Positions 1 through 64,000 of a stretch of DNA of 64,000 nt are shown piece after piece. Positions within the stretch are counted from its first letter, which is position 1, and every line of letters starts with the position of its first letter. The notes beneath the pieces are model-generated. The model saw only the letters and a list, made by a program, of their open reading frames with translations, was not told where the DNA came from and made no database searches. Both the position numbers and the translations under genes were made by a program. This stretch comes from Eubacterium sp. (GTDB lineage Bacteria > Bacillota > Clostridia > Peptostreptococcales > Anaerovoracaceae), in contig JAFWHX010000013.1 of assembly GCA_017533915.1 (NCBI GenBank), positions 124,001-188,000 of the forward strand. The letters are read 5' to 3'.

Positions 1-193
1 TGCACATGTAAAGATCTATGTTGTGGCTCGGCACGCCGATCACCGATCTGTGGAACATCGGATCGATATAATCCGGTCCGCACTTAAACGCGCACGGATC
101 CAGCCCGCGCCTCGCAAGAAGCGCGAGCATACCGCATGTTACTGAAGTCTTGCCGCTGTCAGACGCCATCGCGGCAAACATGATCTTAAGCAT
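1..193 (-). CDS. cbiA: cobyrinate a,c-diamide synthase CbiA, N-terminal part (runs off the window)
   Basis: Only the first 64 codons lie in the window. The reading begins MLKIMFAAMASDSGKTS, a P-loop of the SDSGKT type, followed by KCGPDYIDPMFH, the hallmark of the CbiA/CobB ATP-grasp-like amidotransferases. The enzyme amidates the a and c side chains of cobyrinate using glutamine and ATP in the cytoplasm. The ATG at 193 overlaps the end of the upstream cbiET gene by 8 bases, so the two are translationally coupled and this is the most distal gene of the cobalamin operon seen here. The C-terminal glutaminase half is outside the window. Confidence 0.93.
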   Translation of the reverse strand, partial: MLKIMFAAMASDSGKTSVTCGMLALLARRGLDPCAFKCGPDYIDPMFHRSVIGVPSHNIDLYMC

Positions 194-1424
194 TATGCCC
201 TCCGCAAATAAGGAATATAGGGTTGTTCGCCATCATCATGTTGAGATGTGCGACTTTCTTTCCGTAGCTCGACTGCACCTGAGCGATCTCGACATCCCAG
301 CCTCTTTCCTCGAGCGCTTTTATCGCTTCTCCGAGCGTTTCCACCGCTATTGCAGTTATCACGATACTGGCGTTCGGATTCTTTTTTCTCACTACGTCGA
401 CGATCGCTCCCATGTTGCCCTTAGTCCCGCCTATGAACACACAGTCGGGTGCCGGAAGATCCTCCAGCGCCTGTGGAGCAAGTCCCTCTACAGCCTTTAT
501 GTTCCAGCATCCGAAACGTCTTCTGTTTTCTTCTATGAGCGCGATGCCGTCAGGGTTCGTCTCTATCGCAAAAGTCCTGCCGCCGCGTGACATCAGCGCC
601 ATCTCTATAGTTACGCTTCCGGTCCCTGCACCAACGTCCCAGCAGACATCACCTGGCTTTATTCCGAGCCTTCCTATCACGGCGCTCCGTACGTCCTGCT
701 TTGTCATAGGGACTTTGCCCCTGACGAACATGTCGTCGCTGATCCCGGGAGCTGCTGTTCCGCATTCTGTGGCAGGCAGTGCGTCCGCAAGCATCACGGC
801 AAGAACATCAAAATCTCCGTCAAGTGCTTCGGCGCATGTCGTTTCTGTTATCTTTTCGTCCTCATATGACAGCCTCTCGCCGATCCAGATCCTTAGATCT
901 CCAAGACCTGCGTCGGCAAGCTGTTTCGCAAGATCTTTCGGTCCCAGGTCACCACCTGTAAGGAAAAATGTCTTTCTGCCTTCAGCAGGAGCTTTTTCCG
1001 CGCTCTCCATCACGGCTCTCACAGCATCACATTCCTTGCCGTGCGCAGAGCAGAGGTTCCAGTCCTGCCACGGATCACCTAGCCTTGCAGACATCACCTG
1101 CACACTTGAGATCCCCGGAAGCACTCTGTATTCCAGACCAGCTTCCTCAAGTACCGGGATAAGACCGCGAGTACCTGAATAGAACCCGGTATCTCCGCTC
1201 ATCACTACAGTGATCGTTTCTGCACCGTCATCTATTGCGGCTTTTGCGGCTTCCAGTATGTCTTTCGGCAGGATCGCCTTGCAGAGCTCTGCGTGAGAGC
1301 CTTCCGGCACACTGTAAAGCAGCCTCGCGGCTCCGATTATCACATCAGCTCCGCATACTGCATCATATGTTTCTCTCGTCATCGCCCCGAAGCTTCCAGG
1401 GCCGAGACCTACGATATAGATCAT
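186..1424 (-). CDS. cbiET: fused cobalt-precorrin-7 C5-methyltransferase / C15-methyltransferase (decarboxylating)
   Basis: A bifunctional CobL-like enzyme: residues about 1-200 are the CbiE tetrapyrrole methylase (start MIYIVGLGPGS, glycine-rich SAM-binding edge; GDTGFYSG near the active site) and residues about 215-412 are CbiT, with the class I methyltransferase motif DVGAGTGSVTIE. Together they methylate C5 and C15 of the corrin ring and decarboxylate the acetate side chain. I place the start at the ATG at 1424, one base after the cbiJ stop; GGAG lies 9 bases upstream. A TTG 15 bases further upstream is in frame but lies inside cbiJ and has no advantage. The fusion is common in Clostridia. 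Confidence 0.95.
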   Translation of the reverse strand: MIYIVGLGPGSFGAMTRETYDAVCGADVIIGAARLLYSVPEGSHAELCKAILPKDILEAAKAAIDDGAETITVVMSGDTGFYSGTRGLIPVLEEAGLEYRVLPGISSVQVMSARLGDPWQDWNLCSAHGKECDAVRAVMESAEKAPAEGRKTFFLTGGDLGPKDLAKQLADAGLGDLRIWIGERLSYEDEKITETTCAEALDGDFDVLAVMLADALPATECGTAAPGISDDMFVRGKVPMTKQDVRSAVIGRLGIKPGDVCWDVGAGTGSVTIEMALMSRGGRTFAIETNPDGIALIEENRRRFGCWNIKAVEGLAPQALEDLPAPDCVFIGGTKGNMGAIVDVVRKKNPNASIVITAIAVETLGEAIKALEERGWDVEIAQVQSSYGKKVAHLNMMMANNPIFLICGGHNA

Positions 1425-1425
1425 T

Positions 1426-2163
1426 TTATTCCGCTCCAAATTCGTTCAAAATCTCTTCAGCTGAAACACCTTCGTCATCCGGGCGCCTGATCACGATGAG
1501 CACCGCTCCGGCGTCTCTGGCAGCCTCCAGCTTATCTTCGAATCCGCCTTCTTTTCCGCTGTCCTTCGTAACCATGTAGCTTATACCGAACTGCTCCATC
1601 AGAGCGACATTCATTGCTTTGATGAACGGGCCCTGCATGCCGATTATGTTTTTCCGCGGTATCTTAGCGTTCTCGCACGCTTCCAGGCTCGATGCAAAAG
1701 GAAGCACCCTCGGATAGAGACGCTCCGGACCGACTGAGGAATATATCGGAAGGTCTTTCGCGCCCGTAGTGAGGAGTATCCTCCCTTCTTTGCCGGAGAG
1801 ATACTCAGCTGCTTCTTCCGCAGAATCGACAAGTACGACACCGTCCAGGCCGTCAAGATCGCTTTCTTCCCTTACGAGCCTGATGCGCCTTACTCCCGTC
1901 TCTTCGCACGACGACTTTATGCTCTCTCTTATATGGGTCGCGAACGGGTGCGTCGCATCGATACACACGTCCATCCCAGCGAGCAGCTTCACGATCTCCT
2001 CAGGAGGCTTCTTCCCTGCGAGCACAGTAACACCTTCATACTCACCCTGTTCTTCTTTTCCATACTCGGTGAGCACGCAGACTGTTACTGTATGGCCTGC
2101 TCTCGCAAGCGCTTTGGAAAGATCGCGCCCTTCTCCTGTTCCGCTGAAAATCAGAATGTTCAT
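1426..2163 (-). CDS. cbiJ: cobalt-precorrin-6A reductase
   Basis: CobK/CbiJ family, NAD(P)H-dependent reductase of the macrocycle in corrin synthesis. The N-terminus MNILIFSGTGEGRDLS is the typical nucleotide-binding start, ATHPFATHIRESI is the conserved family motif, and the C-terminal half contains GMQGPFIKAMN and VTKDSGKEGG, also family hallmarks. At 245 aa it has the normal length. I chose the ATG at 2163 because AGAGGAAG lies just upstream; an earlier in-frame start would overlap cbiH and lacks such a site. It is followed after 1 base by cbiET. Confidence 0.95.
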   Translation of the reverse strand: MNILIFSGTGEGRDLSKALARAGHTVTVCVLTEYGKEEQGEYEGVTVLAGKKPPEEIVKLLAGMDVCIDATHPFATHIRESIKSSCEETGVRRIRLVREESDLDGLDGVVLVDSAEEAAEYLSGKEGRILLTTGAKDLPIYSSVGPERLYPRVLPFASSLEACENAKIPRKNIIGMQGPFIKAMNVALMEQFGISYMVTKDSGKEGGFEDKLEAARDAGAVLIVIRRPDDEGVSAEEILNEFGAE

Positions 2164-2173
2164 CAGGCTTCCT

Positions 2174-2914
2174 CTAGAGATCCTCTCTCTTCTCATACCC
2201 TCTCGGCGTTACTATGTAATCGCCGTAGATCTTTGTCTCCTTATTTCCGATGAAGACAGTCGTGAACATGTCCACAGGCTCGTCAGGGAGATCTTTAAGA
2301 AGAGCTATGTGCTTCTCTTCTCCCTCACGGCCTATGTTCTTCACATATCCGCAGACTGTGTCCGGAGACTTGTTCTCCATCAGGATGTCACAGGCCTTCT
2401 TCAGGTGTTCCACTCTCTTATGTGATCTCGGATTATACAGCGCGATCAGAAAATCTGCTTCACCTGCACACCGTAGTCTTTTCTCGATAACATCCCACGG
2501 AGTGAGAAGGTCGGAAAGTGAGATCACACAGAAATCATGCCCGAGAGGCGCGCCAAGTACTGCAGATCCAGACAGGGCTGCAGTAACACCGCATACTACT
2601 TCCACTTCTATGTCCTTATATTTTGGCGCGAGCTGAATCAGAAGCCCCGCCATTCCATAGACCCCTGAGTCCCCGCTGCATACCATCGCTACCGTCTTCC
2701 CGGTCTCAGCTATCTCAAGCGCCTTCCTGCAGCGGTCGATCTCCTGCTTCATCGTCGTAGTGAAAAACTCCTTATCAGGAAAGGCATCCCTCACCAGATC
2801 GACATATACAGTGTATCCGCATATAACATCACTTTTCTCTATTGCTGCCTTCGCCTGTCCGGTAAAGAATTCCTCTCCGCCCGGCCCAAGTCCGACAGCA
2901 TAAACTTTATTCAT
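2174..2914 (-). CDS. cbiH: cobalt-precorrin-3B C17-methyltransferase
   Basis: Tetrapyrrole methylase of the CbiH/CobJ branch, 246 aa. Visible marks are the SAM-binding start VYAVGLGPGG, the GDSGVYGMAG segment, and the CobJ-specific LYNPRSHKR. It methylates C17 and contracts the ring using SAM. The start at 2914 is set by a perfect GGAGGTGG eight bases upstream; the start overlaps the end of cbiG by 8 bases. Nothing unusual in length or motifs. Confidence 0.95.
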   Translation of the reverse strand: MNKVYAVGLGPGGEEFFTGQAKAAIEKSDVICGYTVYVDLVRDAFPDKEFFTTTMKQEIDRCRKALEIAETGKTVAMVCSGDSGVYGMAGLLIQLAPKYKDIEVEVVCGVTAALSGSAVLGAPLGHDFCVISLSDLLTPWDVIEKRLRCAGEADFLIALYNPRSHKRVEHLKKACDILMENKSPDTVCGYVKNIGREGEEKHIALLKDLPDEPVDMFTTVFIGNKETKIYGDYIVTPRGYEKREDL

Positions 2915-3908
2915 CTTTCCACCTCCAGTCCGGGAAATACGGTTCAACTGCCGCCGCAAACGTCACGCCTTCATGAGCGAATTTACCGGTGAGCAGTGTA
3001 CCTCCTGAAGAAATCACTGCCGATCTCTCACAGACATTATCGACCCCGGTCGTCTTTTTCACGAATTCGGATGATTCGAATTCGCCTTCTGCCGCGGAAA
3101 GCTCTTCTGCAGAATATGTATCAAAATTCCATCCGTGGAATTCGCAGAATTCCTTGAGTCCAGGCTCTCCTGCCTTAAGGTCGATGCTTGCGCACCTTAC
3201 TACAGATCTCTCGATCAGACCGGTCTTCTGCTTGAAAGCAGCAAAAGCCTGCTCTATTGCGACTTCAGGCGTACCTTTGCGGCAGCCGATCCCGAGATGG
3301 ACGATGCGCGGCACGATGTGGAGCGGCTTCGCGCTTGTCTCGCGCACATCAAATTCTATATCTGCGCAGTCAGTGTTTTGTTCAGCAAGAACGACATGCT
3401 CCGGAAGCTCTCCTTTCATGTCGAACCCCGTCTTTACGCTTATGTCCTTGCCGTCGAGTATCTTAGATGACACGAGCTTGATCTTAGGCGGCTCGAGCAC
3501 TATTGCGTTCTGCCGCTTGGACCATTCGTCTACCGCGAACACGTCGTTCCGGTCTGTCGCCGTGGTGATGACAGGAACCGACCCAAGAAATGAGGCGATC
3601 CTACGTGCCATGTCGTTAGCGCCGCCAAGGTGTCCTGACAGCAGCGAGATCACGAACTCCCCGCACTCATCGATCACGATGACTGCCGGGTCAGTGACTT
3701 TGCTCACTACGTAAGGCGCTATAGCTCTCACAGCGATGCCGCACGCCCCGACATAGACTATAGTATCAGCTTCTTCAAAAGCTTTCTTCGTCCACTCCTT
3801 GTAGCCGACAGGCCTGTTGCATCTGTCAGAGTGAGCGCCGAACTCCTCCGAAAGCCGCTCTGCAAGCTGTTCTCCCCTGTCTGTGAATGAGATGCAGTAC
3901 ATCTTCAT
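2907..3908 (-). CDS. cbiG: cobalt-precorrin-5A hydrolase
   Basis: CbiG opens the delta-lactone of cobalt-precorrin-5A and releases acetaldehyde, a step specific to the anaerobic cobalamin route. The 333-aa protein has the N-terminal domain with VYVGACGIAVRAIAP and LLSGHLGGAN, then a linker, and the C-terminal domain with LGIGCRKGTP, both diagnostic. Its ATG overlaps the cbiF stop by one base (TAATG), so the genes are coupled. The presence of cbiG and cbiD rather than cobG marks the oxygen-independent pathway. Confidence 0.95.
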   Translation of the reverse strand: MKMYCISFTDRGEQLAERLSEEFGAHSDRCNRPVGYKEWTKKAFEEADTIVYVGACGIAVRAIAPYVVSKVTDPAVIVIDECGEFVISLLSGHLGGANDMARRIASFLGSVPVITTATDRNDVFAVDEWSKRQNAIVLEPPKIKLVSSKILDGKDISVKTGFDMKGELPEHVVLAEQNTDCADIEFDVRETSAKPLHIVPRIVHLGIGCRKGTPEVAIEQAFAAFKQKTGLIERSVVRCASIDLKAGEPGLKEFCEFHGWNFDTYSAEELSAAEGEFESSEFVKKTTGVDNVCERSAVISSGGTLLTGKFAHEGVTFAAAVEPYFPDWRWKDE

Positions 3909-4666
3909 TATTCTGTCGCCTTTCTGAATTCTGTCGTGAATCCCGGGTGATAGAGCTTGCTTCTTTCATATTCGTCTCCCAGGAATCCGCCTACCAGGAT
4001 AAGCGCCATCTTGTGGATGTCTTCCTTCTTCGCAGTCTCCGCGATCGTGCCTACAGTGCAGCGGCATACTTTCTGATCAGGCCATGTCGCCTTATAGACG
4101 ATCGCTGCAGGCGTATCCTCTGTATACACGCCGCCCGCAAGGAGATCTTTCTGCAGTTCTTCAAGAAGCGTCGACGACAGGAACAGGACCATAGTCGCTC
4201 CGTGCTTCGAAAAGCTCGTTACGCTCTCTCTTTCAGGTACCGGAGTCCTTCCTGCTTCACGTGTGATTATGACGCTCTGACTTACATTCGGCAGCGTATA
4301 TTCAGCACAGAGCGCAGAAGCTGCTCCTGAGAAAGCAGATACGCCCGGCGTATCGTCATACTCGATACCGAGCTCGTCAAGCTGATCCATCTGCTCACGG
4401 ATAGCGCCGTACAGACTCATGTCGCCGGTATGCAGGCGGACTATGTCTTTACCGTTCTTGTCGAATTCCTTCATCACGTCGATGACCTGTTCAAGCGTCA
4501 TCTCAGCGCTGTTATATACTTTGCAGTCTTCTTTTGCATAATCAAGAAGAGCCGGATTCACCAGGCTCCCGGCATAGATTATACAATCAGTCTTCTCCAG
4601 AAGCTCCTTGCCTCTTATCGTGATCAGATCCGGCGCCCCCGGGCCTGCTCCTACGAAATGTACCAT
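3908..4666 (-). CDS. cbiF: cobalt-precorrin-4 C11-methyltransferase
   Basis: CbiF/CobM tetrapyrrole methylase, 252 aa. It starts MVHFVGAGPGAPDLIT, the classical SAM/tetrapyrrole methylase signature, and carries YAGSLV, RLHTGDMSLYGAI and ITREAGRTPVPE, all conserved in CbiF. It adds the C11 methyl group. The gene is spaced 130 bases from cbiD; that interval contains only a weak inverted repeat near 4708-4730 and no gene I can support. Confidence 0.95.
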   Translation of the reverse strand: MVHFVGAGPGAPDLITIRGKELLEKTDCIIYAGSLVNPALLDYAKEDCKVYNSAEMTLEQVIDVMKEFDKNGKDIVRLHTGDMSLYGAIREQMDQLDELGIEYDDTPGVSAFSGAASALCAEYTLPNVSQSVIITREAGRTPVPERESVTSFSKHGATMVLFLSSTLLEELQKDLLAGGVYTEDTPAAIVYKATWPDQKVCRCTVGTIAETAKKEDIHKMALILVGGFLGDEYERSKLYHPGFTTEFRKATE

Positions 4667-4796
4667 AGTCGATTACCTCCGTTTCAGTTGTTGCGTAGTA
4701 TATCCAAGGCAGACCGTCAAAGCCTGCCTGCTTTCACATTTTAATATGGACGAGCCTTCACCAGATCCCTGTCTGACGCGGCATCCTGATCCTGAA

Positions 4797-5945
4797 TCAT
4801 CTGTCCCCATCCTGCTCATGCCATGAGCGAATGATCTCTCGTGCTTTATCTGTCTCGCCCAGATAACCGTAGACATTAGAGAATGTCACGGCTCCAATCT
4901 CAAACGCGCCGCCTGCGCGGTGTTCAAGCTTCTCCTGAACTTTACTCAGGATGCTGTTTATCACCTGCTCACGGAGCCCGAACTCATCAAGTATCTCTAT
5001 CGATGCATCTGTTGTCGCGGCATTCATTATGCGGCAGCATGTCTCCTGGTCTGCCCCGCATATCGCAGCATGCGCTGTGAAGATCTCGGCGCGGCCGTCA
5101 GCCCATCTTGAATGAGTGTTCATAACAGCACCGGCGACTTTTACCATCTTTCCGATATGCGCGACGAGAAGCAGCTTCGTATATCCGAGGTTTGCTGCCA
5201 TATCGAGAGTATCCCCCAGAAAATTGGAGAACTTTACCACAGGGATATCGATCCCGTTCAGATCAGATCCTTTAAGATATGTCTCTCCGTAGTTTCCGGG
5301 AGTGATGATCAGCTCTTTTGTGTACTCCGCCTTCTGACGCATCTCGACTTCGATAGTGTCGATCAGAGCCTGTTCGCTCATCGGCTCTACTATTCCATTC
5401 GTTCCGATCACTGAGATGCCGCCCTCCACTCCCAGCACCGGGTTGAAAGTCTTGCAGGCTATCTCTTTGCCCTGCGGTATGGAGATCACGACGTCTGCGC
5501 CGCCTTCATACTTCTCTTCATCCAGCACCAGCTGAACTGCATCTGTTATCATTCTGCGAGGCACACTGTTTATCGCTGCGTTTCCCACAGGCTGATCAAG
5601 TCCGGGCTTAGTCACCCTGCCGACGCCTTCGCCGCCGTCTATCCTGACTCCCTGTTCGTCAGAAAGCGTCACGGTCGAAAAAATAAGGATGCCGTTAGTG
5701 GCGTCGATATCGTCACCAGCATCCTTCTTTATTGCACACCAAAATCTTTCGGCATCGCATCCGCTTTCTGCGATGTCAGTCTCGACCAGAAGGCCTTTCC
5801 CCGTCATGACCGATACGGTGTCAGGCACTTTACCCGTCAGCGCATATCTCACTGCACCTGAAGACGCAAGAGCAGCACATGTACCTGTGGTATAGCCGCA
5901 TCTCAGCATCCTGGTCCCGCTTCTTACATAATGTTCAAATGCCAT
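4797..5945 (-). CDS. cbiD: cobalt-precorrin-5B C1-methyltransferase
   Basis: CbiD, the C1 methylase unique to anaerobic B12 synthesis, 382 aa. The N-terminal LRCGYTTGTCAA is the family signature; GEGVGRVTKPGL and PGNYGE follow. It is the first gene of the cobalamin run seen here and lies 30 bases downstream of purC on the same strand. I searched the upstream region for the conserved core of a cobalamin riboswitch and saw none, so regulation may lie further upstream or outside the purC junction. Confidence 0.95.
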   Translation of the reverse strand: MAFEHYVRSGTRMLRCGYTTGTCAALASSGAVRYALTGKVPDTVSVMTGKGLLVETDIAESGCDAERFWCAIKKDAGDDIDATNGILIFSTVTLSDEQGVRIDGGEGVGRVTKPGLDQPVGNAAINSVPRRMITDAVQLVLDEEKYEGGADVVISIPQGKEIACKTFNPVLGVEGGISVIGTNGIVEPMSEQALIDTIEVEMRQKAEYTKELIITPGNYGETYLKGSDLNGIDIPVVKFSNFLGDTLDMAANLGYTKLLLVAHIGKMVKVAGAVMNTHSRWADGRAEIFTAHAAICGADQETCCRIMNAATTDASIEILDEFGLREQVINSILSKVQEKLEHRAGGAFEIGAVTFSNVYGYLGETDKAREIIRSWHEQDGDR

Positions 5946-5975
5946 GATTACTCCTGTCGCTTTTATCAGCAGGGA

Positions 5976-6851
5976 TCATGCGTCGAGTTCATTCCCCGTA
6001 AGGAGCCTGTAAGCTTCCTTGTACTTTTCGATAGTAACTTTGATCACATCATCCGGAAGATTCAGATCATTATCCGGATTCGCTTTCAGCCAGTCTCTTA
6101 CGTACTGTTTATCATATGAAGGCTGAGGCTTTCCCTCTTCATACCCTTCCAGCGGCCAGAACCTGGAGCTGTCAGGGGTCAGCATCTCATCAGCGAGAGT
6201 CACGTTCCCGTTCTCGTCGATACCGAACTCAAACTTTGTATCGGCGATGATGATGCCCCGCTCAAGCGCATATGCCGCGCACTTTTTATATAATCCAAGG
6301 GAGAAATCACGGATCATAGCGGCATACATCTGTCCTCTCTCAGGGAAATCCTTCTCTATCACATCCATGCTCTTTTCATATGAGATATTCTCATCATGAC
6401 CGCCGATGTCAGCTTTCGTGCTTGGAGTATAGATAGGCTCAGGCAGCTTCTGGGATTCTTTAAGTCCCTCCACGAGCGTGAGGCCGCATACCTTTCCGGT
6501 CTTTTTGTAGCTTTCCCATCCGCTTCCTGTTATATATCCGCGCACTATGCATTCTATCGGCAGCATGTTCAGCTTCTTGCAGAGCATGCTTCTTCCGGCA
6601 AATCTGTCGTTTCTGAAGAACTCCGGCATGTCGTTCACGTCAGTCGACTTCATATGATTATTCACGATATGTCCTGTATATTCGAACCAGAATCTGGACA
6701 TCTGTGTAAGCACCTTGCCCTTGTCTGTTATCTCGTTCTTCAGGATATTGTCGAAAGCTGAGATCCGGTCAGTCGCGACCATGACCAGCCCGTCCGGAGT
6801 ATCATATATTTCTCTTACTTTGCCTTCTTTTATCGGTTTGTACTCTTCCAA
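5976..6851 (-). CDS. purC: phosphoribosylaminoimidazole-succinocarboxamide synthase
   Basis: SAICAR synthetase, the ATP-dependent ligation of aspartate to CAIR in purine synthesis. Characteristic segments are KPIKEGKVREIYD, VATDRISAFD, RGYITGSGWESY, and DTKFEFG with DEMLTPDSSRFW. I set the start at the TTG at 6851 (protein then starts EEYKPIKEGK after the initiator), because GGAGG sits 8 bases upstream; the earlier in-frame ATG codons add a non-homologous basic stretch. 291 aa is the usual length of the longer clade. No other pur gene adjoins it, so its place upstream of the cbi operon is probably incidental. Confidence 0.95.
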   Translation of the reverse strand: MEEYKPIKEGKVREIYDTPDGLVMVATDRISAFDNILKNEITDKGKVLTQMSRFWFEYTGHIVNNHMKSTDVNDMPEFFRNDRFAGRSMLCKKLNMLPIECIVRGYITGSGWESYKKTGKVCGLTLVEGLKESQKLPEPIYTPSTKADIGGHDENISYEKSMDVIEKDFPERGQMYAAMIRDFSLGLYKKCAAYALERGIIIADTKFEFGIDENGNVTLADEMLTPDSSRFWPLEGYEEGKPQPSYDKQYVRDWLKANPDNDLNLPDDVIKVTIEKYKEAYRLLTGNELDA

Positions 6852-6946
6852 AGATCCGTCCTCCTTATCATGCCGTCGCAGCCGCGCCCGGCGCATCATC
6901 AAAACACTGCCTGTTCACCTATACCAACTCGAGCATGCTCTCCTTA

Positions 6947-7978
6947 TCACCCGTTATACGCCAGCTGCTGCAGGTAATACTTGGACTTCTGGTCCATATC
7001 TTCGCGATACCATTTGAACCCTTCGTCCACTTTGTTCCGGTACTTGAACATATCGTAGATCATTTCATCACTGATATCATCGGCAGTGGTCTTGCTGTCC
7101 AGCCCCATAAAGTGGCACATCTCATACTGGTACACGTCATCGCCTTCCTTGGACCAGTATATATAATGCTTGTCCGGATATTTATGTATCAGCCTCATCA
7201 TAACGACCAGACCATCGTCACGGCTCGGGTCATAAGGCTTTGCAAGATATACTCCGTAGACCTCGAATCTTACGTCGTATTTATCTTCATCTGCGAAGAT
7301 CTTCTTGTGATGACCGCCCTTTGCTTTCTTTATCTTTTTCTTTGCAGCCTTCACCGCGGCTTTGATCAGATCGTCGCGTCCGTTCACCTCATTATATGTC
7401 AGCTTGGCTGCGAGGCCTGATACTGTGACCTTTTTATGCTCACCGATGCCGTTGATCTCTATATTGGCTTCTCTCTCGATCTCGTCAGGCTCTTCTTTAC
7501 TCCTGATATATACCGTTACTTTGTCGCCGTTCGACAGCCTTTCGTCCTTGTCGCTTTCATAATACAGTCCGTCCAGGAACCGCTCTACCGCCTCGAGACG
7601 CGTCTTTTCTGCTGCGTCCTTGGTCTTCTCATCGATCCCCATCTCAGATGCGATCATGGACAGACTTGCTTTATTCTTCACATTGTCCGAAACGAATCGT
7701 CCATATCCGTTCGTACCGTCAAAAGCCTCACTCGGTACGCTCCATTTCTTCGAAACGTCTACCTTGACAGTCTGGATCTCCTTCTTCTCCGTCTCCTCAG
7801 TCTGCGTAGTCGAATCCGCCTTGCCGTCGCCTTCTTCGCCGTACATGACCCACATCACGAATCCTCCGATCACGAGAGCCACGCATACAGCTATAAAGAA
7901 AAGTATCCAGGCAAAGATAAAGCATCCGCGCCCCTGTTTTTTTTCTTTCTCCTTTACATGCTTTCCTTCGCTTCTCAT
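6947..7978 (-). CDS. single-pass membrane protein of unknown function
   Basis: I do not recognise this 343-aa protein. A short Lys/Glu-rich cytoplasmic head is followed by one membrane segment at about residues 19-45 (CFIFAWILFFIAVCVALV), an acidic Thr/Glu linker, and a roughly 270-residue extracellular region with several Lys-rich stretches, for example around KAAKKKIKKAKGGHHKK. There are no obvious catalytic motifs. GGGGA precedes the ATG at 7978. It lies alone between purC and a small divergent gene. A role in the envelope is the only inference the sequence allows. Confidence 0.75.
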   Translation of the reverse strand: MRSEGKHVKEKEKKQGRGCFIFAWILFFIAVCVALVIGGFVMWVMYGEEGDGKADSTTQTEETEKKEIQTVKVDVSKKWSVPSEAFDGTNGYGRFVSDNVKNKASLSMIASEMGIDEKTKDAAEKTRLEAVERFLDGLYYESDKDERLSNGDKVTVYIRSKEEPDEIEREANIEINGIGEHKKVTVSGLAAKLTYNEVNGRDDLIKAAVKAAKKKIKKAKGGHHKKIFADEDKYDVRFEVYGVYLAKPYDPSRDDGLVVMMRLIHKYPDKHYIYWSKEGDDVYQYEMCHFMGLDSKTTADDISDEMIYDMFKYRNKVDEGFKWYREDMDQKSKYYLQQLAYNG

Positions 7979-8102
7979 TAAATTCCCCTTTTTATATCAA
8001 GCCGGCCGCACAATAAAACCTCCGGCGCATATATACCCATTTGTATTATACCACTAATAGCTTATTCTTTACATTCTATTTAGCCCTTTTTGGCCTATTC
8101 TG

Positions 8103-8111
8103 TGATACAAT
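8103..8111 (+). promoter_or_regulatory. extended -10 promoter of the small acidic gene
   Basis: TGATACAAT is a TGn-TACAAT extended -10 element 42 bases before the ATG at 8154. No convincing -35 hexamer lies at 17 bases, which is normal for extended -10 promoters. Confidence 0.5.
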
Positions 8112-8153
8112 TTAGTTGTAAAAGATCACCAGTAAAGAGGGTACAGGCCGAAT

Positions 8154-8366
8154 ATGATCAGGCATCGCGGAAAAGTAAAGAAAAAGCACTTTGAAAAACT
8201 CAAAGCGCTTTATAAACATGAAGAAAACCGTCTCAGGTTTCTCGGCGCCATCGATTACGACGACGTCAGCAGTTTCGATGACGAAGACGAATATGAAGCT
8301 GACGACGAGGAATACGAAGACGGTGAAGAAGAACTCACCAGCGAATACTTCGATCTCGGCATCTAG
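8154..8366 (+). CDS. small basic-acidic protein of unknown function
   Basis: A 70-aa protein with a strongly basic first third (HRGKVKKKHFEKLKALYKH) and a last third that is almost wholly Asp/Glu. AGAGGG lies 12 bases before the ATG, slightly far but usable, and an extended -10 element stands upstream. It is one of few plus-strand genes in this region. Its stop codon shares the palindrome CTAG with the stop of the converging gene, so the two 3' ends overlap by 4 bases. No family recognised; the charge pattern could suit a nucleic-acid or protein-binding regulator, but that is a guess. Confidence 0.6.
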   Translation: MIRHRGKVKKKHFEKLKALYKHEENRLRFLGAIDYDDVSSFDDEDEYEADDEEYEDGEEELTSEYFDLGI

Positions 8367-8659
8367 TACGGCAGATCCTTTATCTTCTCATACACATCTC
8401 TTACAGCGTTGACCAGATCCTCATCTGTCATTTCTTCATCAGCTTGAAAGATCATATCTTTTTTATAGAACATGCACGGCACTCTGTCGTGCGGATACTG
8501 CTCGCAGAAGAACGGCATGAGATCCTCTTCTATGTGCTGGAAATCATGCGTATTGTAATTCTGCGGATCCTCCATTCCAACTTCTTCTATCGCTTTGCTG
8601 ACGACCTCGCATTTGTGGTCGCCTTCTCTATAGAAGTATTTAATTTTCCTGAAATTCAT
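8363..8659 (-). CDS. conserved-looking small protein, function unknown
   Basis: 98 aa, soluble, no signal peptide. The C-terminal half (RVPCMFYKKDMIFQ) has the look of a thioredoxin/glutaredoxin-like cis-Pro and strand segment, but a CxxC motif is missing, so this is only a suggestion. It lies upstream-adjacent to citrate synthase on the same side but is separated from it by 66 bases with its own start; it converges with the small acidic gene. A short acidic tail ends EKIKDLPY. Confidence 0.6.
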   Translation of the reverse strand: MNFRKIKYFYREGDHKCEVVSKAIEEVGMEDPQNYNTHDFQHIEEDLMPFFCEQYPHDRVPCMFYKKDMIFQADEEMTDEDLVNAVRDVYEKIKDLPY

Positions 8660-8725
8660 TATCTGCTCCTGTAAACTTTCTCATTCTTTTCCGTAAAGGT
8701 TCTGATTTCCATGAGCGACTCACGG

Positions 8726-10069
8726 TCAGTCATCGAGTTCTTTCATCACGCTCCTGTATGCCGGACGGATGATCTTGCCCTGACCGATGATCTCTTCGAT
8801 CCTGTGCGCACTCCATCCTACGATACGAGCGATCGCAAAGAGCGGCGTGTACAGCTCTACCGGGATCCCGAGCATCCTGTATACGAATCCGCTGTAGAAG
8901 TCGACGTTCGGGCTTACACCCTTGAATATGTGACGTTTCTCAGCGATCAGCTCAGGTGCCAGCTCTTCGATGAGGTTGTACATCGTCATGTCGTCATCCT
9001 CATGTTTCTCCTTGGCCAGCTCTTCGCAGAACCCCTTGAGAAGTTTTTCTCTCGGGTCTGACAATGAATACACAGCGTGGCCCATTCCGTAGATAAGGCC
9101 TTTCTTATCAAAGACTTCACCGTCAAGCATCTTTGACAGATACTCTCTCATCTGCGCCCTGTCTGTCGGATCGTCGACATTCTCACGGATGTTGTCCATC
9201 ATCTCCATTACTTTGATGTTTGCTCCGCCGTGTTTAGGGCCTTTCAGAGATGACATCGCCGCGGCGATAGTCGCATACGCATCAGATCCCGATGAAGTCA
9301 CGACCCTCGTCGTAAAGGTGGAGTTGTTTCCTCCGCCGTGTTCCATGTGAAGGATCAAAGCGATATCCAGCGCCTTGGCCTCAAGCTCTGTGTACTTGCT
9401 GTCTGGCCTCAGCATCCTGAGGAAGTTCTCCGCGGTAGAAAGTGATGGATCCGGGCGGTGTATGTACATGCTCTCATCTCTGTTATAGTGATTATAGGCA
9501 TGATAACTGTACGCCGCGATCATCGGGAATACCGCTATCAGCTTGATAGCCTGCCTGATGTTGTTCTCGAGTGTATCCACTTTCGCCTGCGGGTCATATG
9601 AAGCAAGCGTAAGTATGCTTCTTGTCATGGAGTTCATGATATCTCCCGACGGAGCTTTCATGATAACGTCTCTTGTGAAATTCGTCGGAAGCTCTCTCGC
9701 CTCACCTATATACCGGCTGAACTCTTTCTCCTGCTTCTTCGTCGGGTACTGACCGAACAAAAGCAGGAATGCTGTCCTGGCAAATCCGAATTCGTGCTCC
9801 CCGATCGAATCTATTATCCTGTCGATCCTGTGGCCTCTGTACCAGAGCTCGCCATCGCAAGGCTGCATCACTCCATCCTTATCCGGCTTGAAGGCAACGA
9901 TCTTGGATACTCCGGTAAGACCTGTGAGGACACCTTTTCCATTCAGGTCCCTGAGGCCTCTGTTTACATTGAATTCCTTGAAAAGATCATCGGAAATGTA
10001 GTCATTCTTCTGACACAGACCCTGCATCTTAGCTGCATATTCTGCGAATTCTTCTTCCTGTGTCTTCAT
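8726..10069 (-). CDS. gltA: citrate synthase
   Basis: Condenses oxaloacetate with acetyl-CoA. The 447-aa protein shows the citrate synthase fold motifs in order: MEHGGGNNSTF with the first active-site His, GPKHGGAN with the second, GMGHAVY, and VDFYSGF with the catalytic Asp. Its length and N-terminal extension match the citrate synthases common in Clostridia. Two ATG codons are possible; I chose 10069 because GGAGG is 7 bases before it but only 1 base before the ATG at 10075. It stands alone; no aconitase or isocitrate dehydrogenase adjoins, so an oxidative half-cycle for glutamate synthesis is inferred only from the family. Confidence 0.95.
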   Translation of the reverse strand: MKTQEEEFAEYAAKMQGLCQKNDYISDDLFKEFNVNRGLRDLNGKGVLTGLTGVSKIVAFKPDKDGVMQPCDGELWYRGHRIDRIIDSIGEHEFGFARTAFLLLFGQYPTKKQEKEFSRYIGEARELPTNFTRDVIMKAPSGDIMNSMTRSILTLASYDPQAKVDTLENNIRQAIKLIAVFPMIAAYSYHAYNHYNRDESMYIHRPDPSLSTAENFLRMLRPDSKYTELEAKALDIALILHMEHGGGNNSTFTTRVVTSSGSDAYATIAAAMSSLKGPKHGGANIKVMEMMDNIRENVDDPTDRAQMREYLSKMLDGEVFDKKGLIYGMGHAVYSLSDPREKLLKGFCEELAKEKHEDDDMTMYNLIEELAPELIAEKRHIFKGVSPNVDFYSGFVYRMLGIPVELYTPLFAIARIVGWSAHRIEEIIGQGKIIRPAYRSVMKELDD

Positions 10070-10190
10070 AAGCATTCCTCCCTTCAGATAAATTCATTCC
10101 ATCTGATTAACTAAAATCTATTCTACCACAAAACGCATTTTTTAACACGTATTGCGTATCTGCAGCACGCGGTCATCCATGCGGCTGTCT

Positions 10191-10964
<774 letters not shown>

Positions 10965-10966
10965 AG

Positions 10967-11650
10967 CTACTCCTCCCTTTCATCATATTTTGAGAAATGC
11001 TTCTCGACCTTATCAGCGATCGTCTGCGTAATGAACGTGAAGAACATGTACACTATTGCAGCTACCACGTAGACCGCGAGCACAAAGTCTCTGTTGACCA
11101 TGCTCTCGGATACCCTCATTATCTCCTGAAGCGTGATAACTGATGCCAGTGCCGTATCCTTGATCAGAAGGATAGCTTCATTAGCGACGCCCGGGAGCAC
11201 TACGCGCATCATCTGCGGGATAACGACGTCAAACATCTCCTGCGTCTTTGAAAGTCCGAGCGAATGGCTCGCCTCATACTGTCCGTGATCGATCGAGTTT
11301 ATACCGCCGCGGTAGATCTCCGCTATGTAAGCCGCATAATTCAGCACGAACGTGAGCGCAGCTGTCGGGAACGCCGGCAGCGTTATGTTGAGTGCGATCG
11401 GGAAGAAGAAATAGAAGAACCAGAGCTGAAGGATAAGTGGTGTTCCTCTGAAAACGAATACATACGCTTTGCAGAGCCATCTTATAGGCGCTATCTTGCT
11501 TATCTCTCCAAATGCGATCGGAAGTCCCAGCGGGACCGCAAGCACGATCGTGACCGCCCAGAGCTGGATCGTGACGACTGTCGCCCTGAGTATCGTCGGG
11601 GTCGCTATGGTCCAGAGATAGACCATTGTCTCCTGAAATGTCATATTCAT
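10967..11650 (-). CDS. polar amino-acid ABC transporter permease
   Basis: HisM/GlnP-type inner-membrane subunit, 227 aa with about five membrane segments and the EAA loop [21 protein letters not shown] that docks with the ATPase. AAGGA precedes the ATG at 11650. It lies downstream of the binding-protein gene but across a strong terminator, and 2 bases before the ATPase gene, so permease and ATPase form a tight pair. Confidence 0.95.
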
Positions 11651-11742
11651 ATAAATGTCCTTTCGTTATGCTCCTGAACACTTCCGGAGCGGAGTCGAGC
11701 ATGCTCCGTGAAGCACCTGGTGCTCACAAGAGCTTTTTAAGA

Positions 11743-11774
11743 GAAAAAAACGGCCGCCCTTGAGGGCGGCCGTT
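11743..11774 (-). terminator. intercistronic Rho-independent terminator within the amino-acid transporter operon
   Basis: On the minus strand a perfect 10-bp stem ACGGCCGCCC / GGGCGGCCGT with a 4-base loop is followed by a run of T. It lies between the binding-protein gene and the permease gene, so transcripts from the upstream promoter should mostly end here, with read-through supplying the membrane parts. Confidence 0.9.
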
Positions 11775-11788
11775 GTTCCGCCGTCTGT

Positions 11789-12625
11789 TTACAGGTCTTC
11801 GTAGATGACCATGTTCCTCTGGAACCAGTTGTTGCTGATCTCTTCGGCTTTCCCGCTGTCGATTACTGCCTTGAGAGCTTCATTCACTTTCTCTGTGAAC
11901 TCTGTGTCTTCTTTACGGAATCCGATGGCATAGTCATCTGATCCGAAGTTGAATTCACTCTCATACAGCTTTTCTTTATTCTGGTTGTTATATGTGGCGT
12001 ATACTTCGTCGATAACGACTACGTCTACTCTCCCCGCTTTCATGTCGAGGATCGCCTGATCGTATGTCTTGTACTCAGTAACGTTGTCCTTGAATTCATC
12101 GTAAAGCTCATTAGCTTTGATGTCATCTGCCGCAGCAGAGTCTGCTTGAGTCGCGATCTTGTAGTTCTTCAATTCTGTAGCGTCTTTGATGTTGATCTTC
12201 TCATCAAGAGACATCACGAGCTCTCTGTTCGCGAGATATCTCTTGGACATGGACATATTCTTGACACGGTCAGGTGTCACCGAAAGTCCGTTCCAGATGC
12301 AGTCGATCTTCTTCGACGCAAGCTCAGCTTCCTTTGCCGTCCAGTCGATCGCCTTGAACTCGACTTCCAGTCCCATCTCTTCAAATACAGCCTTCGCTAG
12401 GTCGATATCAAAACCTACGATCTCATTGTTTTCATCGCGGAATCCCATAGGCGCGAATGTATCATCAAGTCCTACTATTACTTTACCCCTGTCCTGGATG
12501 TATTCCCAGTCAGTCTTTTCTGATTCTCCGCCGCCGCTCTTTCCGCATCCTGTCAGCGCGAATACCGACAGAGCCAGTACCACGATCATGCCGATGACTA
12601 CGACCATTCTAGTTGTCTTTTTCAT
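11789..12625 (-). CDS. amino-acid-binding lipoprotein of the ABC transporter
   Basis: Extracellular solute-binding protein, family 3, 278 aa. A signal peptide ends in the lipobox LTGC, so the mature protein is lipid-anchored. The body carries GLDDTFAPMGFRD, GFDIDLAKA and WNGLSVTPDR, typical of arginine/glutamine/histidine-type binding proteins. Start 12625 is supported by GGAGGA 7 bases upstream; upstream in-frame ATGs overlap that site. The genes for permease and ATPase follow beyond a terminator, which fits the usual excess of binding protein. Confidence 0.95.
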   Translation of the reverse strand: MKKTTRMVVVIGMIVVLALSVFALTGCGKSGGGESEKTDWEYIQDRGKVIVGLDDTFAPMGFRDENNEIVGFDIDLAKAVFEEMGLEVEFKAIDWTAKEAELASKKIDCIWNGLSVTPDRVKNMSMSKRYLANRELVMSLDEKINIKDATELKNYKIATQADSAAADDIKANELYDEFKDNVTEYKTYDQAILDMKAGRVDVVVIDEVYATYNNQNKEKLYESEFNFGSDDYAIGFRKEDTEFTEKVNEALKAVIDSGKAEEISNNWFQRNMVIYEDL

Positions 12626-12760
12626 TTCATTCTCCTCCATCATCGTTTTAACGCATTAAAGCATCTTTGTCTGGCAATATATTATCATGCTGAAGTTCAT
12701 TTTGCAAGACTGAAAGGCAATAACATACAGGCTGACATACTTGACGCAAACATACATTTG

Positions 12761-12789
12761 AAAAGACCGCACCCTGAGGTGCGGTCTTG
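12761..12789 (-). terminator. Rho-independent terminator of the 12847-13347 lipoprotein gene
   Basis: Stem AAGACCGCACC / GGTGCGGTCTT with a TCAG loop followed by TTC/T-rich sequence on the minus strand, 58 bases after the lipoprotein stop. Confidence 0.8.
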
Positions 12790-12846
12790 ACCCGGATACA
12801 TTCCTATGAGGTTCTTCTGTTTCCTCAATAGTTGCAGGTGATCTTA

Positions 12847-13347
12847 TCACCATCCTGTTCCAAAATCTGTGATCTTATATGTTCCGTCTCCGTTTGGTCT
12901 GAGCACGCCAAGGTTGAATTTATCCTTAACCCAGCCGCTCGCTTCATCATATTCGCCGGTCGCAGCCATCAGCTCATTCACATCTGTCCCCTCTGCCGGG
13001 TGCAGATCATAGCGCACTTCGAACGCCACCTCATCAGGACCCAGATCATAAGTCTTCAGACCTTCATCTGCCTGTTCATCTTCTGCCGTATAGATCTTTT
13101 CTATGTAGATCTTTGAGTCATCGACTTTATCTCCATAGGCTTCCTCTATCAGTTCCTGCATGGCGATCTCGATCTGTTTCTCGGCTTCTTCCTGATTGTC
13201 CTTTAATGGAATGTTGCTGCCCGCAGTTCCCTCCTGCTCATTCTTTGGCACGTCAGTTTCTGCAGCTTCTTCTTTAGAAGATCCGCCGCAGGCCGCCAGT
13301 GTAAACACGAGGCACGCGATAAGCATTAGGCATAACAGCTTTTTCAT
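12847..13347 (-). CDS. small secreted lipoprotein, function unknown
   Basis: 166 aa. The signal peptide ends in LAAC followed by GGSS, a clear lipobox, then an acidic linker and a compact domain of about 110 residues (starting near QIEIAMQELIEEAYGD) rich in Asp/Glu, with alternating strand-like segments such as VAFEVRYDLHP. I do not recognise the domain. GGAGG stands 9 bases before the ATG and a terminator follows, so it is a single-gene unit. Surface location is seen; function is not. Confidence 0.8.
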   Translation of the reverse strand: MKKLLCLMLIACLVFTLAACGGSSKEEAAETDVPKNEQEGTAGSNIPLKDNQEEAEKQIEIAMQELIEEAYGDKVDDSKIYIEKIYTAEDEQADEGLKTYDLGPDEVAFEVRYDLHPAEGTDVNELMAATGEYDEASGWVKDKFNLGVLRPNGDGTYKITDFGTGW

Positions 13348-13452
13348 GATTTTAAACCTCCGATCTTACAATACCCATTGTATCCCAACTGAATTATAAC
13401 TATTTGATCTGCTTTGTGTCAACAATGTCTGATCCATTATATGATGATCATG

Positions 13453-13802
13453 ATGAAAAGGGCCGCGTACGCAGCGGCTTTGCTGACAGTTTTCACTCTT
13501 GCGCTTCTTGCGTTTCCTGTCTCTGCATTCGCTGGAGACAACTATATCGTATCCGACTGGAGAAGCCTTCAGGACGCGATCGATGATTCCGAGGAAGGTG
13601 ATGTCCTCATAATCGGACGTACACTTACTCCAGCGGTTGACGACAGCTATATCCATATTCCGTCTAATAAGCAGGCAGGATCACTCTCAGGAAAGGCCTG
13701 AGAAAAAACACTTACAAAGTCAGGGTAAAAGTCACAGCAAGCGGCGGAGCCAATTACATAAAGCAGACAAAGACTGTCACTATGACGATAAAGGTTAAAT
13801 AG
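13453..13802 (+). pseudogene. remnant of a large secreted surface protein (signal peptide joined out of frame to C-terminal Ig-like tail)
   Basis: The first part encodes a signal peptide (MKRAAYAAALLTVFTLALL, cleavage near SAFAG) followed by SDWRSLQDAIDDSEEGDVLI, the start of a typical right-handed beta-helix surface protein. It stops at 13699-13701. From about 13686 a different frame encodes LRKNTYKVRVKVTASGGANY and ends TVTMTIKVK, the standard last repeat of Clostridial surface proteins, stopping at 13800. A large internal deletion has therefore joined the two ends out of frame. No good ribosome site precedes it. Start within the run of ATGs 13414-13453 is uncertain. Confidence 0.8.
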
Positions 13803-13814
13803 CAGACTGAATAT

Positions 13815-13859
13815 AAAAATGATCCCGCATCCGTACAATAGGATACGGGATCATTTTTT
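13815..13859. terminator. bidirectional terminator between converging units
   Basis: AAAAATGATCCCG-ATCC pairs with GGAT-CGGGATCATTTTT around an 8-base loop. A and T runs on both sides serve the plus-strand remnant and the minus-strand peptidase region. Confidence 0.85.
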
Positions 13860-13876
13860 ATCGTTCAGCTGGTCAT

Positions 13877-16612
13877 TTATTTAACCTTGACCCTGATCGT
13901 CACTTTCTTCCAGGCTGAAGCTTCGTGATTACTGTCGCCTGCAGCCCTGACTTCTACAGCCGCTTTATATGTGCCCTTCTTAGTGCCTTTCTTTACAGTC
14001 ACCTTGCCGTTCTTTGCTACTTTGATCACCTTGCTCCCGCCAGTCTTTTTGTATGTCACTTTGCCTATTGCAGACTTGATCAAAAAAGCTTTTGAGGCCT
14101 TGATGGTAACGGCTTTCTTCTTAAGCACAGAAGCTTTGAGCTTCGCTGTCCTGCCCGAAGCCTTTATAGTATTCACCGCTTTGTTGATGGTGAACTTACT
14201 TTCATCTGTCCCTGAGAATCGTCCGATACCGGTCACGATGACCTTGCCGGTCCCGGCATTTACGTTGTCCTCATATTCCACTGTGTAATCGACGCCTTCT
14301 ACCAGCTCAGGCTCCTCTTCATAATCCGGCTCCAAGCTCACTTCTATAACTTTCGGCGTGATCGGCTTACCTGTATATACAAAATCCAGGTCCTCAATGA
14401 TAGCATAGTATATTTCCGGTTTCTTCACAGTCACACTTATCAGTCTGGTCCCGTATCTGCCGGCGTCTACTGTTATATATGCATCTCCTCCTGTAACGCC
14501 CTGGATCACTGCCTCTGCGTAATTGCCGGCTTTCGGCGTTACTTTTACGATCGACTCGTCGCTGGATCTCCATGTGATCTCCGGATCCCAGTCGTCCGGC
14601 ATATCCTCAGTATTCCTGAACTCTGCCGTCACGATCTTGCTCTCCGTATCGAGCAGCTGGAAGTGTGCCGGCGTGCCGTCCTGCCAGTTGTTCACCACCA
14701 GGCGGCCTGTGAAACCTGTCGGCTCGAGAAAAGCCTTGATTGGGAAATTGTCCATATATTTTCTATCTGATCTGGTGATCTCGATCTGGACATTACTGTC
14801 TGAGATGTCTTTCCACTCTCCATCAACAGTACAGTAGCTTTCGCCCTCATTCACGATAACTTTGCTGTAGGAGTCTGTCTGTATCGGCATGTCATAGAAA
14901 GATTTATATGAGGTGTAGCTTCCGTCCGGAGCACTGTCTCTGTACTGATAATCTTTATCTGCCGTTTCATAAGTCACGACAGAATATTTCTGACCTTTCG
15001 GTATCACTGTAGAAGCATCTATTCTGAACCTGTGGTATCCGCCATATGCGAACTGGCCTGTTTTACCTTTTGCGATCAGCGATCCGTCTTCCGGATCTTT
15101 GAATCCGTCTGGCAGCAGATACACTGAGTATTCCACTTCAGTCCCCGGTATGGCAGTCATGACAGAGAGCTCTTTGAGCTCAGATGTTTCCTCTGCAGTA
15201 AATACATTGGCTGATCTCATGTTTTCACTGCCTTCATACAGCTCGATATAACTTGCCTGCAGGAAGTCTGTCTGTGCTATATCAAGATCCTTACGCTCAG
15301 CCGAATTATCGAATACATAAGCCTCCGGATCCGACAGAGACCTGTCATAATATGAGATCCAGAAATATCCTGTGGCTCTGTCGGATACTGCTTCAGCCTC
15401 CGGGTCATATGGAACTCCGTCCAGGCCTTCCAGAAGTCCCCAGTGGCGATAACCGTTGTCCGGGAAATCATTAAGCTCTGACCCCCAGCTGTTCTTTATC
15501 AGAAAAGCGCCGTCCCCCGGCGGAACTGTATCGTCCTCTGAGAAATCAGGATCATCTACCGAATGCCTGAAGTTCTCCTTAGGATAGTTATCATCCCAGC
15601 CGACGACTGTCACAGCATGATTTGGAAACTCAGCGTCGTAGACATAATGTGCCCAGTTGCTGCTCATATATCTACTGCCGGAGGCATCCTGCCCCGGAAG
15701 ATATGACTCGGCGCAGAAGCCTATGCTGATCCCTCTGTGCCCTTTATACAGCTGCTGCTTCCATGCATTAAGAGCATCATTATCGATATGACCCGGCATG
15801 TCTGACAGTACCGGGAGCATGATAGACTCTTTGAGCGTATACGACTGTAAAAAACGATACTTTTCAGGTATGGACCAGTCGTCCTGATCACTGCTCCAGA
15901 CTGCCCTTCTGGACCACTTAGTCGGATTCCCATCCTTATCGTACGCTATCGCCGCCCTTCTGACAGTCTTCTCACCTTTAAGCCCTCTGTATTCCAGGTA
16001 GTTCCCGAGCGGATCACCGGTCTCCGGGTCTTTCGCGTCTTCAACGACAGGCCCCATGCCTGCCGCAAAAAGCGAAGTCGCGTAGAATGTGTTCCCTCCT
16101 GTCTGATATCTGTACGCGTGAGTCTCCAGATCCTCATCGGTCAGATCCTTGAAGTACCAGCCCTCGCCGTTCTGAGAGCTCTTCGGATCATCTATATGTG
16201 AAGTGGCGAACCAGGCGATATGCTTCTCCGAAAGATTGACCGTCTCATCCGCAAGACCGTCTGCGATCAGAGCGCTTTCCGCTGCTCCTGCCGCGGAGAA
16301 TCCCCAGCATGTTCCGAACGGATTCTGAAGCCTTACCGGTGTTACGAAGCTCTTATCAGAAGTCCCGTTATTGTCAGTATCCACGTGCCTCAAGTCGAAA
16401 GCGTCCGGGTATTCCTTCGCCTCTTCACGAAGCTCACGGACCACTGCTCCACCCCTGAAAGCGAATGAATCATCCCTGTCCAGCAGATCTCCGTCCGCAC
16501 CGCTCTCACGTGCAGCAGCAGAAACCACTCCTGTCCCTGCAGCCGCACACGCCGCGATCACGATCATCACAGCAGCCAGCCCAGTACATCTGCTCAGTAA
16601 GCACTTCTTCAT
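13877..16612 (-). CDS. secreted C1A (papain-like) cysteine peptidase with lectin-like and Ig-like domains
   Basis: A 911-aa surface enzyme. Residues 1-32 are a signal peptide. The papain-like domain follows with oxyanion Gln96 and nucleophile Cys102 in RLQNPFGTCWGFSA, His332 in NHAVTVVGWDDNY and Asn374 in KNSWGS, so it should be active. The next 230 residues (from about YFWISYYDRS) match the lectin-like domain that accompanies these peptidases in gut Clostridia. Then come a bacterial Ig-like domain (ITWRSSDESIVKVTP), an MBG-like segment (FVYTGKPITPK) and a final Lys-rich repeat ending KVTIRVKVK. GGAGG lies 8 bases before the ATG. A paralogue of equal length lies at 22154-24898. Substrate unknown; host or dietary protein degradation is likely. 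Confidence 0.92.
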   Translation of the reverse strand: MKKCLLSRCTGLAAVMIVIAACAAAGTGVVSAAARESGADGDLLDRDDSFAFRGGAVVRELREEAKEYPDAFDLRHVDTDNNGTSDKSFVTPVRLQNPFGTCWGFSAAGAAESALIADGLADETVNLSEKHIAWFATSHIDDPKSSQNGEGWYFKDLTDEDLETHAYRYQTGGNTFYATSLFAAGMGPVVEDAKDPETGDPLGNYLEYRGLKGEKTVRRAAIAYDKDGNPTKWSRRAVWSSDQDDWSIPEKYRFLQSYTLKESIMLPVLSDMPGHIDNDALNAWKQQLYKGHRGISIGFCAESYLPGQDASGSRYMSSNWAHYVYDAEFPNHAVTVVGWDDNYPKENFRHSVDDPDFSEDDTVPPGDGAFLIKNSWGSELNDFPDNGYRHWGLLEGLDGVPYDPEAEAVSDRATGYFWISYYDRSLSDPEAYVFDNSAERKDLDIAQTDFLQASYIELYEGSENMRSANVFTAEETSELKELSVMTAIPGTEVEYSVYLLPDGFKDPEDGSLIAKGKTGQFAYGGYHRFRIDASTVIPKGQKYSVVTYETADKDYQYRDSAPDGSYTSYKSFYDMPIQTDSYSKVIVNEGESYCTVDGEWKDISDSNVQIEITRSDRKYMDNFPIKAFLEPTGFTGRLVVNNWQDGTPAHFQLLDTESKIVTAEFRNTEDMPDDWDPEITWRSSDESIVKVTPKAGNYAEAVIQGVTGGDAYITVDAGRYGTRLISVTVKKPEIYYAIIEDLDFVYTGKPITPKVIEVSLEPDYEEEPELVEGVDYTVEYEDNVNAGTGKVIVTGIGRFSGTDESKFTINKAVNTIKASGRTAKLKASVLKKKAVTIKASKAFLIKSAIGKVTYKKTGGSKVIKVAKNGKVTVKKGTKKGTYKAAVEVRAAGDSNHEASAWKKVTIRVKVK

Positions 16613-16720
16613 CTCTACTACCTCCGTCTATTCTTTTATGAAGCCGCTTTTCTTTTTTCAAATAAGCAGGAATCAGCAAACGCTGCTCCCTGCCATCCAG
16701 ATCAATCTGTTTCTCTACCA

Positions 16721-16855
16721 CTACTTGACTTTGATCTTTATGGTCTTGGTCTTGACCGCAGAGGCATATATATCTGTCTCGCTGACTGTGACCTTGACCT
16801 TGACAGGATAGCTTCCCGGCTCGACGTACGGTCCCGGTGCGTCGATATCATAGTT
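16721..16855 (-). pseudogene. C-terminal stub of another surface protein
   Basis: 44 codons, closed upstream by an in-frame stop and without a start codon, encode a tail with EPGSYPVKVKVTVSETDIY and the ending KTKTIKIKVK followed by TAG. This is the same type of terminal repeat as in the surface proteins at 13.9, 52.6 and 13.7 kb. Everything upstream of it is missing. It sits directly behind the start of the C1A peptidase gene. Confidence 0.75.
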
Positions 16856-16925
16856 TCAGTCATTCGGATTCCTTCTTTCTATAGTTTTATTTTATAAAAC
16901 CATTATAGTCTCCAAGAAGCATACT

Positions 16926-17780
16926 TCAAGCGTCTTTACGCGATTTTATATTATAATGCAGCACTGCTCCTATTACGATAACAGCGCCTGCCGCAGCGAG
17001 AAGCGAGATCTTCTCTCCGTAAAATATGGCGACCCATAAAGGATTCATTATCGGCTCGAGGCTCATGATGAAACTCGCTGTTACAGCCTTCGTCCGGCGT
17101 ATTCCTATTGACAGGAAAACATACGCAAGTCCAACCTGCACGACACCCATGATCATGACCATCGAGATCACAGGAACTGAAAAATCCGTTTCTCTGAGAC
17201 ATAGCGGGGTAAAAATGATACCTGCCGCAAGCTGTCCAAGAAAGCATGATGACAGCGCATCAGCGTTCTCCGAAGTATTCATCATGAGTACCCCTGCGTA
17301 GAACATTCCCGCAAGCACTGCGATCAGATCTCCGTAGATATTGCCTGTCTTAAGCCCGTCAACAAAGAAAATACACACGCCTGCAAACACAGCGATGCAT
17401 GTAAGTACATCCTGCTTCTCCGGCCTGACGCCGAATATCAGCGCCATGAATATGATCACAAAAACAGGAGCCGTATACTGAAGTACAATGGCATTTGCTG
17501 CCGTAGTCATCTTGTTTGCGATTATAAAGCACGTCGTTACGCCAATAGTGGAGATCGCTCCGACGATAACTGCTTTGCTTATCACTATCCGGTGATGTGC
17601 CGCCAGAAGAAATACTCCGATGACTGATGCGCCGATCAGGTTGCGCGCGCCATTGATCGCAAGAGGAGACCACGGTATCAGTTTTGTGAGCAGCCCGCCG
17701 ATACTGAAGCACAGCGCGGCGAGCAAGACAAACAGTATGCTCCTATAGTCATTATCTTTTTGGTCCACGTATCCGTTCAT
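16926..17780 (-). CDS. EamA/DMT-family transporter
   Basis: 284 aa with about ten membrane segments in two homologous halves, the layout of drug/metabolite exporters (RhaT/EamA). Segments such as LLAALCFSIGGLLTKLIPWSP and LEPIMNPLWVAIFYGEK are characteristic of each half's start and end. Members export amino acids or other small metabolites; the substrate cannot be read from the sequence. The start has no clear Shine-Dalgarno site and lies 10 bases after the stop of the upstream secreted-protein gene, so coupling is possible. Confidence 0.9.
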   Translation of the reverse strand: MNGYVDQKDNDYRSILFVLLAALCFSIGGLLTKLIPWSPLAINGARNLIGASVIGVFLLAAHHRIVISKAVIVGAISTIGVTTCFIIANKMTTAANAIVLQYTAPVFVIIFMALIFGVRPEKQDVLTCIAVFAGVCIFFVDGLKTGNIYGDLIAVLAGMFYAGVLMMNTSENADALSSCFLGQLAAGIIFTPLCLRETDFSVPVISMVMIMGVVQVGLAYVFLSIGIRRTKAVTASFIMSLEPIMNPLWVAIFYGEKISLLAAAGAVIVIGAVLHYNIKSRKDA

Positions 17781-17790
17781 GCCAACATTA

Positions 17791-18666
17791 TCAATAATCT
17801 ACCGCATATACATATGCTTTATAGCTGGCGACTGTATCATCCGCTTTACATGTATATGTTTTACTCGTCTTTTTCTTATGCGGTTTCATTGAAGTTTCCT
17901 TTGTGTCTATATCAATGGCCTTGCCATCCTTATTATAAAGGACATATACTACGTTTACTTTAGGCCAGTATGATGACCTGTTGTTATATTCGATCACATA
18001 CTTGTTATTGTCTTTAAGGATGATCTTTACTTTGACTTTAGACGAACAATTCCTGGTAGGTTCTCCACTATCCATCACGAATGAATTGATCCGCCCTGCC
18101 GGCAAAACGCTGTAGTAATATTTCTTCGATTTATCGATCAAAAAGTACCCATACTTCTTCGCTGGTACACTCATGCGAATGTCTCCGTAGTGTTCACCCT
18201 GCTGTACTGCAAAAACTGACCTTCTCTTTTTAGTACAGTTCTGCACTCTTACTAGTTGTATTGTATCCCCATTCTTGTCAACTGCTGTGGCAAGAACCTT
18301 TACTTTTTTCTTAAACGATCTCACTTTTACTGTACATTTATACTTTTTGCCATTATTTGTGCAGGTGATGGTACATGAACCTGTCTTAAGCGGCGTAAAA
18401 TCAAAGTGTTTATTACCTATCGACGCTTCTCCATAAAGGACCGCCTTATCACTTATCTTCCATTTGGTCTTGCCTTTTGCATAGCCTTTTCTTGAATTCA
18501 GCAGCTCCAGATAACCCTGCTCACCAAGGTAGATCGTTATCTTTTTATTGCTCAGATGGTATTTAGCTGCCGCATGTGATTCGACAGTGGAAAACATACA
18601 ACCTGCCGCAATCATAATAACGACAGACACTAAAACCCAACAGTTCAATACACTTTTTGCCTTCAT
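17791..18666 (-). CDS. secreted Ig-like protein, function unknown
   Basis: 291 aa. A signal peptide (MKAKSVLNCWVLVSVVIMIA, cleavage near SHAAA) precedes an Ig-like domain (KKITIYLGEQGYLELLNSRKG and KWKISDKAVLYGEASIGN) and a second Lys/Tyr-rich domain without recognised family. There is no lipobox or sorting signal, so the protein is probably released or wall-bound by charge. Start 18666 is set by GGGAG 7 bases upstream. The preceding 25-codon gene and its promoter suggest a two-gene unit. Confidence 0.85.
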   Translation of the reverse strand: MKAKSVLNCWVLVSVVIMIAAGCMFSTVESHAAAKYHLSNKKITIYLGEQGYLELLNSRKGYAKGKTKWKISDKAVLYGEASIGNKHFDFTPLKTGSCTITCTNNGKKYKCTVKVRSFKKKVKVLATAVDKNGDTIQLVRVQNCTKKRRSVFAVQQGEHYGDIRMSVPAKKYGYFLIDKSKKYYYSVLPAGRINSFVMDSGEPTRNCSSKVKVKIILKDNNKYVIEYNNRSSYWPKVNVVYVLYNKDGKAIDIDTKETSMKPHKKKTSKTYTCKADDTVASYKAYVYAVDY

Positions 18667-18726
18667 GATAATACTCCCATAATATACATCATGCCGTAAC
18701 ATCAAACTGTCAGTGACTGATGCACC

Positions 18727-18804
18727 TTACAGTATCAATGCGATAAAGCCGATAAACATAGCCAACATGATCTTCCTTTGTCTGCCAATAGTATTAGTCT
18801 GCAT
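18727..18804 (-). CDS. 25-aa small hydrophobic peptide gene
   Basis: ATG at 18804, TAA at 18727. The product MQTNTIGRQRKIMLAMFIGF plus AIALIL-type tail has a short basic head and one hydrophobic stretch, as in small single-span membrane peptides. GGAGGA lies 8 bases before the ATG and an extended -10 promoter (TGATATAAT) lies about 48 bases upstream, so expression signals are better than for many long genes nearby. It precedes the secreted Ig-like gene by 60 bases on the same strand. Function unknown; it could be a leader peptide or a small membrane regulator. Confidence 0.6.
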   Translation of the reverse strand: MQTNTIGRQRKIMLAMFIGFIALIL

Positions 18805-18851
18805 ACTACGCTCCTCCTATGGAATAGGTGTTTATATATTTAGTCATTGTT

Positions 18852-18860
18852 ATTATATCA
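18852..18860 (-). promoter_or_regulatory. extended -10 promoter for the small peptide and secreted Ig-like genes
   Basis: TGATATAAT on the minus strand (ATTATATCA on the plus strand), a perfect extended -10. The rest of the 18805-19049 interval holds no gene I can support. Confidence 0.6.
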
Positions 18861-19049
18861 CGATGAGATAGTATTTTCTGAATTCAGAGATTAAAAAACC
18901 CACGCCAAGTGTACCGTATGTGCTATCATATCAGTACAAGAATGTATTTTTTTTTAAAAGGTTCCAGATATCAATATCGGACAGATCACGCTGCTGCCGG
19001 TATATACAGTATTTGCGGCGTCATGCTGCGTAAACAGATATGGTGAGAC

Positions 19050-19655
19050 ATGGTTCTGATAAATTATGATTACAAGAGAGTGAGAGTCGTTGTACAGGAT
19101 GACCCGGACCGCCTTTCCGACCCTGACAGGAGAGATGACCCGGAACTCAGCATGTATTTTCCATTCATTCACAGCCGTGGTGATGGAAACATGGAGATGA
19201 CCGGGATCGCTTTTGAGTCTTCTCCCGATTACGGCCTGCATGAATTCGGACGGGATGAGGAGAGCATCAATATCTGCGGATATCAGATTTTTGAGAGCGA
19301 AATAAAGGACATAGAGCTGCTGACGAATGTGATAGATGACTATATATCTTCTCAGGACCAGAAGATCCGTAAGCTCCTCGATTCTGTCAGAGCCGTCATA
19401 GCAGATACTATTCTTGACGCGGAGGAAAAGATCAGCTGGGGCATGCCGACCTGGTACAGGAAGCATAACCTGATCCATTTCGCGGCACAGAAGCACCATA
19501 TAGGGCTTTATCCGGGGCCAGAAGCTGTTGAGCATTTCAGCGATGTTCTGGATCACAAAGGATTCAGATACAGCAAGGGAGCGATACAGATCCCATATGA
19601 CAAAGTCGAGCTCGATCTTGTCGAGATGATAGCTGAATACGTTAATGCGATTTAA
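19050..19655 (+). CDS. DUF1801 (YdhG-like) domain protein with N-terminal extension
   Basis: The last 110 residues (from about IDDYISSQDQKIRKLLDSVR through MPTWYRKHNLIHFAAQKHHI to IPYDKVELDLVEMIAEYV) are a textbook DUF1801 domain, a small frataxin-like fold of unsettled function. The first 90 residues are acidic and do not belong to that family. There is no strong ribosome site for the ATG at 19050, so either the extension is genuine or the original start was lost and the frame merely stays open. A terminator follows 50 bases after the stop. The gene is isolated on the plus strand. Confidence 0.7.
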   Translation: MVLINYDYKRVRVVVQDDPDRLSDPDRRDDPELSMYFPFIHSRGDGNMEMTGIAFESSPDYGLHEFGRDEESINICGYQIFESEIKDIELLTNVIDDYISSQDQKIRKLLDSVRAVIADTILDAEEKISWGMPTWYRKHNLIHFAAQKHHIGLYPGPEAVEHFSDVLDHKGFRYSKGAIQIPYDKVELDLVEMIAEYVNAI

Positions 19656-19705
19656 ACTGCGTTAAGGTCTCACCGTCCTATCAAAAGTATCACTAATATA
19701 ATCAC

Positions 19706-19761
19706 AAAAAGGGGCTTCTGTTCTAAGTGCTGAATGAGCACTTGGAGCAGCAGCCCCTTTT
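19706..19761. terminator. large bidirectional terminator
   Basis: Outer stem AAAAGGGGCT / AGCCCCTTTT enclosing an inner stem AAGTGCT / AGCACTT. It separates the converging DUF1801 gene and the lipoprotein gene at 19812. Confidence 0.85.
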
Positions 19762-19811
19762 CGATCTCTTGATCTGCGATCAGGCTATGTATTAAGCTTA
19801 CGATCTTATGC

Positions 19812-20705
19812 CTAAAGCTTTACCGGATCCTGACCCTCATCCTGATACTGTGTGACTTTAAGGCCTGTAGCCTGTACGTAGTTCGCCACCGCTTCTTTTC
19901 TGAGAGCTTCCATCTTCTTATCGTCTGAGTACACCTTCATGAACTCATCATACTTGTCGCCGAATATCTCTTTTGCAGACGGCTCAAAGCTTCCTCCGTC
20001 TTCTACAGCCTCAAAGCTTTCTCCTGTATAAAATTCACCGTCTTTGACCAGATGGATCTTTCCCGGATAGCTTCCGCCCGACTGCATCTTGAGGGTATCG
20101 CCTTCTACCTTATAATTGTAGATCTGATAATTACCCGCTACATCAACTGAGCCGTCTTCATTCTCGACTTTGTCGATTATGCATACTACAGGAATACTGA
20201 TCGTATCTTCATCGATTTCATACTGCTCCGGAAATGCAATTGCCACGTACTCATAAGCAGCACCCTCTACAGGGTCGTCTCCCATGTAGCCGTAGCCGCC
20301 GTAGAATCTTGTCGGTTCTGCCGCTTCTTCGCTTTCTTCCCCTGACTGTCTCTCAAATACCAGTCTGGCTCCGAAAAGGTCTGCGATGATGTTGTCGCCG
20401 TCCTCTGTAAAGTTCAGCTTCAGGTCTCCTTTCGTCTTGAATCCATCATCAGTCGGCTCCCAGGTGAAATCCTGTGTCTCTCCCTGAGCAATGGACTGTC
20501 CGGTACCATCTCCTTTGATCTCAATTGTCCAGTCCTCATCAAAGTCTTCTGACTCTTCCTGAAACTCCATTGCTGCGATCTTCCATGTCCCTACGTACTT
20601 GCTGTCAGAAAGATCTTCTTTCTTGCTTCCTCCGCCACAGGACGTAAGCGCGATCGCTGAAAGGATCATGACTGCGATAAGAACTGTTGAAATAATCCTT
20701 TTCAT
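19812..20705 (-). CDS. lipoprotein with C-terminal module shared with the anti-sigma-like protein at 55.1 kb
   Basis: 297 aa. Signal peptide with lipobox LTSC, then a lipocalin-like strand-rich part (YVGTWKIAAMEF; DGDNIIADLFGARLVF) that resembles small extracellular binding folds. The last 90 residues contain SGGSYPG and end QDEGQDPVKL. The same layout, SGGSYPG about 90 residues from a C-terminus ending WDPIKL, occurs in the protein at 55134-56699, so this is probably a distinct domain. GGGG 7 bases before the ATG at 20705 fixes the start. Function unknown. Confidence 0.8.
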   Translation of the reverse strand: MKRIISTVLIAVMILSAIALTSCGGGSKKEDLSDSKYVGTWKIAAMEFQEESEDFDEDWTIEIKGDGTGQSIAQGETQDFTWEPTDDGFKTKGDLKLNFTEDGDNIIADLFGARLVFERQSGEESEEAAEPTRFYGGYGYMGDDPVEGAAYEYVAIAFPEQYEIDEDTISIPVVCIIDKVENEDGSVDVAGNYQIYNYKVEGDTLKMQSGGSYPGKIHLVKDGEFYTGESFEAVEDGGSFEPSAKEIFGDKYDEFMKVYSDDKKMEALRKEAVANYVQATGLKVTQYQDEGQDPVKL

Positions 20706-20859
20706 TTCATTACCCCTATTCATTAACTTCAGACAATAGCTTACCCAATAATTATATAACAAGCAAAGAACAAAATCTCTGAAATTACCTTAAGGCTTTG
20801 CAGGCAGCTGCTCTTTTCATGCTGCAGTCTCTGATAGTTCAGTGTTGCCTTCTGTGCTG

Positions 20860-22074
20860 TTATATAAACACGTATCTCTTCATCCTGTCAAAAGCCTCTT
20901 CAAGCAGTTTCCGTGGTGATGCGAGATTCAGGCGCACATGGCACAGCCCTTCGAACTGCCGTCCGTCCTGCCAGCCCACTCCGACCTTCCAGCCTGCCCG
21001 GATCATTTCGTCTATATCTCTTCCTGAATTCCGGCAGTATTCGGTAAGGTCGAGGAACATCATGTATGTGCCTTCGCCGATGCTCGTCTTCACACCTGGG
21101 ATATTTTCAGTGATATAGTCGTAAGCCCAGCGTACATTCCCTTCTATCACCTGCATCAGTTCATTCACCCACTCGCGGCCTTCTTCACTGTAAGCCCCTA
21201 TAAGTGCGTGCATGGAGAGCACATTCATTTCATTGTAGCTGGTCTTTTTTCCCTGTTCCGTTATGATTTTGCGCAGCCAGTCGTTATATATTATGTGATA
21301 GCTGCTTACCAGGCCTGCGAGGTTGAAGGTTTTGCTCGGGGCATATGCCGCGGCTGTGTGCTCTTTCGCCCAGGTGCTCACGCTTTGGAGCGGTATGTGC
21401 TCGCAGCCCGGGAAGACCAGATCCGCCCAGATCTCGTCGCTGATCACCGTGACGTCGTTCGCCTCGAACACCGCCGCTGCCTGCTCGAGTTCCTCACGTG
21501 TCCATACGCGGCCCGTCGGATTGTGCGGCGAGCAGAATATCACGACTTTGATGTCGTTCTCCTTGATCTTCCGGTCCATATCATCAAGATCCATACGCCA
21601 TCTGCCGTCGCCCTCATCAAAGACCAGCGGACTGTAGACCGATCTCCTGCCGAGACCTTCTACGTCACTCCTGAATCCTACATACACCGGGCTGTGCAGC
21701 AGTATGCAGTCACCCGGCTCAGTCAGGACCTGTACAGCGCTGGATATGAATCCGTGCACGCCGTTCTCGTATCCGATGTGCTCTTTAGCAAGGTCCTTAT
21801 GATATCCGCCGAACCTGCGCCATTCGATGATCGACTGATAATACTCATCAGAATAATCAAAATAACCGAACAGAGGATGCTCTGCTCTTTTTATGATCTC
21901 TCTTGTGACGGCAGGACACGTCGCGAAGTTCATGTCCGCGACCCAGAGCGGGATGAAGTCAAACCCTTCATCAGGGGAAGACGGCTCCACGCCCCACTTG
22001 AACTTCCCGACCATGTCATAAGCCGCGGCATCCTTACCCGTCCTGTCTACTATAGTCTCAAAATCATATTTCAT
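20860..22074 (-). CDS. patB: MalY/PatB-type PLP-dependent C-S lyase
   Basis: Fold-type I aminotransferase family, 404 aa. LWVADMNFATCPAV at the N-terminus, FCSPHNPTGRVW, SDEIWADLVFPG and the PLP-binding Lys in APSKTFNLAGL mark the cystathionine beta-lyase/MalY clade, which releases pyruvate, ammonia and a thiol from cystathionine or cysteine. Length is normal. It stands alone between two secreted-protein genes; a 25-bp direct duplication (22105-22153) lies between its start and the next gene's stop. Exact substrate not decidable. Confidence 0.9.
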   Translation of the reverse strand: MKYDFETIVDRTGKDAAAYDMVGKFKWGVEPSSPDEGFDFIPLWVADMNFATCPAVTREIIKRAEHPLFGYFDYSDEYYQSIIEWRRFGGYHKDLAKEHIGYENGVHGFISSAVQVLTEPGDCILLHSPVYVGFRSDVEGLGRRSVYSPLVFDEGDGRWRMDLDDMDRKIKENDIKVVIFCSPHNPTGRVWTREELEQAAAVFEANDVTVISDEIWADLVFPGCEHIPLQSVSTWAKEHTAAAYAPSKTFNLAGLVSSYHIIYNDWLRKIITEQGKKTSYNEMNVLSMHALIGAYSEEGREWVNELMQVIEGNVRWAYDYITENIPGVKTSIGEGTYMMFLDLTEYCRNSGRDIDEMIRAGWKVGVGWQDGRQFEGLCHVRLNLASPRKLLEEAFDRMKRYVFI

Positions 22075-22153
22075 GTAAATTCAGTCCTTGATTATACTCT
22101 GACCAGGATCACGCACTGCTGTGATTACCGGGATCACGCACTGCCGGAATGAT

Positions 22154-24898
22154 CTACTTCACTTTCCTGCTGGTCTTGACTTTACTCCATTTCCCATAGT
22201 ATTTCTTGCCGTCCACTTTCACGTATCCGCGGACTCTGAACTGATATGACTTGCCCTTCTTGAGCTTCTTGACAGTCTTGACGTTCTTCGATGAGCTGAC
22301 GTTCTTCCATTTCTTAGTGCCCTTTTCTCTGTAGCTGATCTGATATCCTGAAAGTCCTGAAGCTTTCTGGTTCCTGACAGTCACCTTTACCGCCTTCTTT
22401 CCGGTATCCAGTCTGCTCACAGAGCCTTTCGCAGGGGCTATGATGAAATAGCCGTCTTCCGCCTGCTCCATGTGCTCTTTAAGATTAACGGCATGCATTA
22501 CCGCCTTGCCGCATTTTACGTTATTGCTGAATTCAATGAGATAATCCCTTCCGAGCACGAGTTCTGAGTATTCGCTTTCCCCAAGTGGCCAGCCGTCTGC
22601 TTTTGCTTCCGGCTTCAGCGGCTTTCCGGTATATGTAAATACGTCTGCATTAACAGTATACGGCGCGATCATATGTAGATTCTCTACCTCAAACGTCACG
22701 ATCCCTGTACCTACTCCTTCGATCTTTGCAAGAAGTACGCCTTTACCTGCTTTCTTTGCCGTGATCGTCGCTATGTCAGGATGTCTGGCAGGATCTTCGA
22801 CCTTAAGATCCACCAGCTCTTCGCTGCCCTTTGCGAGCTCCCAGGTGATCCCGGATCCTTCCGGAAGATCTGTGTTCCCGACCAGCATGCACCTATAAGC
22901 CGTAGAATTCAGAGAATTCTCAAACAGGCAAAGCCCATTTTTGAGACCATAAACGAAGATATCAAAGCTGAGATCGGAACCGTTCTCCGGATCAGTCTTT
23001 TCGCAATATCCTTTAATAGGGAAGTTGTCATATTCGTCGCCTTCAAATGCGGCTTTACCGAACAGCTCTGTCCTCAGCTCCTCATCAGAGTAGTCATACC
23101 ATTCGCTGTCTACATATATATAACTTTCCTTTTCATTGATGATCCCCTTCTGATATGAAGTGTCGTACTGTGTTGCCTGTTCCTTGCTCATTCCTACAGG
23201 TACGTTTATCGTATATGCGTCACCTGATGATTCAGGGATCTTCTGAGTTATCACTATCGAATACCGCTGTTCTTTCGCGATCTGGATCTTATCGACATTG
23301 ACCGGTGTGACCGGTATCTTGTGGAATCCGCCGTACTGGAACGTCTCTGTACCCTCTGCGACAACAAGGCCGTCTTCAGGATTCGCTGCATCTTTTGCGA
23401 GCAGGTATACCTTGTAGTCAACAACTGTTCCAGGCGCCGCGGTCTGGCATGAGATGTCTGTAAGGATTTCATTATAGTCAGCTGTGAAGACGTTGCTCAT
23501 CTTTACTTCGCTGTCGGCCAGTGCTGCGTTCATTCTCATGACCGGCATGAAGTCGTGCTCATCGATCACATATCCTGTTTTTGTTACCGGCTTATCAAAT
23601 GCCAGTGCTTCAGGATTCTCGATAGTCCTGTCATAATATGACAGCCAGAAATATCCGGTGTTAACGTCAGATGTCGCTTTATACGGAGCTTTTTCCTGCC
23701 CCTCTAAAAGTCCCCAGTCGCCTTCGTCAACATTAGGGAATTCCTCCTCTTCAGATCCCCAGCTGTTCTTCACGAGCCATGCTCCGTCACCCTCCGGCAG
23801 AGGCCTTTTATCGTTCGCAGGATCTCCGAAGTTCTCTTTAGGATAGTTGTCGTCATATCCTACGATCAGTACAGCGTGATTGGATCCTGAGATCTCCGGG
23901 TTAAAATAGGTCCAGTTATCTTCATTTGCGACCATGTATACTTCTTCATCACCATATGACTGAGGATCGCATGCGAAGCCGATCTCCACCGCACGTTTCT
24001 TATTCAGCTGATCCTTTATCGCTTCTGTTCCGTCTGGATCATACTCATATCTGTTGCTTGTTTCTCCAACTGGGATATGTTTCGCCGGGGTCGGAAGCAT
24101 GTATGATTCCTTGAGCACGAAGTTCTGCTTGAATCTCCAGCTTTCATCTACTCCCCAGTAATCCTTTTCAGAGTAAGAAAGCTTTTTGTGTACTCCATCA
24201 ACCCATCCTCTTACCACAGTAGGGTTGTCATAGTCAAGTGTTCCGTCCTTGAGTACCTTCGCTCCCTGATACTTAAGAGATATGTCTCTGCTCTCTGCTA
24301 CAGGGCCCATTCCCGATGAGAATGTATTCGTCGCCAGAAGCGGGAAACCACCATTGTTCAATCCGTCACTTATCGTGAGTCCGTCGTTTATGTAAGTTCC
24401 CTCTCCGTTCTGCGGGTTTGTCGGATCATCGATAGGCTTCACAACAAAATTCGCAAGGTGCTTTTCTGACAGGTTAAGGATCTCCTTACCGTCCGCATCC
24501 CTGCCGTTGGTGCTTCCTACCTGCGAAGGACTCGTGCTGTACAGCTCATTTCCCTCCGCATCCTTATTGAGTTCTTCATTGCCCAGGATACTGGTCTCCG
24601 CGGCGCCGATCGCAGCAAAGCCCCAGCAGGTCCCGAACGGAGCCTGGCATTTTACAGGAGTAACATAGCACTTGCCGTCCACATCTCTCAGATCGAGCCT
24701 GGAATCAAAAGCTGCTGTCAGCTTCAGGCCGTCATCAGTATAATCATACGGATCAACTGACTCATCCTGGAATGAAGCGGCAAGTTCCTTCACTCCTTTG
24801 CCGAATTCTTTCTCTTTTGCAAATACAGCTGCGTCCGCAGAAACAGCTGTAAACAGCATTGCCAAAGTAATAATGACCGAAACAGTTCTCTTTCTCAT
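22154..24898 (-). CDS. secreted C1A cysteine peptidase with lectin-like domain and fibronectin-III tail
   Basis: 914 aa, paralogue of the 13.9-kb peptidase. Signal peptide, then the papain-like domain with Gln85 and Cys91 in KCQAPFGTCWGFAA, His341 in NHAVLIVGYDDNYP and Asn378 in KNSWGS. The lectin-like domain starts near YFWLSYYDRT. The C-terminus differs from the paralogue: an MBG-like segment (VFTYTGKPLKPEA) followed by a fibronectin type III-like domain (LSGYQISYREKGTKKWKNV) and a basic end. The start at 24898 is preferred over an ATG 21 bases upstream because AAAGGGA precedes it. The conserved Cys/His/Asn suggest activity; two differently tailed copies suggest different wall or glycan targeting. 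Confidence 0.92.
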   Translation of the reverse strand: MRKRTVSVIITLAMLFTAVSADAAVFAKEKEFGKGVKELAASFQDESVDPYDYTDDGLKLTAAFDSRLDLRDVDGKCYVTPVKCQAPFGTCWGFAAIGAAETSILGNEELNKDAEGNELYSTSPSQVGSTNGRDADGKEILNLSEKHLANFVVKPIDDPTNPQNGEGTYINDGLTISDGLNNGGFPLLATNTFSSGMGPVAESRDISLKYQGAKVLKDGTLDYDNPTVVRGWVDGVHKKLSYSEKDYWGVDESWRFKQNFVLKESYMLPTPAKHIPVGETSNRYEYDPDGTEAIKDQLNKKRAVEIGFACDPQSYGDEEVYMVANEDNWTYFNPEISGSNHAVLIVGYDDNYPKENFGDPANDKRPLPEGDGAWLVKNSWGSEEEEFPNVDEGDWGLLEGQEKAPYKATSDVNTGYFWLSYYDRTIENPEALAFDKPVTKTGYVIDEHDFMPVMRMNAALADSEVKMSNVFTADYNEILTDISCQTAAPGTVVDYKVYLLAKDAANPEDGLVVAEGTETFQYGGFHKIPVTPVNVDKIQIAKEQRYSIVITQKIPESSGDAYTINVPVGMSKEQATQYDTSYQKGIINEKESYIYVDSEWYDYSDEELRTELFGKAAFEGDEYDNFPIKGYCEKTDPENGSDLSFDIFVYGLKNGLCLFENSLNSTAYRCMLVGNTDLPEGSGITWELAKGSEELVDLKVEDPARHPDIATITAKKAGKGVLLAKIEGVGTGIVTFEVENLHMIAPYTVNADVFTYTGKPLKPEAKADGWPLGESEYSELVLGRDYLIEFSNNVKCGKAVMHAVNLKEHMEQAEDGYFIIAPAKGSVSRLDTGKKAVKVTVRNQKASGLSGYQISYREKGTKKWKNVSSSKNVKTVKKLKKGKSYQFRVRGYVKVDGKKYYGKWSKVKTSRKVK

Positions 24899-25078
24899 CT
24901 TTCTTTTCCCTTTCACCATAAACTATATGCTGCCGTTATTTATCAGTTATACACTGTATTTATTATCCTACTATTAAAAACCTATGTAAATAATGTGAAT
25001 GAATTCCCGGCATTTTTAAAAAATCCCTGAATCATCACATACGCGCTTTCCTCAACCCGTGTCTGCCTTGCGGCACAG

Positions 25079-25087
25079 TGATATACT
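25079..25087 (+). promoter_or_regulatory. extended -10 promoter of the YitT-family gene
   Basis: TGATATACT lies 55 bases before the ATG at 25143. The rest of 24899-25142 contains no gene. Confidence 0.45.
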
Positions 25088-25142
25088 ATGTAAGAGGCCA
25101 TCACCGAATAACAATTAGAAATGAGCAGCTGAAGGAGCAGAC

Positions 25143-26069
25143 ATGATAAAGGATTCCTCATACAAAATAAAAAAATTTATAACTACATCTCTGATAATAC
25201 TTCTTGGAAACGCGATGAGCGCCATGTCGCTTTCGTGTTTTGCCCTGCCGTATAACATGGTGGTATCCAGCCTTTCTGGCATAGGGCGTACCATGAACCA
25301 TCTGTTCGGGTGGGACATACCGATAGTAGTAGGCGGAATCACCGTGATACTGTTCGCCGCGGGGCTCATAGTCCTGGGAAAAAGATTCGCGATGTCCGTC
25401 GCAGTCGGAGCTTTCAGCTTCCCGCTATTCCTCGCTTTGTTCCAGAACATGGAAGAGCTCCATCATCTTGTCGATGACCCGCTCCTCGCCGCGATCTGCG
25501 CCGGTGTGCTCGACGGCGTAGGGATCGGGATCATTGTAAGGGCAGGCGGCGCTACAGGAGGTATCGATATTCCTTGCATCATACTAAACAAATATACCGG
25601 GATAAAAGTCGGGACTGCCATGGCCGTGACTGACATCTGCATCTACATGATGCAGCTCCCATTCACAAGGCCGAACGGAGTGATTCTCGGCATACTGTAC
25701 GCATTGATATATTCGATAATAATGAACCAGATCGCCGTTATGGGACAGGGCGGAGTTCAGCTTCTTGTAGTTTCGGATAAATATCCGGAGATAAACGAAG
25801 AGCTCCTTCATCAGGGTTTTGGAACTTCAATCATCCCCATCACCAGCGGATATCTGCATGAAGAAAAGCATCTCCTTATGTGTGTCTCCTCCACAAGGTA
25901 CTGTGGTACTGTAAAGAGCACGGTGCTGGAGATAGATCCGCACGCCTTCATCACCATGACCAACGTGAACGAGATCAACGGGAACGGGTTCACTACCATT
26001 TTCTCCGATGAAGACTACATAGAAGATGTAACAAAGAGAAGCGCCGGAGCGCCCTCGATAAACGCGTAA
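25143..26069 (+). CDS. YitT-family membrane protein (DUF161/DUF2179)
   Basis: 308 aa. Five or six membrane segments make up the YitT domain, with the conserved GxxTGGIDIP near residue 142 and a proline-rich turn FALPYNMVVSSLSGIG near residue 33. The last 80 residues (VSDKYPEINEELL to FTTIFSDEDY) are the cytoplasmic DUF2179 domain. Family members are widespread in Firmicutes and their transport role is unsettled. GGAG lies 5 bases before the ATG. It converges with the flavodoxin gene and shares its terminator. Confidence 0.92.
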   Translation: MIKDSSYKIKKFITTSLIILLGNAMSAMSLSCFALPYNMVVSSLSGIGRTMNHLFGWDIPIVVGGITVILFAAGLIVLGKRFAMSVAVGAFSFPLFLALFQNMEELHHLVDDPLLAAICAGVLDGVGIGIIVRAGGATGGIDIPCIILNKYTGIKVGTAMAVTDICIYMMQLPFTRPNGVILGILYALIYSIIMNQIAVMGQGGVQLLVVSDKYPEINEELLHQGFGTSIIPITSGYLHEEKHLLMCVSSTRYCGTVKSTVLEIDPHAFITMTNVNEINGNGFTTIFSDEDYIEDVTKRSAGAPSINA

Positions 26070-26098
26070 AAAAAGGACTGCAGAATTACTGCAGTCCT
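26070..26098. terminator. bidirectional terminator overlapping the end of the flavodoxin gene
   Basis: GGACTGCAG / CTGCAGTCC with loop AATTA and a run of seven A/T. On the minus strand the loop contains the TAA stop of the flavodoxin gene itself. Confidence 0.9.
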
Positions 26099-26748
26099 TC
26101 GATCCACGATCTCAGCTCATCTTCTGATGCACTTCCGCTGAATCTCTCTCCTTCGAGCCAGTTACCGCTCCCTGCGTTATCGGCGAGGTTCTGACCACTT
26201 CTTCCTATGCCACTGCTGCCAGATGTGCAGAACGGGATCATAGTGATCCCATCAAAGTCATAGCTTTCCACGAAAGTGTCCATTATTCGTGGTTCTTCGC
26301 CCCACCAGATAGGATATCCTATGTATATAGTTTTATATCCATCAAGAGATACTTTGTCACTTCCGATCTCTGGGCGTGCGGTCTTGTCATTCTGCTCATG
26401 AGTAGTACGACTGTCCGAATCGTTCCAGTCGATGTCGCCATCAGTATATTCCTGAGCAGCTTTGATCTCGTAAATATCCGCGCCGGTGATGGACGCGATC
26501 TTCTCTGCTACAGCCTTTGTGTTACCTGTTACGGAAAAGTATACGACAAGAGTCTCATCTCCGGAGCCGCTGTCATTTGATGCAGGCGCTTCAGTCTGTT
26601 CTTCGGCCGAAGCAGATCCTGTCCCCTGCTCCTCAGTCTCCGCAGAGCCTGCTCCCTCCTCGGCAGCCTCTCCAGAACTTCCTCCCGAGCATGCAGAAAG
26701 CCCTGCGATCAGACAAAGTGCCAACAGTATTGAAATTATCTTTTTCAT
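26086..26748 (-). CDS. flavodoxin-like lipoprotein
   Basis: 220 aa. Lipobox LSAC, a 45-residue low-complexity Glu/Ser/Gly linker, then a flavodoxin fold with the FMN phosphate loop YFSVTGNTKAVAEKIA and the aromatic IYIGYPIWWGEEPRIM near the flavin. A membrane-anchored extracellular flavodoxin is likely to take electrons from a quinone or ferredoxin-linked system. It is the last gene of the TetR-ABM-decarboxylase run on the minus strand, 13 bases after the decarboxylase-cupin gene. Its last codons form one arm of the terminator. Confidence 0.92.
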   Translation of the reverse strand: MKKIISILLALCLIAGLSACSGGSSGEAAEEGAGSAETEEQGTGSASAEEQTEAPASNDSGSGDETLVVYFSVTGNTKAVAEKIASITGADIYEIKAAQEYTDGDIDWNDSDSRTTHEQNDKTARPEIGSDKVSLDGYKTIYIGYPIWWGEEPRIMDTFVESYDFDGITMIPFCTSGSSGIGRSGQNLADNAGSGNWLEGERFSGSASEDELRSWIEGLQ

Positions 26749-26761
26749 AATTTACTCCTTG

Positions 26762-27517
26762 CTATTTCAACTTACCATAATCTTCATCTGATACAGGCTC
26801 GAGCCACTCGTTTCCGGTCTCCTCTCCTGCGACTTCGATCGCGAGATGTGAGAACCAGGAATCTGGAGCTGCACCATGCCAGTGTTTGACCTCTGCCGGG
26901 ATGTTGATCACTTTCCCCGGGGTCATCTCTACAGCTTCTTTGCCCCACTCCTGATAATATCCTCTGCCGCCGATGCAGATGAGCATCTGGCCGCCGCCTT
27001 TCTTTGCATGATGGATGTGCCAGTTGTTGCGGCATCCCGGCTCAAAAGTGACGTTGAATACCGGAACCTGCTCGGTGGAGACCGGCGCCAGGTAGCTTTG
27101 TCCTACGAAAAACTCTCCGTATGGATTCGGCTCTCCGATCGGGAAACAGATAGTGTTTTGATATTTATCTTTTTCCGTGAGCTCAGGAATGTCTTCCCCC
27201 CAGATCTTCTTGGCGAGGTTGAAAACTGCCCAGCCTTTTGGCCATCCGACGTACATAGCTGCATGTGTGATGATAGCGGCGATCTCATCTTTTGTTACTC
27301 CGTGCGCTTTCGCATTCTGCAGGTGGTACTCCAGAGACGAATCAGTGATCCCGGATGCCATCAGCGAAACGACAGTGATGATGCACCTGGTCTTGATGTC
27401 GATCGCTCCGTCATTCCACACTTCGCCGAAGAGCACATCATCGTTAAGATGTGCGAACAGCGGAGCAAAATCCCCAAGATTATCTCTTCCTGCTGTCTGA
27501 ACGATTTTTTCACTCAT
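26762..27517 (-). CDS. carboxymuconolactone decarboxylase-like / cupin fusion
   Basis: 251 aa in two domains. Residues about 30-110 are an AhpD/CMD-like alpha-helical domain (KTRCIITVVSLMASGITDSSLEYH, VTKDEIAAIITHAAMYVGWPK) without the CxxC of AhpD. Residues about 150-235 are a cupin with metal ligands in WHIHHAKKGGGQ and in VKHWHGAAPDSWFSH. Such fusions occur with quinone and flavin enzymes, and the neighbours here (ABM protein, flavodoxin) fit a redox or detoxification pathway. GGAGG precedes the ATG. Substrate unknown. Confidence 0.9.
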   Translation of the reverse strand: MSEKIVQTAGRDNLGDFAPLFAHLNDDVLFGEVWNDGAIDIKTRCIITVVSLMASGITDSSLEYHLQNAKAHGVTKDEIAAIITHAAMYVGWPKGWAVFNLAKKIWGEDIPELTEKDKYQNTICFPIGEPNPYGEFFVGQSYLAPVSTEQVPVFNVTFEPGCRNNWHIHHAKKGGGQMLICIGGRGYYQEWGKEAVEMTPGKVINIPAEVKHWHGAAPDSWFSHLAIEVAGEETGNEWLEPVSDEDYGKLK

Positions 27518-27533
27518 TATTCTGCCTCCTTAT

Positions 27534-27599
27534 GTCTAAAAGTATGTTCACTTCTGTCTAAAAGTATGCTCACTTGTGTCTAAAAGAATGTTCACTTCC
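27534..27599. repeat. three tandem 22-bp repeats at the ABM gene end
   Basis: Units at 27534-27555, 27556-27577 and 27578-27599 differ by one to three bases. On the minus strand each reads AAGTGAACATACTTTTAGAC or nearly so, containing AAGT-N6-ACTT. The unit nearest the ABM gene contains its last Lys codon and TGA stop, so the other two duplicate the gene's 3' end. They lie in the leader of the next gene. Confidence 0.9.
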
Positions 27600-27924
27600 T
27601 GATAAACTGCTGATTCCTGTCAAGAACGTCGTCGGTACCTGACGTGTATCTTTCTACTGTCATATGCAGATCGTATTTTTCTCTTAGCTCAGCTATCTCG
27701 CTCATCATTTGTGAAGCGTGATGGATATCCAGCGATTTCTGATCTTTCCAGCTGTCTATGAGAAGAACTGTTTCGGGGTCTTTCATCGGAATGAAATACT
27801 CATACTTTTCATTGCCCTCTTCTGCTCTGATCGCATCAGCGATACCGCTCTTTTCCATTTCCTCGGCAAACGCTCTAGCGCTCCCATTTTTCCCTGTATA
27901 ATACAGATTCACCGTTATGCTCAT
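27592..27924 (-). CDS. ABM-domain (antibiotic biosynthesis monooxygenase-like) protein
   Basis: 110 aa dimeric ferredoxin-like fold: ITVNLYYTGKNGSARAFAEEME, then YEYFIPMKDPETVLLIDSWKD and a final helix-strand region. Similar proteins (YgiN-type) act on quinols. GGAGG precedes the ATG. It follows the TetR gene by 97 bases and precedes the decarboxylase-cupin gene; between them lie the three 22-bp repeats, the first of which overlaps its stop codon. Confidence 0.9.
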   Translation of the reverse strand: MSITVNLYYTGKNGSARAFAEEMEKSGIADAIRAEEGNEKYEYFIPMKDPETVLLIDSWKDQKSLDIHHASQMMSEIAELREKYDLHMTVERYTSGTDDVLDRNQQFIRK

Positions 27925-28021
27925 TTCTCAGATCCTCCTGTTCTATCTGTTTTTCTCCGCCTGCTCATCATTGCCCGATCACCGACTTTTTCGCCGGTAA
28001 TGAGATATATGTTGTTTATTC

Positions 28022-28645
28022 TCAGTCTTTTAGAAGCCTTATCAGGCAGTTATATGTGAGCTCATAAACAGTCTGATATTTGTATTCCACTTTCGCTTCT
28101 TTCATGGCTTCTTTCTGCTTGTCTGTCACCTCTGCATACGGATAGATGCCAAACATGAAAGGAAAGAAAATGTATATGGTATGTTCTATTTCTGATTCTT
28201 CCATTTCCGGATAATTTTTTTCTATGATCTCTTTGAATAGTCTCAGTGATCTCCCATATGCTGTTTTGAATGATGCAAGCAATTCTTCGCGGCTGTTCTC
28301 TTCCATATCATAATTGTTCATCGACAGGAGTTTCAGGAGCTGCGCCCTTTTTGTAAGAGATACAGCTATCAGGTCCGCAAGCTGCTCGGATGTGTAATTC
28401 TCATCACTGTTCAGTATCTTTTCAAGATCTGCGTTCCACCTGTCATACTCGCTTTTAAAAAGCGCCAGAAATATCTCTTCCTTTGTATGAAAATAGTTGT
28501 ATATGGTAGGCCGCGAGAATGATGTGACATTACCGATCTCTTTGAGCGTGATGTCCTTGAAGCTCATCGTCTGATACAGCTTCTCACATGCTCCCACGAT
28601 CTCTTCTCTTCTTTGTGCTATGATTTCCGGAGTCCCTTTGAACAT
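28022..28645 (-). CDS. TetR-family transcriptional repressor of the redox operon
   Basis: 207 aa. The N-terminal helix-turn-helix is clear (FKDITLKEIGNVTSFSRPTIYNYFHTKEE cut here to its core TIYNYFHTKEEI), followed by an all-helical ligand domain typical of the family. AAAGGAGA precedes the ATG. The only strong promoter upstream lies within two TTGACA-type palindromes, which makes autorepression likely, and the next three genes on the strand (ABM, decarboxylase-cupin, flavodoxin) are probably co-transcribed. Confidence 0.92.
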   Translation of the reverse strand: MFKGTPEIIAQRREEIVGACEKLYQTMSFKDITLKEIGNVTSFSRPTIYNYFHTKEEIFLALFKSEYDRWNADLEKILNSDENYTSEQLADLIAVSLTKRAQLLKLLSMNNYDMEENSREELLASFKTAYGRSLRLFKEIIEKNYPEMEESEIEHTIYIFFPFMFGIYPYAEVTDKQKEAMKEAKVEYKYQTVYELTYNCLIRLLKD

Positions 28646-28665
28646 AATTATCTCCTTTCATCAGG

Positions 28666-28716
28666 TTGACACCATGTCAATAATTGTATTATAGCGCACC
28701 GCTGACACTGTGTCAA
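28666..28716 (-). promoter_or_regulatory. consensus sigma-A promoter embedded in two palindromic TetR operators
   Basis: On the minus strand TTGACA (28716-28711), 17 bases, TATAAT (28693-28688) is a perfect consensus promoter. The -35 is part of the palindrome TGACACxGTGTCA (28703-28715); the second palindrome TTGACA-N3-TGTCAA (28666-28680) lies just after the -10. A dimeric repressor at either site would block the polymerase. Confidence 0.85.
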
Positions 28717-28757
28717 CCACATTGCCGCAAATATTTATCCTGCTGTCATTTCCGACA

Positions 28758-28790
28758 AAAAAACTGCATCCCCGATCGGATGCAGCCATT
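28758..28790 (-). terminator. Rho-independent terminator downstream of the repeat region
   Basis: CTGCATCC / GGATGCAG with T7 on the minus strand. No protein gene ends here; it would end transcripts coming from the 28.8-29.5-kb repeat region. Confidence 0.8.
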
Positions 28791-28823
28791 CTTTTATATC
28801 GTATAATTGATTCGCCTTACAGA

Positions 28824-28979
28824 CCGCAGCTTATGGGGGGCGTCTGCTGCATCGCTCGCCCAACTTCAGTGTATTGAGATGTCTGCCGTATCGCTCACCC
28901 AATGCAGTTTGGGGAGATGTCTGCTGTATTGCCTGCACAACCGCTGTTTATGGAGATGTCAGCTGCATTGCCTGCACAA
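28824..28979. repeat. four degenerate tandem repeats of about 39 bp
   Basis: Units 28824-28863, 28864-28902, 28903-28940 and 28941-28979 (40, 39, 38, 39 bp), each with a core like GAGATGTCTGC and an end like TCGCTCACCCAA or TGCCTGCACAA; a fifth weak unit follows. The varying unit lengths break every reading frame, so this is a DNA-level repeat. Confidence 0.8.
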
Positions 28980-29062
28980 CCGCAGTTAGTTGAGGCACTT
29001 TCTGCTATGCTTCCATCTGATTTTTGCTCACTTTTCGACAGAATCTCCTTCTCTGGGCTGTC

Positions 29063-29135
29063 CCTGTAGAAAAAATTTTCGACTTTGCTCGATTTACTAC
29101 ACTTTTCATCAAATCCTTGCTGTTTTTTCTACAGG
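29063..29135. repeat. single inverted-repeat element related to the array
   Basis: CCTGTAGAAAAAA (29063-29075) pairs with TTTTTTCTACAGG (29123-29135), 73 bp end to end. The arm ends CTGTAGA/TCTACAG are the same as those of the four-copy array beginning 24 bases further on, so this looks like a diverged fifth member. Confidence 0.7.
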
Positions 29136-29158
29136 ATTACTTTTTTGAGGTTGTTTCT

Positions 29159-29503
29159 GTCTACAGAATGAGAAAAATCATGTAAAGTGATATCATTTTC
29201 GCTGGTTTTCTGCTTTCTGTAGACGAGATCAGGGGTTTTCTGGCCGTTTCTGTCTACAGAATGAGTAAAATCATGCAAAATGATATCATTTTCGTTAGTT
29301 TTTTGCTTTCTGTAGACGGAATCTTTGGTTTTCTGGCTGTTTTTGTCTACAGATTGAGTAAAATCATGCAAAATGATATCATTTTCGTTAGTTTTTTGCT
29401 TTCTGTAGACGGAATCTTTGGTTTTACGGTTGTTTCTGTCTACAGAATGAGTAAAATCATGCAAAATGATATCATTTTTGATGTTTTTCTGTCTTCTGTA
29501 GAC
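29159..29503. repeat. four-copy array of 66-bp centred palindromes at 93-bp spacing
   Basis: Elements at 29159-29224, 29252-29317, 29345-29410 and 29438-29503 are each exactly 66 bp and start GTCTACAG and end CTGTAGAC. The exact centre of each is the palindrome AAAATGATATCATTTT (slightly changed in the first). By hand the second copy forms 24 Watson-Crick plus 2 GU pairs out of 33. They are separated by 27-bp linkers. Because 93 is divisible by three, open frames of 126 codons (minus) and 88 codons (plus) with 31-residue repeats run through, but neither has a ribosome site or a good start, so I treat it as non-coding. Confidence 0.9.
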
Positions 29504-29645
29504 GAGCAACTAATAACAGACGGTTAACTGCACATCATAATAAACCTGAAACCTCATATCAAATATAGTTTACAGATATATATTGATCAGAATTACAGCT
29601 ATCTCAACAAATCACAATAATGCCGATTACAAACATCCCATCACA

Positions 29646-29717
29646 AGTTGAATTTAATAGCACCTATATCGACAAATTACTAGTTGATTGTAATGGCACC
29701 TATTTCGGCAGATCCCA
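29646..29717. repeat. two tandem 36-bp repeats
   Basis: Units 29646-29681 and 29682-29717 share AGTTGA, TAAT-GCACCTAT and TCGGCA/TCGACA segments. No gene is present between 29504 and 29818. Confidence 0.65.
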
Positions 29718-29771
29718 ATTTGTTCGAATCCACCGCATCACTCATATAATACAAGAGTACTTTCCTTTTTC

Positions 29772-29841
29772 TTTATTCTTGCTCTCCGCCGTAGAGTTCT
29801 GCCGTTTTCCCCTTATTTCTACTCTCCGCCGTAGAATTCTG
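29772..29841. repeat. duplicated 3' end of the DUF3574-like gene
   Basis: 29812-29841 contains the last codons (EFYGGE) and TAG stop of the gene; 29772-29801 repeats these 30 bp with 26 matches at a 40-bp shift. In the downstream copy the stop reads CAA. Confidence 0.8.
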
Positions 29842-30256
29842 TGGTTGTCTCGTTAGACTGGATGAGCACCGAGCTCTGATGGAATGTATCGACCATCTCT
29901 TCTGCTGCTGAATGGACTTCGTCTATATTAGTATCGCTGAGATATATCACAATCGTGTACTCTGAGTACACTTTGTCTCCGTCTTTCCAGCCACCGTGTG
30001 CTTCCTGGATGGTAAAGCCGCCGAAATGGTCAAGAAGGATCTCTTCTGCTTTCTTTTTTGCTTCTTCAGGCGGATAGACCGGTTCATTTGAATCTTTATC
30101 ATTTGTTCCAAGATAGAGCACGTACTGAATATCTCCGTTCTCCTCCAATTCCTGTTCCGAAAGCGGCTTATTTTTTGCTGTTACAAGTGCCGCGATGGAA
30201 ATAATCAATGTGATGATACTTATCACCAGGGCTGCTGTCACTAATTTTCTGTCCAT
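29819..30256 (-). CDS. membrane-anchored DUF3574-like protein
   Basis: 145 aa. One membrane segment at the N-terminus (LVTAALVISIITLIISIAAL), then a domain with YVLYLGTNDKDSN, EEILLDHFGGFTIQEAHGGW and YSEYTIVIYLSDTN, the strand-turn pattern of DUF3574, a family of small proteins of unknown function. GGGGA precedes the ATG. Its last 6 codons and stop are repeated 40 bp downstream. It appears to be a single-gene unit. Confidence 0.75.
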   Translation of the reverse strand: MDRKLVTAALVISIITLIISIAALVTAKNKPLSEQELEENGDIQYVLYLGTNDKDSNEPVYPPEEAKKKAEEILLDHFGGFTIQEAHGGWKDGDKVYSEYTIVIYLSDTNIDEVHSAAEEMVDTFHQSSVLIQSNETTTEFYGGE

Positions 30257-30352
30257 TTTGTGTTCCCCATTTTGTTTACTTTCATACAGTTTTGACTTTT
30301 TTCAGTTTTAACTTATTCGTTTTCTGTATCATATTGCCGGATATTATTATTT

Positions 30353-30462
30353 ATTAATGATTCTATTACCTGCGATTCACAACTCGAATACTGCCACTAT
30401 CTCATTTATTAGAGATTCTATTAAATGTGATTCACAGCTCATATACCGCCACTATCTCATTT
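30353..30462. repeat. two 55-bp tandem repeats duplicating the end of a GNAT gene
   Basis: 30408-30462 includes the last codons and TGA of the GNAT gene; 30353-30407 is the downstream copy, about 46 of 55 bases the same. The copy still encodes NEIVAVFEL-stop but in another frame. Confidence 0.85.
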
Positions 30463-30911
30463 CCGCACATCTCTCCGTTCTCTACGAATCCGTATTTTAG
30501 GTAGATCTCTCTTGCATGTGTGTTTTCCGGCTCATACGACAGCCAGACTTTCTCTGCCTCACCAAAAGGAAACGTCCGGATCAGATCCATGGCCGCATCC
30601 ATCGTCTGCTTTCCAAGGCCTTGCCCCTGGTACTTCTTGTCGATCATCAACCTCCAAAGGCAGTAATTCTCTTTGATCAGATCGCTCTCATCTTCGTTGC
30701 CCACAGTTCCTTTGCCGATCATGACGAATCCGATCAAAACCTCGTCGTTATATACTGCCAAAGGCAGAGCGTTATTGCCTTCGTTTCTCGTGGCATATGC
30801 CTCTGCCAGACTCTGTACGTTTTCCGCAACAAAATCTTTCTGATCATCAAAGACCTCTAGCGTACATACCTTCCATATGTTCTTATTTGTTATTTCTTCG
30901 AACCTGATCAT
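30432..30911 (-). CDS. GNAT-family N-acetyltransferase
   Basis: 159 aa. Starts MIRFEEITNKNIWKVCTL and carries the acetyl-CoA loop KYQGQGLGKQTMDAAM and the late strand ENTHAREIYLKYGFVENGE, characteristic of the spermidine/aminoglycoside-type GNATs. AGGAG precedes the ATG. An 18-codon copy of this N-terminus exists at 47527-47583. The 3' end is duplicated in tandem. Substrate unknown. Confidence 0.92.
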   Translation of the reverse strand: MIRFEEITNKNIWKVCTLEVFDDQKDFVAENVQSLAEAYATRNEGNNALPLAVYNDEVLIGFVMIGKGTVGNEDESDLIKENYCLWRLMIDKKYQGQGLGKQTMDAAMDLIRTFPFGEAEKVWLSYEPENTHAREIYLKYGFVENGEMCGNEIVAVYEL

Positions 30912-31023
30912 TGTTTTACTCCTTGGTTTTCAACCTGATCATCATCGTCCTGGGTTTTCAAACAGTTATGTACCTTCTCCACCTCGTCGATTCTGTCTTC
31001 ATCATATCATAAATGCCACCATA

Positions 31024-31048
31024 TAAAAACCGCATCCGAAGATGCGGC
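31024..31048 (-). terminator. GCATCC-type terminator behind the Gln-rich membrane protein gene
   Basis: CCGCATC / GATGCGG with an A5/T5 tract; one of about ten related terminators in the window. A weak tRNA-3'-end-like sequence lies between it and the gene. Confidence 0.8.
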
Positions 31049-31082
31049 TTGAATGTAGTGAAATCAGGGAATATTTCTCTTC

Positions 31083-31553
31083 TTAAGCTGTTTTCTGATC
31101 GTCGTTTTTCTGATCATCAGACTGCTGACTTCCATTCTGTTGATCATCTGATTGCTGGTTCTGCTGACCGTCTGGCTGCTGGTTCTGTTGACCAGCCGGC
31201 GGCTGATTTCCTGAAGGAGGTATCATATTGCCTCTTCCTCCACGGTTATTGTCAAACCGCTGCTCGCTTCCAGGTCTTCCGAAGTTCCTTTTATCAAAAC
31301 CTTTATTGTGGCCAAGCAGCTTCACCACTCCTGCTGTAAGAGCGATATTCAAAGCCAGAGCAAGAGCGAGCGCTATGCTGAGGAATTTACGCGTCACGTT
31401 CTTCTCACCCCAGCCGGCTGCTTTCCCACAAACATCTGGCTGTGCCACAGGCACAGATGCCGCTGTTGGCGTCGTTTCGTCTTTAACTTCTTCTGGGGCT
31501 GATATCTCCCTGGTTTCAATTAAATCTTCGTTCTTTCCATTTTTGTTATCCAT
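31083..31553 (-). CDS. membrane protein with Gln/Asp-rich extracellular repeat tail
   Basis: 156 aa. An acidic cytoplasmic head of about 50 residues, one membrane segment (FLSIALALALALNIALTAGVV), a Gly/Arg/Asn stretch, and a tail of five or six degenerate units such as QQNQQPDG and QQSDDQ. Proteins of this form accompany surface hydrolase/two-component operons in Clostridia. Its promoter carries the same box as the tannase and two-component promoters, so it is probably part of that regulon. GGAGG precedes the ATG. The tail resembles the Gln/Pro/Gly insertion in the tannase-like lipoprotein. Confidence 0.8.
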   Translation of the reverse strand: MDNKNGKNEDLIETREISAPEEVKDETTPTAASVPVAQPDVCGKAAGWGEKNVTRKFLSIALALALALNIALTAGVVKLLGHNKGFDKRNFGRPGSEQRFDNNRGGRGNMIPPSGNQPPAGQQNQQPDGQQNQQSDDQQNGSQQSDDQKNDDQKTA

Positions 31554-31604
31554 TTTGTACCCTCCTTTATCCCTTTTGGTTTCACTTCTATTTTCTTACT
31601 CTCT

Positions 31605-31699
31605 TTTTCACAGCCGTTCTGATTCGATGGACAACTTTTCCCATCTTACTTTCTTTTTTCACAGCCTGTTTTGATTCGATGGACAACTTGTTCCATCTA
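31605..31699. repeat. 51/52-bp direct duplication in the leader of the Gln-rich protein gene
   Basis: TTTTCACAGCC followed by GATTCGATGGACAACTT and CCATCT occurs twice, at 31605-31655 and 31656-31699. It lies between the promoter and the start codon. Confidence 0.8.
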
Positions 31700-31704
31700 A
31701 TGCA

Positions 31705-31737
31705 AATATAGCAGACATTCCTTAAATGAAACTAAAA
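31705..31737 (-). promoter_or_regulatory. promoter with shared regulator box, site A
   Basis: On the minus strand a box TTTTAGTTTCATTTAAGGAA ending 5 bases before the -10 TATATT (31710-31705). The same box, at the same distance from the -10, precedes the tannase-like gene and the two-component operon. Confidence 0.75.
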
Positions 31738-31768
31738 TCCCTGATCGTTTTTCTCCGTCAGGATCTTT

Positions 31769-31800
31769 GAAAAAAGCCACATCCCCGAATGGATGTGGCT
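31769..31800 (-). terminator. terminator behind the GNAT gene of the SirTM operon
   Basis: GCCACATCC / GGATGTGGC with a T6 tract on the minus strand. Confidence 0.85.
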
Positions 31801-31826
31801 ATGCATATTATAATTGATTTATCTAC

Positions 31827-31916
31827 AAACTGGATTGTATCTATAATTCCGACAGCAAACTGGATTGTGTCTACAATTCCACCAGTAAACCGGAATATGC
31901 CTACAACTCCAACAGC
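31827..31916. repeat. three 30-bp repeats carrying the GNAT stop codon in frame
   Basis: Units 31827-31856, 31857-31886 and 31887-31916. The last includes the final codons and TAG of the GNAT gene. Because the unit is ten codons long, the frame reads L-x-E-L-stop three times in succession. Confidence 0.9.
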
Positions 31917-32446
31917 ATATATACTAATTCCTGATATCCGCTTATGCGCGAATTGAATCCTCTGGGATTTCGGCCGAATTCTACAAAGCCCAGACTTTTA
32001 TATAGAGAAATCGCCGTGGTATTCTCTGCTACCACGTTCAGCTCCAGTTGGGCATAACCGGCTTCTTTTGCACATTGAATACAGGCTTTTGTAAGGGCTT
32101 TCCCCAAGCCAAGCCCCCAGTACTCTTTTAAAATACTGATCCCAAATTCAGCTCTGTGCTTAACTTTATATTTCCTCCCTACAGCCTCGATACCCGCAGT
32201 TCCAGCTACTCTCCCATCTATTACAGCGATTATCTCGATCTCATCGGAACTTCTGGTTTTTTCCTCCAGAAAGTGAGCCTCCTGCTCAGGATCAAAGCTG
32301 TTTTCATCCTGATATGTCAGCAGATAGTCGGTCTCAGCGTGAGTAGCATTAAAAACATCGTAAACAATACGTCCATCGGCCGCATCGCCGTTCCTCAATA
32401 AAGCTTCTTTACCGTTTTTCAGTAATATCTTCTGTTCGTATCTCAT
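31901..32446 (-). CDS. GNAT-family N-acetyltransferase of the SirTM operon
   Basis: 181 aa. Acetyl-CoA binding loop YWGLGLGKALTKACIQCAKEA, preceded by KVKHRAEFGISI and followed by LELNVVAENTTAISLYKSLGF, a RimI/YhhY-like arrangement. Its ATG overlaps the sirtuin stop (ATGA), so it is translationally coupled to the SirTM gene. This pairing is notable because SirTM operons normally carry lipoylation genes. It could modify the same carrier or protein that is ADP-ribosylated, or simply be a passenger. Confidence 0.9.
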   Translation of the reverse strand: MRYEQKILLKNGKEALLRNGDAADGRIVYDVFNATHAETDYLLTYQDENSFDPEQEAHFLEEKTRSSDEIEIIAVIDGRVAGTAGIEAVGRKYKVKHRAEFGISILKEYWGLGLGKALTKACIQCAKEAGYAQLELNVVAENTTAISLYKSLGFVEFGRNPRGFNSRISGYQELVYMLLEL

Positions 32447-33339
32447 CTTTCCCTCACAATTTCTTCAAGTATCTCCGCAATGTCACCGTTAATACATATG
32501 CTCCTGTCCTCTATCTCTTTCGGGCAAAAGGCTTCACTGTGATTAACGCATGCATAAACAGCGTTCTCATTATCAAAAGTCATCTGCCAGAACGGATACT
32601 TGATGATCGCAGGTGTGTTCCCCCCTACGCCAAGTTCCAGGAACAGCACATACATGCCTTTATGTTCTGAAAGGTATGTCGTGTATGATCCAGCGGCTTT
32701 ATGCCAGCCCTCATCCTCAACGAACGTATCGTCTGACCGGAGATTCATCTTGACAGGACTGCCATCTGGCGAGAACGGTATCAGAGACGATGGGATCCGC
32801 ATGGAGACAGTTCCGCCCTCAGGTATTTGAAAAATTCCATCATCATCACGAATGAATCCCTGCGCCTCCATAGCTTCCATGACCCATTCCTCGTTATCGA
32901 ACGTCTCTTTGATCTTCGGATCTACGCTCTGGAACAGACCATAATCTCCTTGTGTATAGAATAGACGCTTCTTATCAAAACCTGCACGCTGGAACTGGTG
33001 ATCCACGTTTGTAGTTATCACGAAGTAGTCTTTATCCTGTACCAGAGCAAGAAGGTTTTGATAGACTGGCTTCGGAGCGTCGACGTACCGATTATAGTAG
33101 ATATGCCTCGACCACCACGCCCATAGGGTCTCTTCATCCGGGAACGGATAGAATCCTCCGGAATACATATCGGTGATCCCGAAGCGTGCAGCAAAGTCCC
33201 CGAAGTACTTTTCAAACCTCTCGCCGGAATATGTAAAACCTGCTGCAGTCGAAAGTCCTGCGCCGGCGCCGATCACGACAGCATCCGCCGAATCCAGCTC
33301 TGGCCTCAGCTTATCTATCTGTCTGTAATTCTCGTTCAT
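32443..33339 (-). CDS. SirTM-type (class M) sirtuin, predicted protein ADP-ribosyltransferase
   Basis: 298 aa. The sirtuin NAD-binding loop GAGAGLSTAAGF is at residues 24-35, and ITTNVDHQF places the catalytic Asn at 111 and Asp at 113. The deacetylase His is replaced by Gln130 in YTQGDYG; in described SirTMs this Gln, with the Asn, supports ADP-ribosylation instead of deacetylation. The four zinc Cys of ordinary sirtuins are absent. It overlaps the macrodomain gene by 29 bases and the GNAT gene by 4. Start 33339 is set by GGAG 5 bases upstream. A fragment of a second copy lies at 57455-57670. Confidence 0.88.
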   Translation of the reverse strand: MNENYRQIDKLRPELDSADAVVIGAGAGLSTAAGFTYSGERFEKYFGDFAARFGITDMYSGGFYPFPDEETLWAWWSRHIYYNRYVDAPKPVYQNLLALVQDKDYFVITTNVDHQFQRAGFDKKRLFYTQGDYGLFQSVDPKIKETFDNEEWVMEAMEAQGFIRDDDGIFQIPEGGTVSMRIPSSLIPFSPDGSPVKMNLRSDDTFVEDEGWHKAAGSYTTYLSEHKGMYVLFLELGVGGNTPAIIKYPFWQMTFDNENAVYACVNHSEAFCPKEIEDRSICINGDIAEILEEIVRER

Positions 33340-34153
33340 AATAGCTCCTGTCCCTGTCATTGAACACATTGAAGATCACACGATCCATACCATCCTCATG
33401 TTCTGACAGCCAGTCTGTCACAGTCCTGACCGCTATCTCCGCGGCGCGCTCATTCGGGAAATGGAAAACACCTGTAGAAATACAACAGAACGCGATACTT
33501 CTGAGGCCATTATCAAAGCTCATATCCAGTGAGTTCCTGTAGCAGGATGCAAGGTCTTCCTCAAGTTCATCTGTCAGCCCATACTCCACGATCGGACCGA
33601 CTATATGGATCACCTTCTTTGCCGGGAGATTATACCCATCCGTGAGCATAGGTACAGCAGTCGGCTGCTCATAATCTGAACCATACTTTTCGCGGAGCAT
33701 GCTCATCTGACGGCTGCATTCTGCACGAAGCTGTATGCCCGCGAATGTATGGATACAATTATCTATGCAGTGATGGTTGGGGATAAAGCATCCGAGCATC
33801 TGGGAATTCGCAGCGTTTACTATCACGTCAACAGCAAGCCTCGTGATATCTCCTTTCCAGATCGAGATACGGCCGCCCTGATCATGACTGCTTCCCTGCG
33901 CTTCTATAGTTGGAATATCATCGGGTTTTACAATACCATTCTCACGGATCCTCTCCTGCAGATAATCATCCTGTACTTGAAGGACATCCGCCGGCATCAT
34001 CCCCGGCATACGGATATTCATAAGTGAGCGAAGTACTATGCGCTTGCCCTCCGTGTCATCCGGCGTCTGAAGTAACCTGTAACGTTCAGAATCCTGCTTG
34101 AATTCCTCTATCAGGTAGTCAAGACGTTCTTCCTGCTTCGTGGCTGCATCCAT
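33311..34153 (-). CDS. zinc-containing macrodomain, predicted ADP-ribosylhydrolase
   Basis: 280 aa. After an N-terminal helical region of about 90 residues comes a macrodomain (GRISIWKGDITRLAVDVIVNAAN). It carries the Zn-Macro insertion: Cys122 in GCF, His127 and Cys129 in the P-x-H-x-C-IDNCIH segment, known in this subfamily to hold a catalytic zinc. These enzymes remove ADP-ribose placed by SirTM. The start at 34153 follows GGAGG by 8 bases; an upstream extension has no such site. First gene of the three-gene operon. Signal transduction in oxidative stress is the accepted model for the pair in Firmicute pathogens. Confidence 0.9.
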   Translation of the reverse strand: MDAATKQEERLDYLIEEFKQDSERYRLLQTPDDTEGKRIVLRSLMNIRMPGMMPADVLQVQDDYLQERIRENGIVKPDDIPTIEAQGSSHDQGGRISIWKGDITRLAVDVIVNAANSQMLGCFIPNHHCIDNCIHTFAGIQLRAECSRQMSMLREKYGSDYEQPTAVPMLTDGYNLPAKKVIHIVGPIVEYGLTDELEEDLASCYRNSLDMSFDNGLRSIAFCCISTGVFHFPNERAAEIAVRTVTDWLSEHEDGMDRVIFNVFNDRDRSYYERELQTDR

Positions 34154-34210
34154 TGACCGTTCCTCCGTTTCTTCATTCATATTAACACACGTTTCCACAA
34201 AAAAACACAT

Positions 34211-34268
34211 CCCCGCGTTTAACGCGAGGTTTTCATTTATACAACAAAACCGCATCCGAAGATGCGGT
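34211..34268 (-). terminator. two consecutive hairpins ending the surface-protein remnant
   Basis: CCGCATC / GATGCGG (34250-34267) with a short T tract, then CCTCGCG / CGCGGGG (34211-34229) followed by T6 on the minus strand. Confidence 0.7.
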
Positions 34269-34325
34269 CTATATATGTTGGATATAAGAAGATCTGCCTT
34301 CTGCGGTCTGGCCTCTGATTTTCTA

Positions 34326-35095
34326 TTATTTCTTACGGCCCACCTTGCCGCTCAGTTCGACATTGCTGTAGCTACCGTAATACTTGCCGTATGCGTCTTT
34401 AGTCCATGCACGCGCCTTCACCTGATAACGTTTCCCGTTCTTCAGGCCGGTCAGTCTGAGCACGTTGGAAGCCGCGCTGAACGATTTCGTCTTCCAGGTC
34501 TTTGCGCCCTTGACTCGGTAGGCAAGCTCGTAATGACTGATTCCTGCATATTTAAGATTCTGTACCTTCACTTTCAAAGACTTCTTGCCTGTTTTAACTG
34601 ACTCGATATGGCTTTGCGGTATGCATATTTTGATCGGATAGATCAGCATTCCGACCCCGTCTGCTTTCACCGTCAGATTAGCCCTGCCGGACTTTTTCGG
34701 ATAGATGATCTTGCGGTTCACAGTTCTGCCGTCCTCGAGTGTGAACAGTTTTTCAGCGCCTTTATCGAGGATCCATTCGATGTTCAGATCATCTGGCACC
34801 TTGGCGTCCGCTTCACCTTCAAATGTCAGCTGCATGTTCACAGGTATCACTTCAATTCCCGGCATTGGCGGCTCCAGATCACTGTCGATCGTCAGATACA
34901 TATAAAGCTCCGGCTTTTGTACGGCAAAACCTTCGGTCATTGTAAAGGCTGGAGTCTGCTCATCCTTCTCCGGGAGGTATACGCCGCAGCCGCAGCCTCC
35001 GGAATAATTGCCGCTGATAGTACCGCCTTCAGCAGAATAGTTCGCAAACAATTGTTGTGCCAGATGCTACGAAAACTGGAGTTCCGCATTCAGAC
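34326..35095 (-). pseudogene. 5'-truncated beta-helix surface protein with fibronectin-III tail
   Basis: About 240 codons are intact: a last beta-helix turn (SAEGGTISGNYSGGCGCGVYL), a linker domain, and a fibronectin-III-like domain (YAGISHYELAYRVKGAKTWK) ending in a basic tail. There is no usable start: the first codon of the open frame is a TTG without ribosome site, and just upstream another frame encodes GTPVFVASGTTIVCE, again typical of a beta-helix turn. So the gene has lost its N-terminal region and has at least one frameshift. It lies behind the tannase-like gene. Confidence 0.75.
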
Positions 35096-35167
35096 CCATC
35101 TTGTTTTACTTGACGCGGATCCGACCTGCTACTATAAACATATTTCCGGTAAATCGATATCCTTCTG

Positions 35168-37411
35168 TCAGTTGAACAGTTTTTTCAAAGTATCGGCGTT
35201 CTCTTCCATTACTTTAAGTACATACTTGTCCCAGTGCCTGGCATCCTGTGTTGAGCTTCCAAACACGTAGTCTTCCTGACCGTAATCCATTACATCAAAG
35301 CCAGGAATGGATTTTGCTGCTCCAGCTGTTCTGTAAGAAGCCGCGTCAGAAAGAGTGAAGCTTACATCGCCGTCATCAAAGCTTACCCAGTCTGAGATAT
35401 CAGTCCCTGTGGCTTCCTCAGCATCGCCATTTTCCGACTGCTTTTCTGCCTGTTTCTTTTCTATGTCTACTGCACCGTCTACATATTCCCCATACATAGT
35501 ATCCACATAGAGAGACAGTGAATCTCCTAGAATCTCTGACGGAACATGGCCTCCATCCCATTGCCATTCTATCTCTGCGTCAGTACCGGCATTCAGCCAG
35601 GCAATCTGCATATTGAGTGAACTCATCATAGAGATATCACCTTCAGAGGCACCCATCAGTATCCTCGTCCATGTCGGATCATTTGTGTCATCATTACCGA
35701 TATAATTGAGCGGGTCATACAGATCTACAATGTTGTTCCCATACTGATCACCGGACTGGATCCCTTCTATATCTTCCTGATATGCTTTAAGCATTTCCTC
35801 GTATGAGTCATAGTTCGCTGAATCTGTTGAGCTTCCTGCAGACTGAGTAGTCCCTGCATCAGGAGTCCCGACTTCTCCGCTGTCGTTCTGTGTATCACCT
35901 TGGTCGCCATCCTTATTATGCATATCCGGAGGTGTACCGCCGTTCGGTATCTCACCGTTCTGAGGTCCACTCTGCCCGTCCGGCGCCTGACCTTCCGGCA
36001 TCTGACCATTCTGTCCCTCTGCAGCCTGTCCATTCATCATATCCGGTATGCCATTCATGCTGTTTTCAGAAGAATCTGTGCCTTTAGCGTATCTTCCCTC
36101 AACGAACGCCTTCGCCTTATCTTCAATCGTCATCTCAGTGACCTCATCATCCGACAAAGCTTTCCCATCTGAATCGAACCATGTCCAGCTGTCGGCATAG
36201 TCCAGACGGTCAAGATAGTCTGCGAGGCTTTGCTGGAACTCCGCGAGATACAGGTCGAGATACGTTCCGCCATATCCGTTGGTATCCTTGTATTTCTCTT
36301 CGTCATACTCTATCTTAAGGTCTACGGTGCTCTCAAGCTTACTGTCTCCGTCAAGGTCAAAGCCTGCAGCTTTTTCTTCTATAGACAGATCCTTATCGTT
36401 TATATAATTCATATATTCCTCTGACAGATACTCCGCCATCTGTTTCTGAAAATCTGTGTTGAAGTCATAATCCGTATCCAGATAATACTCAAACGCCATC
36501 GCCATATCTGCCTCTTGAAGTGATGTGATAGCGCTATATGCCATACATCCCCACATGCCGTCGGAGAGTTCTGTCTCCTCACCATCGATGGTTACTGTCG
36601 TAACGTAACTGTCGCCGTCTTTATATACTCCGACAGCTCCGGCTTCTGCTTCATATGCATAATAGTCGGAATTGTCTGAAGTTGCGGCCAGCATGACTGC
36701 ATGCGCTCCGCCGCCGCTTCCTCCTGTCGATACAAAGTAATTTACACTTCCCGGAAGATTGCCTAGAAGAATATTGTATTTCACGAATCTTACCGCGTTT
36801 TTCTGATCGACAAGGCACGACGGGGCGTCTCCTGTGTAGGCTGATTCACCCCTGTCATCAGTCGTAGTGCTTTGCTTACCGCGGTTTCCGCAAACAACAT
36901 TTATATACCCTTCTTCCGCGTATGTCGCCTGAGCCGTCTGATTCTGCTGCTCGCTGTAGCCTGCTGCTCCTGTGTTAACGATCACAGGAGCAGAATCTGC
37001 TGTGTAGACCTGTCCGTTTGTGCTCGTTATTGTCGCGTCATGGTCTATTACAAGATCGCCCGTTACCGAAGCGCTGACTGTTTTGCTCGTCTCATCAGCT
37101 TCTCCGTCACCATCTGTATCTATGCCCTTGACATATGCTCCAGGTACACAAACCGAGACACCCTGCTCATCTTCTATCTCCGGGTCTGTCACAGCTGTGA
37201 CAGGTGTAAGGGTCCAGGCATTTGACTCCTCAGAATATGTCCATTCCGCATTCATGTTGGACAGATCCAGAGCTTCTTCTATCTCTTCTTTAGTATTTGC
37301 CGCGCTGGCAGCACTATTGCTATCAGGATCGTCACTATTTGTACATCCGCTGAGCACGATCATCGAAATGATGACCGATATAGTTAAGATGCGTAATATA
37401 ATCTCTCTCAT
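35168..37411 (-). CDS. tannase-like alpha/beta hydrolase lipoprotein
   Basis: 747 aa. Lipobox LSGC (Cys23). From about residue 130 it follows the tannase/feruloyl-esterase-like fold: GNRGK, DAPSCLVDQKNAVRFVKYN, then nucleophile Ser232 in STGGSGGGAHAVMLAATSDN; near the end WQWDGGHVPSEI and a candidate catalytic His726 in DARHW. Between about residues 460 and 545 lies a low-complexity insertion of Met/Gln/Gly/Pro units such as GQMPEGQAPDGQ, absent from ordinary family members. Expected role: cleavage of ester-linked aromatic groups at the cell surface. Its promoter carries the box shared with the adjacent two-component system. GGAG precedes the ATG. Confidence 0.82.
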   Translation of the reverse strand: MREIILRILTISVIISMIVLSGCTNSDDPDSNSAASAANTKEEIEEALDLSNMNAEWTYSEESNAWTLTPVTAVTDPEIEDEQGVSVCVPGAYVKGIDTDGDGEADETSKTVSASVTGDLVIDHDATITSTNGQVYTADSAPVIVNTGAAGYSEQQNQTAQATYAEEGYINVVCGNRGKQSTTTDDRGESAYTGDAPSCLVDQKNAVRFVKYNILLGNLPGSVNYFVSTGGSGGGAHAVMLAATSDNSDYYAYEAEAGAVGVYKDGDSYVTTVTIDGEETELSDGMWGCMAYSAITSLQEADMAMAFEYYLDTDYDFNTDFQKQMAEYLSEEYMNYINDKDLSIEEKAAGFDLDGDSKLESTVDLKIEYDEEKYKDTNGYGGTYLDLYLAEFQQSLADYLDRLDYADSWTWFDSDGKALSDDEVTEMTIEDKAKAFVEGRYAKGTDSSENSMNGIPDMMNGQAAEGQNGQMPEGQAPDGQSGPQNGEIPNGGTPPDMHNKDGDQGDTQNDSGEVGTPDAGTTQSAGSSTDSANYDSYEEMLKAYQEDIEGIQSGDQYGNNIVDLYDPLNYIGNDDTNDPTWTRILMGASEGDISMMSSLNMQIAWLNAGTDAEIEWQWDGGHVPSEILGDSLSLYVDTMYGEYVDGAVDIEKKQAEKQSENGDAEEATGTDISDWVSFDDGDVSFTLSDAASYRTAGAAKSIPGFDVMDYGQEDYVFGSSTQDARHWDKYVLKVMEENADTLKKLFN

Positions 37412-37470
37412 ATTATATAGTCTCCTTTCTGCTTTCCGACCTGATCAGGTTTGTTTTCTAATCCGGAACG

Positions 37471-37503
37471 AGTGTAGCAGGCTTTCCTTAAACAAAACAT
37501 AAA
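37471..37503 (-). promoter_or_regulatory. promoter with shared regulator box, site B (tannase-like gene)
   Basis: On the minus strand TTTATGTTTTGTTTAAGGAA followed after the same spacing as in sites A and C by the -10 TACACT (37476-37471), 60 bases before the ATG. Confidence 0.7.
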
Positions 37504-37508
37504 TGTAT

Positions 37509-37535
37509 ATAAAAAGCAGCCAAATAGGCTGCCGC
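37509..37535 (-). terminator. terminator behind the thioesterase gene
   Basis: GGCAGCC / GGCTGC with a TATTT loop and T5 on the minus strand. It insulates the tannase promoter from the two-component transcript. Confidence 0.8.
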
Positions 37536-37566
37536 AAAGTGAAGATGCTATATACCAGTAACGCTT

Positions 37567-37965
37567 TTACAATTTAAACCCGCTGCCGATGAACTGTGCA
37601 ATATTTCTTCCGGTATCGTCAGTAACATCTACATTCATCACCGTCGTCCTGCTGCCGTCTTTTTTACAGACAGCTCTGGCGAACAGCGTATCCCCTTTCG
37701 GAGCGCCCAGATAGTTGATGCTGACCTGTTGCGCTACCGTAGGCATATGGATATGGTTCGACAGAACTGCAAACGCGAAATCTGCTAATATGAAGATCGC
37801 TCCCCCCATTATTCCGCCATTAGCATTCTTATGGATGTCGCTGATCACGAGGCTTGCCAGAGAGTATTCATCAGTCAGCTCCTCTAATCTGACACCCGTG
37901 ATCATCGCATACTTGTCACCCTGGAAATACCTTCTAGCTTCTTCTGTATCAGAAAATGCTCCCAT
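37567..37965 (-). CDS. PaaI-family hotdog thioesterase
   Basis: 132 aa hotdog fold. HKNANGGIMGGAIFILADFAFAVLSN is the hallmark of the PaaI/YdiI group (active-site Asn-Gly-Gly and Asp of the long helix), followed by VSINYLGAPKGDTLFARA. It hydrolyses acyl- or aryl-CoA esters. The start at 37965 is supported by AAAAGGAGAT; a TTG 18 bases upstream is less likely. It lies 41 bases after the histidine kinase, so a link between aromatic acyl-CoA hydrolysis and the tannase-like enzyme is possible. Confidence 0.88.
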   Translation of the reverse strand: MGAFSDTEEARRYFQGDKYAMITGVRLEELTDEYSLASLVISDIHKNANGGIMGGAIFILADFAFAVLSNHIHMPTVAQQVSINYLGAPKGDTLFARAVCKKDGSRTTVMNVDVTDDTGRNIAQFIGSGFKL

Positions 37966-38006
37966 ATCTCCTTTTCCTTTCAATCTCTGGATCTTCCTTA
38001 TGTCCG

Positions 38007-39293
38007 CTATTCAGAAGTGATGCTCTTATTGTCATTCAGAACGGGAAATACAGCTTTCATGATAAATCTGTTCCCTTCACCGGCCTCAGCGGAGATCCTT
38101 CCCCCACATGATGTGACTATTGCATCTGCCATGGAAAGACCGATACCATATCCTCCTGTTTTTGAATTCCTGGACTCGTCTATTCTGTAGAATCTGTCGA
38201 AGATATGATCAATACTCTCTTTAGTGACCGGTTTATCTGTCCTGTTCACGACCTGAAGCACGCAGTCCCTCACGTTACGCTTAAGGCTGACCGCTATCGT
38301 GTCATCGCCCGAAGAATATTTGACCGCATTCTCCATCAGTATCGACACAAGCTTCTCAATATCCTTAACATTCCCTCTGATAAATATCATGGGATCGATA
38401 TCCTGCCGGACATGCCTGCCGCTGCTTTCCGCAAGCACTTCGAACGAAGATACAGTATCAAACACCACGTCTGAAAGCGGAAGCTCTGTAACAGCGTTCC
38501 CCTCTTTCTTTTCTTCCATCCTGGAAAGATATACGAGGTCATCGGTAAGACCTGCCAGTCTGTCTACCTGATTCCCGATCTCTTTCAGACTCTCGTCAGT
38601 ACTGTCAGGATCCATCTTGATAACATCCAGATTGGCTTTGATTATTGCAAGCGGTGTCTTGATCTCGTGCCCTGCGTCAGTAATGAATCTCTTCTGCTTC
38701 TCATAGCTCTCAGCCACCGGCTTTACTATACGTCCAGCAAAATATGATATTGCCAGAAACACTACAAGAAGGCCTGTCAGCGACATAAGGATACTCGCCA
38801 GAAGAAAATCCCTGAATGACCCAAGCACTCTCCCGCAATCAAGAAACGTCACGGTGCTCCCCGAGTCTGTCCGTCTGACCGAATATCTGAACTCATCAAC
38901 AAAGCCATGCTCGCTTCCTTTCGCGAGTACTTTTTCTGCATATTCTTCCGCCTGTACTTCATCCACAGCAGAGATCCTGCTTGTATCGATCTGCCCGACT
39001 GTTCCGTTTTCATCTGTAACTACAGTGAAAAACCTCTGCTCTTCGGCTTCATCCTGCGTCATTGAACGACCGCCTTTTCCGCCCCGTCCGAACAGTCTGC
39101 CTGGCGGCTCCGGGCGTCCGGGAACATCCTGAAAGACAATTGGATTCTGCTCGAGAACATCAAGCCGTGCGTCGGCATCATTCACGACTTTGCTGTAATT
39201 TATGATATTCATACCTGCAACTATGACCGTAAGAAGCAGCGTAAGAGATATCATCGAGAGTGCTATAAACTTTTTCTTCAGCTTCTTTATCAT
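38007..39293 (-). CDS. sensor histidine kinase of the tannase-region two-component system
   Basis: 428 aa. Two membrane segments (about 10-33 and 165-188) flank an extracellular sensor of 130 residues with an Arg/Gly/Pro-rich start. The HisKA motif is FITDAGHEIKTPLAIIKANLD; the N box is ILMENAVKYSSG and the G2 box GGYGIGLSMADAI. Its ATG overlaps the regulator stop by 4 bases. It phosphorylates the OmpR-type regulator encoded upstream. The signal is unknown. Confidence 0.93.
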   Translation of the reverse strand: MIKKLKKKFIALSMISLTLLLTVIVAGMNIINYSKVVNDADARLDVLEQNPIVFQDVPGRPEPPGRLFGRGGKGGRSMTQDEAEEQRFFTVVTDENGTVGQIDTSRISAVDEVQAEEYAEKVLAKGSEHGFVDEFRYSVRRTDSGSTVTFLDCGRVLGSFRDFLLASILMSLTGLLVVFLAISYFAGRIVKPVAESYEKQKRFITDAGHEIKTPLAIIKANLDVIKMDPDSTDESLKEIGNQVDRLAGLTDDLVYLSRMEEKKEGNAVTELPLSDVVFDTVSSFEVLAESSGRHVRQDIDPMIFIRGNVKDIEKLVSILMENAVKYSSGDDTIAVSLKRNVRDCVLQVVNRTDKPVTKESIDHIFDRFYRIDESRNSKTGGYGIGLSMADAIVTSCGGRISAEAGEGNRFIMKAVFPVLNDNKSITSE

Positions 39294-39961
39294 TTCTCTA
39301 TAGTAAGTGTATATCCGGCGTTTCTAAGTGCCTTTATCTTTACGTCAGATCCGAGTGACGCGATCTTTTTGCGGAGATATGAGATATATACCCATACGAC
39401 ATTGCTTTCAGTCTCGGTGTCATATCCCCAGATGTGGTCCATGAATGCTTCTACAGATACTACGCTTCCCGGCTTTGTCATAAGCATCTCCATCATCTGG
39501 AACTCTTTGTTTGACAGCACGACGCCAGACGAAGCAGAAGCTAGTTCGAAGCTGGTTCTATCAAGCGTAAGACCGCCGAATCTCAGCTTTGTATCAACTA
39601 CGCTCCCTGACCTTGTGATAGCCCGTACTGCGGCAAGCAGCTCTTTCGCGTCAAAAGGCTTGGTTAGATAATAATCAGCGCCGCTGTCGAGCCCCAGCAC
39701 CTTATCGTCCACTTCCGACTTCGCAGTAAGCAAAAGAACCGGGAGATCGCTCCCGGCCTCCCTCAGTCTTTTCAGTACAGTAATACCGTCGACTTCGGGC
39801 ATCATGATATCAAGTACTGCGGCATCGTAATTCCCACCCTCAAGATAATCCAGCGCTTCCTGTCCGTCGTATACTGCATCTATCGAATAATTGCTTTTTT
39901 CGAATATCTTTACGAGTGCTTTCGATAATGCTCTTTCATCTTCCGCAAGAAGTATCCTCAT
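39290..39961 (-). CDS. OmpR-family response regulator
   Basis: 223 aa. Receiver domain with acidic pocket in RILLAEDERAL, phosphoacceptor Asp in AAVLDIMMPEVDG and Lys in LTKPF; C-terminal winged helix with VVSVEAFMDHIWGYDTETES and VVWVYISYLRKKI. AAGGA precedes the ATG. The promoter upstream (40101-40133) carries a direct-repeat-like box found also before the tannase-like gene and the Gln-rich membrane protein, so this regulator is the natural candidate for binding it, including autoregulation. Confidence 0.93.
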   Translation of the reverse strand: MRILLAEDERALSKALVKIFEKSNYSIDAVYDGQEALDYLEGGNYDAAVLDIMMPEVDGITVLKRLREAGSDLPVLLLTAKSEVDDKVLGLDSGADYYLTKPFDAKELLAAVRAITRSGSVVDTKLRFGGLTLDRTSFELASASSGVVLSNKEFQMMEMLMTKPGSVVSVEAFMDHIWGYDTETESNVVWVYISYLRKKIASLGSDVKIKALRNAGYTLTIEK

Positions 39962-40100
39962 AAGTGTTTCCTTTTTAGATCACAAGCCAGTTTTCTTACT
40001 CAATAATACACCATAATAAGTGTTTTTTCTATTCTCAGGCACGCCCCTGACCGCCGCTGTTCTTATCCGCCGACTGCTGAAGCCACCTGTTCCTGAGCAG

Positions 40101-40133
40101 ATCGTATCATACATTCCTTAAATGAAACTAAAA
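40101..40133 (-). promoter_or_regulatory. promoter with shared regulator box, site C (two-component operon)
   Basis: On the minus strand TTTTAGTTTCATTTAAGGAA, the same 20 bases as site A, followed by -10 TACGAT (40106-40101). It lies 140 bases before the response-regulator start. Confidence 0.75.
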
Positions 40134-40253
40134 CGCAGGGTCCTGCTTGTTCTCACCTGTATGCTTTGTTCTGACAACGAAAAAGCAGACATGCTTTCTA
40201 CATGTCCACTTTCATCTTACAAGTCCACTCAGAAGAGATGTTTCACAATCAAT

Positions 40254-41996
40254 CTATGCATTATATTTATGTGCGTACCATTGGAACATGGTGTCGAAAT
40301 CATCGTCTTTCTTTTTCCTGTCTCTAAGCATCTCATGTGTCTTAAGCGTGTGTTCAGACTGATCGATAACACAGGCCGCCACATTGGATGCATGGTCTGA
40401 AACGCGTTCCAGATCCGTCAGTATGTCTGTCCAGATAAAGCTCACTTCAACAGGAACATTTCTTTCCTTCACTCTCAGTATATGCCTTGTCCTGAGCTCA
40501 TCCTTGAGCGTATCCACTACATCTTCCAGCGGCTCCACCTTATCCGCGATCTCGATATCGTCGTTCCTGAATGCCTTTTCTGACAGATCCAGCACTTCAG
40601 ATACTGCACCTGAAATAACATGAAACTCATATTTATATGTATCTGAAAAATCCACGTCCTTATCTCTCATCTCCTCGCATGATTCAAGGATATTGATGGC
40701 ATGATCAGCCACTCGCTCATAGTCGCCGATCACTTTCATGATCTCGGTGACCCTTTCACTATCCGACGCTCTCAGATCCCTTTCGCTGAGCTTTACCATA
40801 TATGAATCCAGCACGTCCTGAAGCCTGTCTGTCTTTTCTTCCTCACGCCTTATTTCGGCTGCCAGCTCATTTGAATATTCCGAAAATGATCTAATGCTTT
40901 TGTTGAATGCTGATATGGACAGCTCCGCCATATCCAGAGCTACTTTCTTACATCTCGCAACCGCCACCTCAGGTGTTGCAAGTAATCTCTCATCTATCTC
41001 AGGCGTCGTCTCCTTATCGCTGCTGTCAGGCACCATCTTCCTGACCAGTATCTCCAGCTTGTCAGAAGCCGGAAGAAGCACCGCAGTGCTCAATACTTTG
41101 AATGCTGTGTTCGCTATCGCTATACCCAGTAACGATGCCGGCATGGTGAGCAGCACCGGCGATATCGTCCATTTTACAATACAGAAAACTGTGATCCATA
41201 CCGCTGCTCCTATCACGTTGAATGCAAGATGCGCCATGGCCGCTCTTTTTGCGTCTCTCTTTGCTCCTATCGAAGACAGGATCGCAGTCACACATGTACC
41301 TATGCTGTCTCCCATTATGATCGGAATAGCAGCTCCGTATGTGATCTGTCCTGTTGCAGCAAGTGCCTGCAGTATGCCGACTGAAGCCGAGCTCGACTGT
41401 ATTATGGCAGTAAGGACCGCGCCGGCGAGGAGCCCGATCAACGGATTTTCAAACATTATGAACAGGTTCCTGAATCCGGGATCATCCGCAAGCACCGATA
41501 CTGCTTCAGACATCATGCTCATTCCGAACATCAGAGTTGCGAATCCGAGAAGGATCATTCCTGTCTCATTTTTCTTCTTATCAGAATATCCCATAAGAAG
41601 TATTACTCCGACCGCTGCAACAACGGGTACGAATGAGTCCGGTCTGAGAAGCCTTATAACAGGATTATCTCCGCTTATCCCGCTTAAGCTCAGGATCCAG
41701 CCTGTCACTGTGGTGCCGACGTTCGACCCCATAATGACGTTGATCGCCTGTCTTAACGACATGAGCCCAGAGTTCACAAAACCAACGACCATTACAGTCG
41801 TAGCTGAGGAGCTCTGAATGACAGCTGTGACACTGCAGCCTGTGATGAAACCTGAAAGCTTGCTTGTTGTCATCTTCTCAAGGATAGACCTCAGCTTTCC
41901 TCCTGCACGCTTTTCAAGCGACGCGCCCATCACATGCATACCGAACAGAAACAGCGATAGTCCGCCTATGAAATTTAAAATGCCGAACAGATCCAT
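40254..41996 (-). CDS. Na+/phosphate cotransporter with C-terminal PhoU-like domain
   Basis: 580 aa. Residues about 1-310 are a NptA/SLC34-like transporter with the two inverted QSSS motifs, TAVIQSSSATTVMVV and TAIIQSSSASVGIL, that form the substrate site. Residues about 360-560 are helical PhoU-like repeats, with SDHASNVAACVID near the end. AAGGA precedes the ATG. It follows the PhoR-type kinase after 2 bases, so phosphate uptake and its sensing are in one operon. Confidence 0.93.
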   Translation of the reverse strand: MDLFGILNFIGGLSLFLFGMHVMGASLEKRAGGKLRSILEKMTTSKLSGFITGCSVTAVIQSSSATTVMVVGFVNSGLMSLRQAINVIMGSNVGTTVTGWILSLSGISGDNPVIRLLRPDSFVPVVAAVGVILLMGYSDKKKNETGMILLGFATLMFGMSMMSEAVSVLADDPGFRNLFIMFENPLIGLLAGAVLTAIIQSSSASVGILQALAATGQITYGAAIPIIMGDSIGTCVTAILSSIGAKRDAKRAAMAHLAFNVIGAAVWITVFCIVKWTISPVLLTMPASLLGIAIANTAFKVLSTAVLLPASDKLEILVRKMVPDSSDKETTPEIDERLLATPEVAVARCKKVALDMAELSISAFNKSIRSFSEYSNELAAEIRREEEKTDRLQDVLDSYMVKLSERDLRASDSERVTEIMKVIGDYERVADHAINILESCEEMRDKDVDFSDTYKYEFHVISGAVSEVLDLSEKAFRNDDIEIADKVEPLEDVVDTLKDELRTRHILRVKERNVPVEVSFIWTDILTDLERVSDHASNVAACVIDQSEHTLKTHEMLRDRKKKDDDFDTMFQWYAHKYNA

Positions 41997-41998
41997 CG

Positions 41999-43372
41999 TT
42001 ATGATTCCTTCATGTCATCATCTTGTAAAGGGAAAAGCACTTTCACAATGGTTCCTTTCCCGAGCATGCTCGTTATCTCTATGTCTGCATCATGTATCAA
42101 AGCCGCATGTTTTACTATGGAAAGACCTAACCCTGTTCCTCCTGCATTCTTTGATCTGCTTTTATCTACTCTGTAAAATCTTTCAAATACCCTTTCTTTC
42201 TCCCCCTCCGGTATCCCTATACCGTTGTCCGCCACACTCAATACCGCCTTATCGTCCTTCTTTGTGACAGATATTTTTACCTCACCGTTTTCACCACTGT
42301 ATTTTATTGAGTTGTCTAGCAGATTAAATACGATACTTTCCAGAAGCTGCGGTACTCCATCAATCTTTACAGTTTCTCCTTCCAATACTATTTCAGTATT
42401 GTTCAGTTCAGCTGCCGGCTTCAGATTCCTCACGGTAAACTTTGCTATATCATACAGATCCACCCGCTCTTTTCTGAATTTATTCCCTGCCTCTTCTATT
42501 CTTGACAGGCTTATTATGTCTTCCACCAGTGTGATCAGGCGCTTTGATTCCATATAGATCTTATCCGAGAACCTAGGAACATCTTCAGGCTTGACTACAC
42601 CCTTTGACAACAGCTCCGCACTTCCTGATATAGTCTGAAGAGGTGTCTTCAGCTCATGAGTGACGTTCGCCGTGAACTCTCTTCTGACCATCTCGGCCTG
42701 CTCTCTTTCTGCTTCCTTCTGTACTATTGAAACAGTCTGTTCCTTTATCAGTTCCTCTTGAGTATGTATCCTGTCGACAAGCGGCCTAAGCTCTTCATAT
42801 GGTACTGTGTCTCTGTCATCCAGATCCATTTTATTCAGCGGATCAATAATACGCTTTGTCAGTCTGTACGCTATACAAAACGACAGGATCAGTGTCAGAA
42901 ACGTCACCACTATCAGCTGATTCAGTATTCCCAGAAGAATACCGGACATTGTGATCTGCGTTGCGGCAAGACGTATCACTGTACCATCATCCAGTTTCTG
43001 AGCTACATATATCTCCTTTTCAAACATCGTGCTGGAGTATCTGCTGCTCTCGCCCGTACCGCTTTCCATGGCCTGTTTGACCTCTTCACGAGTGCTGTGA
43101 TCCGTCATTTTATCAAAATCAGCTTTGCTGTCATATATGACGGTCCCATCTTCATCTATCCAGGTCACGCGGTATCCGTCAGCCTGTATCTTACGTACAA
43201 AGTCATTACCCATCTCATTCGTGCCCATGGCTACAAGCTCAGCCTGCTCAGCCAGCTGCTCTTTCTGAACGTCTGAGTAATGGGCGAATATCAGACTTAT
43301 CACAAGGACCAGCGTCGCTACGAACACGAACGCCGCAACTATGACTGTAGATTTGAATATTTTACTGGTCAC
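41999..43372 (-). CDS. phoR: PhoR-type sensor histidine kinase
   Basis: 457 aa. Membrane segments near residues 8-30 and 150-175 flank a PAS-like extracellular sensor (DYR-like WIDEDGTVIYDSKADFDKM). HisKA motif NVTHELKTPLQTISGSAELL, N box NLLDNSIKYSG, G1 VADNGIGIPEG and G2 GGTGLGLSIVKHA. The start is GTG at 43372, supported by GGAGG 7 bases upstream. It overlaps the regulator gene by 4 bases. The neighbouring Na/Pi transporter and TTTACA boxes identify it as the phosphate-starvation kinase. Confidence 0.92.
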   Translation of the reverse strand: MTSKIFKSTVIVAAFVFVATLVLVISLIFAHYSDVQKEQLAEQAELVAMGTNEMGNDFVRKIQADGYRVTWIDEDGTVIYDSKADFDKMTDHSTREEVKQAMESGTGESSRYSSTMFEKEIYVAQKLDDGTVIRLAATQITMSGILLGILNQLIVVTFLTLILSFCIAYRLTKRIIDPLNKMDLDDRDTVPYEELRPLVDRIHTQEELIKEQTVSIVQKEAEREQAEMVRREFTANVTHELKTPLQTISGSAELLSKGVVKPEDVPRFSDKIYMESKRLITLVEDIISLSRIEEAGNKFRKERVDLYDIAKFTVRNLKPAAELNNTEIVLEGETVKIDGVPQLLESIVFNLLDNSIKYSGENGEVKISVTKKDDKAVLSVADNGIGIPEGEKERVFERFYRVDKSRSKNAGGTGLGLSIVKHAALIHDADIEITSMLGKGTIVKVLFPLQDDDMKES

Positions 43373-44040
43373 TTTTCCGCCTCCATCTTATACCCAACGC
43401 CTCTTACCGTATCTATGCAGCTTCCGGCTGCACCTAGCTTGGTTCTCAGTGTTGCTATATGCACATCTACCGTCCTCGTCTCTCCAAGATAGTCGAGACC
43501 CCATACCAGATTAAGTATCTCTTCTCTTGTGAATACTATTCCGGTATTCTCCAGGAACATGCGGAGCAGATCATACTCTTTAAGGGTGAGATCTATGACC
43601 TCGCCAGACACCCTGACCTGATGTGAACTGATATCCATTATTATGTCGCCCACATGTATCTGGCTTTCATTATGCGGATCGCATCTTCTCAGCACAGCCT
43701 TTACTCTTGATACCATTTCCATCATGCCGAACGGCTTCACAAGATAATCATCGGCGCCAAGGTCTAGCCCCTTTACTTTGTCGTATTCCGTACCCTTCGC
43801 TGTTGCCATGATGACAGGTATGTCTCTTGTCTTTATGTTTTTCTTCAGCCGCTCAAGTATTGATATGCCGCTCTCTCCGGGCAGCATGATATCAAGCATG
43901 ATAAGTTGAGGAAGCTCTACTGACATTGCAGCGTCAAGCTCTTTCCCATCGTTGAATCCACGGCTCTCAAGCCCAGCAGTTTCCAGCGTATATATCATGA
44001 GATCTCTTATACTCTCATCATCTTCAACACAATATATCAA
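43369..44040 (-). CDS. phoP: PhoP/PhoB-type response regulator
   Basis: 223 aa. Receiver domain: IYCVEDDESIRDLMIYTLE, phosphoacceptor Asp in LIMLDIMLPGESG, Lys in LVKPFGMMEM; winged-helix domain with VFTREEILNLVWGLDYLGETRTVDVHI. I place the start at TTG 44040 because AAAGGAG lies 8 bases upstream and the protein then begins as the family does; an ATG at 44082 would add 14 non-homologous residues. Three TTTACA boxes upstream point to autoregulation. Confidence 0.92.
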   Translation of the reverse strand: MIYCVEDDESIRDLMIYTLETAGLESRGFNDGKELDAAMSVELPQLIMLDIMLPGESGISILERLKKNIKTRDIPVIMATAKGTEYDKVKGLDLGADDYLVKPFGMMEMVSRVKAVLRRCDPHNESQIHVGDIIMDISSHQVRVSGEVIDLTLKEYDLLRMFLENTGIVFTREEILNLVWGLDYLGETRTVDVHIATLRTKLGAAGSCIDTVRGVGYKMEAEK

Positions 44041-44085
44041 AGTTTTATCTCCTTTCGATTTCCTGTATTCATTATCTATCATGTT

Positions 44086-44125
44086 TGTAAAACTTACTAC
44101 ACATGTAATGTAAAATGTATGTAAA
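44086..44125 (-). promoter_or_regulatory. Pho box (TTTACA direct repeats)
   Basis: On the minus strand TTTACA occurs at 44125-44120, 44114-44109 (11 bp apart) and 44091-44086. TT(A/C/T)ACA repeats on one face of the helix are the known binding sites of Gram-positive PhoP. Confidence 0.75.
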
Positions 44126-44150
44126 GAAAAAGGACACCTTCCGGTGTCCC
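44126..44150 (-). terminator. terminator of the TetR gene at 44202
   Basis: GGACACC / GGTGTCC with a GGAA-type loop and T5 on the minus strand; it also shields the Pho box from read-through. Confidence 0.85.
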
Positions 44151-44201
44151 TGAATTGTCAGCTCATTATTATTCTTGTTTTCTATCTCATATATCCTTCA
44201 T

Positions 44202-44720
44202 CTAGTATGCAATTCTTCTGGAAATAGTATACATCATATCAGCGATCGCTTCACTGCTCATAGGGAAGTCCGATCTGATCCATTCACGCAGCATGCCAAC
44301 TGTTCCGTTTGCTATATACAGCTGTTTGAAGTGGGCTGTCAGATCATCTGAATTCTCATCAACAGGAACATATCCGTTCATAAGATGGTCCACCAGCCGC
44401 GATGTGAAGCTGCTCCCATTAGTCTCATTGAACAGCGTCTGGACAGTTTTCCTGTTATCTTTAATATAGTCAAAAAAAGCAGTAGTAGCAGCCAGTAGCG
44501 TTTCATTTTTCATCATATTGAGTATCTCGGCAGGAGTAGGGATCTGGTCCAGAAGATCCTGTTCTATCTCAAGTAACAGCTCAGACGGGTCTTTATAATG
44601 ATTATAGAATGTTGACCGGTTCACATCGGCAGCCTCACATATGGCCGTGACGGAAATGTTTATGACATTCTCGTGTTCCATAAGATCCAGCAAAGCTTCT
44701 TTCATTAAATTCTTCGTCAT
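44202..44720 (-). CDS. TetR-family regulator with interrupted N-terminus
   Basis: 172 aa from the ATG at 44720; helix-turn-helix INISVTAICEAADVNRSTFYNHY, then a ligand domain of the DUF-type C-terminal helices (VQTLFNETNGSSF). Related regulators begin about 11 residues earlier. Here that stretch exists: an ATG at 44753 with AGGAG 7 bases upstream reads MTEKYENRRV, then TGA, immediately followed by ATG (TGAATG). So a nonsense change has split the start, and the present protein is probably made by termination-reinitiation. DNA-binding residues are intact. Target unknown. Confidence 0.82.
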   Translation of the reverse strand: MTKNLMKEALLDLMEHENVINISVTAICEAADVNRSTFYNHYKDPSELLLEIEQDLLDQIPTPAEILNMMKNETLLAATTAFFDYIKDNRKTVQTLFNETNGSSFTSRLVDHLMNGYVPVDENSDDLTAHFKQLYIANGTVGMLREWIRSDFPMSSEAIADMMYTISRRIAY

Positions 44721-44795
44721 TCAAACACGCCGGTTTTCGTACTTTTCAGTCATTATAATTCTCCTCTTAAACAACAATATTCGTTATAGTGTAGA

Positions 44796-45088
44796 GTTTA
44801 AAACATAATCAAAAGAACTGTATAGAAGAACTGTCCATTGATGCCATTTCACGTTCAAAGCAAGGCTCTGCTTCTCCGCGTATTGAATTCCGTTTATATA
44901 TCAAAAACAATAACTTACTGCTCAGTATAATGGACCTCGGCAGTAAATTCGATCCAGTCTCATACTATAAACTGCACAGAGATGAAGAACTGACAAGAAA
45001 TATCGGTCTTCGCGCTGTAATAAAAACGGCAAAAGAAGTAAAATACTACAATTCTTTCAACAGCAATAATATAATGTTCTCTCTGTAG
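44796..45088 (+). pseudogene. C-terminal fragment of an anti-sigma-factor-like ATPase (RsbW/HATPase_c_2)
   Basis: An open frame without start codon on the plus strand encodes RIEFRLYIKNNNLLLSIMDL, GSKFDPVSYY and ends RNIGLRAVIKTAKEVKYYNS-FNSNNIMFSL. The D-x-G-x-x-FDP box, the N-IGLRAV segment and the final Tyr/Asn-rich strand are those of serine-kinase ATPases that control SpoIIE-type phosphatases. An in-frame TAG closes it upstream at the truncated end, where the N-box helix is missing. It is a relic. Confidence 0.7.
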
Positions 45089-45130
45089 GCAGAAACAGAT
45101 ACATCCAGGAAAATGCTGGTTCGACTCTCC

Positions 45131-45937
45131 TCATCTCGTTTCTAAATTATCCCCCGCTCCTGTCCTGATCAGATGTCCTTCCTGTATCGCTGCGAATGTT
45201 GCCACAGCGCTGACAAATGCTCCGCTGTATTTCAGATCGATAATCGTTAATGTCAGCGGAAGCGCGAAAAGCAGCACTCCAGTCACCTTATTCATTTTTG
45301 TGTGCAGGGAAACCATTTCCCTTCGTATTACATATCCTGAAATCAAGTTGATTGCTTTGATCGCGGCAATAACGATGATCCAGATGATAAGCCAGGTCGG
45401 TGCGTGAATGGCAGGAATCAGTTTTATCAGACACACAACGACAAAAACAAAATCAGCCGCTGTGTCGAGTTTCGACCCAAACGCGCTGGCAGTTCCGGTT
45501 TTCCTCGCTACAGCCCCGTCTATCATATCGCTGACCCCGGCAATGATATACAATGTATAGAACGCTGGTGAAAACACAGGGCAGAACAATAAAGCAATAC
45601 TGCAAATGATCCTGATTCCAGTTATGATATTTGCAATGTTAAAGTTGAATTTTTCAATTGTCGTTCCCGCTTTCTGGAACTCAGAAAGGCTTTGCTGATC
45701 TACCGGCATTATGCAAAAATGCATCCTTGAGCCGATCTCATAATATAGATACACTCCAACTCCATTCGTATAAAACAACAGCGGAGGTATAGCATTCTCA
45801 CCATATTCCTGATCATGCTGAACCACATTTTCATTCTGCTGCTCCTCTGACGCAGCATTCTTCTTCTCGCCACATGAAGCAAGACAAATTGTAAAAATGA
45901 TGATCAGGCATATTAACATTCCAGTTCTTCTAATCAT
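45131..45937 (-). CDS. lipoprotein-CDP-alcohol phosphatidyltransferase fusion
   Basis: 268 aa with two unlike parts in one frame. Residues 1-100: signal peptide with lipobox LASC and a short extracellular domain (ENAIPPLLFYTNGVGVYLYY). Residues about 101-260: a CDP-alcohol phosphatidyltransferase, starting NIANIITGIRIICS as such enzymes normally do at their own first residues, with the full metal motif DG-x2-AR-x8-G-x3-D-x3-D in DMIDGAVARKTG and FGSKLDTAADF, and four further membrane segments. The catalytic motif is complete. Its ATG overlaps the bile-acid-symporter-like gene stop (ATGA). It may be a deletion-made chimera or a true fusion. Confidence 0.8.
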   Translation of the reverse strand: MIRRTGMLICLIIIFTICLASCGEKKNAASEEQQNENVVQHDQEYGENAIPPLLFYTNGVGVYLYYEIGSRMHFCIMPVDQQSLSEFQKAGTTIEKFNFNIANIITGIRIICSIALLFCPVFSPAFYTLYIIAGVSDMIDGAVARKTGTASAFGSKLDTAADFVFVVVCLIKLIPAIHAPTWLIIWIIVIAAIKAINLISGYVIRREMVSLHTKMNKVTGVLLFALPLTLTIIDLKYSGAFVSAVATFAAIQEGHLIRTGAGDNLETR

Positions 45938-46881
45938 GCATTTTCACCCCAAATAAAACGGTTATATATGTTGGCCAGAACAGCTCCCGATATATTATGC
46001 CATACTGAGAACACAGCCCCGGGAACAGTGGCCATCGAAAGATCCGGGAACGCCGTTCCTGCGAGAGACGTCGCGAGCCCCGAGTTCTGCATCCCTATTT
46101 CGATAGAAAGCGCCTTCGTCTTTGAAAAGTCGAGCTTCAGAAGCTTCCCGAGACCGAATCCGCACGCGTACCCCATAAGGTTATGCAGCACTACGACTGC
46201 GAATATCACGGCTCCTGTGCTCATTATCTTCTCAGCGTTATGCGACACGACCGCCATTATGATCAGGCAGATCGATATTACTGATATCATCGGAAGTATC
46301 TTAACGAAAGGTTCCGTATACTTCCCGAGAAAGCGATTGATACATAACCCGATCACGACCGGTATTATCACCACCTGTATTATCGAAACAAACATGCTCA
46401 CGGCGTCTACTTCCACGCTCTTATGCAGGAACAGGTAAGTTATTGCCGGGGTAATGACAGGCGCGAGCACCGTATTTACAGAAGTCATACCGACTGAGAG
46501 CGCGACGTCCCCTCCCGAAAGATACGTTATGACGTTGCTCGCTGTTCCTCCCGGGCACGCCCCTACCAGGATGACCCCGGCGAGCAGCGCGGTGTCTAAT
46601 CCGAACAAGATCCCGAGCCCGAATGCGAGGAGCGGCATAACAGTGAACTGACTCACGCATCCTAAAATGATGTATTTCGGATGGCTGAGTATGTATCTGA
46701 AGTCCTCAACCTTAAGAGTAAGACCCATGCCGAACATGACCAGCATCAAAAGGTAGTTTATCCACTCGGTCCTGACCCATATTGCCGCTTTCGGCACGAA
46801 TAGAGACAGAGCGGCGACAAGAAGCACTATCACCGCCATGTATCTTCCTATGAACTGGCTTATCTTCTCCAATGTCTTCAT
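45934..46881 (-). CDS. bile acid:sodium symporter (BASS) family transporter
   Basis: 315 aa, about nine membrane segments. LLMLVMFGMGLTLKVEDF, GACPGGTASNVITYLSGGDVALSVGMTSV and IEIGMQNSGLATSLA are the family's characteristic segments (the second and third line the Na+ and substrate sites). BASS members in bacteria move bile acids, pantoate or other organic anions with Na+. The ribosome site is weak. It is translationally coupled to the downstream lipoprotein-phosphatidyltransferase gene. Confidence 0.92.
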   Translation of the reverse strand: MKTLEKISQFIGRYMAVIVLLVAALSLFVPKAAIWVRTEWINYLLMLVMFGMGLTLKVEDFRYILSHPKYIILGCVSQFTVMPLLAFGLGILFGLDTALLAGVILVGACPGGTASNVITYLSGGDVALSVGMTSVNTVLAPVITPAITYLFLHKSVEVDAVSMFVSIIQVVIIPVVIGLCINRFLGKYTEPFVKILPMISVISICLIIMAVVSHNAEKIMSTGAVIFAVVVLHNLMGYACGFGLGKLLKLDFSKTKALSIEIGMQNSGLATSLAGTAFPDLSMATVPGAVFSVWHNISGAVLANIYNRFIWGENA

Positions 46882-46907
46882 TTCAGGCTATCTTTACCCC
46901 GCTCACA

Positions 46908-47489
46908 TCATCCACACACAGAAAGGTTTTTGTCAGTTTTGAAGAATGGACATTTCTCTCCAATGCACTGTTGGTTCAGGTCAGAGAATTCACATTCTTG
47001 CTCTTCGTAAACAAGCTTCACATCATAGTGACAGTTGACATAGTCTATTGCGTTTTTAAATGCGATCATCGCATCTCTTTTGCAGCATCTCGGGCCGTTT
47101 ATCCTTCCCAGCTCTTCCATCGCTGCCGAGGTGAAGGACATATGCTCCCCCCAGCTTCCATCCTGTGAAAGTGGGCCCGTGCCGTCAATTATCGAAAGCG
47201 CCGCTCCAATAGATGTTACAGCTCCGCAAACTCCCCAAAGTCCGCACATTGCACCCGGCATTTTAAGGCCTTCTTTAAGTATTTTGCTGAGGCTTGTGTC
47301 CAGATCTATCTGCCCTCCCGCATTATGAAACGCCACAAGAAGACTGGCGCCGTCCAGGACATGATGCTCAGGACCATTTACGCTTATATAATCCTTGCCG
47401 GCCATATGCCTGAATATAGCTACCGGGCTGCAGCTGTCTTCACTTTTTATATCTTCTATTATTCTTTCACCTTTTTCTTCAATAGTCAT
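46908..47489 (-). CDS. DUF5714-like cysteine-rich protein
   Basis: 193 aa. Contains PGAMCGLWGVCGAVTSIGAA, a GPRCCKRD motif and a C-terminal CxxxxCxxF cluster (QQCIGEKCPFF), with about nine Cys overall. This pattern matches DUF5714, an uncharacterised family common in anaerobes and often annotated near methyltransferases; the Cys may hold an iron-sulfur cluster. Several ATGs are possible; 47489 is the best placed behind GGGTGAAC. It lies between the BASS transporter and GNAT genes. Confidence 0.75.
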   Translation of the reverse strand: MTIEEKGERIIEDIKSEDSCSPVAIFRHMAGKDYISVNGPEHHVLDGASLLVAFHNAGGQIDLDTSLSKILKEGLKMPGAMCGLWGVCGAVTSIGAALSIIDGTGPLSQDGSWGEHMSFTSAAMEELGRINGPRCCKRDAMIAFKNAIDYVNCHYDVKLVYEEQECEFSDLNQQCIGEKCPFFKTDKNLSVCG

Positions 47490-47526
47490 CATGTTCACCC
47501 ACAAAATTCTATTGTTCATCAAAGAT

Positions 47527-47583
47527 TTACAGTGTACATACCTTCCAAATATTCTTATTTGTTATTTCCTCAAACCTTATCAT
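47527..47583 (-). pseudogene. 18-codon N-terminal stub of a GNAT acetyltransferase
   Basis: ATG with AGGAGGG 6-8 bases upstream reads MIRFEEITNKNIWKVCTL and then stops. These 18 residues are identical to the start of the GNAT at 30432-30911. The rest of the gene is gone, but the translation start signals remain in front of the DUF5714-like gene. Confidence 0.85.
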
Positions 47584-47604
47584 TATAGTCCCTCCTGTAA
47601 AGCA

Positions 47605-48105
47605 TCATATTTGTTTTTCAGCCACAAGCTTCGTCCAGCCATTAACATCGGCTTCCGAAATAATCTCAAATCCGTTTTTCTTCCAGAAATGAGTTGATTG
47701 CGGATTTCCTTTATCTATTGCCAACCGAACTGCTGTTTTTCCAATCGACCTCAAATAATCTATAACTTCGCTGATTATAGCTGTCCCTATCTGATTTCCC
47801 TGATATGTCGGGTTCATCATAAAGAATCCAATATACGCAATCCCTGCATTTGGATATCCATCGATCAGATCCATAACTGCCACTAACGTGTTATCTTCGT
47901 AGAACCCCACATAATACTTATCAGACATCGAGATATCTGGTGGCGTAATATGTAAATCATTAAAGACCTGTTCTAAAGTAGGCTTCGCTTCGCAATATTG
48001 ATAAAACAGTGCATTGCCAGAACATAGATCCAAAATGCTTTCAGCATCCAAATCCCCCATTTTGCGTACTTCATATTTTGTGCTAAGTTTCAGAACGTTT
48101 ATCAT
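47605..48105 (-). CDS. GNAT-family N-acetyltransferase
   Basis: 166 aa. The acetyl-CoA loop is NPTYQGNQIGTAIISEVIDYL, followed by VRLAIDKGNPQSTHFWKKNGFE. It resembles the YkkB/aminoglycoside-like GNATs. The ATG overlaps the stop of the preceding GNAT tail fragment by 4 bases (ATGA), so its translation probably depends on the fragment's or the ABC-F gene's read-through. Substrate unknown. Confidence 0.9.
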   Translation of the reverse strand: MINVLKLSTKYEVRKMGDLDAESILDLCSGNALFYQYCEAKPTLEQVFNDLHITPPDISMSDKYYVGFYEDNTLVAVMDLIDGYPNAGIAYIGFFMMNPTYQGNQIGTAIISEVIDYLRSIGKTAVRLAIDKGNPQSTHFWKKNGFEIISEADVNGWTKLVAEKQI

Positions 48106-48245
48106 TGAATATCCTCACATACTAGACGCATGTCAAATGCTTTCTTTGATTTCCCGTTAAAGCCCTTGCTCTCATAAAACTGATGTGCCTCTGTGTTGAA
48201 GTTAATCTTCGGTATTCCATTTCTCACAATCTCCTTCAACTCTCT
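48102..48245 (-). pseudogene. C-terminal fragment of a GNAT acetyltransferase
   Basis: About 46 codons encode RELKEIVRNGIPKINFN and TEAHQFYESKGFNGKSKKAF, the last strands of a GNAT domain. The open frame continues upstream only as an out-of-frame reading of the ABC-F gene end, so the fragment has no start of its own. It abuts the ABC-F stop and overlaps the next GNAT start. Confidence 0.75.
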
Positions 48246-49806
48246 ATTTGTATATGCGTACAGTTTTTGTCGCCATTTCCTCTGCGAATCTGACATCATG
48301 TTCAACGATCAGCATCGTCGGACTGTATTCCTGAATAAGTTTTTCAAGCTGCATACGTGAAAAAACATCCACATAATTCAGCGGTTCGTCCCAGATATAC
48401 AGATGAGCCGGTGTAAGAAGACTGGTCGCTATCAAAACCTTCTTCTTCTGCCCTTCTGAAAAGTCTTCGATCTTCTTATCGAACTGTGTCTGCTCGAGCG
48501 CCAGTATCCAAAGCACTGCGAGAAACAGACTATAGTCCAGACCGTTCTCCATGGCGTACGTTTTGAGATCGCCATGAAGATGTGATGTGTCCTGGCTTAT
48601 ATATGAGATCTTCAAATGGCTCGCTGTCTGAAGTGTTCCTTCAAGTACCATATCGCCTGCGTCAGCAGCACTTCGTGAAACCGTTAAACTTCCGGTATCA
48701 GAGGCTCTGGCCGAAGCCAGTATGGCTTTGATGAGGCTGGACTTCCCGCAGCCGTTTCTCCCTTCAAGAAAAACGCGTTCTCCGTTCCTGATCTCGAATG
48801 AAAGCCCTGTGAATACAGGCTCGTCTGCGTCGGCATACTTTAATGACAGGTCACGCGCTTCGACCAGTCTGTCTTTGAAATGCTTCAATGGTGAGAGCTT
48901 AAGGTCTCTGATTTGTTCGACATCATCGAGCAGTCCTTCCTGCTCTTTGATGCTCTTCTCAAGTCGTTGTTCATACGCCTTGACACGCGACTCCATTTTT
49001 TTCGTCTTAGAACCTATATATGGCCTGGCCATGCCGCGGTCGTGCTCTTTGATCGGGTCGTATCCGATCTTCGTGCTCTCACTCTTCGAGGCCCAGTGCT
49101 GGCTTTGCGTCATGGCCCCTTTCAGACGTTTTATCTCCTTAGCATGTTTCTCGTTCTCTGCTTTGGCGAAAGAGTCAGATCTTTCTTTGTTGGCCCACCA
49201 GGAGCTGAAGTTGCCCACCTGCACCTCGATCGTAGAACGCTGTAATACGAGCACGTGATCTACGCATGCATCGAGAAGGTCTCTGTCGTGAGACACCAGA
49301 ATGAAACCTTTCTTGCCAGAAAGATAGTTCTTCACGATTTCGCGGGCATCTCTATCCAGATGGTTCGTCGGTTCGTCGATAAGGAGAAAGTCATTTTCTC
49401 CCGCGAAGAGCACAGCAAGCATGACCTTTGTCTTCTCGCCAAAGCTCAGTGTGCTCAAAGGTCTGTATAATAGATCAGCCCCCATAGAAAGATCGGACAG
49501 TTCTCGCATTACGCGCCAGCTCTCCACTCCCGGTTTCCACATATCCATCAGGTCTTCCGCTGTCCTGTCACTATCTTCAGGTGAAACATCGTACGGGAAA
49601 TAGTCACATGGAACGTCCATTGCGATCGTCCCACTGTATTCGTACTTTCCGAGCAGGAGATTCAGGAACGTCGTTTTGCCCTTTCCGTTTCGCCCGATGA
49701 ACCCCAGCTTCCAGGACGTATCGATCGAAAATGAAACATGCTCAAATATCGGGTCGAAGCTGCCCTCATATGAAAATGTAAGATCATTTACCTTTATCTG
49801 TGCCAC
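48244..49806 (-). CDS. ABC-F family protein, Lsa/Vga-like (ribosome protection type)
   Basis: 520 aa with two ATPase domains and no membrane segments. First domain: Walker A GRNGKGKTT, signature LSFGEKTKV, Walker B LLIDEPTNHLD. An interdomain linker with coiled-coil (about 210-320) follows; second domain: GRNGCGKSS, DFSEGQKKK, YIWDEPLNYVD. NIDTSWKLGFIGRNG-type N-terminus (here SIDTSWKLGFIGRNGKGKT) is typical of Lsa-like proteins that displace lincosamides, streptogramins A and pleuromutilins from ribosomes. The short linker and missing C-terminal extension fit that group. Start is GTG. A cytoplasmic non-resistance ABC-F is the alternative. Confidence 0.85.
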   Translation of the reverse strand: MAQIKVNDLTFSYEGSFDPIFEHVSFSIDTSWKLGFIGRNGKGKTTFLNLLLGKYEYSGTIAMDVPCDYFPYDVSPEDSDRTAEDLMDMWKPGVESWRVMRELSDLSMGADLLYRPLSTLSFGEKTKVMLAVLFAGENDFLLIDEPTNHLDRDAREIVKNYLSGKKGFILVSHDRDLLDACVDHVLVLQRSTIEVQVGNFSSWWANKERSDSFAKAENEKHAKEIKRLKGAMTQSQHWASKSESTKIGYDPIKEHDRGMARPYIGSKTKKMESRVKAYEQRLEKSIKEQEGLLDDVEQIRDLKLSPLKHFKDRLVEARDLSLKYADADEPVFTGLSFEIRNGERVFLEGRNGCGKSSLIKAILASARASDTGSLTVSRSAADAGDMVLEGTLQTASHLKISYISQDTSHLHGDLKTYAMENGLDYSLFLAVLWILALEQTQFDKKIEDFSEGQKKKVLIATSLLTPAHLYIWDEPLNYVDVFSRMQLEKLIQEYSPTMLIVEHDVRFAEEMATKTVRIYK

Positions 49807-49850
49807 TTCTCATCTGTCCTCTTTATATTGACACATCGACAAGCCGGAAA

Positions 49851-50198
49851 TTATATAAGAGTATAACCTCTGAACCCGCGCACGGAATAGTACGAATCCG
49901 CCCCGTTATGAAATATGAAAACCATTCCATAACGTCGCTCACAGAACAGCGCACCGCCCTTGCCGCGAATATTATCCGGCGTAGCGATCCAACTCGACGT
50001 TTTCAAATCAAATTCACCGAGACTTTGTAATCGGCGATATAGTTCCTCCGTCATGATCGAAACGCCGCTTTCCTCCATCCTTCTCAAAACATCCTTTGAG
50101 CCTGGATGTTCAAGTAAACGTTTCTCCACGTCAAGCCAGCTCAGTTCCATATGAAGATTCTTATTATCCTGAAACCTGGCTTTTAATATTTCTAACAT
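49851..50198 (-). CDS. DUF4256-family protein with apparent internal deletion
   Basis: 115 aa. Both ends match DUF4256: the start MLEILKARFQDNKNLHMEL and the end from EFDLKTSSWIATPDNIRGKG through ALFCERRYGMVFIFHNGA to YYSVRGFRG. Family members are about 185 aa long; here the central part between RRMEESG and VSIMTEELYRRL is missing in frame, about 70 residues. GGAGG precedes the ATG, so it may still be expressed. Function of the family is unknown. Confidence 0.8.
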   Translation of the reverse strand: MLEILKARFQDNKNLHMELSWLDVEKRLLEHPGSKDVLRRMEESGVSIMTEELYRRLQSLGEFDLKTSSWIATPDNIRGKGGALFCERRYGMVFIFHNGADSYYSVRGFRGYTLI

Positions 50199-50224
50199 GG
50201 TTTTCCCCTCCGATCCCCGATCTA

Positions 50225-50310
50225 CTTGTATCTATTATACCCACTCACATAATGTAATGTGCCGCACCTCGCATAAGATGCGGCTCAAAGGTGGTGGAGA
50301 TGACGGGAAT
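50225..50310 (-). other. boundary module, copy 1: tRNA/tmRNA-3'-end-like sequence, degenerate terminator, promoter
   Basis: Reading on the minus strand: GATTCCCGTCATCTCCACCA (the usual last 20 bases of a tmRNA or tRNA, 50311-50292), then GAGCCGCATC...TGCGGC (50284-50261, stem kept but T tract lost), then TATGTGAGTGG-TATAAT. A close relative lies at 51445-51526. Together they separate the DUF4256, GNAT and frameshifted GNAT genes. Confidence 0.65.
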
Positions 50311-50314
50311 CTAT

Positions 50315-50845
50315 CTATTTCATTCTTTTTTCAAACCGGAACATTCCATCTTGACCATCATCATTTATCTGCCCCGCTGTATCCAGATCATTTGGGTCAG
50401 GATGATGGCTGTTTAAAAACTCAACAATATGAAATCCACAACAATTCACATAAAAGTGGATGTTCCGTTTTTCAAAGTATGGTGTTACCGTCTCCCATAC
50501 GTTCACTTCTGGATGCAATCTTTCCACTGCACACCAAGCTGCATAGCCAATTCCTTTGCTATGAACGTATGGAGAAACAAACAACAAATCAAGATCACCG
50601 TGCTCACCATCTGTTCTGATGACGAGGCCGCCGACAGGTTTTCCGTCCTGCATGATCCGATATGCCTCACCACAGTCAATAGATTCCTCTATCGTACTGC
50701 GCGAGATGATCTCACCCTCCTCTTCAAAGTGGTCATCTCTTCGACCGAATTCTTCCAGGGCGCCATAGTTAAAAGCTTCCTGATTATCCTTTATAAATTG
50801 TTCCCGATCATTCCTCGTTAATCGAACAAGAGTTACCTTTTCCAA
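50315..50845 (-). CDS. GNAT-family N-acetyltransferase
   Basis: 176 aa. DLDLLFVSPYVHSKGIGYAAWCAVERLHP is the acetyl-CoA loop, preceded by GGLVIRTDGEHG; the late part YFEKRNIHFYVNCCGFHIVE is the usual NHFYxxxGF segment. TTG start at 50845 with GGAGG 8 bases upstream. Its stop lies 4 bases from the tRNA/tmRNA-like end of boundary copy 1. Substrate unknown. Confidence 0.9.
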   Translation of the reverse strand: MEKVTLVRLTRNDREQFIKDNQEAFNYGALEEFGRRDDHFEEEGEIISRSTIEESIDCGEAYRIMQDGKPVGGLVIRTDGEHGDLDLLFVSPYVHSKGIGYAAWCAVERLHPEVNVWETVTPYFEKRNIHFYVNCCGFHIVEFLNSHHPDPNDLDTAGQINDDGQDGMFRFEKRMK

Positions 50846-50873
50846 CTATACTGCCTCCACAAACTGGAATATG

Positions 50874-51409
50874 TCATCGTGAAATATGTATTTTATACAT
50901 TCCAAAAGAGAAGTTGCTTAAGAGTATTTCGTACTCTTTCGGATCAAAGTGGTCCATATCAGATGCTAACACAGAATAAACTTCACCATTATGAAAGAAT
51001 CTGCATCCGGTATCAAAAATACTGTTTTTACTATAGAAGAGGATTCTCTTCTCTCGCTGCAATGCATTTTCTGCAGAAGGATTAAGAGACTCAACATTCA
51101 AAACGATGATCTTTGCTGTATGTAGTTTCAGCCAGTCGAGTATTTTGTTCCATAGCCTTTTGATCTGATCCGGTCATTTACTGCCAGATAGAATACAAAG
51201 ATATATTTTTCATCCTCAGCCGTATACAAGATTCCGCAGAATTGTTCATCCTCATAAAAAGCCCTGAAATTAAAGCTTTTGCGAAAAGCCAGTATCTTCA
51301 GCAACCACATCGGTATCTGCTCATTCTGTGGGAAAGCAGTATTCATTAACCGACAAATATCCGGGTATTCTTTTAACCTCCCGGATGCCTTTTTAGCTAT
51401 CATTGCCAT
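50874..51409 (-). pseudogene. frameshifted GNAT acetyltransferase
   Basis: The first frame starts at the ATG at 51409 (AGGA 8 bases upstream) and gives AMIAKKASGRLKEYPDICRL through FVFYLAVNDRIRSKGYGTK, reaching the acetyl-CoA loop. It then runs into TGA at 51128. With one extra base in the A run near 51142, the frame continues ILDWLKLHTAKIIVLNVESL and through the open stretch 51101-50874 (CRFFHNGEVYSVLASDMDHF). So one A has been lost from a homopolymer. It may be a true mutation or a base-calling error. Confidence 0.8.
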
Positions 51410-51444
51410 AGTATCTATCCTGACAAATTGTGATTTGGTTAAAC

Positions 51445-51526
51445 CTATTATACCACTCACATAATACAAAAACCGCATCTCGTATAAGATGCGGCTCGAA
51501 TGTGGTGGAAGTGAGGGGAATCGAAG
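51445..51526 (-). other. boundary module, copy 2: tRNA-3'-end-like sequence, terminator, promoter
   Basis: Minus strand: TTCGATTCCCCTCACTTCCA plus CCA (51524-51503), then CCGCATCT / AGATGCGG (51494-51473) with T5, then TATTATGTGAGTGGTATAAT, an extended -10 that is placed to drive the frameshifted GNAT gene. Same order and spacing as copy 1. The first part is the 22-bp direct repeat found again at 60347. Confidence 0.7.
51505..51526. repeat. 22-bp direct repeat, left copy (possible attachment site)
   Basis: Identical in all 22 bases to 60347-60368. On the minus strand it reads as the T-loop and acceptor end of a tRNA or tmRNA. Sequences on both sides differ from those of the right copy. Confidence 0.7.
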
Positions 51527-51790
51527 CTCCTTGCGGCATTGAAATTTCAACATTTTGGGTGCTTAGCTTATGGCTTTTCGCTTTATTCGTACACAATCTT
51601 ATGATGTGCAACACTTATCATGTGAGGAGATAAGGCATTCAACTTAATATCCACACCACTCCCTGCAGCGCATATAACTATAATATGCTTTTATTTAAAG
51701 CCGAAAATTACATAGAAGAGTCCACTTAAGACTCTACCTAGCTCATTATCTCGGTCAAGAATTATTTTGTATACTGTCTGATCTTCTCTA

Positions 51791-51913
51791 TCATATACCG
51801 CCACCCTTGAAACTTGCCGGAGAAATAGTAAGCAGCTTCCATACCTCCTCAAGTTTATCGTTCCATGTGTCGAATGTATTGTTCAAATGCTGAACTACCC
51901 AGTTGTCAGACAT
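51791..51913 (-). pseudogene. N-terminal fragment of a conjugation membrane protein (TrbL/VirB6-like, Tn1549-type)
   Basis: ATG at 51913 with GGAGG 9 bases upstream reads MSDNWVVQHLNNTFDTWNDK and LEEVWKLLTISPASFKGGG, then stops. This is the usual N-terminus of the VirB6/TrbL-like protein in Clostridial Tn1549-type elements, whose membrane region should follow. Instead the next frame holds QVSRVAVYDREDQTVYKIIL through LSGLFYVIFGFK, a C-terminal piece of another protein. The two are a deletion scar of a conjugative element. The rest of 51639-52075 shows no gene. Confidence 0.65.
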
Positions 51914-52075
51914 ACATTTCAACCTCCTTCCCTGCTTGATTTAGGTATTATAAAAGCCGGTCAGCATCGCTGCCGACTGGCTATGTAGTAGTAATAAAAA
52001 GCTTATATTAATTATTCAATTTGTTAATTCAACTTTTACTGTTCATTATTCAGGCTCACTCAACCGCAAGTGTTA

Positions 52076-52369
52076 CTAATAAAACATTAATCCGTTACAA
52101 ACATAGTCTCCTTCGGAATCTTTATAACACTCAACCTCTCCCTCTTGAGAAGACCCTGAATAATTAACTTTTACTTCAAAGTAATAAGTATCTCCGTCTA
52201 TTCTGTCATCTCCGGTAAAATTAATAGATTCGATCTCATTATGCTGGGATTGAAGCATTTTACAATACTCCTTTGCAACACTTTTGGCATTGCCTTTATC
52301 TCCTCCCCCACAAGAAATACATGTAAATAATAAAGCTAATACGAGTAAAAAAGCTATTATGCGTTTCAT
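52076..52369 (-). CDS. small lipoprotein, function unknown
   Basis: 97 aa. Signal peptide MKRIIAFLLVLALLFTCISC with lipobox CISC, then a DUF4878-like small domain (KSVAKEYCKMLQSQHNEIES, YYFEVKVNYSGSSQEGEVEC) of the NTF2-like lumazine-binding type. GGAGG precedes the ATG. AT-rich codon use and flanks stand out from the GC-richer core genes, which fits a recent acquisition. A single-gene unit. Confidence 0.75.
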   Translation of the reverse strand: MKRIIAFLLVLALLFTCISCGGGDKGNAKSVAKEYCKMLQSQHNEIESINFTGDDRIDGDTYYFEVKVNYSGSSQEGEVECYKDSEGDYVCNGLMFY

Positions 52370-52558
52370 CTCAACACCCTCCTAAAAATACGACTAGTTG
52401 AATATTAATTAACTCAAAATCAGTGCATTATTATATCATTTATAGCAGAAGAATTGCACATTGATAAAAATATTCTCCATCTCTTCTGTTCTATCTTGGT
52501 TACATTTAAAATAATTTTACTTAAATCACCCATTCTAAATATATAGTTCAAGTCTCAA

Positions 52559-54043
52559 TTATTTCACTTTTATCTTTATTGTGACTGTCTTGCTTCCCGC
52601 TTCATACTGATCATTGCCTGCTGCGAAGACTGTCACACTGACCGGGTAAGTGCCCTTTTTGAGTCCTTTCTTTACTGACACTTTACCTGTCTTTTTATTT
52701 ATCGTTATCTTTTTGCTGCCTGACTGCTTTTTGAATGAAAGAGTGCCCTTTGGGTTCTTTATGGTCATGACTTTGCTTATTCCCAGTGTCTGAGTCTTCT
52801 TTCTTAATGCAGAATACTTGACAGTCTTTGTCTTTCCTTTCGCATACAGGAGATTAGCTGCTTTATTCAGCTTGAATGTAAAAGTGCCGTAGTATGGAGC
52901 ACCTTCTTCTTCAGCTTCCTTCTCAAACTCTGCAGGCATTTCAAATGTTACAGCGCCGCCTATGCTCCTCCCCGGAAGCTCCTTCATTATTACTACTTTC
53001 CCGGCCTCTCCAGGTCCGTATGTTATATCCCATATTCCGTCCTGATCGAGATCGCAGAATGCGCCTCTGTCCCCAATACTGAATTTGATCTTTCCAGTTG
53101 AGAGCAGAACTTCCAGCGTATACAGCATCACATAGTTTTCACTGCCGTATACATCATCTACTGACAGTGTCACATCTCCGCCTGAAAGATCAAGAGTACC
53201 TGGTCCGTTATCACCCGCGACATTGTATCTGAATCCAAAATGTTCCGCATAATCCAGCGCAGTCGAGTTCTTCCGCACGACAAGGGCGGTATTATAATCT
53301 TTATCAAAGGAATACTGATACAGAGTGCACGCCGGGTTCTTTATGAATACGACCTTAAGCTCAGGGCATGCTAGAAACGCGTTATTACCGATGCTCGTGC
53401 AGCTCCCTGGTATCGTGAGCATTTGGAGAGCCTCGTTATTGTTGAACGCACCATCCCCTATGGTCTCAAGTCCTTCTCCCAGACTCAGATTCTCACAGTC
53501 GATCTCCTCAAATGCCGTCTCCCCGATCGTTCTGACACCTTCTATTACGACTTGTTTCATTCTCACGTTTTCACAGAATGCAAAAGCGTCATCTTCTATT
53601 ACACAGTCGTCTCCCTTGATGATTATCTCTCCCACATTTACGCAGAAAGCGAAAGCATGGCTCCCTATGCTCTGTACACCGCCAATACTTATCCTCGATA
53701 TACCTTTGAAGTTATAGAACGAATAATCACCGATCTTGATCACATTGCTGAAGATGATCTCATCCACAGTGTCTTTATACTTGAGCCACGGAGTGTTGAT
53801 GTCACCTATTTTTGAATCATACTTATAGTCATCCATCGCGCCGCCGATATACGGATCCTTTGCAGATATCTTCAGTGTCGTAATTGGCGTTCCGTCGTTA
53901 TACAGCTCCCACTTGCATGTCCCAGTCACACCTTCATCGATATTTCCCATGGCATGCGCACTTTCAGCCGCTGAAAACACGATGAGCATAAGCGCGGCCG
54001 TGATAACAAGGATCAATATCATCTTTTCCAAAGCAGTTTTCAT
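52559..54043 (-). CDS. BspA-like leucine-rich-repeat surface protein
   Basis: 494 aa. Signal peptide, then about six BspA/Treponema-type leucine-rich repeats (VQSIGSHAFAFCVNVGEII, VRTIGETAFEEIDCENLSLG, CTSIGNNAFLACPELKVVF). A beta-rich middle and the Lys-rich Ig-like tail follow (AKGKTKTVKYSALRKKTQTL; ending KTVTIKIKVK). Such proteins bind host matrix proteins or other cells. The tail is the same type as in the peptidase at 13.9 kb and the stubs at 13.8 and 16.7 kb. GGAGG precedes the ATG. Confidence 0.9.
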   Translation of the reverse strand: MKTALEKMILILVITAALMLIVFSAAESAHAMGNIDEGVTGTCKWELYNDGTPITTLKISAKDPYIGGAMDDYKYDSKIGDINTPWLKYKDTVDEIIFSNVIKIGDYSFYNFKGISRISIGGVQSIGSHAFAFCVNVGEIIIKGDDCVIEDDAFAFCENVRMKQVVIEGVRTIGETAFEEIDCENLSLGEGLETIGDGAFNNNEALQMLTIPGSCTSIGNNAFLACPELKVVFIKNPACTLYQYSFDKDYNTALVVRKNSTALDYAEHFGFRYNVAGDNGPGTLDLSGGDVTLSVDDVYGSENYVMLYTLEVLLSTGKIKFSIGDRGAFCDLDQDGIWDITYGPGEAGKVVIMKELPGRSIGGAVTFEMPAEFEKEAEEEGAPYYGTFTFKLNKAANLLYAKGKTKTVKYSALRKKTQTLGISKVMTIKNPKGTLSFKKQSGSKKITINKKTGKVSVKKGLKKGTYPVSVTVFAAGNDQYEAGSKTVTIKIKVK

Positions 54044-54129
54044 CTTAGTATCCTCCCCGCAGAATGCATATAGTCAGAATATTCCGAATCTTATTTACAG
54101 TATAGCACTTATGTGCTGCCAGATGAACT

Positions 54130-55062
54130 TCAGAATGGCTCTTTCATATATGATCTGAAAGCTCTTACGATCATCGGATGCGTGAATGTGAACATCAGAT
54201 ACGGAGATTCGGTCCGCCTGATGACCACACGGTCCGCTTCAGCTTTGACCATCACTTTTTCTGTCTGTATAAAACCGCCTTCTTCCGGGATACCGTTACC
54301 GCATTCCGCGATCTCCACGAGCGGGCTGGAATCCTTCAGCAGGCGGCTGAATGCCTCTTCTGCGAGCTCAGTCACCTCCCGCTCCTGGCTGTAGCTGTAT
54401 ATCGCACGTCTTTCAAGACCTACGACGCTCGTGCCGGCGATACATGCTTCTCCCAGCCGGATGAACAAAGTGTGCGAGAACCGTCTTCCAGCACTCGGCA
54501 TGCAGTAATATGATGTGATCCTACCGGAAAGATAAAGCGGCATCCACCACTCTACTGCTGATATCAGCTCCGCCAGCGAGCGGCTCACGGTGTGGATCGC
54601 ACTTATCCTGACATCCCTGCGGATGAGCTCTGACATGAGCACAGTAAGGATCTTCCGGTATTCTCCGTCATCACCATCGCCGTAGAACACTTTCGTCACA
54701 TAGTGTTTGCCGTTCACTCCATATTTAGGAAGTGTCACTTCCCCGGTCATCTGTCCCTTGTCATTCTCACGAAGATCGACTCCAAAAGAAGTCCCGCCCG
54801 GGTTTTTGATCTCGATATAGTAAATGTTTTTCAGCTTCCCCCTGACAGGCTTAAGACAATATGAGATCGTCATGCCGTCTTTCTTGACCCTGGCGGTACT
54901 CTTGTTCCAGTCTATCTCGGTTCCATCATATTTCACAGATCCTGAAGCAGATAAAGAAGTATAGCTCTTTTCTGCTGCAAAGGCTGGCTCGCCTGCTAAG
55001 GCTATGACGATCACCAGCAGCGCCGCCATAGCCGAAATGAACAAAACTTTTGCGTTCTTTAT
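54130..55062 (-). pseudogene. chimera: secreted Ig-like protein N-terminus joined to the C-terminus of a cytoplasmic regulator
   Basis: The first 120 codons (AMAALLVIVIALAGEPAFA signal peptide, then WNKSTARVKKDGMTISYCLK, KNIYYIEIKNPGGTSFGVD) belong to a secreted protein. The remaining 200 (ILTVLMSELIRRDVRISAIH, VEWWMPLYLSGRITSYYC, LVEIAECGNG) match the C-terminal ligand domain found behind HTH domains in Clostridial regulators. The joint is near residue FYGDGDDGEYRK. The 5' end is also damaged: the reading frame upstream runs through the terminator at 55064-55097, leaving no start with a ribosome site. Not a functional secreted protein. Confidence 0.7.
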
Positions 55063-55063
55063 G

Positions 55064-55097
55064 AAAACACCGCATCTCGTTTGAGACACGGTGTTTT
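55064..55097 (-). terminator. terminator of the sigma/anti-sigma-like operon
   Basis: AAAACACCG / CGGTGTTTT with an inner TCTC/GAGA stem, 37 bases after the stop of the 55134 gene. Symmetric, so it would work in both directions. Confidence 0.8.
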
Positions 55098-55133
55098 GTT
55101 TCGCATATGCAGGTACGATCATACCTATGATGA

Positions 55134-56699
55134 TCAGAGTTTGATTGGGTCCCAGCCGTAATCCTTATAGTACTCGATCCCTGCGCCGCTTTCTTTGGCG
55201 TATGCCTTGATGCAGTCTTTCCTGACCGCTTCATCGAAGCCTGCTGAAGCCATGAATCTGGAACGTATCTCAGGATAGCCTTCTGTGAACCTGTTTATGC
55301 TCTCGGTGTATCCATCTCCATCCTCGGCTATATCCATGCTGCTCACCACATAGCTGCCATCACCGCTTTCTGATCTCTTCAGATGATAGCATCCCGGGTA
55401 TGATCCTCCGCTGACACATACCAATGTGTTTCCACGCTTCATATAGCTGTCTCTGAAGAAGTCGCCGAATACGAGAAGCTCATCACCTTTTTCTGCCTTG
55501 CCATAGATGTTCGGCTCAGGTATGAGCACTTCACCATCGCCAGCATCTTCACTATTTGCCATATCTTCACAGATCGCTTTCATTACAGGATCATCACCTG
55601 CGTATTCATATTCAGGAAGTGAGCACAGATCACGCACCTCTTTTCTGATGCTGCTCGTGATCCCCATCTGAAGCTTTCCTTCTGCCGCCTTCCCTGTCTT
55701 CACATTCTCTTCAACAAGAGTATATGCATCATCTTTATCGCTCATGTACAGAAGCACGCATTTTTGCTCCTTGCCCTCACTGTCTGTATATACATAAGCG
55801 TTCTCGCTATATGATCCGCCATTCGATCCGACTGCGTCATCGATCTCAGGTGTCTGAAGATATGCAACATTATCCCAGGCGTCAATATAATGCTCTTCTT
55901 CGAATGCTTTTCCATCTCTGTACATATCGCAGTCTGTAGTTTCGAATTCGCCTGACTCTGAGCATTCGATGAATTCAGTACTGCCCGGAAGATCACTTAA
56001 GTCGTATATGTGATAGTAGCCCCATGCAGTTTCTGTCTTATCCTTTCCGGACTCTTCATCAGGCATTCCGTAATCAGTATAATCCCCTTTTGTGTTATAT
56101 ACGGTAAGCTTGCCGTCTTTTACTGTGATATGAGTCTTTACGGTATCGCAGTTATAGTATGAGCTGCATATCGCCTGAAGATCGATCAGGCCTTCTACCT
56201 TACTGTTCACGCGGTCATATATGACAAGGCCATAGCCATTTCCGAACACGAGCATGCTCTCGTCAAGATAGTAGATGGCAGGAGCATATACTTCATTCCC
56301 TCCATTATTTGACGCCGGGTCGCCAGTAAACACCAGTATTTCCTTAGGAGTCATGTCTGTCACCCTTGCTTCAGCTGCATATACATATCCTGTTGCATTA
56401 GGAATATCAGTGCCGCCGATATTTCCATTGTGCACAGTGATACCTGTTGCCACAAGTATGAACGCAGCCGCTATAGCAGTAAGCCGCTTCCACATTACTG
56501 ACCTGCGCTTCGTATACTTCTTCGTATTCGTGTCCACACTTGTGCCCGTGCCAGTATTCGTATTCAGATCAGCTCGATCTGTTTTTCCGTCTATTTTCTC
56601 TTCGATATGGTTCCATATTCTGTCGCGCTGCTTCTGATCGGGAGCCATATCATCGATCGTCTCTTTCAGTTCTGCTCTCATCTTTTCATCGTCATTCAT
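55134..56699 (-). CDS. anti-sigma-factor-like membrane protein with large extracellular domain
   Basis: 521 aa. A cytoplasmic head of about 65 residues with the helical pattern of anti-sigma domains (ELKETIDDMAPDQKQRDRIW), a Thr/Asn linker, one membrane segment (RLTAIAAAFILVATGITV), then about 430 extracellular residues of beta-propeller-like character (YLDESMLVFGNGYGLVIYDR; GYYHIYDLSDLPGSTEF). The last 90 residues share SGGSYPG and the DPIKL ending with the lipoprotein at 19.8 kb. It overlaps the sigma gene by 8 bases, so it is its likely partner. Start ATG 56699 follows GGGGG by 7 bases; a GTG one codon upstream is possible. Confidence 0.85.
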   Translation of the reverse strand: MNDDEKMRAELKETIDDMAPDQKQRDRIWNHIEEKIDGKTDRADLNTNTGTGTSVDTNTKKYTKRRSVMWKRLTAIAAAFILVATGITVHNGNIGGTDIPNATGYVYAAEARVTDMTPKEILVFTGDPASNNGGNEVYAPAIYYLDESMLVFGNGYGLVIYDRVNSKVEGLIDLQAICSSYYNCDTVKTHITVKDGKLTVYNTKGDYTDYGMPDEESGKDKTETAWGYYHIYDLSDLPGSTEFIECSESGEFETTDCDMYRDGKAFEEEHYIDAWDNVAYLQTPEIDDAVGSNGGSYSENAYVYTDSEGKEQKCVLLYMSDKDDAYTLVEENVKTGKAAEGKLQMGITSSIRKEVRDLCSLPEYEYAGDDPVMKAICEDMANSEDAGDGEVLIPEPNIYGKAEKGDELLVFGDFFRDSYMKRGNTLVCVSGGSYPGCYHLKRSESGDGSYVVSSMDIAEDGDGYTESINRFTEGYPEIRSRFMASAGFDEAVRKDCIKAYAKESGAGIEYYKDYGWDPIKL

Positions 56700-57210
56700 C
56701 ACGCTTCCCCCTTAGCATTCGCTTCGCCGCAGTCAATTCGGATCTCACCTTTGTCTCCTTCGTCCCCATGATCGCTGCTGCCTCCTTAACTGTATACCCC
56801 TCGTAGTAACACAGATATACCGCCTCACGCTGTTCTTCCGGCAGCATCAGCAGTAGTCTCGCCGCCTCGCTTTCCGTCTCGTTCTCGATATCCGTATACG
56901 CATCATCACCGGCATCCAGGCCTTCTTTTTCTGAATACACGTCTGATGGTGCAATCAGCTGTACTTTGCCGTGCCATGAACTCTTATGCAGATCTCTGCA
57001 CCTGTTGCGGACTGATGTTATGAACCATGCTTTCTCATGCTCTTCATTCTCGAAAGTGACCTCTTTCTCGATCACCGTGAGAAACACACTTTCCGCTACA
57101 TCTTCTGCATCGTGAGGATCACCCGTGTAGATCAGGGCGATGCGGTATACACGGTCTATCTGTCTTTCATAGATCTCTTTTATCTGTCGTTTTCTTTTCT
57201 GGTCGATCAC
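56692..57210 (-). CDS. ECF-type RNA polymerase sigma factor
   Basis: 172 aa. Region 2: VYRIALIYTGDPHDAEDVAESVFLTV and EKAWFITSVRNRCRDLHKS; region 4: MLPEEQREAVYLCYYEGYTVKEAAAIMGTKETKV. GTG start at 57210 is preferred over the TTG at 57243 because AAGGGGGAA stands just before it. The overlapping anti-sigma-like gene suggests control by an extracellular signal. No second promoter of matching sequence was identified, so its regulon is open. Confidence 0.93.
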   Translation of the reverse strand: MIDQKRKRQIKEIYERQIDRVYRIALIYTGDPHDAEDVAESVFLTVIEKEVTFENEEHEKAWFITSVRNRCRDLHKSSWHGKVQLIAPSDVYSEKEGLDAGDDAYTDIENETESEAARLLLMLPEEQREAVYLCYYEGYTVKEAAAIMGTKETKVRSELTAAKRMLRGKRDE

Positions 57211-57381
57211 CGTTTCCCCCTTCCGATGTATTACTTCTACCAACGCGCTATGGCGCCTTTAACGAAGCGAACGACTGTAATGGGCGCCCATCACATCTCC
57301 GCCCCTATAATATATACGATCCACGAAGCGTGATTTACACTATCAAAATAACTTTTTTCTTCAAACAGCGCAAGCAGCAAT

Positions 57382-57406
57382 AAAAAACCGCATCCGGAGA
57401 TGCGGC
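57382..57406 (-). terminator. GCATCC-type terminator behind the SirTM fragment
   Basis: CCGCATC / GATGCGG with T6 on the minus strand, the same family as those at 31.0 and 34.2 kb. Confidence 0.85.
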
Positions 57407-57454
57407 TGCTTTTCATTCTGAAGCTGTAACAGGATCGCCTGATCGCATCGATAG

Positions 57455-57670
57455 TTATGCCAGTGTTTCAAGTACCACTCCGATGTCTCCGTCAATACAT
57501 ATGCTCCTGTCTTCTATCTCTTTCGGGCAGTAAGCTTCACTGTGATTGATGCATGCATAAACAGCTTTCTTATTATCAAAAGTCATCCGCCAGAACGGAT
57601 ACTTGATGATCACCGGCGTGTTCCCTCCGACGCCAAGCTCCAGGAAAAGCACATGCTTATCTTCATTCAC
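57455..57670 (-). pseudogene. C-terminal fragment of a second SirTM sirtuin
   Basis: 71 codons; from VLFLELGVGGNTPVIIKYPF to ICIDGDIGVVLE it aligns without gaps to the end of the SirTM at 32443-33339, about 52 of 67 positions identical by my count. The NAD-binding half is gone. The ATG at 57670 overlaps the premature stop of the truncated parA (TGAATG), marking the exact deletion joint. Confidence 0.88.
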
Positions 57671-58032
57671 TGCAAGGAATCCTTAAGAAGATTGTCCAGA
57701 ACCTTTTCGCGGCTCATTGCGTTCACGAGCTGACTTTCCATAGACGAAAGATCAAGATTTGACGGTATCAGATCCATGCCTTCCTTATGATGCAGGATCG
57801 TGTCTATCACATCCGGCTTGTATTCCTGAGTTGCAAGATACATCAGTCTTCCAAGCGACTTCTCTAGCGCATCTGCGTTCCAGCCCAGTGAGCTTGTCAG
57901 GTCACTTTGGGGATCTGCATCCACGAGCAAAACCCTCTTTCCACTTCTCACAAGACCTGCACCAAGATTCAGAGCTGTCGTGGTTTTACCAACACCGCCC
58001 TTCTGGTTACAAATAGCAATTGTTTTACACAC
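57667..58032 (-). pseudogene. truncated ParA/Soj partition ATPase
   Basis: GTG start at 58032 with GGGGGG upstream. The 121 codons give [20 protein letters not shown] (deviant Walker A), [18 protein letters not shown] and [20 protein letters not shown], the first 45 percent of a ParA. The protein ends where the SirTM fragment begins; the second half (Walker B and beyond) is missing. ParA with a small upstream gene is usual in plasmids and conjugative elements, so this is a mobile-element relic. Confidence 0.88.
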
Positions 58033-58044
58033 AGCATCACCCCC

Positions 58045-58404
58045 CTAGCTTATGTTCTCAACTTCGAAAGGTCCATCTTTCTTAAAGAGCGCGTCCATGA
58101 AGTCCTTCATACCATCTTCCTTCACACATCTCGCAATCAGAAGCAGCATGTCAGCAGCATATTCAAGATCAAGTAGCTCGAACACAATGAGAATGATACT
58201 TGCTGCAATCTCATACTCTCCATCCAGATACGCTTTTGCCACCATACTTCTGATCAGGAAGTCTGCGTCCTCGTCGAAATAATACTCAGACGTTTCTTCA
58301 TAATAATCTGAGATATTCTGTGCGATTTCGTCAATTATGGGACAAACGGTATGTCCCTCCGCCCCCTTAGCAATAACTTTGATCGTTTCTTTATTCGTAC
58401 TCAT
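58045..58404 (-). CDS. small acidic helical protein upstream of parA
   Basis: 119 aa. Mostly helical and acidic (DYYEETSEYYFDEDADFLIR, MVAKAYLDGEYEIAASIILI). AAAGGAAA just before the ATG at 58404 fixes the start; it ends 12 bases before the parA start, so the two were an operon. I do not recognise the family; co-occurrence with ParA suggests an element-maintenance role, as inference only. Confidence 0.7.
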   Translation of the reverse strand: MSTNKETIKVIAKGAEGHTVCPIIDEIAQNISDYYEETSEYYFDEDADFLIRSMVAKAYLDGEYEIAASIILIVFELLDLEYAADMLLLIARCVKEDGMKDFMDALFKKDGPFEVENIS

Positions 58405-58431
58405 TTTCCTTTCCTTTCCGCCATTTTGGCA

Positions 58432-58461
58432 ACAAAAAACTGCATCCCGTATTGGATGCAG
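58432..58461 (-). terminator. terminator behind the MFS gene
   Basis: CTGCATCC / GGATGCAG with T7. Stem, loop and the preceding CATG are the same as at 59778-59802. Confidence 0.85.
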
Positions 58462-58501
58462 CATGTAGAAAACTATTGATTCACTTTATAAACTGGAATT
58501 G

Positions 58502-59704
58502 TTAGCACTCTGTCTTATTGCACCGGAGGCATAAAGCATAAAATGCAATCGCCAGAAACTGTGATACCACAGACACAGTGACAAGATACACAGGATTCAA
58601 ATCATACAGGGCACCGAGAAGCCAACTGCCCAGAAACCACGCAATACCAAATCCTGTCTCAAATATTCCGAAACCGGTGCTTCGCATGGAACGCGGGACG
58701 ATTCCGCTGACAGCTGCTTTCATAATACTTTCCTGCGCACCCATTCCAATCCCCCACAGAATTATCCCAGCTCCGATCAACCAGGCATTTCCAGTCATAA
58801 AAACAAAACATGAGAAGAATGTGCTGCATAGTGTGGAAATGATCAGAGCCTTCAGCCCGACCTTATCATAAAGCCAGCCAAAGAATAGTGCAGCAAAGGC
58901 ATCCACAGCCATTGCCCCAGCATATAGCAGGCTGAGCATGGATTCATTAAATGCTCCGGTATTAGCCGAATGAAGTGTGATCAGGGTGAAGTCTGCAAAG
59001 CCAAAAGCAAAAAAGCAGATGGCCGCCATGAACAGAACAAATGACTTCCTGAATTCAAAGCTTGCCGGTTTATCTTCCTGCTTTTCAAAGATCTCCGGAT
59101 CAGGGTATCTTATCTTTGCTGTCAAAACAAGAGCTATGGTGATCATTGCAGGAACAAGCAGTACCGCAAAAGAGATCCTATATGTTGTAAAAAGGTCGTC
59201 TGTACCTTTTACAAGAGCTGTTACAAAAAGCAGTACCGGTCCGAGAAACGCGCCAAGCTGATCCAGAAACTCCTGATAGGCAAAGCCTTTTCCGGTTCCG
59301 ATCTCGCTTGCCGCAAAGCTTACCAATGTGTTTTTGGCAGGCTTTTTTATCGCTTTTCCGATACGCTCCAGGATCACAAGACCGCAGGCCCAAATCCAGC
59401 CATGTTCAGGTACGAGTGCCAGTGCAGGAATTGCCAGAACCTGTATTACATAGCCTGTGATAACAAATGTCCAGTATTTCTTCGTTTTATCTGCTATAAA
59501 TCCGGATATGAGCCTTAGTGAATACCCGCACAATTCTCCTATACCGGACACAAATCCGATGGTTGCAGCGGATGCCCCTGCGAGGTTCAGATATTCGCCC
59601 AATATGCTTCTGGCGCCTTCATGAGTCATGTCCGAAAACAGACTTACGATTCCCATCAGGGTTATAAATGTTATGGCGCCAGACAAAGCCCTTTTTTTAT
59701 CCAT
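58502..59704 (-). CDS. MFS transporter
   Basis: 400 aa, twelve membrane segments. The first loop GIVSLFSDMTHEGARSILGEYL and ERIGKAIKKPAKNTLVSFAA (the second half of motif A) place it in a subgroup of bacterial multidrug-type MFS proteins related to Spinster-like or YfcJ-like carriers; FFGWLYDKVGLKALIIST is motif A of the second half. GGAG lies 6 bases before the ATG. Substrate unknown. It lies within the 8.8-kb segment bounded by the 22-bp repeats. Confidence 0.9.
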   Translation of the reverse strand: MDKKRALSGAITFITLMGIVSLFSDMTHEGARSILGEYLNLAGASAATIGFVSGIGELCGYSLRLISGFIADKTKKYWTFVITGYVIQVLAIPALALVPEHGWIWACGLVILERIGKAIKKPAKNTLVSFAASEIGTGKGFAYQEFLDQLGAFLGPVLLFVTALVKGTDDLFTTYRISFAVLLVPAMITIALVLTAKIRYPDPEIFEKQEDKPASFEFRKSFVLFMAAICFFAFGFADFTLITLHSANTGAFNESMLSLLYAGAMAVDAFAALFFGWLYDKVGLKALIISTLCSTFFSCFVFMTGNAWLIGAGIILWGIGMGAQESIMKAAVSGIVPRSMRSTGFGIFETGFGIAWFLGSWLLGALYDLNPVYLVTVSVVSQFLAIAFYALCLRCNKTEC

Positions 59705-59777
59705 GTTCTACTCCACTAATCCCGATTTGTTTAAGCCTATTATATCACGTATAATCCAATCACTCACATAAAACAAA

Positions 59778-59802
59778 AACTGCATCCCGTATTGGATGCA
59801 GC
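59778..59802 (-). terminator. terminator behind the 49-aa gene
   Basis: CTGCAT-CC / GG-ATGCAG with T5; 26 bases including the flank are identical to the terminator at 58432-58461. Just downstream TATGTGAGTG and a TATAAT-like element repeat the boundary-module pattern. Confidence 0.8.
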
Positions 59803-59830
59803 ATGTAAAAAAGCGGAATAAGCCGCTCAA

Positions 59831-59980
59831 TCAACAATCACAAAGTCTAAGCAGCAGATCATCTACTGCGTCTGTATATTTACCTTCTTCTATCAACTGG
59901 TTCCTGAGTTCGTTCAGGGCGTACACCAAAACATTGATCTCATCTGGAGTAACTTTTAACTTTACTTTATCACCGAACAT
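59831..59980 (-). CDS. 49-aa mobile-element-type small protein
   Basis: ATG at 59980, TGA at 59831. MFGDKVKLKVTPDEINVLVY followed by ALNELRNQLIEEGKYTDAVD and DLLLRLCDC. GGAGG lies 7 bases before the ATG and a terminator follows. Small proteins with this K-x-K-x-TPxE start and ALNxLRN helix are frequent cargo of Clostridial integrative elements; their role is not known to me. Too short to have been listed by length filters but well supported by signals. Confidence 0.7.
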   Translation of the reverse strand: MFGDKVKLKVTPDEINVLVYALNELRNQLIEEGKYTDAVDDLLLRLCDC

Positions 59981-60308
59981 TTTACTGCCTCCTCTATTGG
60001 AATCACATAATGTGAAATAAACACTACTTCTCCTGATTCTATTTTACGTAATGTACGAGGCAGACACAATTATGCGTTTTACGCCCGCCTCCTGATATTC
60101 AGAAATCATACCAGCTAAGAAGGGCCAGATAAATGAGAACACGTGAAAATCATTTTGCAATTATGCCCCGTTTGCGAATCCCCTCATGTGATTTTTTGGA
60201 CTAAATTTTGGACACATCTTGTATGTCTATATAGGTTATAAAGGGGGTTAAATGAGTATTTTTTATTGATCACGACGCCTCTTATAATCGCTGTAACCGT
60301 TGCAAAAT
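59981..60308. other. intergenic relic region without an intact gene
   Basis: No complete gene. On the minus strand two short relic-like readings can be seen: about 30 residues containing MISEYQEAGVKRIIVSASYI before a stop near 60050, and about 20 residues YKMCPKFSPKNHMRGFANGA before a stop near 60165, which might be the end of an integrase. Both are too short to assign. Confidence 0.4.
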
Positions 60309-60340
60309 AAAGGAAGTAGCGCTTGTTGCGCTACCTCCCA
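60309..60340 (-). terminator. hairpin terminator next to the right 22-bp repeat
   Basis: GGAGGTAGCGC / GCGCTACTTCC with an AACAA loop, followed by TTTATTTT on the minus strand. Confidence 0.75.
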
Positions 60341-60346
60341 TGGTAA

Positions 60347-60368
60347 GTGGAAGTGAGGGGAATCGAAG
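60347..60368. repeat. 22-bp direct repeat, right copy (possible attachment site)
   Basis: Exact copy of 51505-51526. Further right, CTCACTTC at 60404-60411 could pair with GAAGTGAG in the repeat, so an imperfect inverted structure of about 62 bases is possible. The stretch 60369-60649 contains no gene I can support. Confidence 0.7.
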
Positions 60369-60649
60369 AGGCACCTGAAAACGTGCTCGCCGTTGGAATT
60401 ACTCACTTCTTAAAAAGCACACTTTCCCTTGCTCTCACTATGTCCGTCCTATCTGGTGATGCTGAACATATACCAGGTAAAGTCATGCTCCTATTGCTAA
60501 TACTATACTCCCTCTTATCCGTCAAAAGCCTACTTCCGACGAGCATGCTTGGCGCTATTGTCAGAAACAGTCATCTTTTATGCTTACATTAGCTGCAGCG
60601 GCTACCATGGTTTACATCTGGATTCGAGAGTATCTTATTTCTTTATTCC

Positions 60650-60900
60650 TTAATATTTCCAGGCGACAGTATCAATCAACAGGAATTCCTCTGTACCGAC
60701 TGGATCCCATGTGCTGTATGTCGAGAAAAGGTCGCAGGATATAACATTCCCAAAACAGCTTATCTCTTCGACAGGAGTATGTCCTACAACCTGAAGGATT
60801 TTTGATTCTCTGTACATTATCTCAGAACCATATTGTGGCCTGAACCATAAAGGCGATGCATCATCCCATATCTCGTTTATTCTGAGGCAGTTGATGTATA
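60650..60900 (-). pseudogene. C-terminal fragment of a calcineurin-like metallophosphoesterase
   Basis: The open frame ending at TAA 60650 encodes INEIWDDASPLWFRPQYGSE, ILQVVGHTPVEEISCFGNVI and STYSTWDPVGTEEFLLIDTV. VGHTPV with the preceding WxRPxYG segment is the last metal-binding block of PPP-type bacterial phosphatases. The first two metal-binding blocks and a start are missing; upstream is unrelated sequence. Confidence 0.75.
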
Positions 60901-61054
60901 TAACGGATATAAAAAAGAAAAGGCTCTGGGCCCTCCGCTATTCAAGCAGTGGGTCGAACCTCTCTTCAACTAAATAATATCATAACAGCGCAGATTGTCA
61001 AAAACTACTTGTTGTGATGACTAGAACATTACTCATTACTATCCCCTCCCGGCT

Positions 61055-61535
61055 CTATATGTTCTTTCTTATGAAGTCCTCGATCTTGTCAAACGGTATG
61101 GCATCCTTTCCGCCTCCGTCGTAAAGATCAGTGTGCACGGCTCCCGGAATGATGAAGAGTTCTTTGTTGCCTCCGTTCAGGAGCTTGAAGCAGTCTCTGC
61201 TCATATAGCAGGAATGCGCCTTCTCACCGTGGACCATGAGGACCGCATTCTCGATCTCGCCGGCATAGTAATACTGTCTGGTGTTCATAAGTGCAGTCCC
61301 CGCGGTGAAGTTCCAGCCATCGTTTGAATTCAGACTTCTCTCATGGTAGCCGCGAGATGTTTTGTAATAGTCGTGGTAGTCTTTGATGAAGAACGGAGCA
61401 TCATCAGGCACAGGATCGACTACGCCGCCCATTCTCTTGTATGTCCCAGACCTGTGTGAGCGTGAGCTCTTCTGCTTGTGCTAACGCTTTCTCCTGTGCC
61501 TGTAGTCTGCTGCGGCATCGCGGAACATGCCGACA
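61055..61535 (-). pseudogene. truncated, frameshifted alpha/beta hydrolase
   Basis: 125 codons of the 3' part are open: PVPDDAPFFIKDYHDYYKTS, ENAVLMVHGEKAHSCYMSRD and LFIIPGAVHTDLYDGGGKDA, with the catalytic His in GAVHTDLYD and the HGEKAHS loop of DltE-like hydrolases. Just upstream another frame gives QEKALAQAEELTLTQVWDIQ and a further frame GMFRDAAADYRHRRKR, both fitting the same family. The nucleophile half is missing. It abuts the end of the ECF-type membrane protein gene. Confidence 0.8.
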
Positions 61536-61546
61536 TAGATGTTCTT

Positions 61547-62107
61547 TCAAGGACGTTCCGGCTTCAGGCCTTTGCTGACACGCGGATAAATGAGACAGGC
61601 AAGCACGCCTCCGATACAGGCGGTAAAAAATTGGATAATACCGAAATTAACCGCCATTAAAGGCTGCGCCTTCGGTGGCAGGAAAGCCGGAGCGATCCAT
61701 TTAACGATCAACAGGTACTGGATCCCGCATTTACAAAGAGCTGCGACGATCACCGCGATCAGATGATATATGTAATCAGGTACTTTAGTATCCCCTAAGA
61801 TCCCGTCGCCCTCTAAAAGCTTTACCAGCAAAGCGATCACAAGCACATATGTCAGATTGCCCGCGGCGATGGCCGGGACTACAATGATCTGGGCATTTAT
61901 GCCAAGAAGGAAAGCAATAAAAGGCGAGACTACAGCAGCAGCTGCACCGACACCAAAGCCAAAAAGCAGCGTCGAGACCGCAAGCACAAGATTGACCAAA
62001 GAACCTGTGATCAGCTGCTGGCCAAATCCTTTTGTAACGATCTGTACAATAATAATCAACGCAATTGCAGACGCAGCGCGCGTGATCCATTTAACTGTAT
62101 CATTCAT
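61547..62107 (-). CDS. ECF transporter S-component-like membrane protein
   Basis: 186 aa, six membrane segments with the Gly/Ala-rich first half (LLFGFGVGAAAAVVSPFIAFLLG) and PAIAAGNLTYVLVIALLVKL typical of ECF-type substrate-binding components. No ATPase or EcfT gene is adjacent, which is normal for group II S components that share a central module. GGGAG precedes the ATG. It lies 106 bases after the hydrogenase gene on the same strand; that context is frequent but its meaning is unknown. Confidence 0.8.
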   Translation of the reverse strand: MNDTVKWITRAASAIALIIIVQIVTKGFGQQLITGSLVNLVLAVSTLLFGFGVGAAAAVVSPFIAFLLGINAQIIVVPAIAAGNLTYVLVIALLVKLLEGDGILGDTKVPDYIYHLIAVIVAALCKCGIQYLLIVKWIAPAFLPPKAQPLMAVNFGIIQFFTACIGGVLACLIYPRVSKGLKPERP

Positions 62108-62212
62108 GTCTATTCTTCTCCCGTTCTCTTAATAAAACATGGCGGGATAACCGGCGTGACAGATGACCGGCACCGGATGTATCCCGCCTCAACCAACGAT
62201 ATATACTGATCT

Positions 62213-63958
62213 TCACTTAAGATCAGGGTTTAACGGCACAGCCCATTCAGTCAGATCTGTATGCAGCAGATGATGCGCCCTGTGGCTGAGCGGCTTCTCC
62301 ATGTAATCATGATACAGCTGAATGATATCCGGATTTTCGTGCGAATAACGTATTACGCTGTTCTTATCAAGATTCCAGAGGATCTTTCCGCGGGTATCCG
62401 CAAGTTCTTCCCCTTCGTGGATCGGCTGTCCGCCGCCTCCGGAGCAACCGCCCGGGCATGCCATGATCTCGACAAAATCATAATCGACTTCACCGTGCCT
62501 CACTGCTTCCATGAGCGCCCTGGCGTTACCAAGGCCGCTTGCTACTGCAACTCGGACAGTCCCTGCCCCTGGCACATTAAAGTCTGCTTCCTTCCAGCCT
62601 TTCATACCGCGGACCGCGGTGAATGCGTCAGCCGGAGGATTGGACCCTGTCACCAGATAATACGCGCTGCGCAAAGCCGCGTCCATGACGCCGCCTGTCG
62701 CGCCGAATATCACGGCCGCGCCAGTACTGGTCCCCAGCGGCGAATCGAATGGTTCTTCTTTCAGTGCAGACACGTTAACGTGATAGCTCCTGAGCAGCTG
62801 ACTGAACTCACGTGTCGTAACGACCATGTCGACGTCCTGATCGCCGCAGGCATCGTTAAGATTCGATATATCGCACTCAGCTTTTTTCGCCGTGCACGGC
62901 ATTACAGAGATCACGCGCATCTTGTGCGGATCCACGCCGATCTTCTCCGCAAAATAGCTCTTAGCCACTGCGCCGAACATAGCCTGTGGAGATTTTGCTG
63001 TAGAAAGATTGGTAGTATATTCCGGATACTGCGACTTCACAAAGCGCACCCACCCCGGACAGCAGGACGTGAACATCGGCCACCTGTACTGGTCGCGGTG
63101 CGTGAAGCGTTCGATGAATTCACTGCCTTCCTCCATGATCGTAAGGTCGGCGGTGAAATTAGTGTCGAAGACATAGTCGAATCCCAGCGCACGCAGTGCA
63201 GCCGCCATTTTGCCAACGGTAGCCTCCTCCCGGGACAGCCCGAGATACTCAGCCCATGCGGTACGCACAGCAGGCGCCACCTGGACGACTGTGGTGATCT
63301 CAGGATCCTCAAGCGCCGCTGATACTCTGGCAGTATCGTCGCGTATGGACAGAGCGCCTGTCGGGCAATGAGTGATGCACTGGCCGCAGAGAGCGCAGTC
63401 CGCATCGGTGAACAGGCGGTTCAGACGTACGCCTACCGTGGTGCGGGAACCGCTCCCTTTTACGTCCCAGACCTTCATCGTCTGGATCTTATCGCAGACC
63501 TGCACGCACCGCATGCACTTGACACATTTGCTTTCCTTCCTGATCAGATAGCTGTCCTCCGGCCAGTCATTTTTTCTGACATCCCTCGGATAGGGATCAT
63601 CTATGATGTTGAATTCCTTAGCAAGATCCTGCAGCTGACAGTTCTGGCTGCGCACACATGTGGTGCAGTCTCCGTCATGCTGGGAAAGGATCAGTTTCAG
63701 GTTCGTTTCGCGAGCCGTTCTGGCGCGGTGTGAATTGGTATGCACGACCATGCCTTCAGCCGCCTTTTCTGTACAGGACGGCACCAGCCGCTCCAATCCT
63801 TCCACCTCAACAAGGCAGATGCGGCAGGCGGATATCTCATTTATGTTTTTCAGGTAGCAGAGGGTCGGAATAGCGATCCCAACGGACGCCGCCGCTTCCA
63901 GGATCGTGGAGCCCTCAGGGACGAGCACTTCCCGTCCGTCAATCGTCAGCTTTACCAT
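62213..63958 (-). CDS. hydA: [FeFe] hydrogenase, catalytic subunit
   Basis: 581 aa. N-terminal [2Fe-2S] domain (Cys34, 45, 48, 62), His-ligated [4Fe-4S] cluster (His94, Cys98, 101, 107), two [4Fe-4S] clusters (Cys145-155 and 188-198), then the H-cluster domain: L1 TSCCPGW (297-303), L2 MPCTAKK (353-359), L3 MACPGGCSGGG (499-509). This is the group A3-like layout of NADH/ferredoxin-linked, electron-bifurcating hydrogenases. The start at 63958 follows GGAGGGAGG. The last bases of the window (63952-64000) can be read as the end of an overlapping upstream gene, as expected for the NuoF-like partner, but they are too few to assign. Confidence 0.95.
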   Translation of the reverse strand: MVKLTIDGREVLVPEGSTILEAAASVGIAIPTLCYLKNINEISACRICLVEVEGLERLVPSCTEKAAEGMVVHTNSHRARTARETNLKLILSQHDGDCTTCVRSQNCQLQDLAKEFNIIDDPYPRDVRKNDWPEDSYLIRKESKCVKCMRCVQVCDKIQTMKVWDVKGSGSRTTVGVRLNRLFTDADCALCGQCITHCPTGALSIRDDTARVSAALEDPEITTVVQVAPAVRTAWAEYLGLSREEATVGKMAAALRALGFDYVFDTNFTADLTIMEEGSEFIERFTHRDQYRWPMFTSCCPGWVRFVKSQYPEYTTNLSTAKSPQAMFGAVAKSYFAEKIGVDPHKMRVISVMPCTAKKAECDISNLNDACGDQDVDMVVTTREFSQLLRSYHVNVSALKEEPFDSPLGTSTGAAVIFGATGGVMDAALRSAYYLVTGSNPPADAFTAVRGMKGWKEADFNVPGAGTVRVAVASGLGNARALMEAVRHGEVDYDFVEIMACPGGCSGGGGQPIHEGEELADTRGKILWNLDKNSVIRYSHENPDIIQLYHDYMEKPLSHRAHHLLHTDLTEWAVPLNPDLK

Positions 63959-64000
63959 TTGGTCTCCCTCCCTCCTCTGAAGTTGCCGAAGCCGAAATAG

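Follow-up and report, generated by a model that had tools for sequence, protein, structure and literature searches.

The window, a 64,000-nucleotide stretch of a Eubacterium sp. contig (JAFWHX010000013.1, positions 124,001 to 188,000 of the forward strand), holds a tandem array of long imperfect palindromes next to a TetR-like gene. The features of the locus are the following.

28762-28787, minus strand: terminator-like hairpin, between the array and the TetR-like gene and outside the repeat family
28827-28981, plus strand: R, a 39-bp tandem repeat ahead of the A/B array; its profile matches 4 more loci, 2 of them with one weak copy
29064-29134, plus strand: type A unit of 71 bp found by profile, with CTGTAGAAA...TTTCTACAG ends and the core TTACACTTT, preceding the B units
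29159-29224, plus strand: type B unit copy 1, a 66-bp imperfect palindrome, 24 of 33 centred pairs
29252-29317, plus strand: type B unit copy 2, 24 of 33 centred pairs
29345-29410, plus strand: type B unit copy 3, 23 of 33 centred pairs, identical to copy 2 at 65 of 66 positions
29438-29503, plus strand: type B unit copy 4, 25 of 33 centred pairs
29225-29251, 29318-29344 and 29411-29437, no strand: 27-bp linkers, counted in the B-B linker statistics
29520-29571, plus strand: tail module T, a weak match (14 bits in the window; 80 and 77 bits in loci L023 and L024)

The first-pass annotation of this DNA had described four 66-bp palindromes at 93-bp spacing, and this was borne out by the positions of the units as well as by TRF (93 x 3.8): the start-to-start distance of the four B copies is 93 bp at every step. 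The centred Watson-Crick pairs amount to 24, 24, 23 and 25 of 33, to which 3, 2, 2 and 2 G-T pairs are added, so that the recount of copy 2 gave the same 24 pairs and two GU that had been counted by hand. The near-identity of copies 2 and 3 was likewise reproduced. When 63,934 66-mers of the window were scanned, just four had at least 23 of 33 centred pairs, and these start at 29159, 29252, 29345 and 29438. A single palindromic centre had been proposed for all copies; AAAATGATATCATTTT is indeed present in copies 2-4, but copy 1 reads AAAGTGATATCATTTT. All three linkers of the window measure 27 bp, as had been noted, and the terminator reported by the array corresponds to the hairpin at 28762-28787. 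A perfect promoter-like site, TTGACA-17-TATAAT, lies at 28716-28688 on the minus strand, ahead of the TetR-like gene (28645-28022).

The inverted repeat at 29063-29135 had been regarded as a fifth, diverged copy. It is actually a second unit type, A, which occurs elsewhere in tandem at 93 bp and which in the window carries a 13-bp perfect inverted repeat (29063-29075 and 29123-29135). The A-A steps are 93 bp in 19 of 25 cases, the rest being 92 (three times), 94, 91 and 69 bp; the B-B steps are 93 bp in 55 of 65 and 92 bp in the other 10, with linkers (n = 65) of 27 bp in 56, 26 bp in 8 and 28 bp in 1. Types A and B thus share nearly one 93-bp register. In addition, A stands before B in 14 of 14 adjacent A/B linkers and no B is directly followed by A; L025 has one weak A match (16 bits) 110 bp past its B units.

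A type B unit consists of near-invariant 6-bp ends (GTCTAC/GTAGAC) and an imperfect central dyad. These ends are found in 85 of 89 B units and the remaining four deviate at the outermost base only; in the alignment of B units, these four and one duplicate were omitted and the fourth L031 unit was added by eye. By contrast with the ends, the central column pair 29/38 varies freely (A-T 25, G-T 24, G-C 10, other 24; 83 units). Conserved sequence at the ends combined with a free centre is the pattern expected of a site at which a protein binds duplex DNA.

Other modules accompany the A/B units at some loci. Tandem 39-bp R repeats lie ahead of A/B arrays in the window (28827-28981), L023 and L028, and C repeats of about 34 bp follow the arrays in L023, L024, L028 and L042. 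A single mobile composite R-A-B-T-C was rejected: by profile, R was present in 5 of 24 array regions (2 of which have a single weak copy), whereas T was detected in 7 and C in 4, several of these matches being weak. Because R, C and T are patchy and several matches are weak, only A/B was taken as the core. Further tandem repeats with periods of 22-55 occur in the window at 27529-27598, 29766-29841, 30349-30462, 31594-31698 and 31826-31917, and by eye these are not inverted-repeat arrays of this kind.

In the genome from which the window comes (a draft of 21 contigs and 2.19 Mb), 75 matching pieces were found, spread over roughly two dozen places. Profiles run on 23 sequences, namely 22 stretches plus a portion of the window, detected 89 type B and 42 type A units. 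The A/B arrays occupy about 25 places, namely 22 B-bearing arrays, L031 with diverged B-like units, L041 with A-like units only, and an A match at C7:96228. Two of the 22, L033 and L034, run to contig ends and may be halves of one array; the contigs concerned, C9 and C14, end within A/B arrays, and the repeats seem to break the assembly. The idea of an only local minisatellite is refuted by this dispersal. The 66-bp unit is dispersed in its own genome, which is also the only one of 17 genomes of the genus to carry type B: the type B model had no match in the 16 others. An exact 32-base pattern had no match in other species within a collection of genome contigs. Short matches in two same-order genomes, G056 (32 bp) and G040 (27 bp), were taken as chance, the former being a lone short palindrome and the latter having no repeat.

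Identity was 0.890 between units of the same array and 0.817 between units of different arrays (81 full-length units); the difference of 0.073 compares with a maximum of 0.012 in label permutations. This indicates that arrays evolve locally after dispersal, and it fits the earlier proposal that element and linker were duplicated together. At L023, the spacer between two divergent genes, which we take to be yicC-like and rqcH-like, measures 1,546 bp from start to start and is filled by a composite of repeats, whereas the same spacer is 119-364 bp in 12 of the 14 other genomes of the genus that match the first gene; in the other 2 of these 14, the rqcH-like gene was not found in the stretch covered. 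The short spacers in 12 relatives are most simply read as a gain of the L023 composite in the lineage of the present genome. Of the three possibilities offered in the first-pass annotation, a family of small mobile palindromes comes closest: the repeats are dispersed and one site is unoccupied in 12 relatives, mobility being a putative property.

The neighbours of the arrays are, as read by eye, ordinary cellular genes. Their orientation relative to the array showed no bias (upstream 13 opposite and 10 same, downstream 14 opposite and 9 same), on which ground cis-regulation of neighbours was rejected. At L035, two large ORFs, of 818 and 976 aa, lie in a segment enclosed by two arrays in opposite orientation (4094-4812 and 11210-11834). 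The genome also has a second palindromic family with a 64-bp unit, GTTAGTATA...TATACTAAC, at C6:68855-69129 (L115:4856-5130) and 8 further places; copies of it lie beside A/B arrays at C1:93322-93493 and C4:42716-42927.

Two other possibilities had been raised for the window array, a multi-hairpin RNA and a protein of 31-residue repeats. Folding of one and of four units, as suggested earlier, gave z values of -3.8 to -5.4 for single units and -11.1 for the whole array; however, any inverted repeats would fold in this way. Among 83 distinct units, 75.1% of cells were paired against 75.0% in shuffled columns, and pairs with both sides changed numbered 14 against 13.3 in shuffles. The covariation score alone exceeded most shuffles (6 of 500 were as high), but the other four of five measures showed no excess. 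No Rfam family was found in the window. The RNA interpretation is not supported, since pairing equals that of shuffles and the unit lengths of the wider family described below follow the DNA helical turn. The repeat-protein interpretation was rejected because the B-B step is 92 bp in 10 cases out of 65 and because none of the six frames stays open in 9 of 21 arrays. Some open frame runs through 12 of the 21 arrays (those with at least 3 units), the frames differing. Frame +0 has a stop in only 7 of 54 units, and codon position 1 varies most (0.62 against 0.49 and 0.48 bits); we ascribe both the open frame +0 and the codon-phase pattern to composition and palindromy.

Comparison of the genes next to the arrays uncovered two paralogues, of 284 aa at L031 and 296 aa at L041, which are 55% identical. 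The L031 gene starts 56 bp downstream of a four-unit B-like array and the L041 gene 72 bp downstream of a four-unit A-like array (TRF ends). Such a gene adjoins some of the dispersed arrays, but the majority have none beside them. In the draft assembly, the window array is on contig C1 and the matching genes are on C9 and C18. The B-linked gene is followed by one encoding a DUF5688 protein (L031:5385-6845; PF18941, E 2.7e-57). No Pfam family scored above the cut-off for the L031 and L041 proteins, and among 37 family members the sole Pfam match was a weak one to SH3_5 in one member (E 0.002). The C-terminal part of the PADLOC PDC-S68 models was matched by 37 of 37 and the HEAT_CxxC_PDDEXK model by 26 of 37. 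The proteins are mostly 250-330 aa long with a PD-(D/E)XK-like C-terminus. In the alignment of the 37 members D217, E231 and Y241 are invariant, and E182 (at least 90%) and H232 are near-invariant; the Lys of the canonical (D/E)XK is not conserved: the motif reads EHxG, with L, A, F or C at the Lys position. Solved structures searched by profile gave no nuclease match. The conserved residues resemble those of PD-(D/E)XK enzymes apart from the missing Lys, and the family is a predicted, PD-(D/E)XK-like nuclease family.

Members of the family are present, often in several copies, in 33 of 119 genomes near that of the window and in 52 of 391 in the sample of the class, the present genome being counted. 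None of the 7 matches in the present genome at E 1e-3 was a gene remnant beside another of its arrays. A collection of viral contigs scanned with the patterns of one subfamily yielded no relative; relatives do occur in three short unannotated human-gut phage records, the best covering 75% of the query. Six plasmid places also have relatives, five of which are annotated as AAA family ATPase and match at the C-terminus only.

The association of these genes with repeats extends beyond the A/B arrays. Family genes with arrays mostly have their own motif, as shown by these examples: L127 has an 84-bp unit with GGTAGAC, L151 an 87-bp unit with GACTTGGTGCA on both sides, L125 a 53-bp unit with TTCCATGC, and L115, in the genome of the window, the 64-bp unit with GTTAGTATA. 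A strict test asked for two or more copies of an exact 8-mer in each of the two orientations, no farther than 600 bp from the gene. In the first set, 25 of 52 family loci were positive, in comparison with 1 of 80 random-region ORFs of the same genomes (P = 1.6e-11) and 0 of 26 ORFs that neighbour the family gene at these loci (P = 2.8e-6). In the second set, from more distant genomes, the respective numbers were 33 of 60 and 5 of 91 (P = 5.8e-12), with 3 of the 5 positive controls coming from region L292, which itself holds dispersed arrays. The test was negative at 27 of 52 and 27 of 60 family loci. The first set had been reduced from 64 loci to 52 by dropping 1 without a gene match, 9 duplicates and 2 with a flank below 300 bp, and the second from 61 by dropping 1. 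The control ORFs were taken irrespective of base composition, and with six family protein pairs more than 85% identical the counts are not fully independent. When only intergenic flanks of at least 250 bp were compared, the difference persisted (18 of 47 against 1 of 37, P = 5e-5; 31 of 58 against 3 of 37, P = 3e-6). Moreover, periodic self-similarity reached at least 0.8 in 43 of the 227 flanks of family genes, as opposed to 9 of the 320 control stretches. The association between the gene and a repeated inverted motif, seen in two sets, is strong.

Of 54 array flanks, 41 are on the upstream side of the family gene; some genes, e.g., L151, L228 and L230, have arrays on both sides. At L113 (C6:151173), another family gene of the same genome, TTGTACAAGGTTTTG...TGTGTACA elements are repeated in both flanks, as judged by eye. 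Upstream of the family genes at L192 and L193, inspection by eye revealed single elements close to the start codon. Their outer ends are GGGTCTTAT...AAGACCC-like and enclose a CATGGG...CCCATG dyad; the element resembles one array unit in operator position.

An exact inverted 8-mer was common to only 3 of 2,145 pairs of array-bearing loci. By protein identity, sharing occurred in 1 of 3 pairs at 70% or more, 0 of 10 at 50-70%, 2 of 176 at 35-50% and 0 of 1956 below that; the close pairs (3 at 70% or more) are too few for a test of co-divergence between protein and motif. All four gene-side arrays that were searched genome-wide have copies elsewhere: the 64-bp array of L115 at 9 places, the 87-bp array of genome G071 at about 22 places (38 matches), that of 54 bp in G488 at 4 places (8 matches), and the 84-bp array of G007 with one further array and a 39-bp fragment only. 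Dispersed 53-bp palindromic arrays (TGTAGAGT) were also observed, first in a control region, in G354, a genome of one contig of 1.67 Mb (L292:3340-3600 and 7788-8001; 21 matches at about 10 places), none of them within 20 kb of the listed family-gene places, for which 6 of 9 candidates were scored.

The unit lengths of the gene-side arrays are not evenly distributed. Loci with repeated inverted motifs whose period was supported by at least 2 steps (n = 45) had lengths of 42-43, 50-54, 61-65, 72-75, 82-87, 93-94, 105-106 and 125 bp. On a 10.5-bp cycle the mean resultant length of these values was 0.767 (P = 3e-12, mean phase 0.0 bp); P was 1e-4 in the first set (n = 18), 3.5e-9 in the second (n = 27) and 7e-12 when one paralogue and one homologue were removed (n = 43). 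The regularity was first seen in these data, and the textbook value was applied afterwards; the first of these P values is accordingly not fully a priori, and more weight goes to the split sets. Jittering the lengths by up to 5 bp in 200,000 sets never reproduced the observed fit, and the best cycle between 6 and 20 bp was 10.45 bp. Control tandem repeats with periods of 35-130 (n = 29), found by TRF in the window, in control regions and in gene-distant parts of family loci, gave a resultant of 0.108 (P = 0.71), a comparison that is unmatched in that 18 of the 29 were under 48 bp; without L292 and the window array (n = 24) the resultant was 0.192 (P = 0.41). The 93 bp of the window array correspond to 8.9 turns. 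Half-unit phasing was excluded by the periods near 53 and 74. The quantisation in helical turns suggests that the arrays act as protein-bound duplex DNA rather than as RNA or coding sequence.

The first-pass annotation had stated that the layout is not that of a known CRISPR, REP or attC, and the comparisons made here agree with this. CRISPR arrays have constant repeats and unique spacers, whereas the linkers here are repeated and similar both within and between arrays; unlike attC sites of integrons, the arrays have no gene cassettes and their linkers are 22-28 bp. MITE/REPIN elements have terminal inverted repeats with target-site duplication and a parental transposase; inverted ends are what was observed in the present units. 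In the MIRU/VNTR of mycobacteria, units some tens of bp long are repeated in tandem in many intergenic regions; they are not known to be palindromic, and to our knowledge no nuclease is linked to them. The arrays described here resemble them in the tandem units and the many intergenic loci but differ by the palindromes and the nuclease-like gene. ToxIN, a type III toxin-antitoxin system, has tandem repeats just upstream of a nuclease gene. Here too, tandem repeats lie upstream of a nuclease-like gene, but the repeats are dispersed, helix-phased and palindromic, and the protein has no profile match to such a toxin. The candidate defence proteins PDC-S68 and HEAT_CxxC_PD-DEXK of PADLOC have a similar C-terminal domain; the PDC-S68 models have 1202-1273 residues and are matched at the C-terminus only, whereas the present proteins stand alone, mostly with 250-330 aa and with adjacent arrays. 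BOX elements are modular (boxA-B-C) with variable inner units. BOX elements of Streptococcus pneumoniae are described as intergenic, dispersed and species-restricted, with open frames on both strands of some (PMC3049150), and by description the present arrays are like them in these respects. That description names no linked enzyme, and two unit types sharing nearly one 93-bp register set the present arrays apart.

The closest comparison in logic is with REP/RAYT, in which an enzyme gene is flanked by palindromic repeats, cognate repeats are dispersed, divergence is fast and families are species-specific (PMC2817692, PMC3733652). Cognate repeats flanking an enzyme gene and dispersed copies are both found here; the likeness is one of logic, not of family membership. 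No transposase match was obtained in Pfam among the 37 members, the enzyme being PD-(D/E)XK-like. REPs measure 20-40 bp and have an unpaired GTAG or CGTC tag, but the units here are 66 and 71 bp long and have GTAG inside paired arms only; moreover, the present arrays are tandem, with periods of 42-125 bp quantised in helical turns.

Taken together, we consider it probable that the window array is a dispersed member of a system made up of a nuclease-like protein and tandem inverted repeats, with a logic like that of RAYT/REP and with binding, cutting and mobility as its putative activities. The family protein would recognise its own array in double-stranded form by binding to the inverted half-sites, and with successive units on one face of the helix several protein molecules could assemble cooperatively. 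A gene-side array, usually upstream, may also allow the gene to be regulated by its own protein. Cutting or nicking at the array would lead to expansion, contraction and copying to new intergenic sites, the outcome being a selfish repeat family comparable in logic to RAYT/REP. The presence of arrays on both sides of some genes suggests array-gene-array units, which could lose the gene by recombination between the arrays and leave lone arrays like that of the window.

A bolder formulation, which we put forward tentatively and would sooner doubt than assert, is that of a hitherto undescribed class of selfish DNA in Clostridia: a PD-(D/E)XK-like enzyme would assemble on palindromic arrays of its own, phased to the helix, and would cut them and spread them. 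Fast change of the motif with each paralogue would then produce coexisting families (A/B, the 64-bp family and others in the present genome), the dispersed arrays would have arisen as copies or else as what is left of array-gene-array units after loss of the gene, and the integer-turn length might be the footprint of an enzyme that bridges two sites on one helix face during amplification.

Among the other explanations, an anti-phage nuclease, with the arrays as operator or decoy sites that titrate or shield the enzyme until infection, appears unlikely, though less so than the rest. It agrees with the C-terminal match to PADLOC defence candidates, with the multiple and variable copies of the genes between genomes, with the fast turnover of motifs (no 8-mer is common to any of the 10 array-bearing pairs whose proteins are 50-70% identical) and with the relatives in phage records. 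Dispersed arrays, however, would be superfluous for defence; the neighbours read by eye are ordinary genes with no defence island, no partner gene was identified, and the scan of viral contigs with one subfamily's patterns found no relative. We regard it as improbable that the arrays are chromosome sites and the protein a domesticated array-binding factor with a role in host architecture or regulation. Helical phasing, the conserved GTCTAC/GTAGAC ends, intergenic siting and a unit number that varies while 93 bp is mostly kept are in keeping with such a role, but a host function is difficult to reconcile with type B in 1 of 17 genomes of the genus, with the inconsistent orientation of arrays to their neighbours and with a conserved gene pair whose spacer is short and array-free in 12 relatives.

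An RNA made from the array and acting with the protein, as in type III toxin-antitoxin systems or as a guide RNA, is very improbable. The upstream position of most arrays and the better folding of units and whole array than of shuffles would be expected of it; yet covariation does not exceed that of shuffles in four of five measures, unit length is set by DNA helical turns, the gene may have its array on one side, on the other or on both, the protein is similar to nucleases that act on DNA, and Rfam has no family in the window. Coincidence, i.e., genomes rich in intergenic tandem repeats with the genes merely situated in repeat-rich places, could draw on the several unrelated tandem repeats of the window, but it is hardly credible given the control comparisons (also with intergenic flanks of at least 250 bp only), the motifs that differ from gene to gene and the helical quantisation that control repeats lack. 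The nuclease-like protein with its tandem inverted repeats is the reading that we prefer. In the first-pass annotation as a whole, the palindrome family comes closest, the RNA option is not supported and the protein option is rejected; the link to a nuclease-like gene was not visible from the window.

We found no description of such a nuclease-repeat system in open-access PMC text. What we describe looks like a new enzyme-plus-repeat system, which lacks two defining features of REP/RAYT. With a candidate enzyme attached to these unexplained intergenic repeats, the question of where they come from becomes testable, much as RAYT made it for REPs. Genome sequence by itself seldom reveals a constraint of DNA geometry, as the quantised unit length does here. 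Finally, enzyme-motif pairs that change so fast would be a natural source of sequence-specific DNA-binding proteins.
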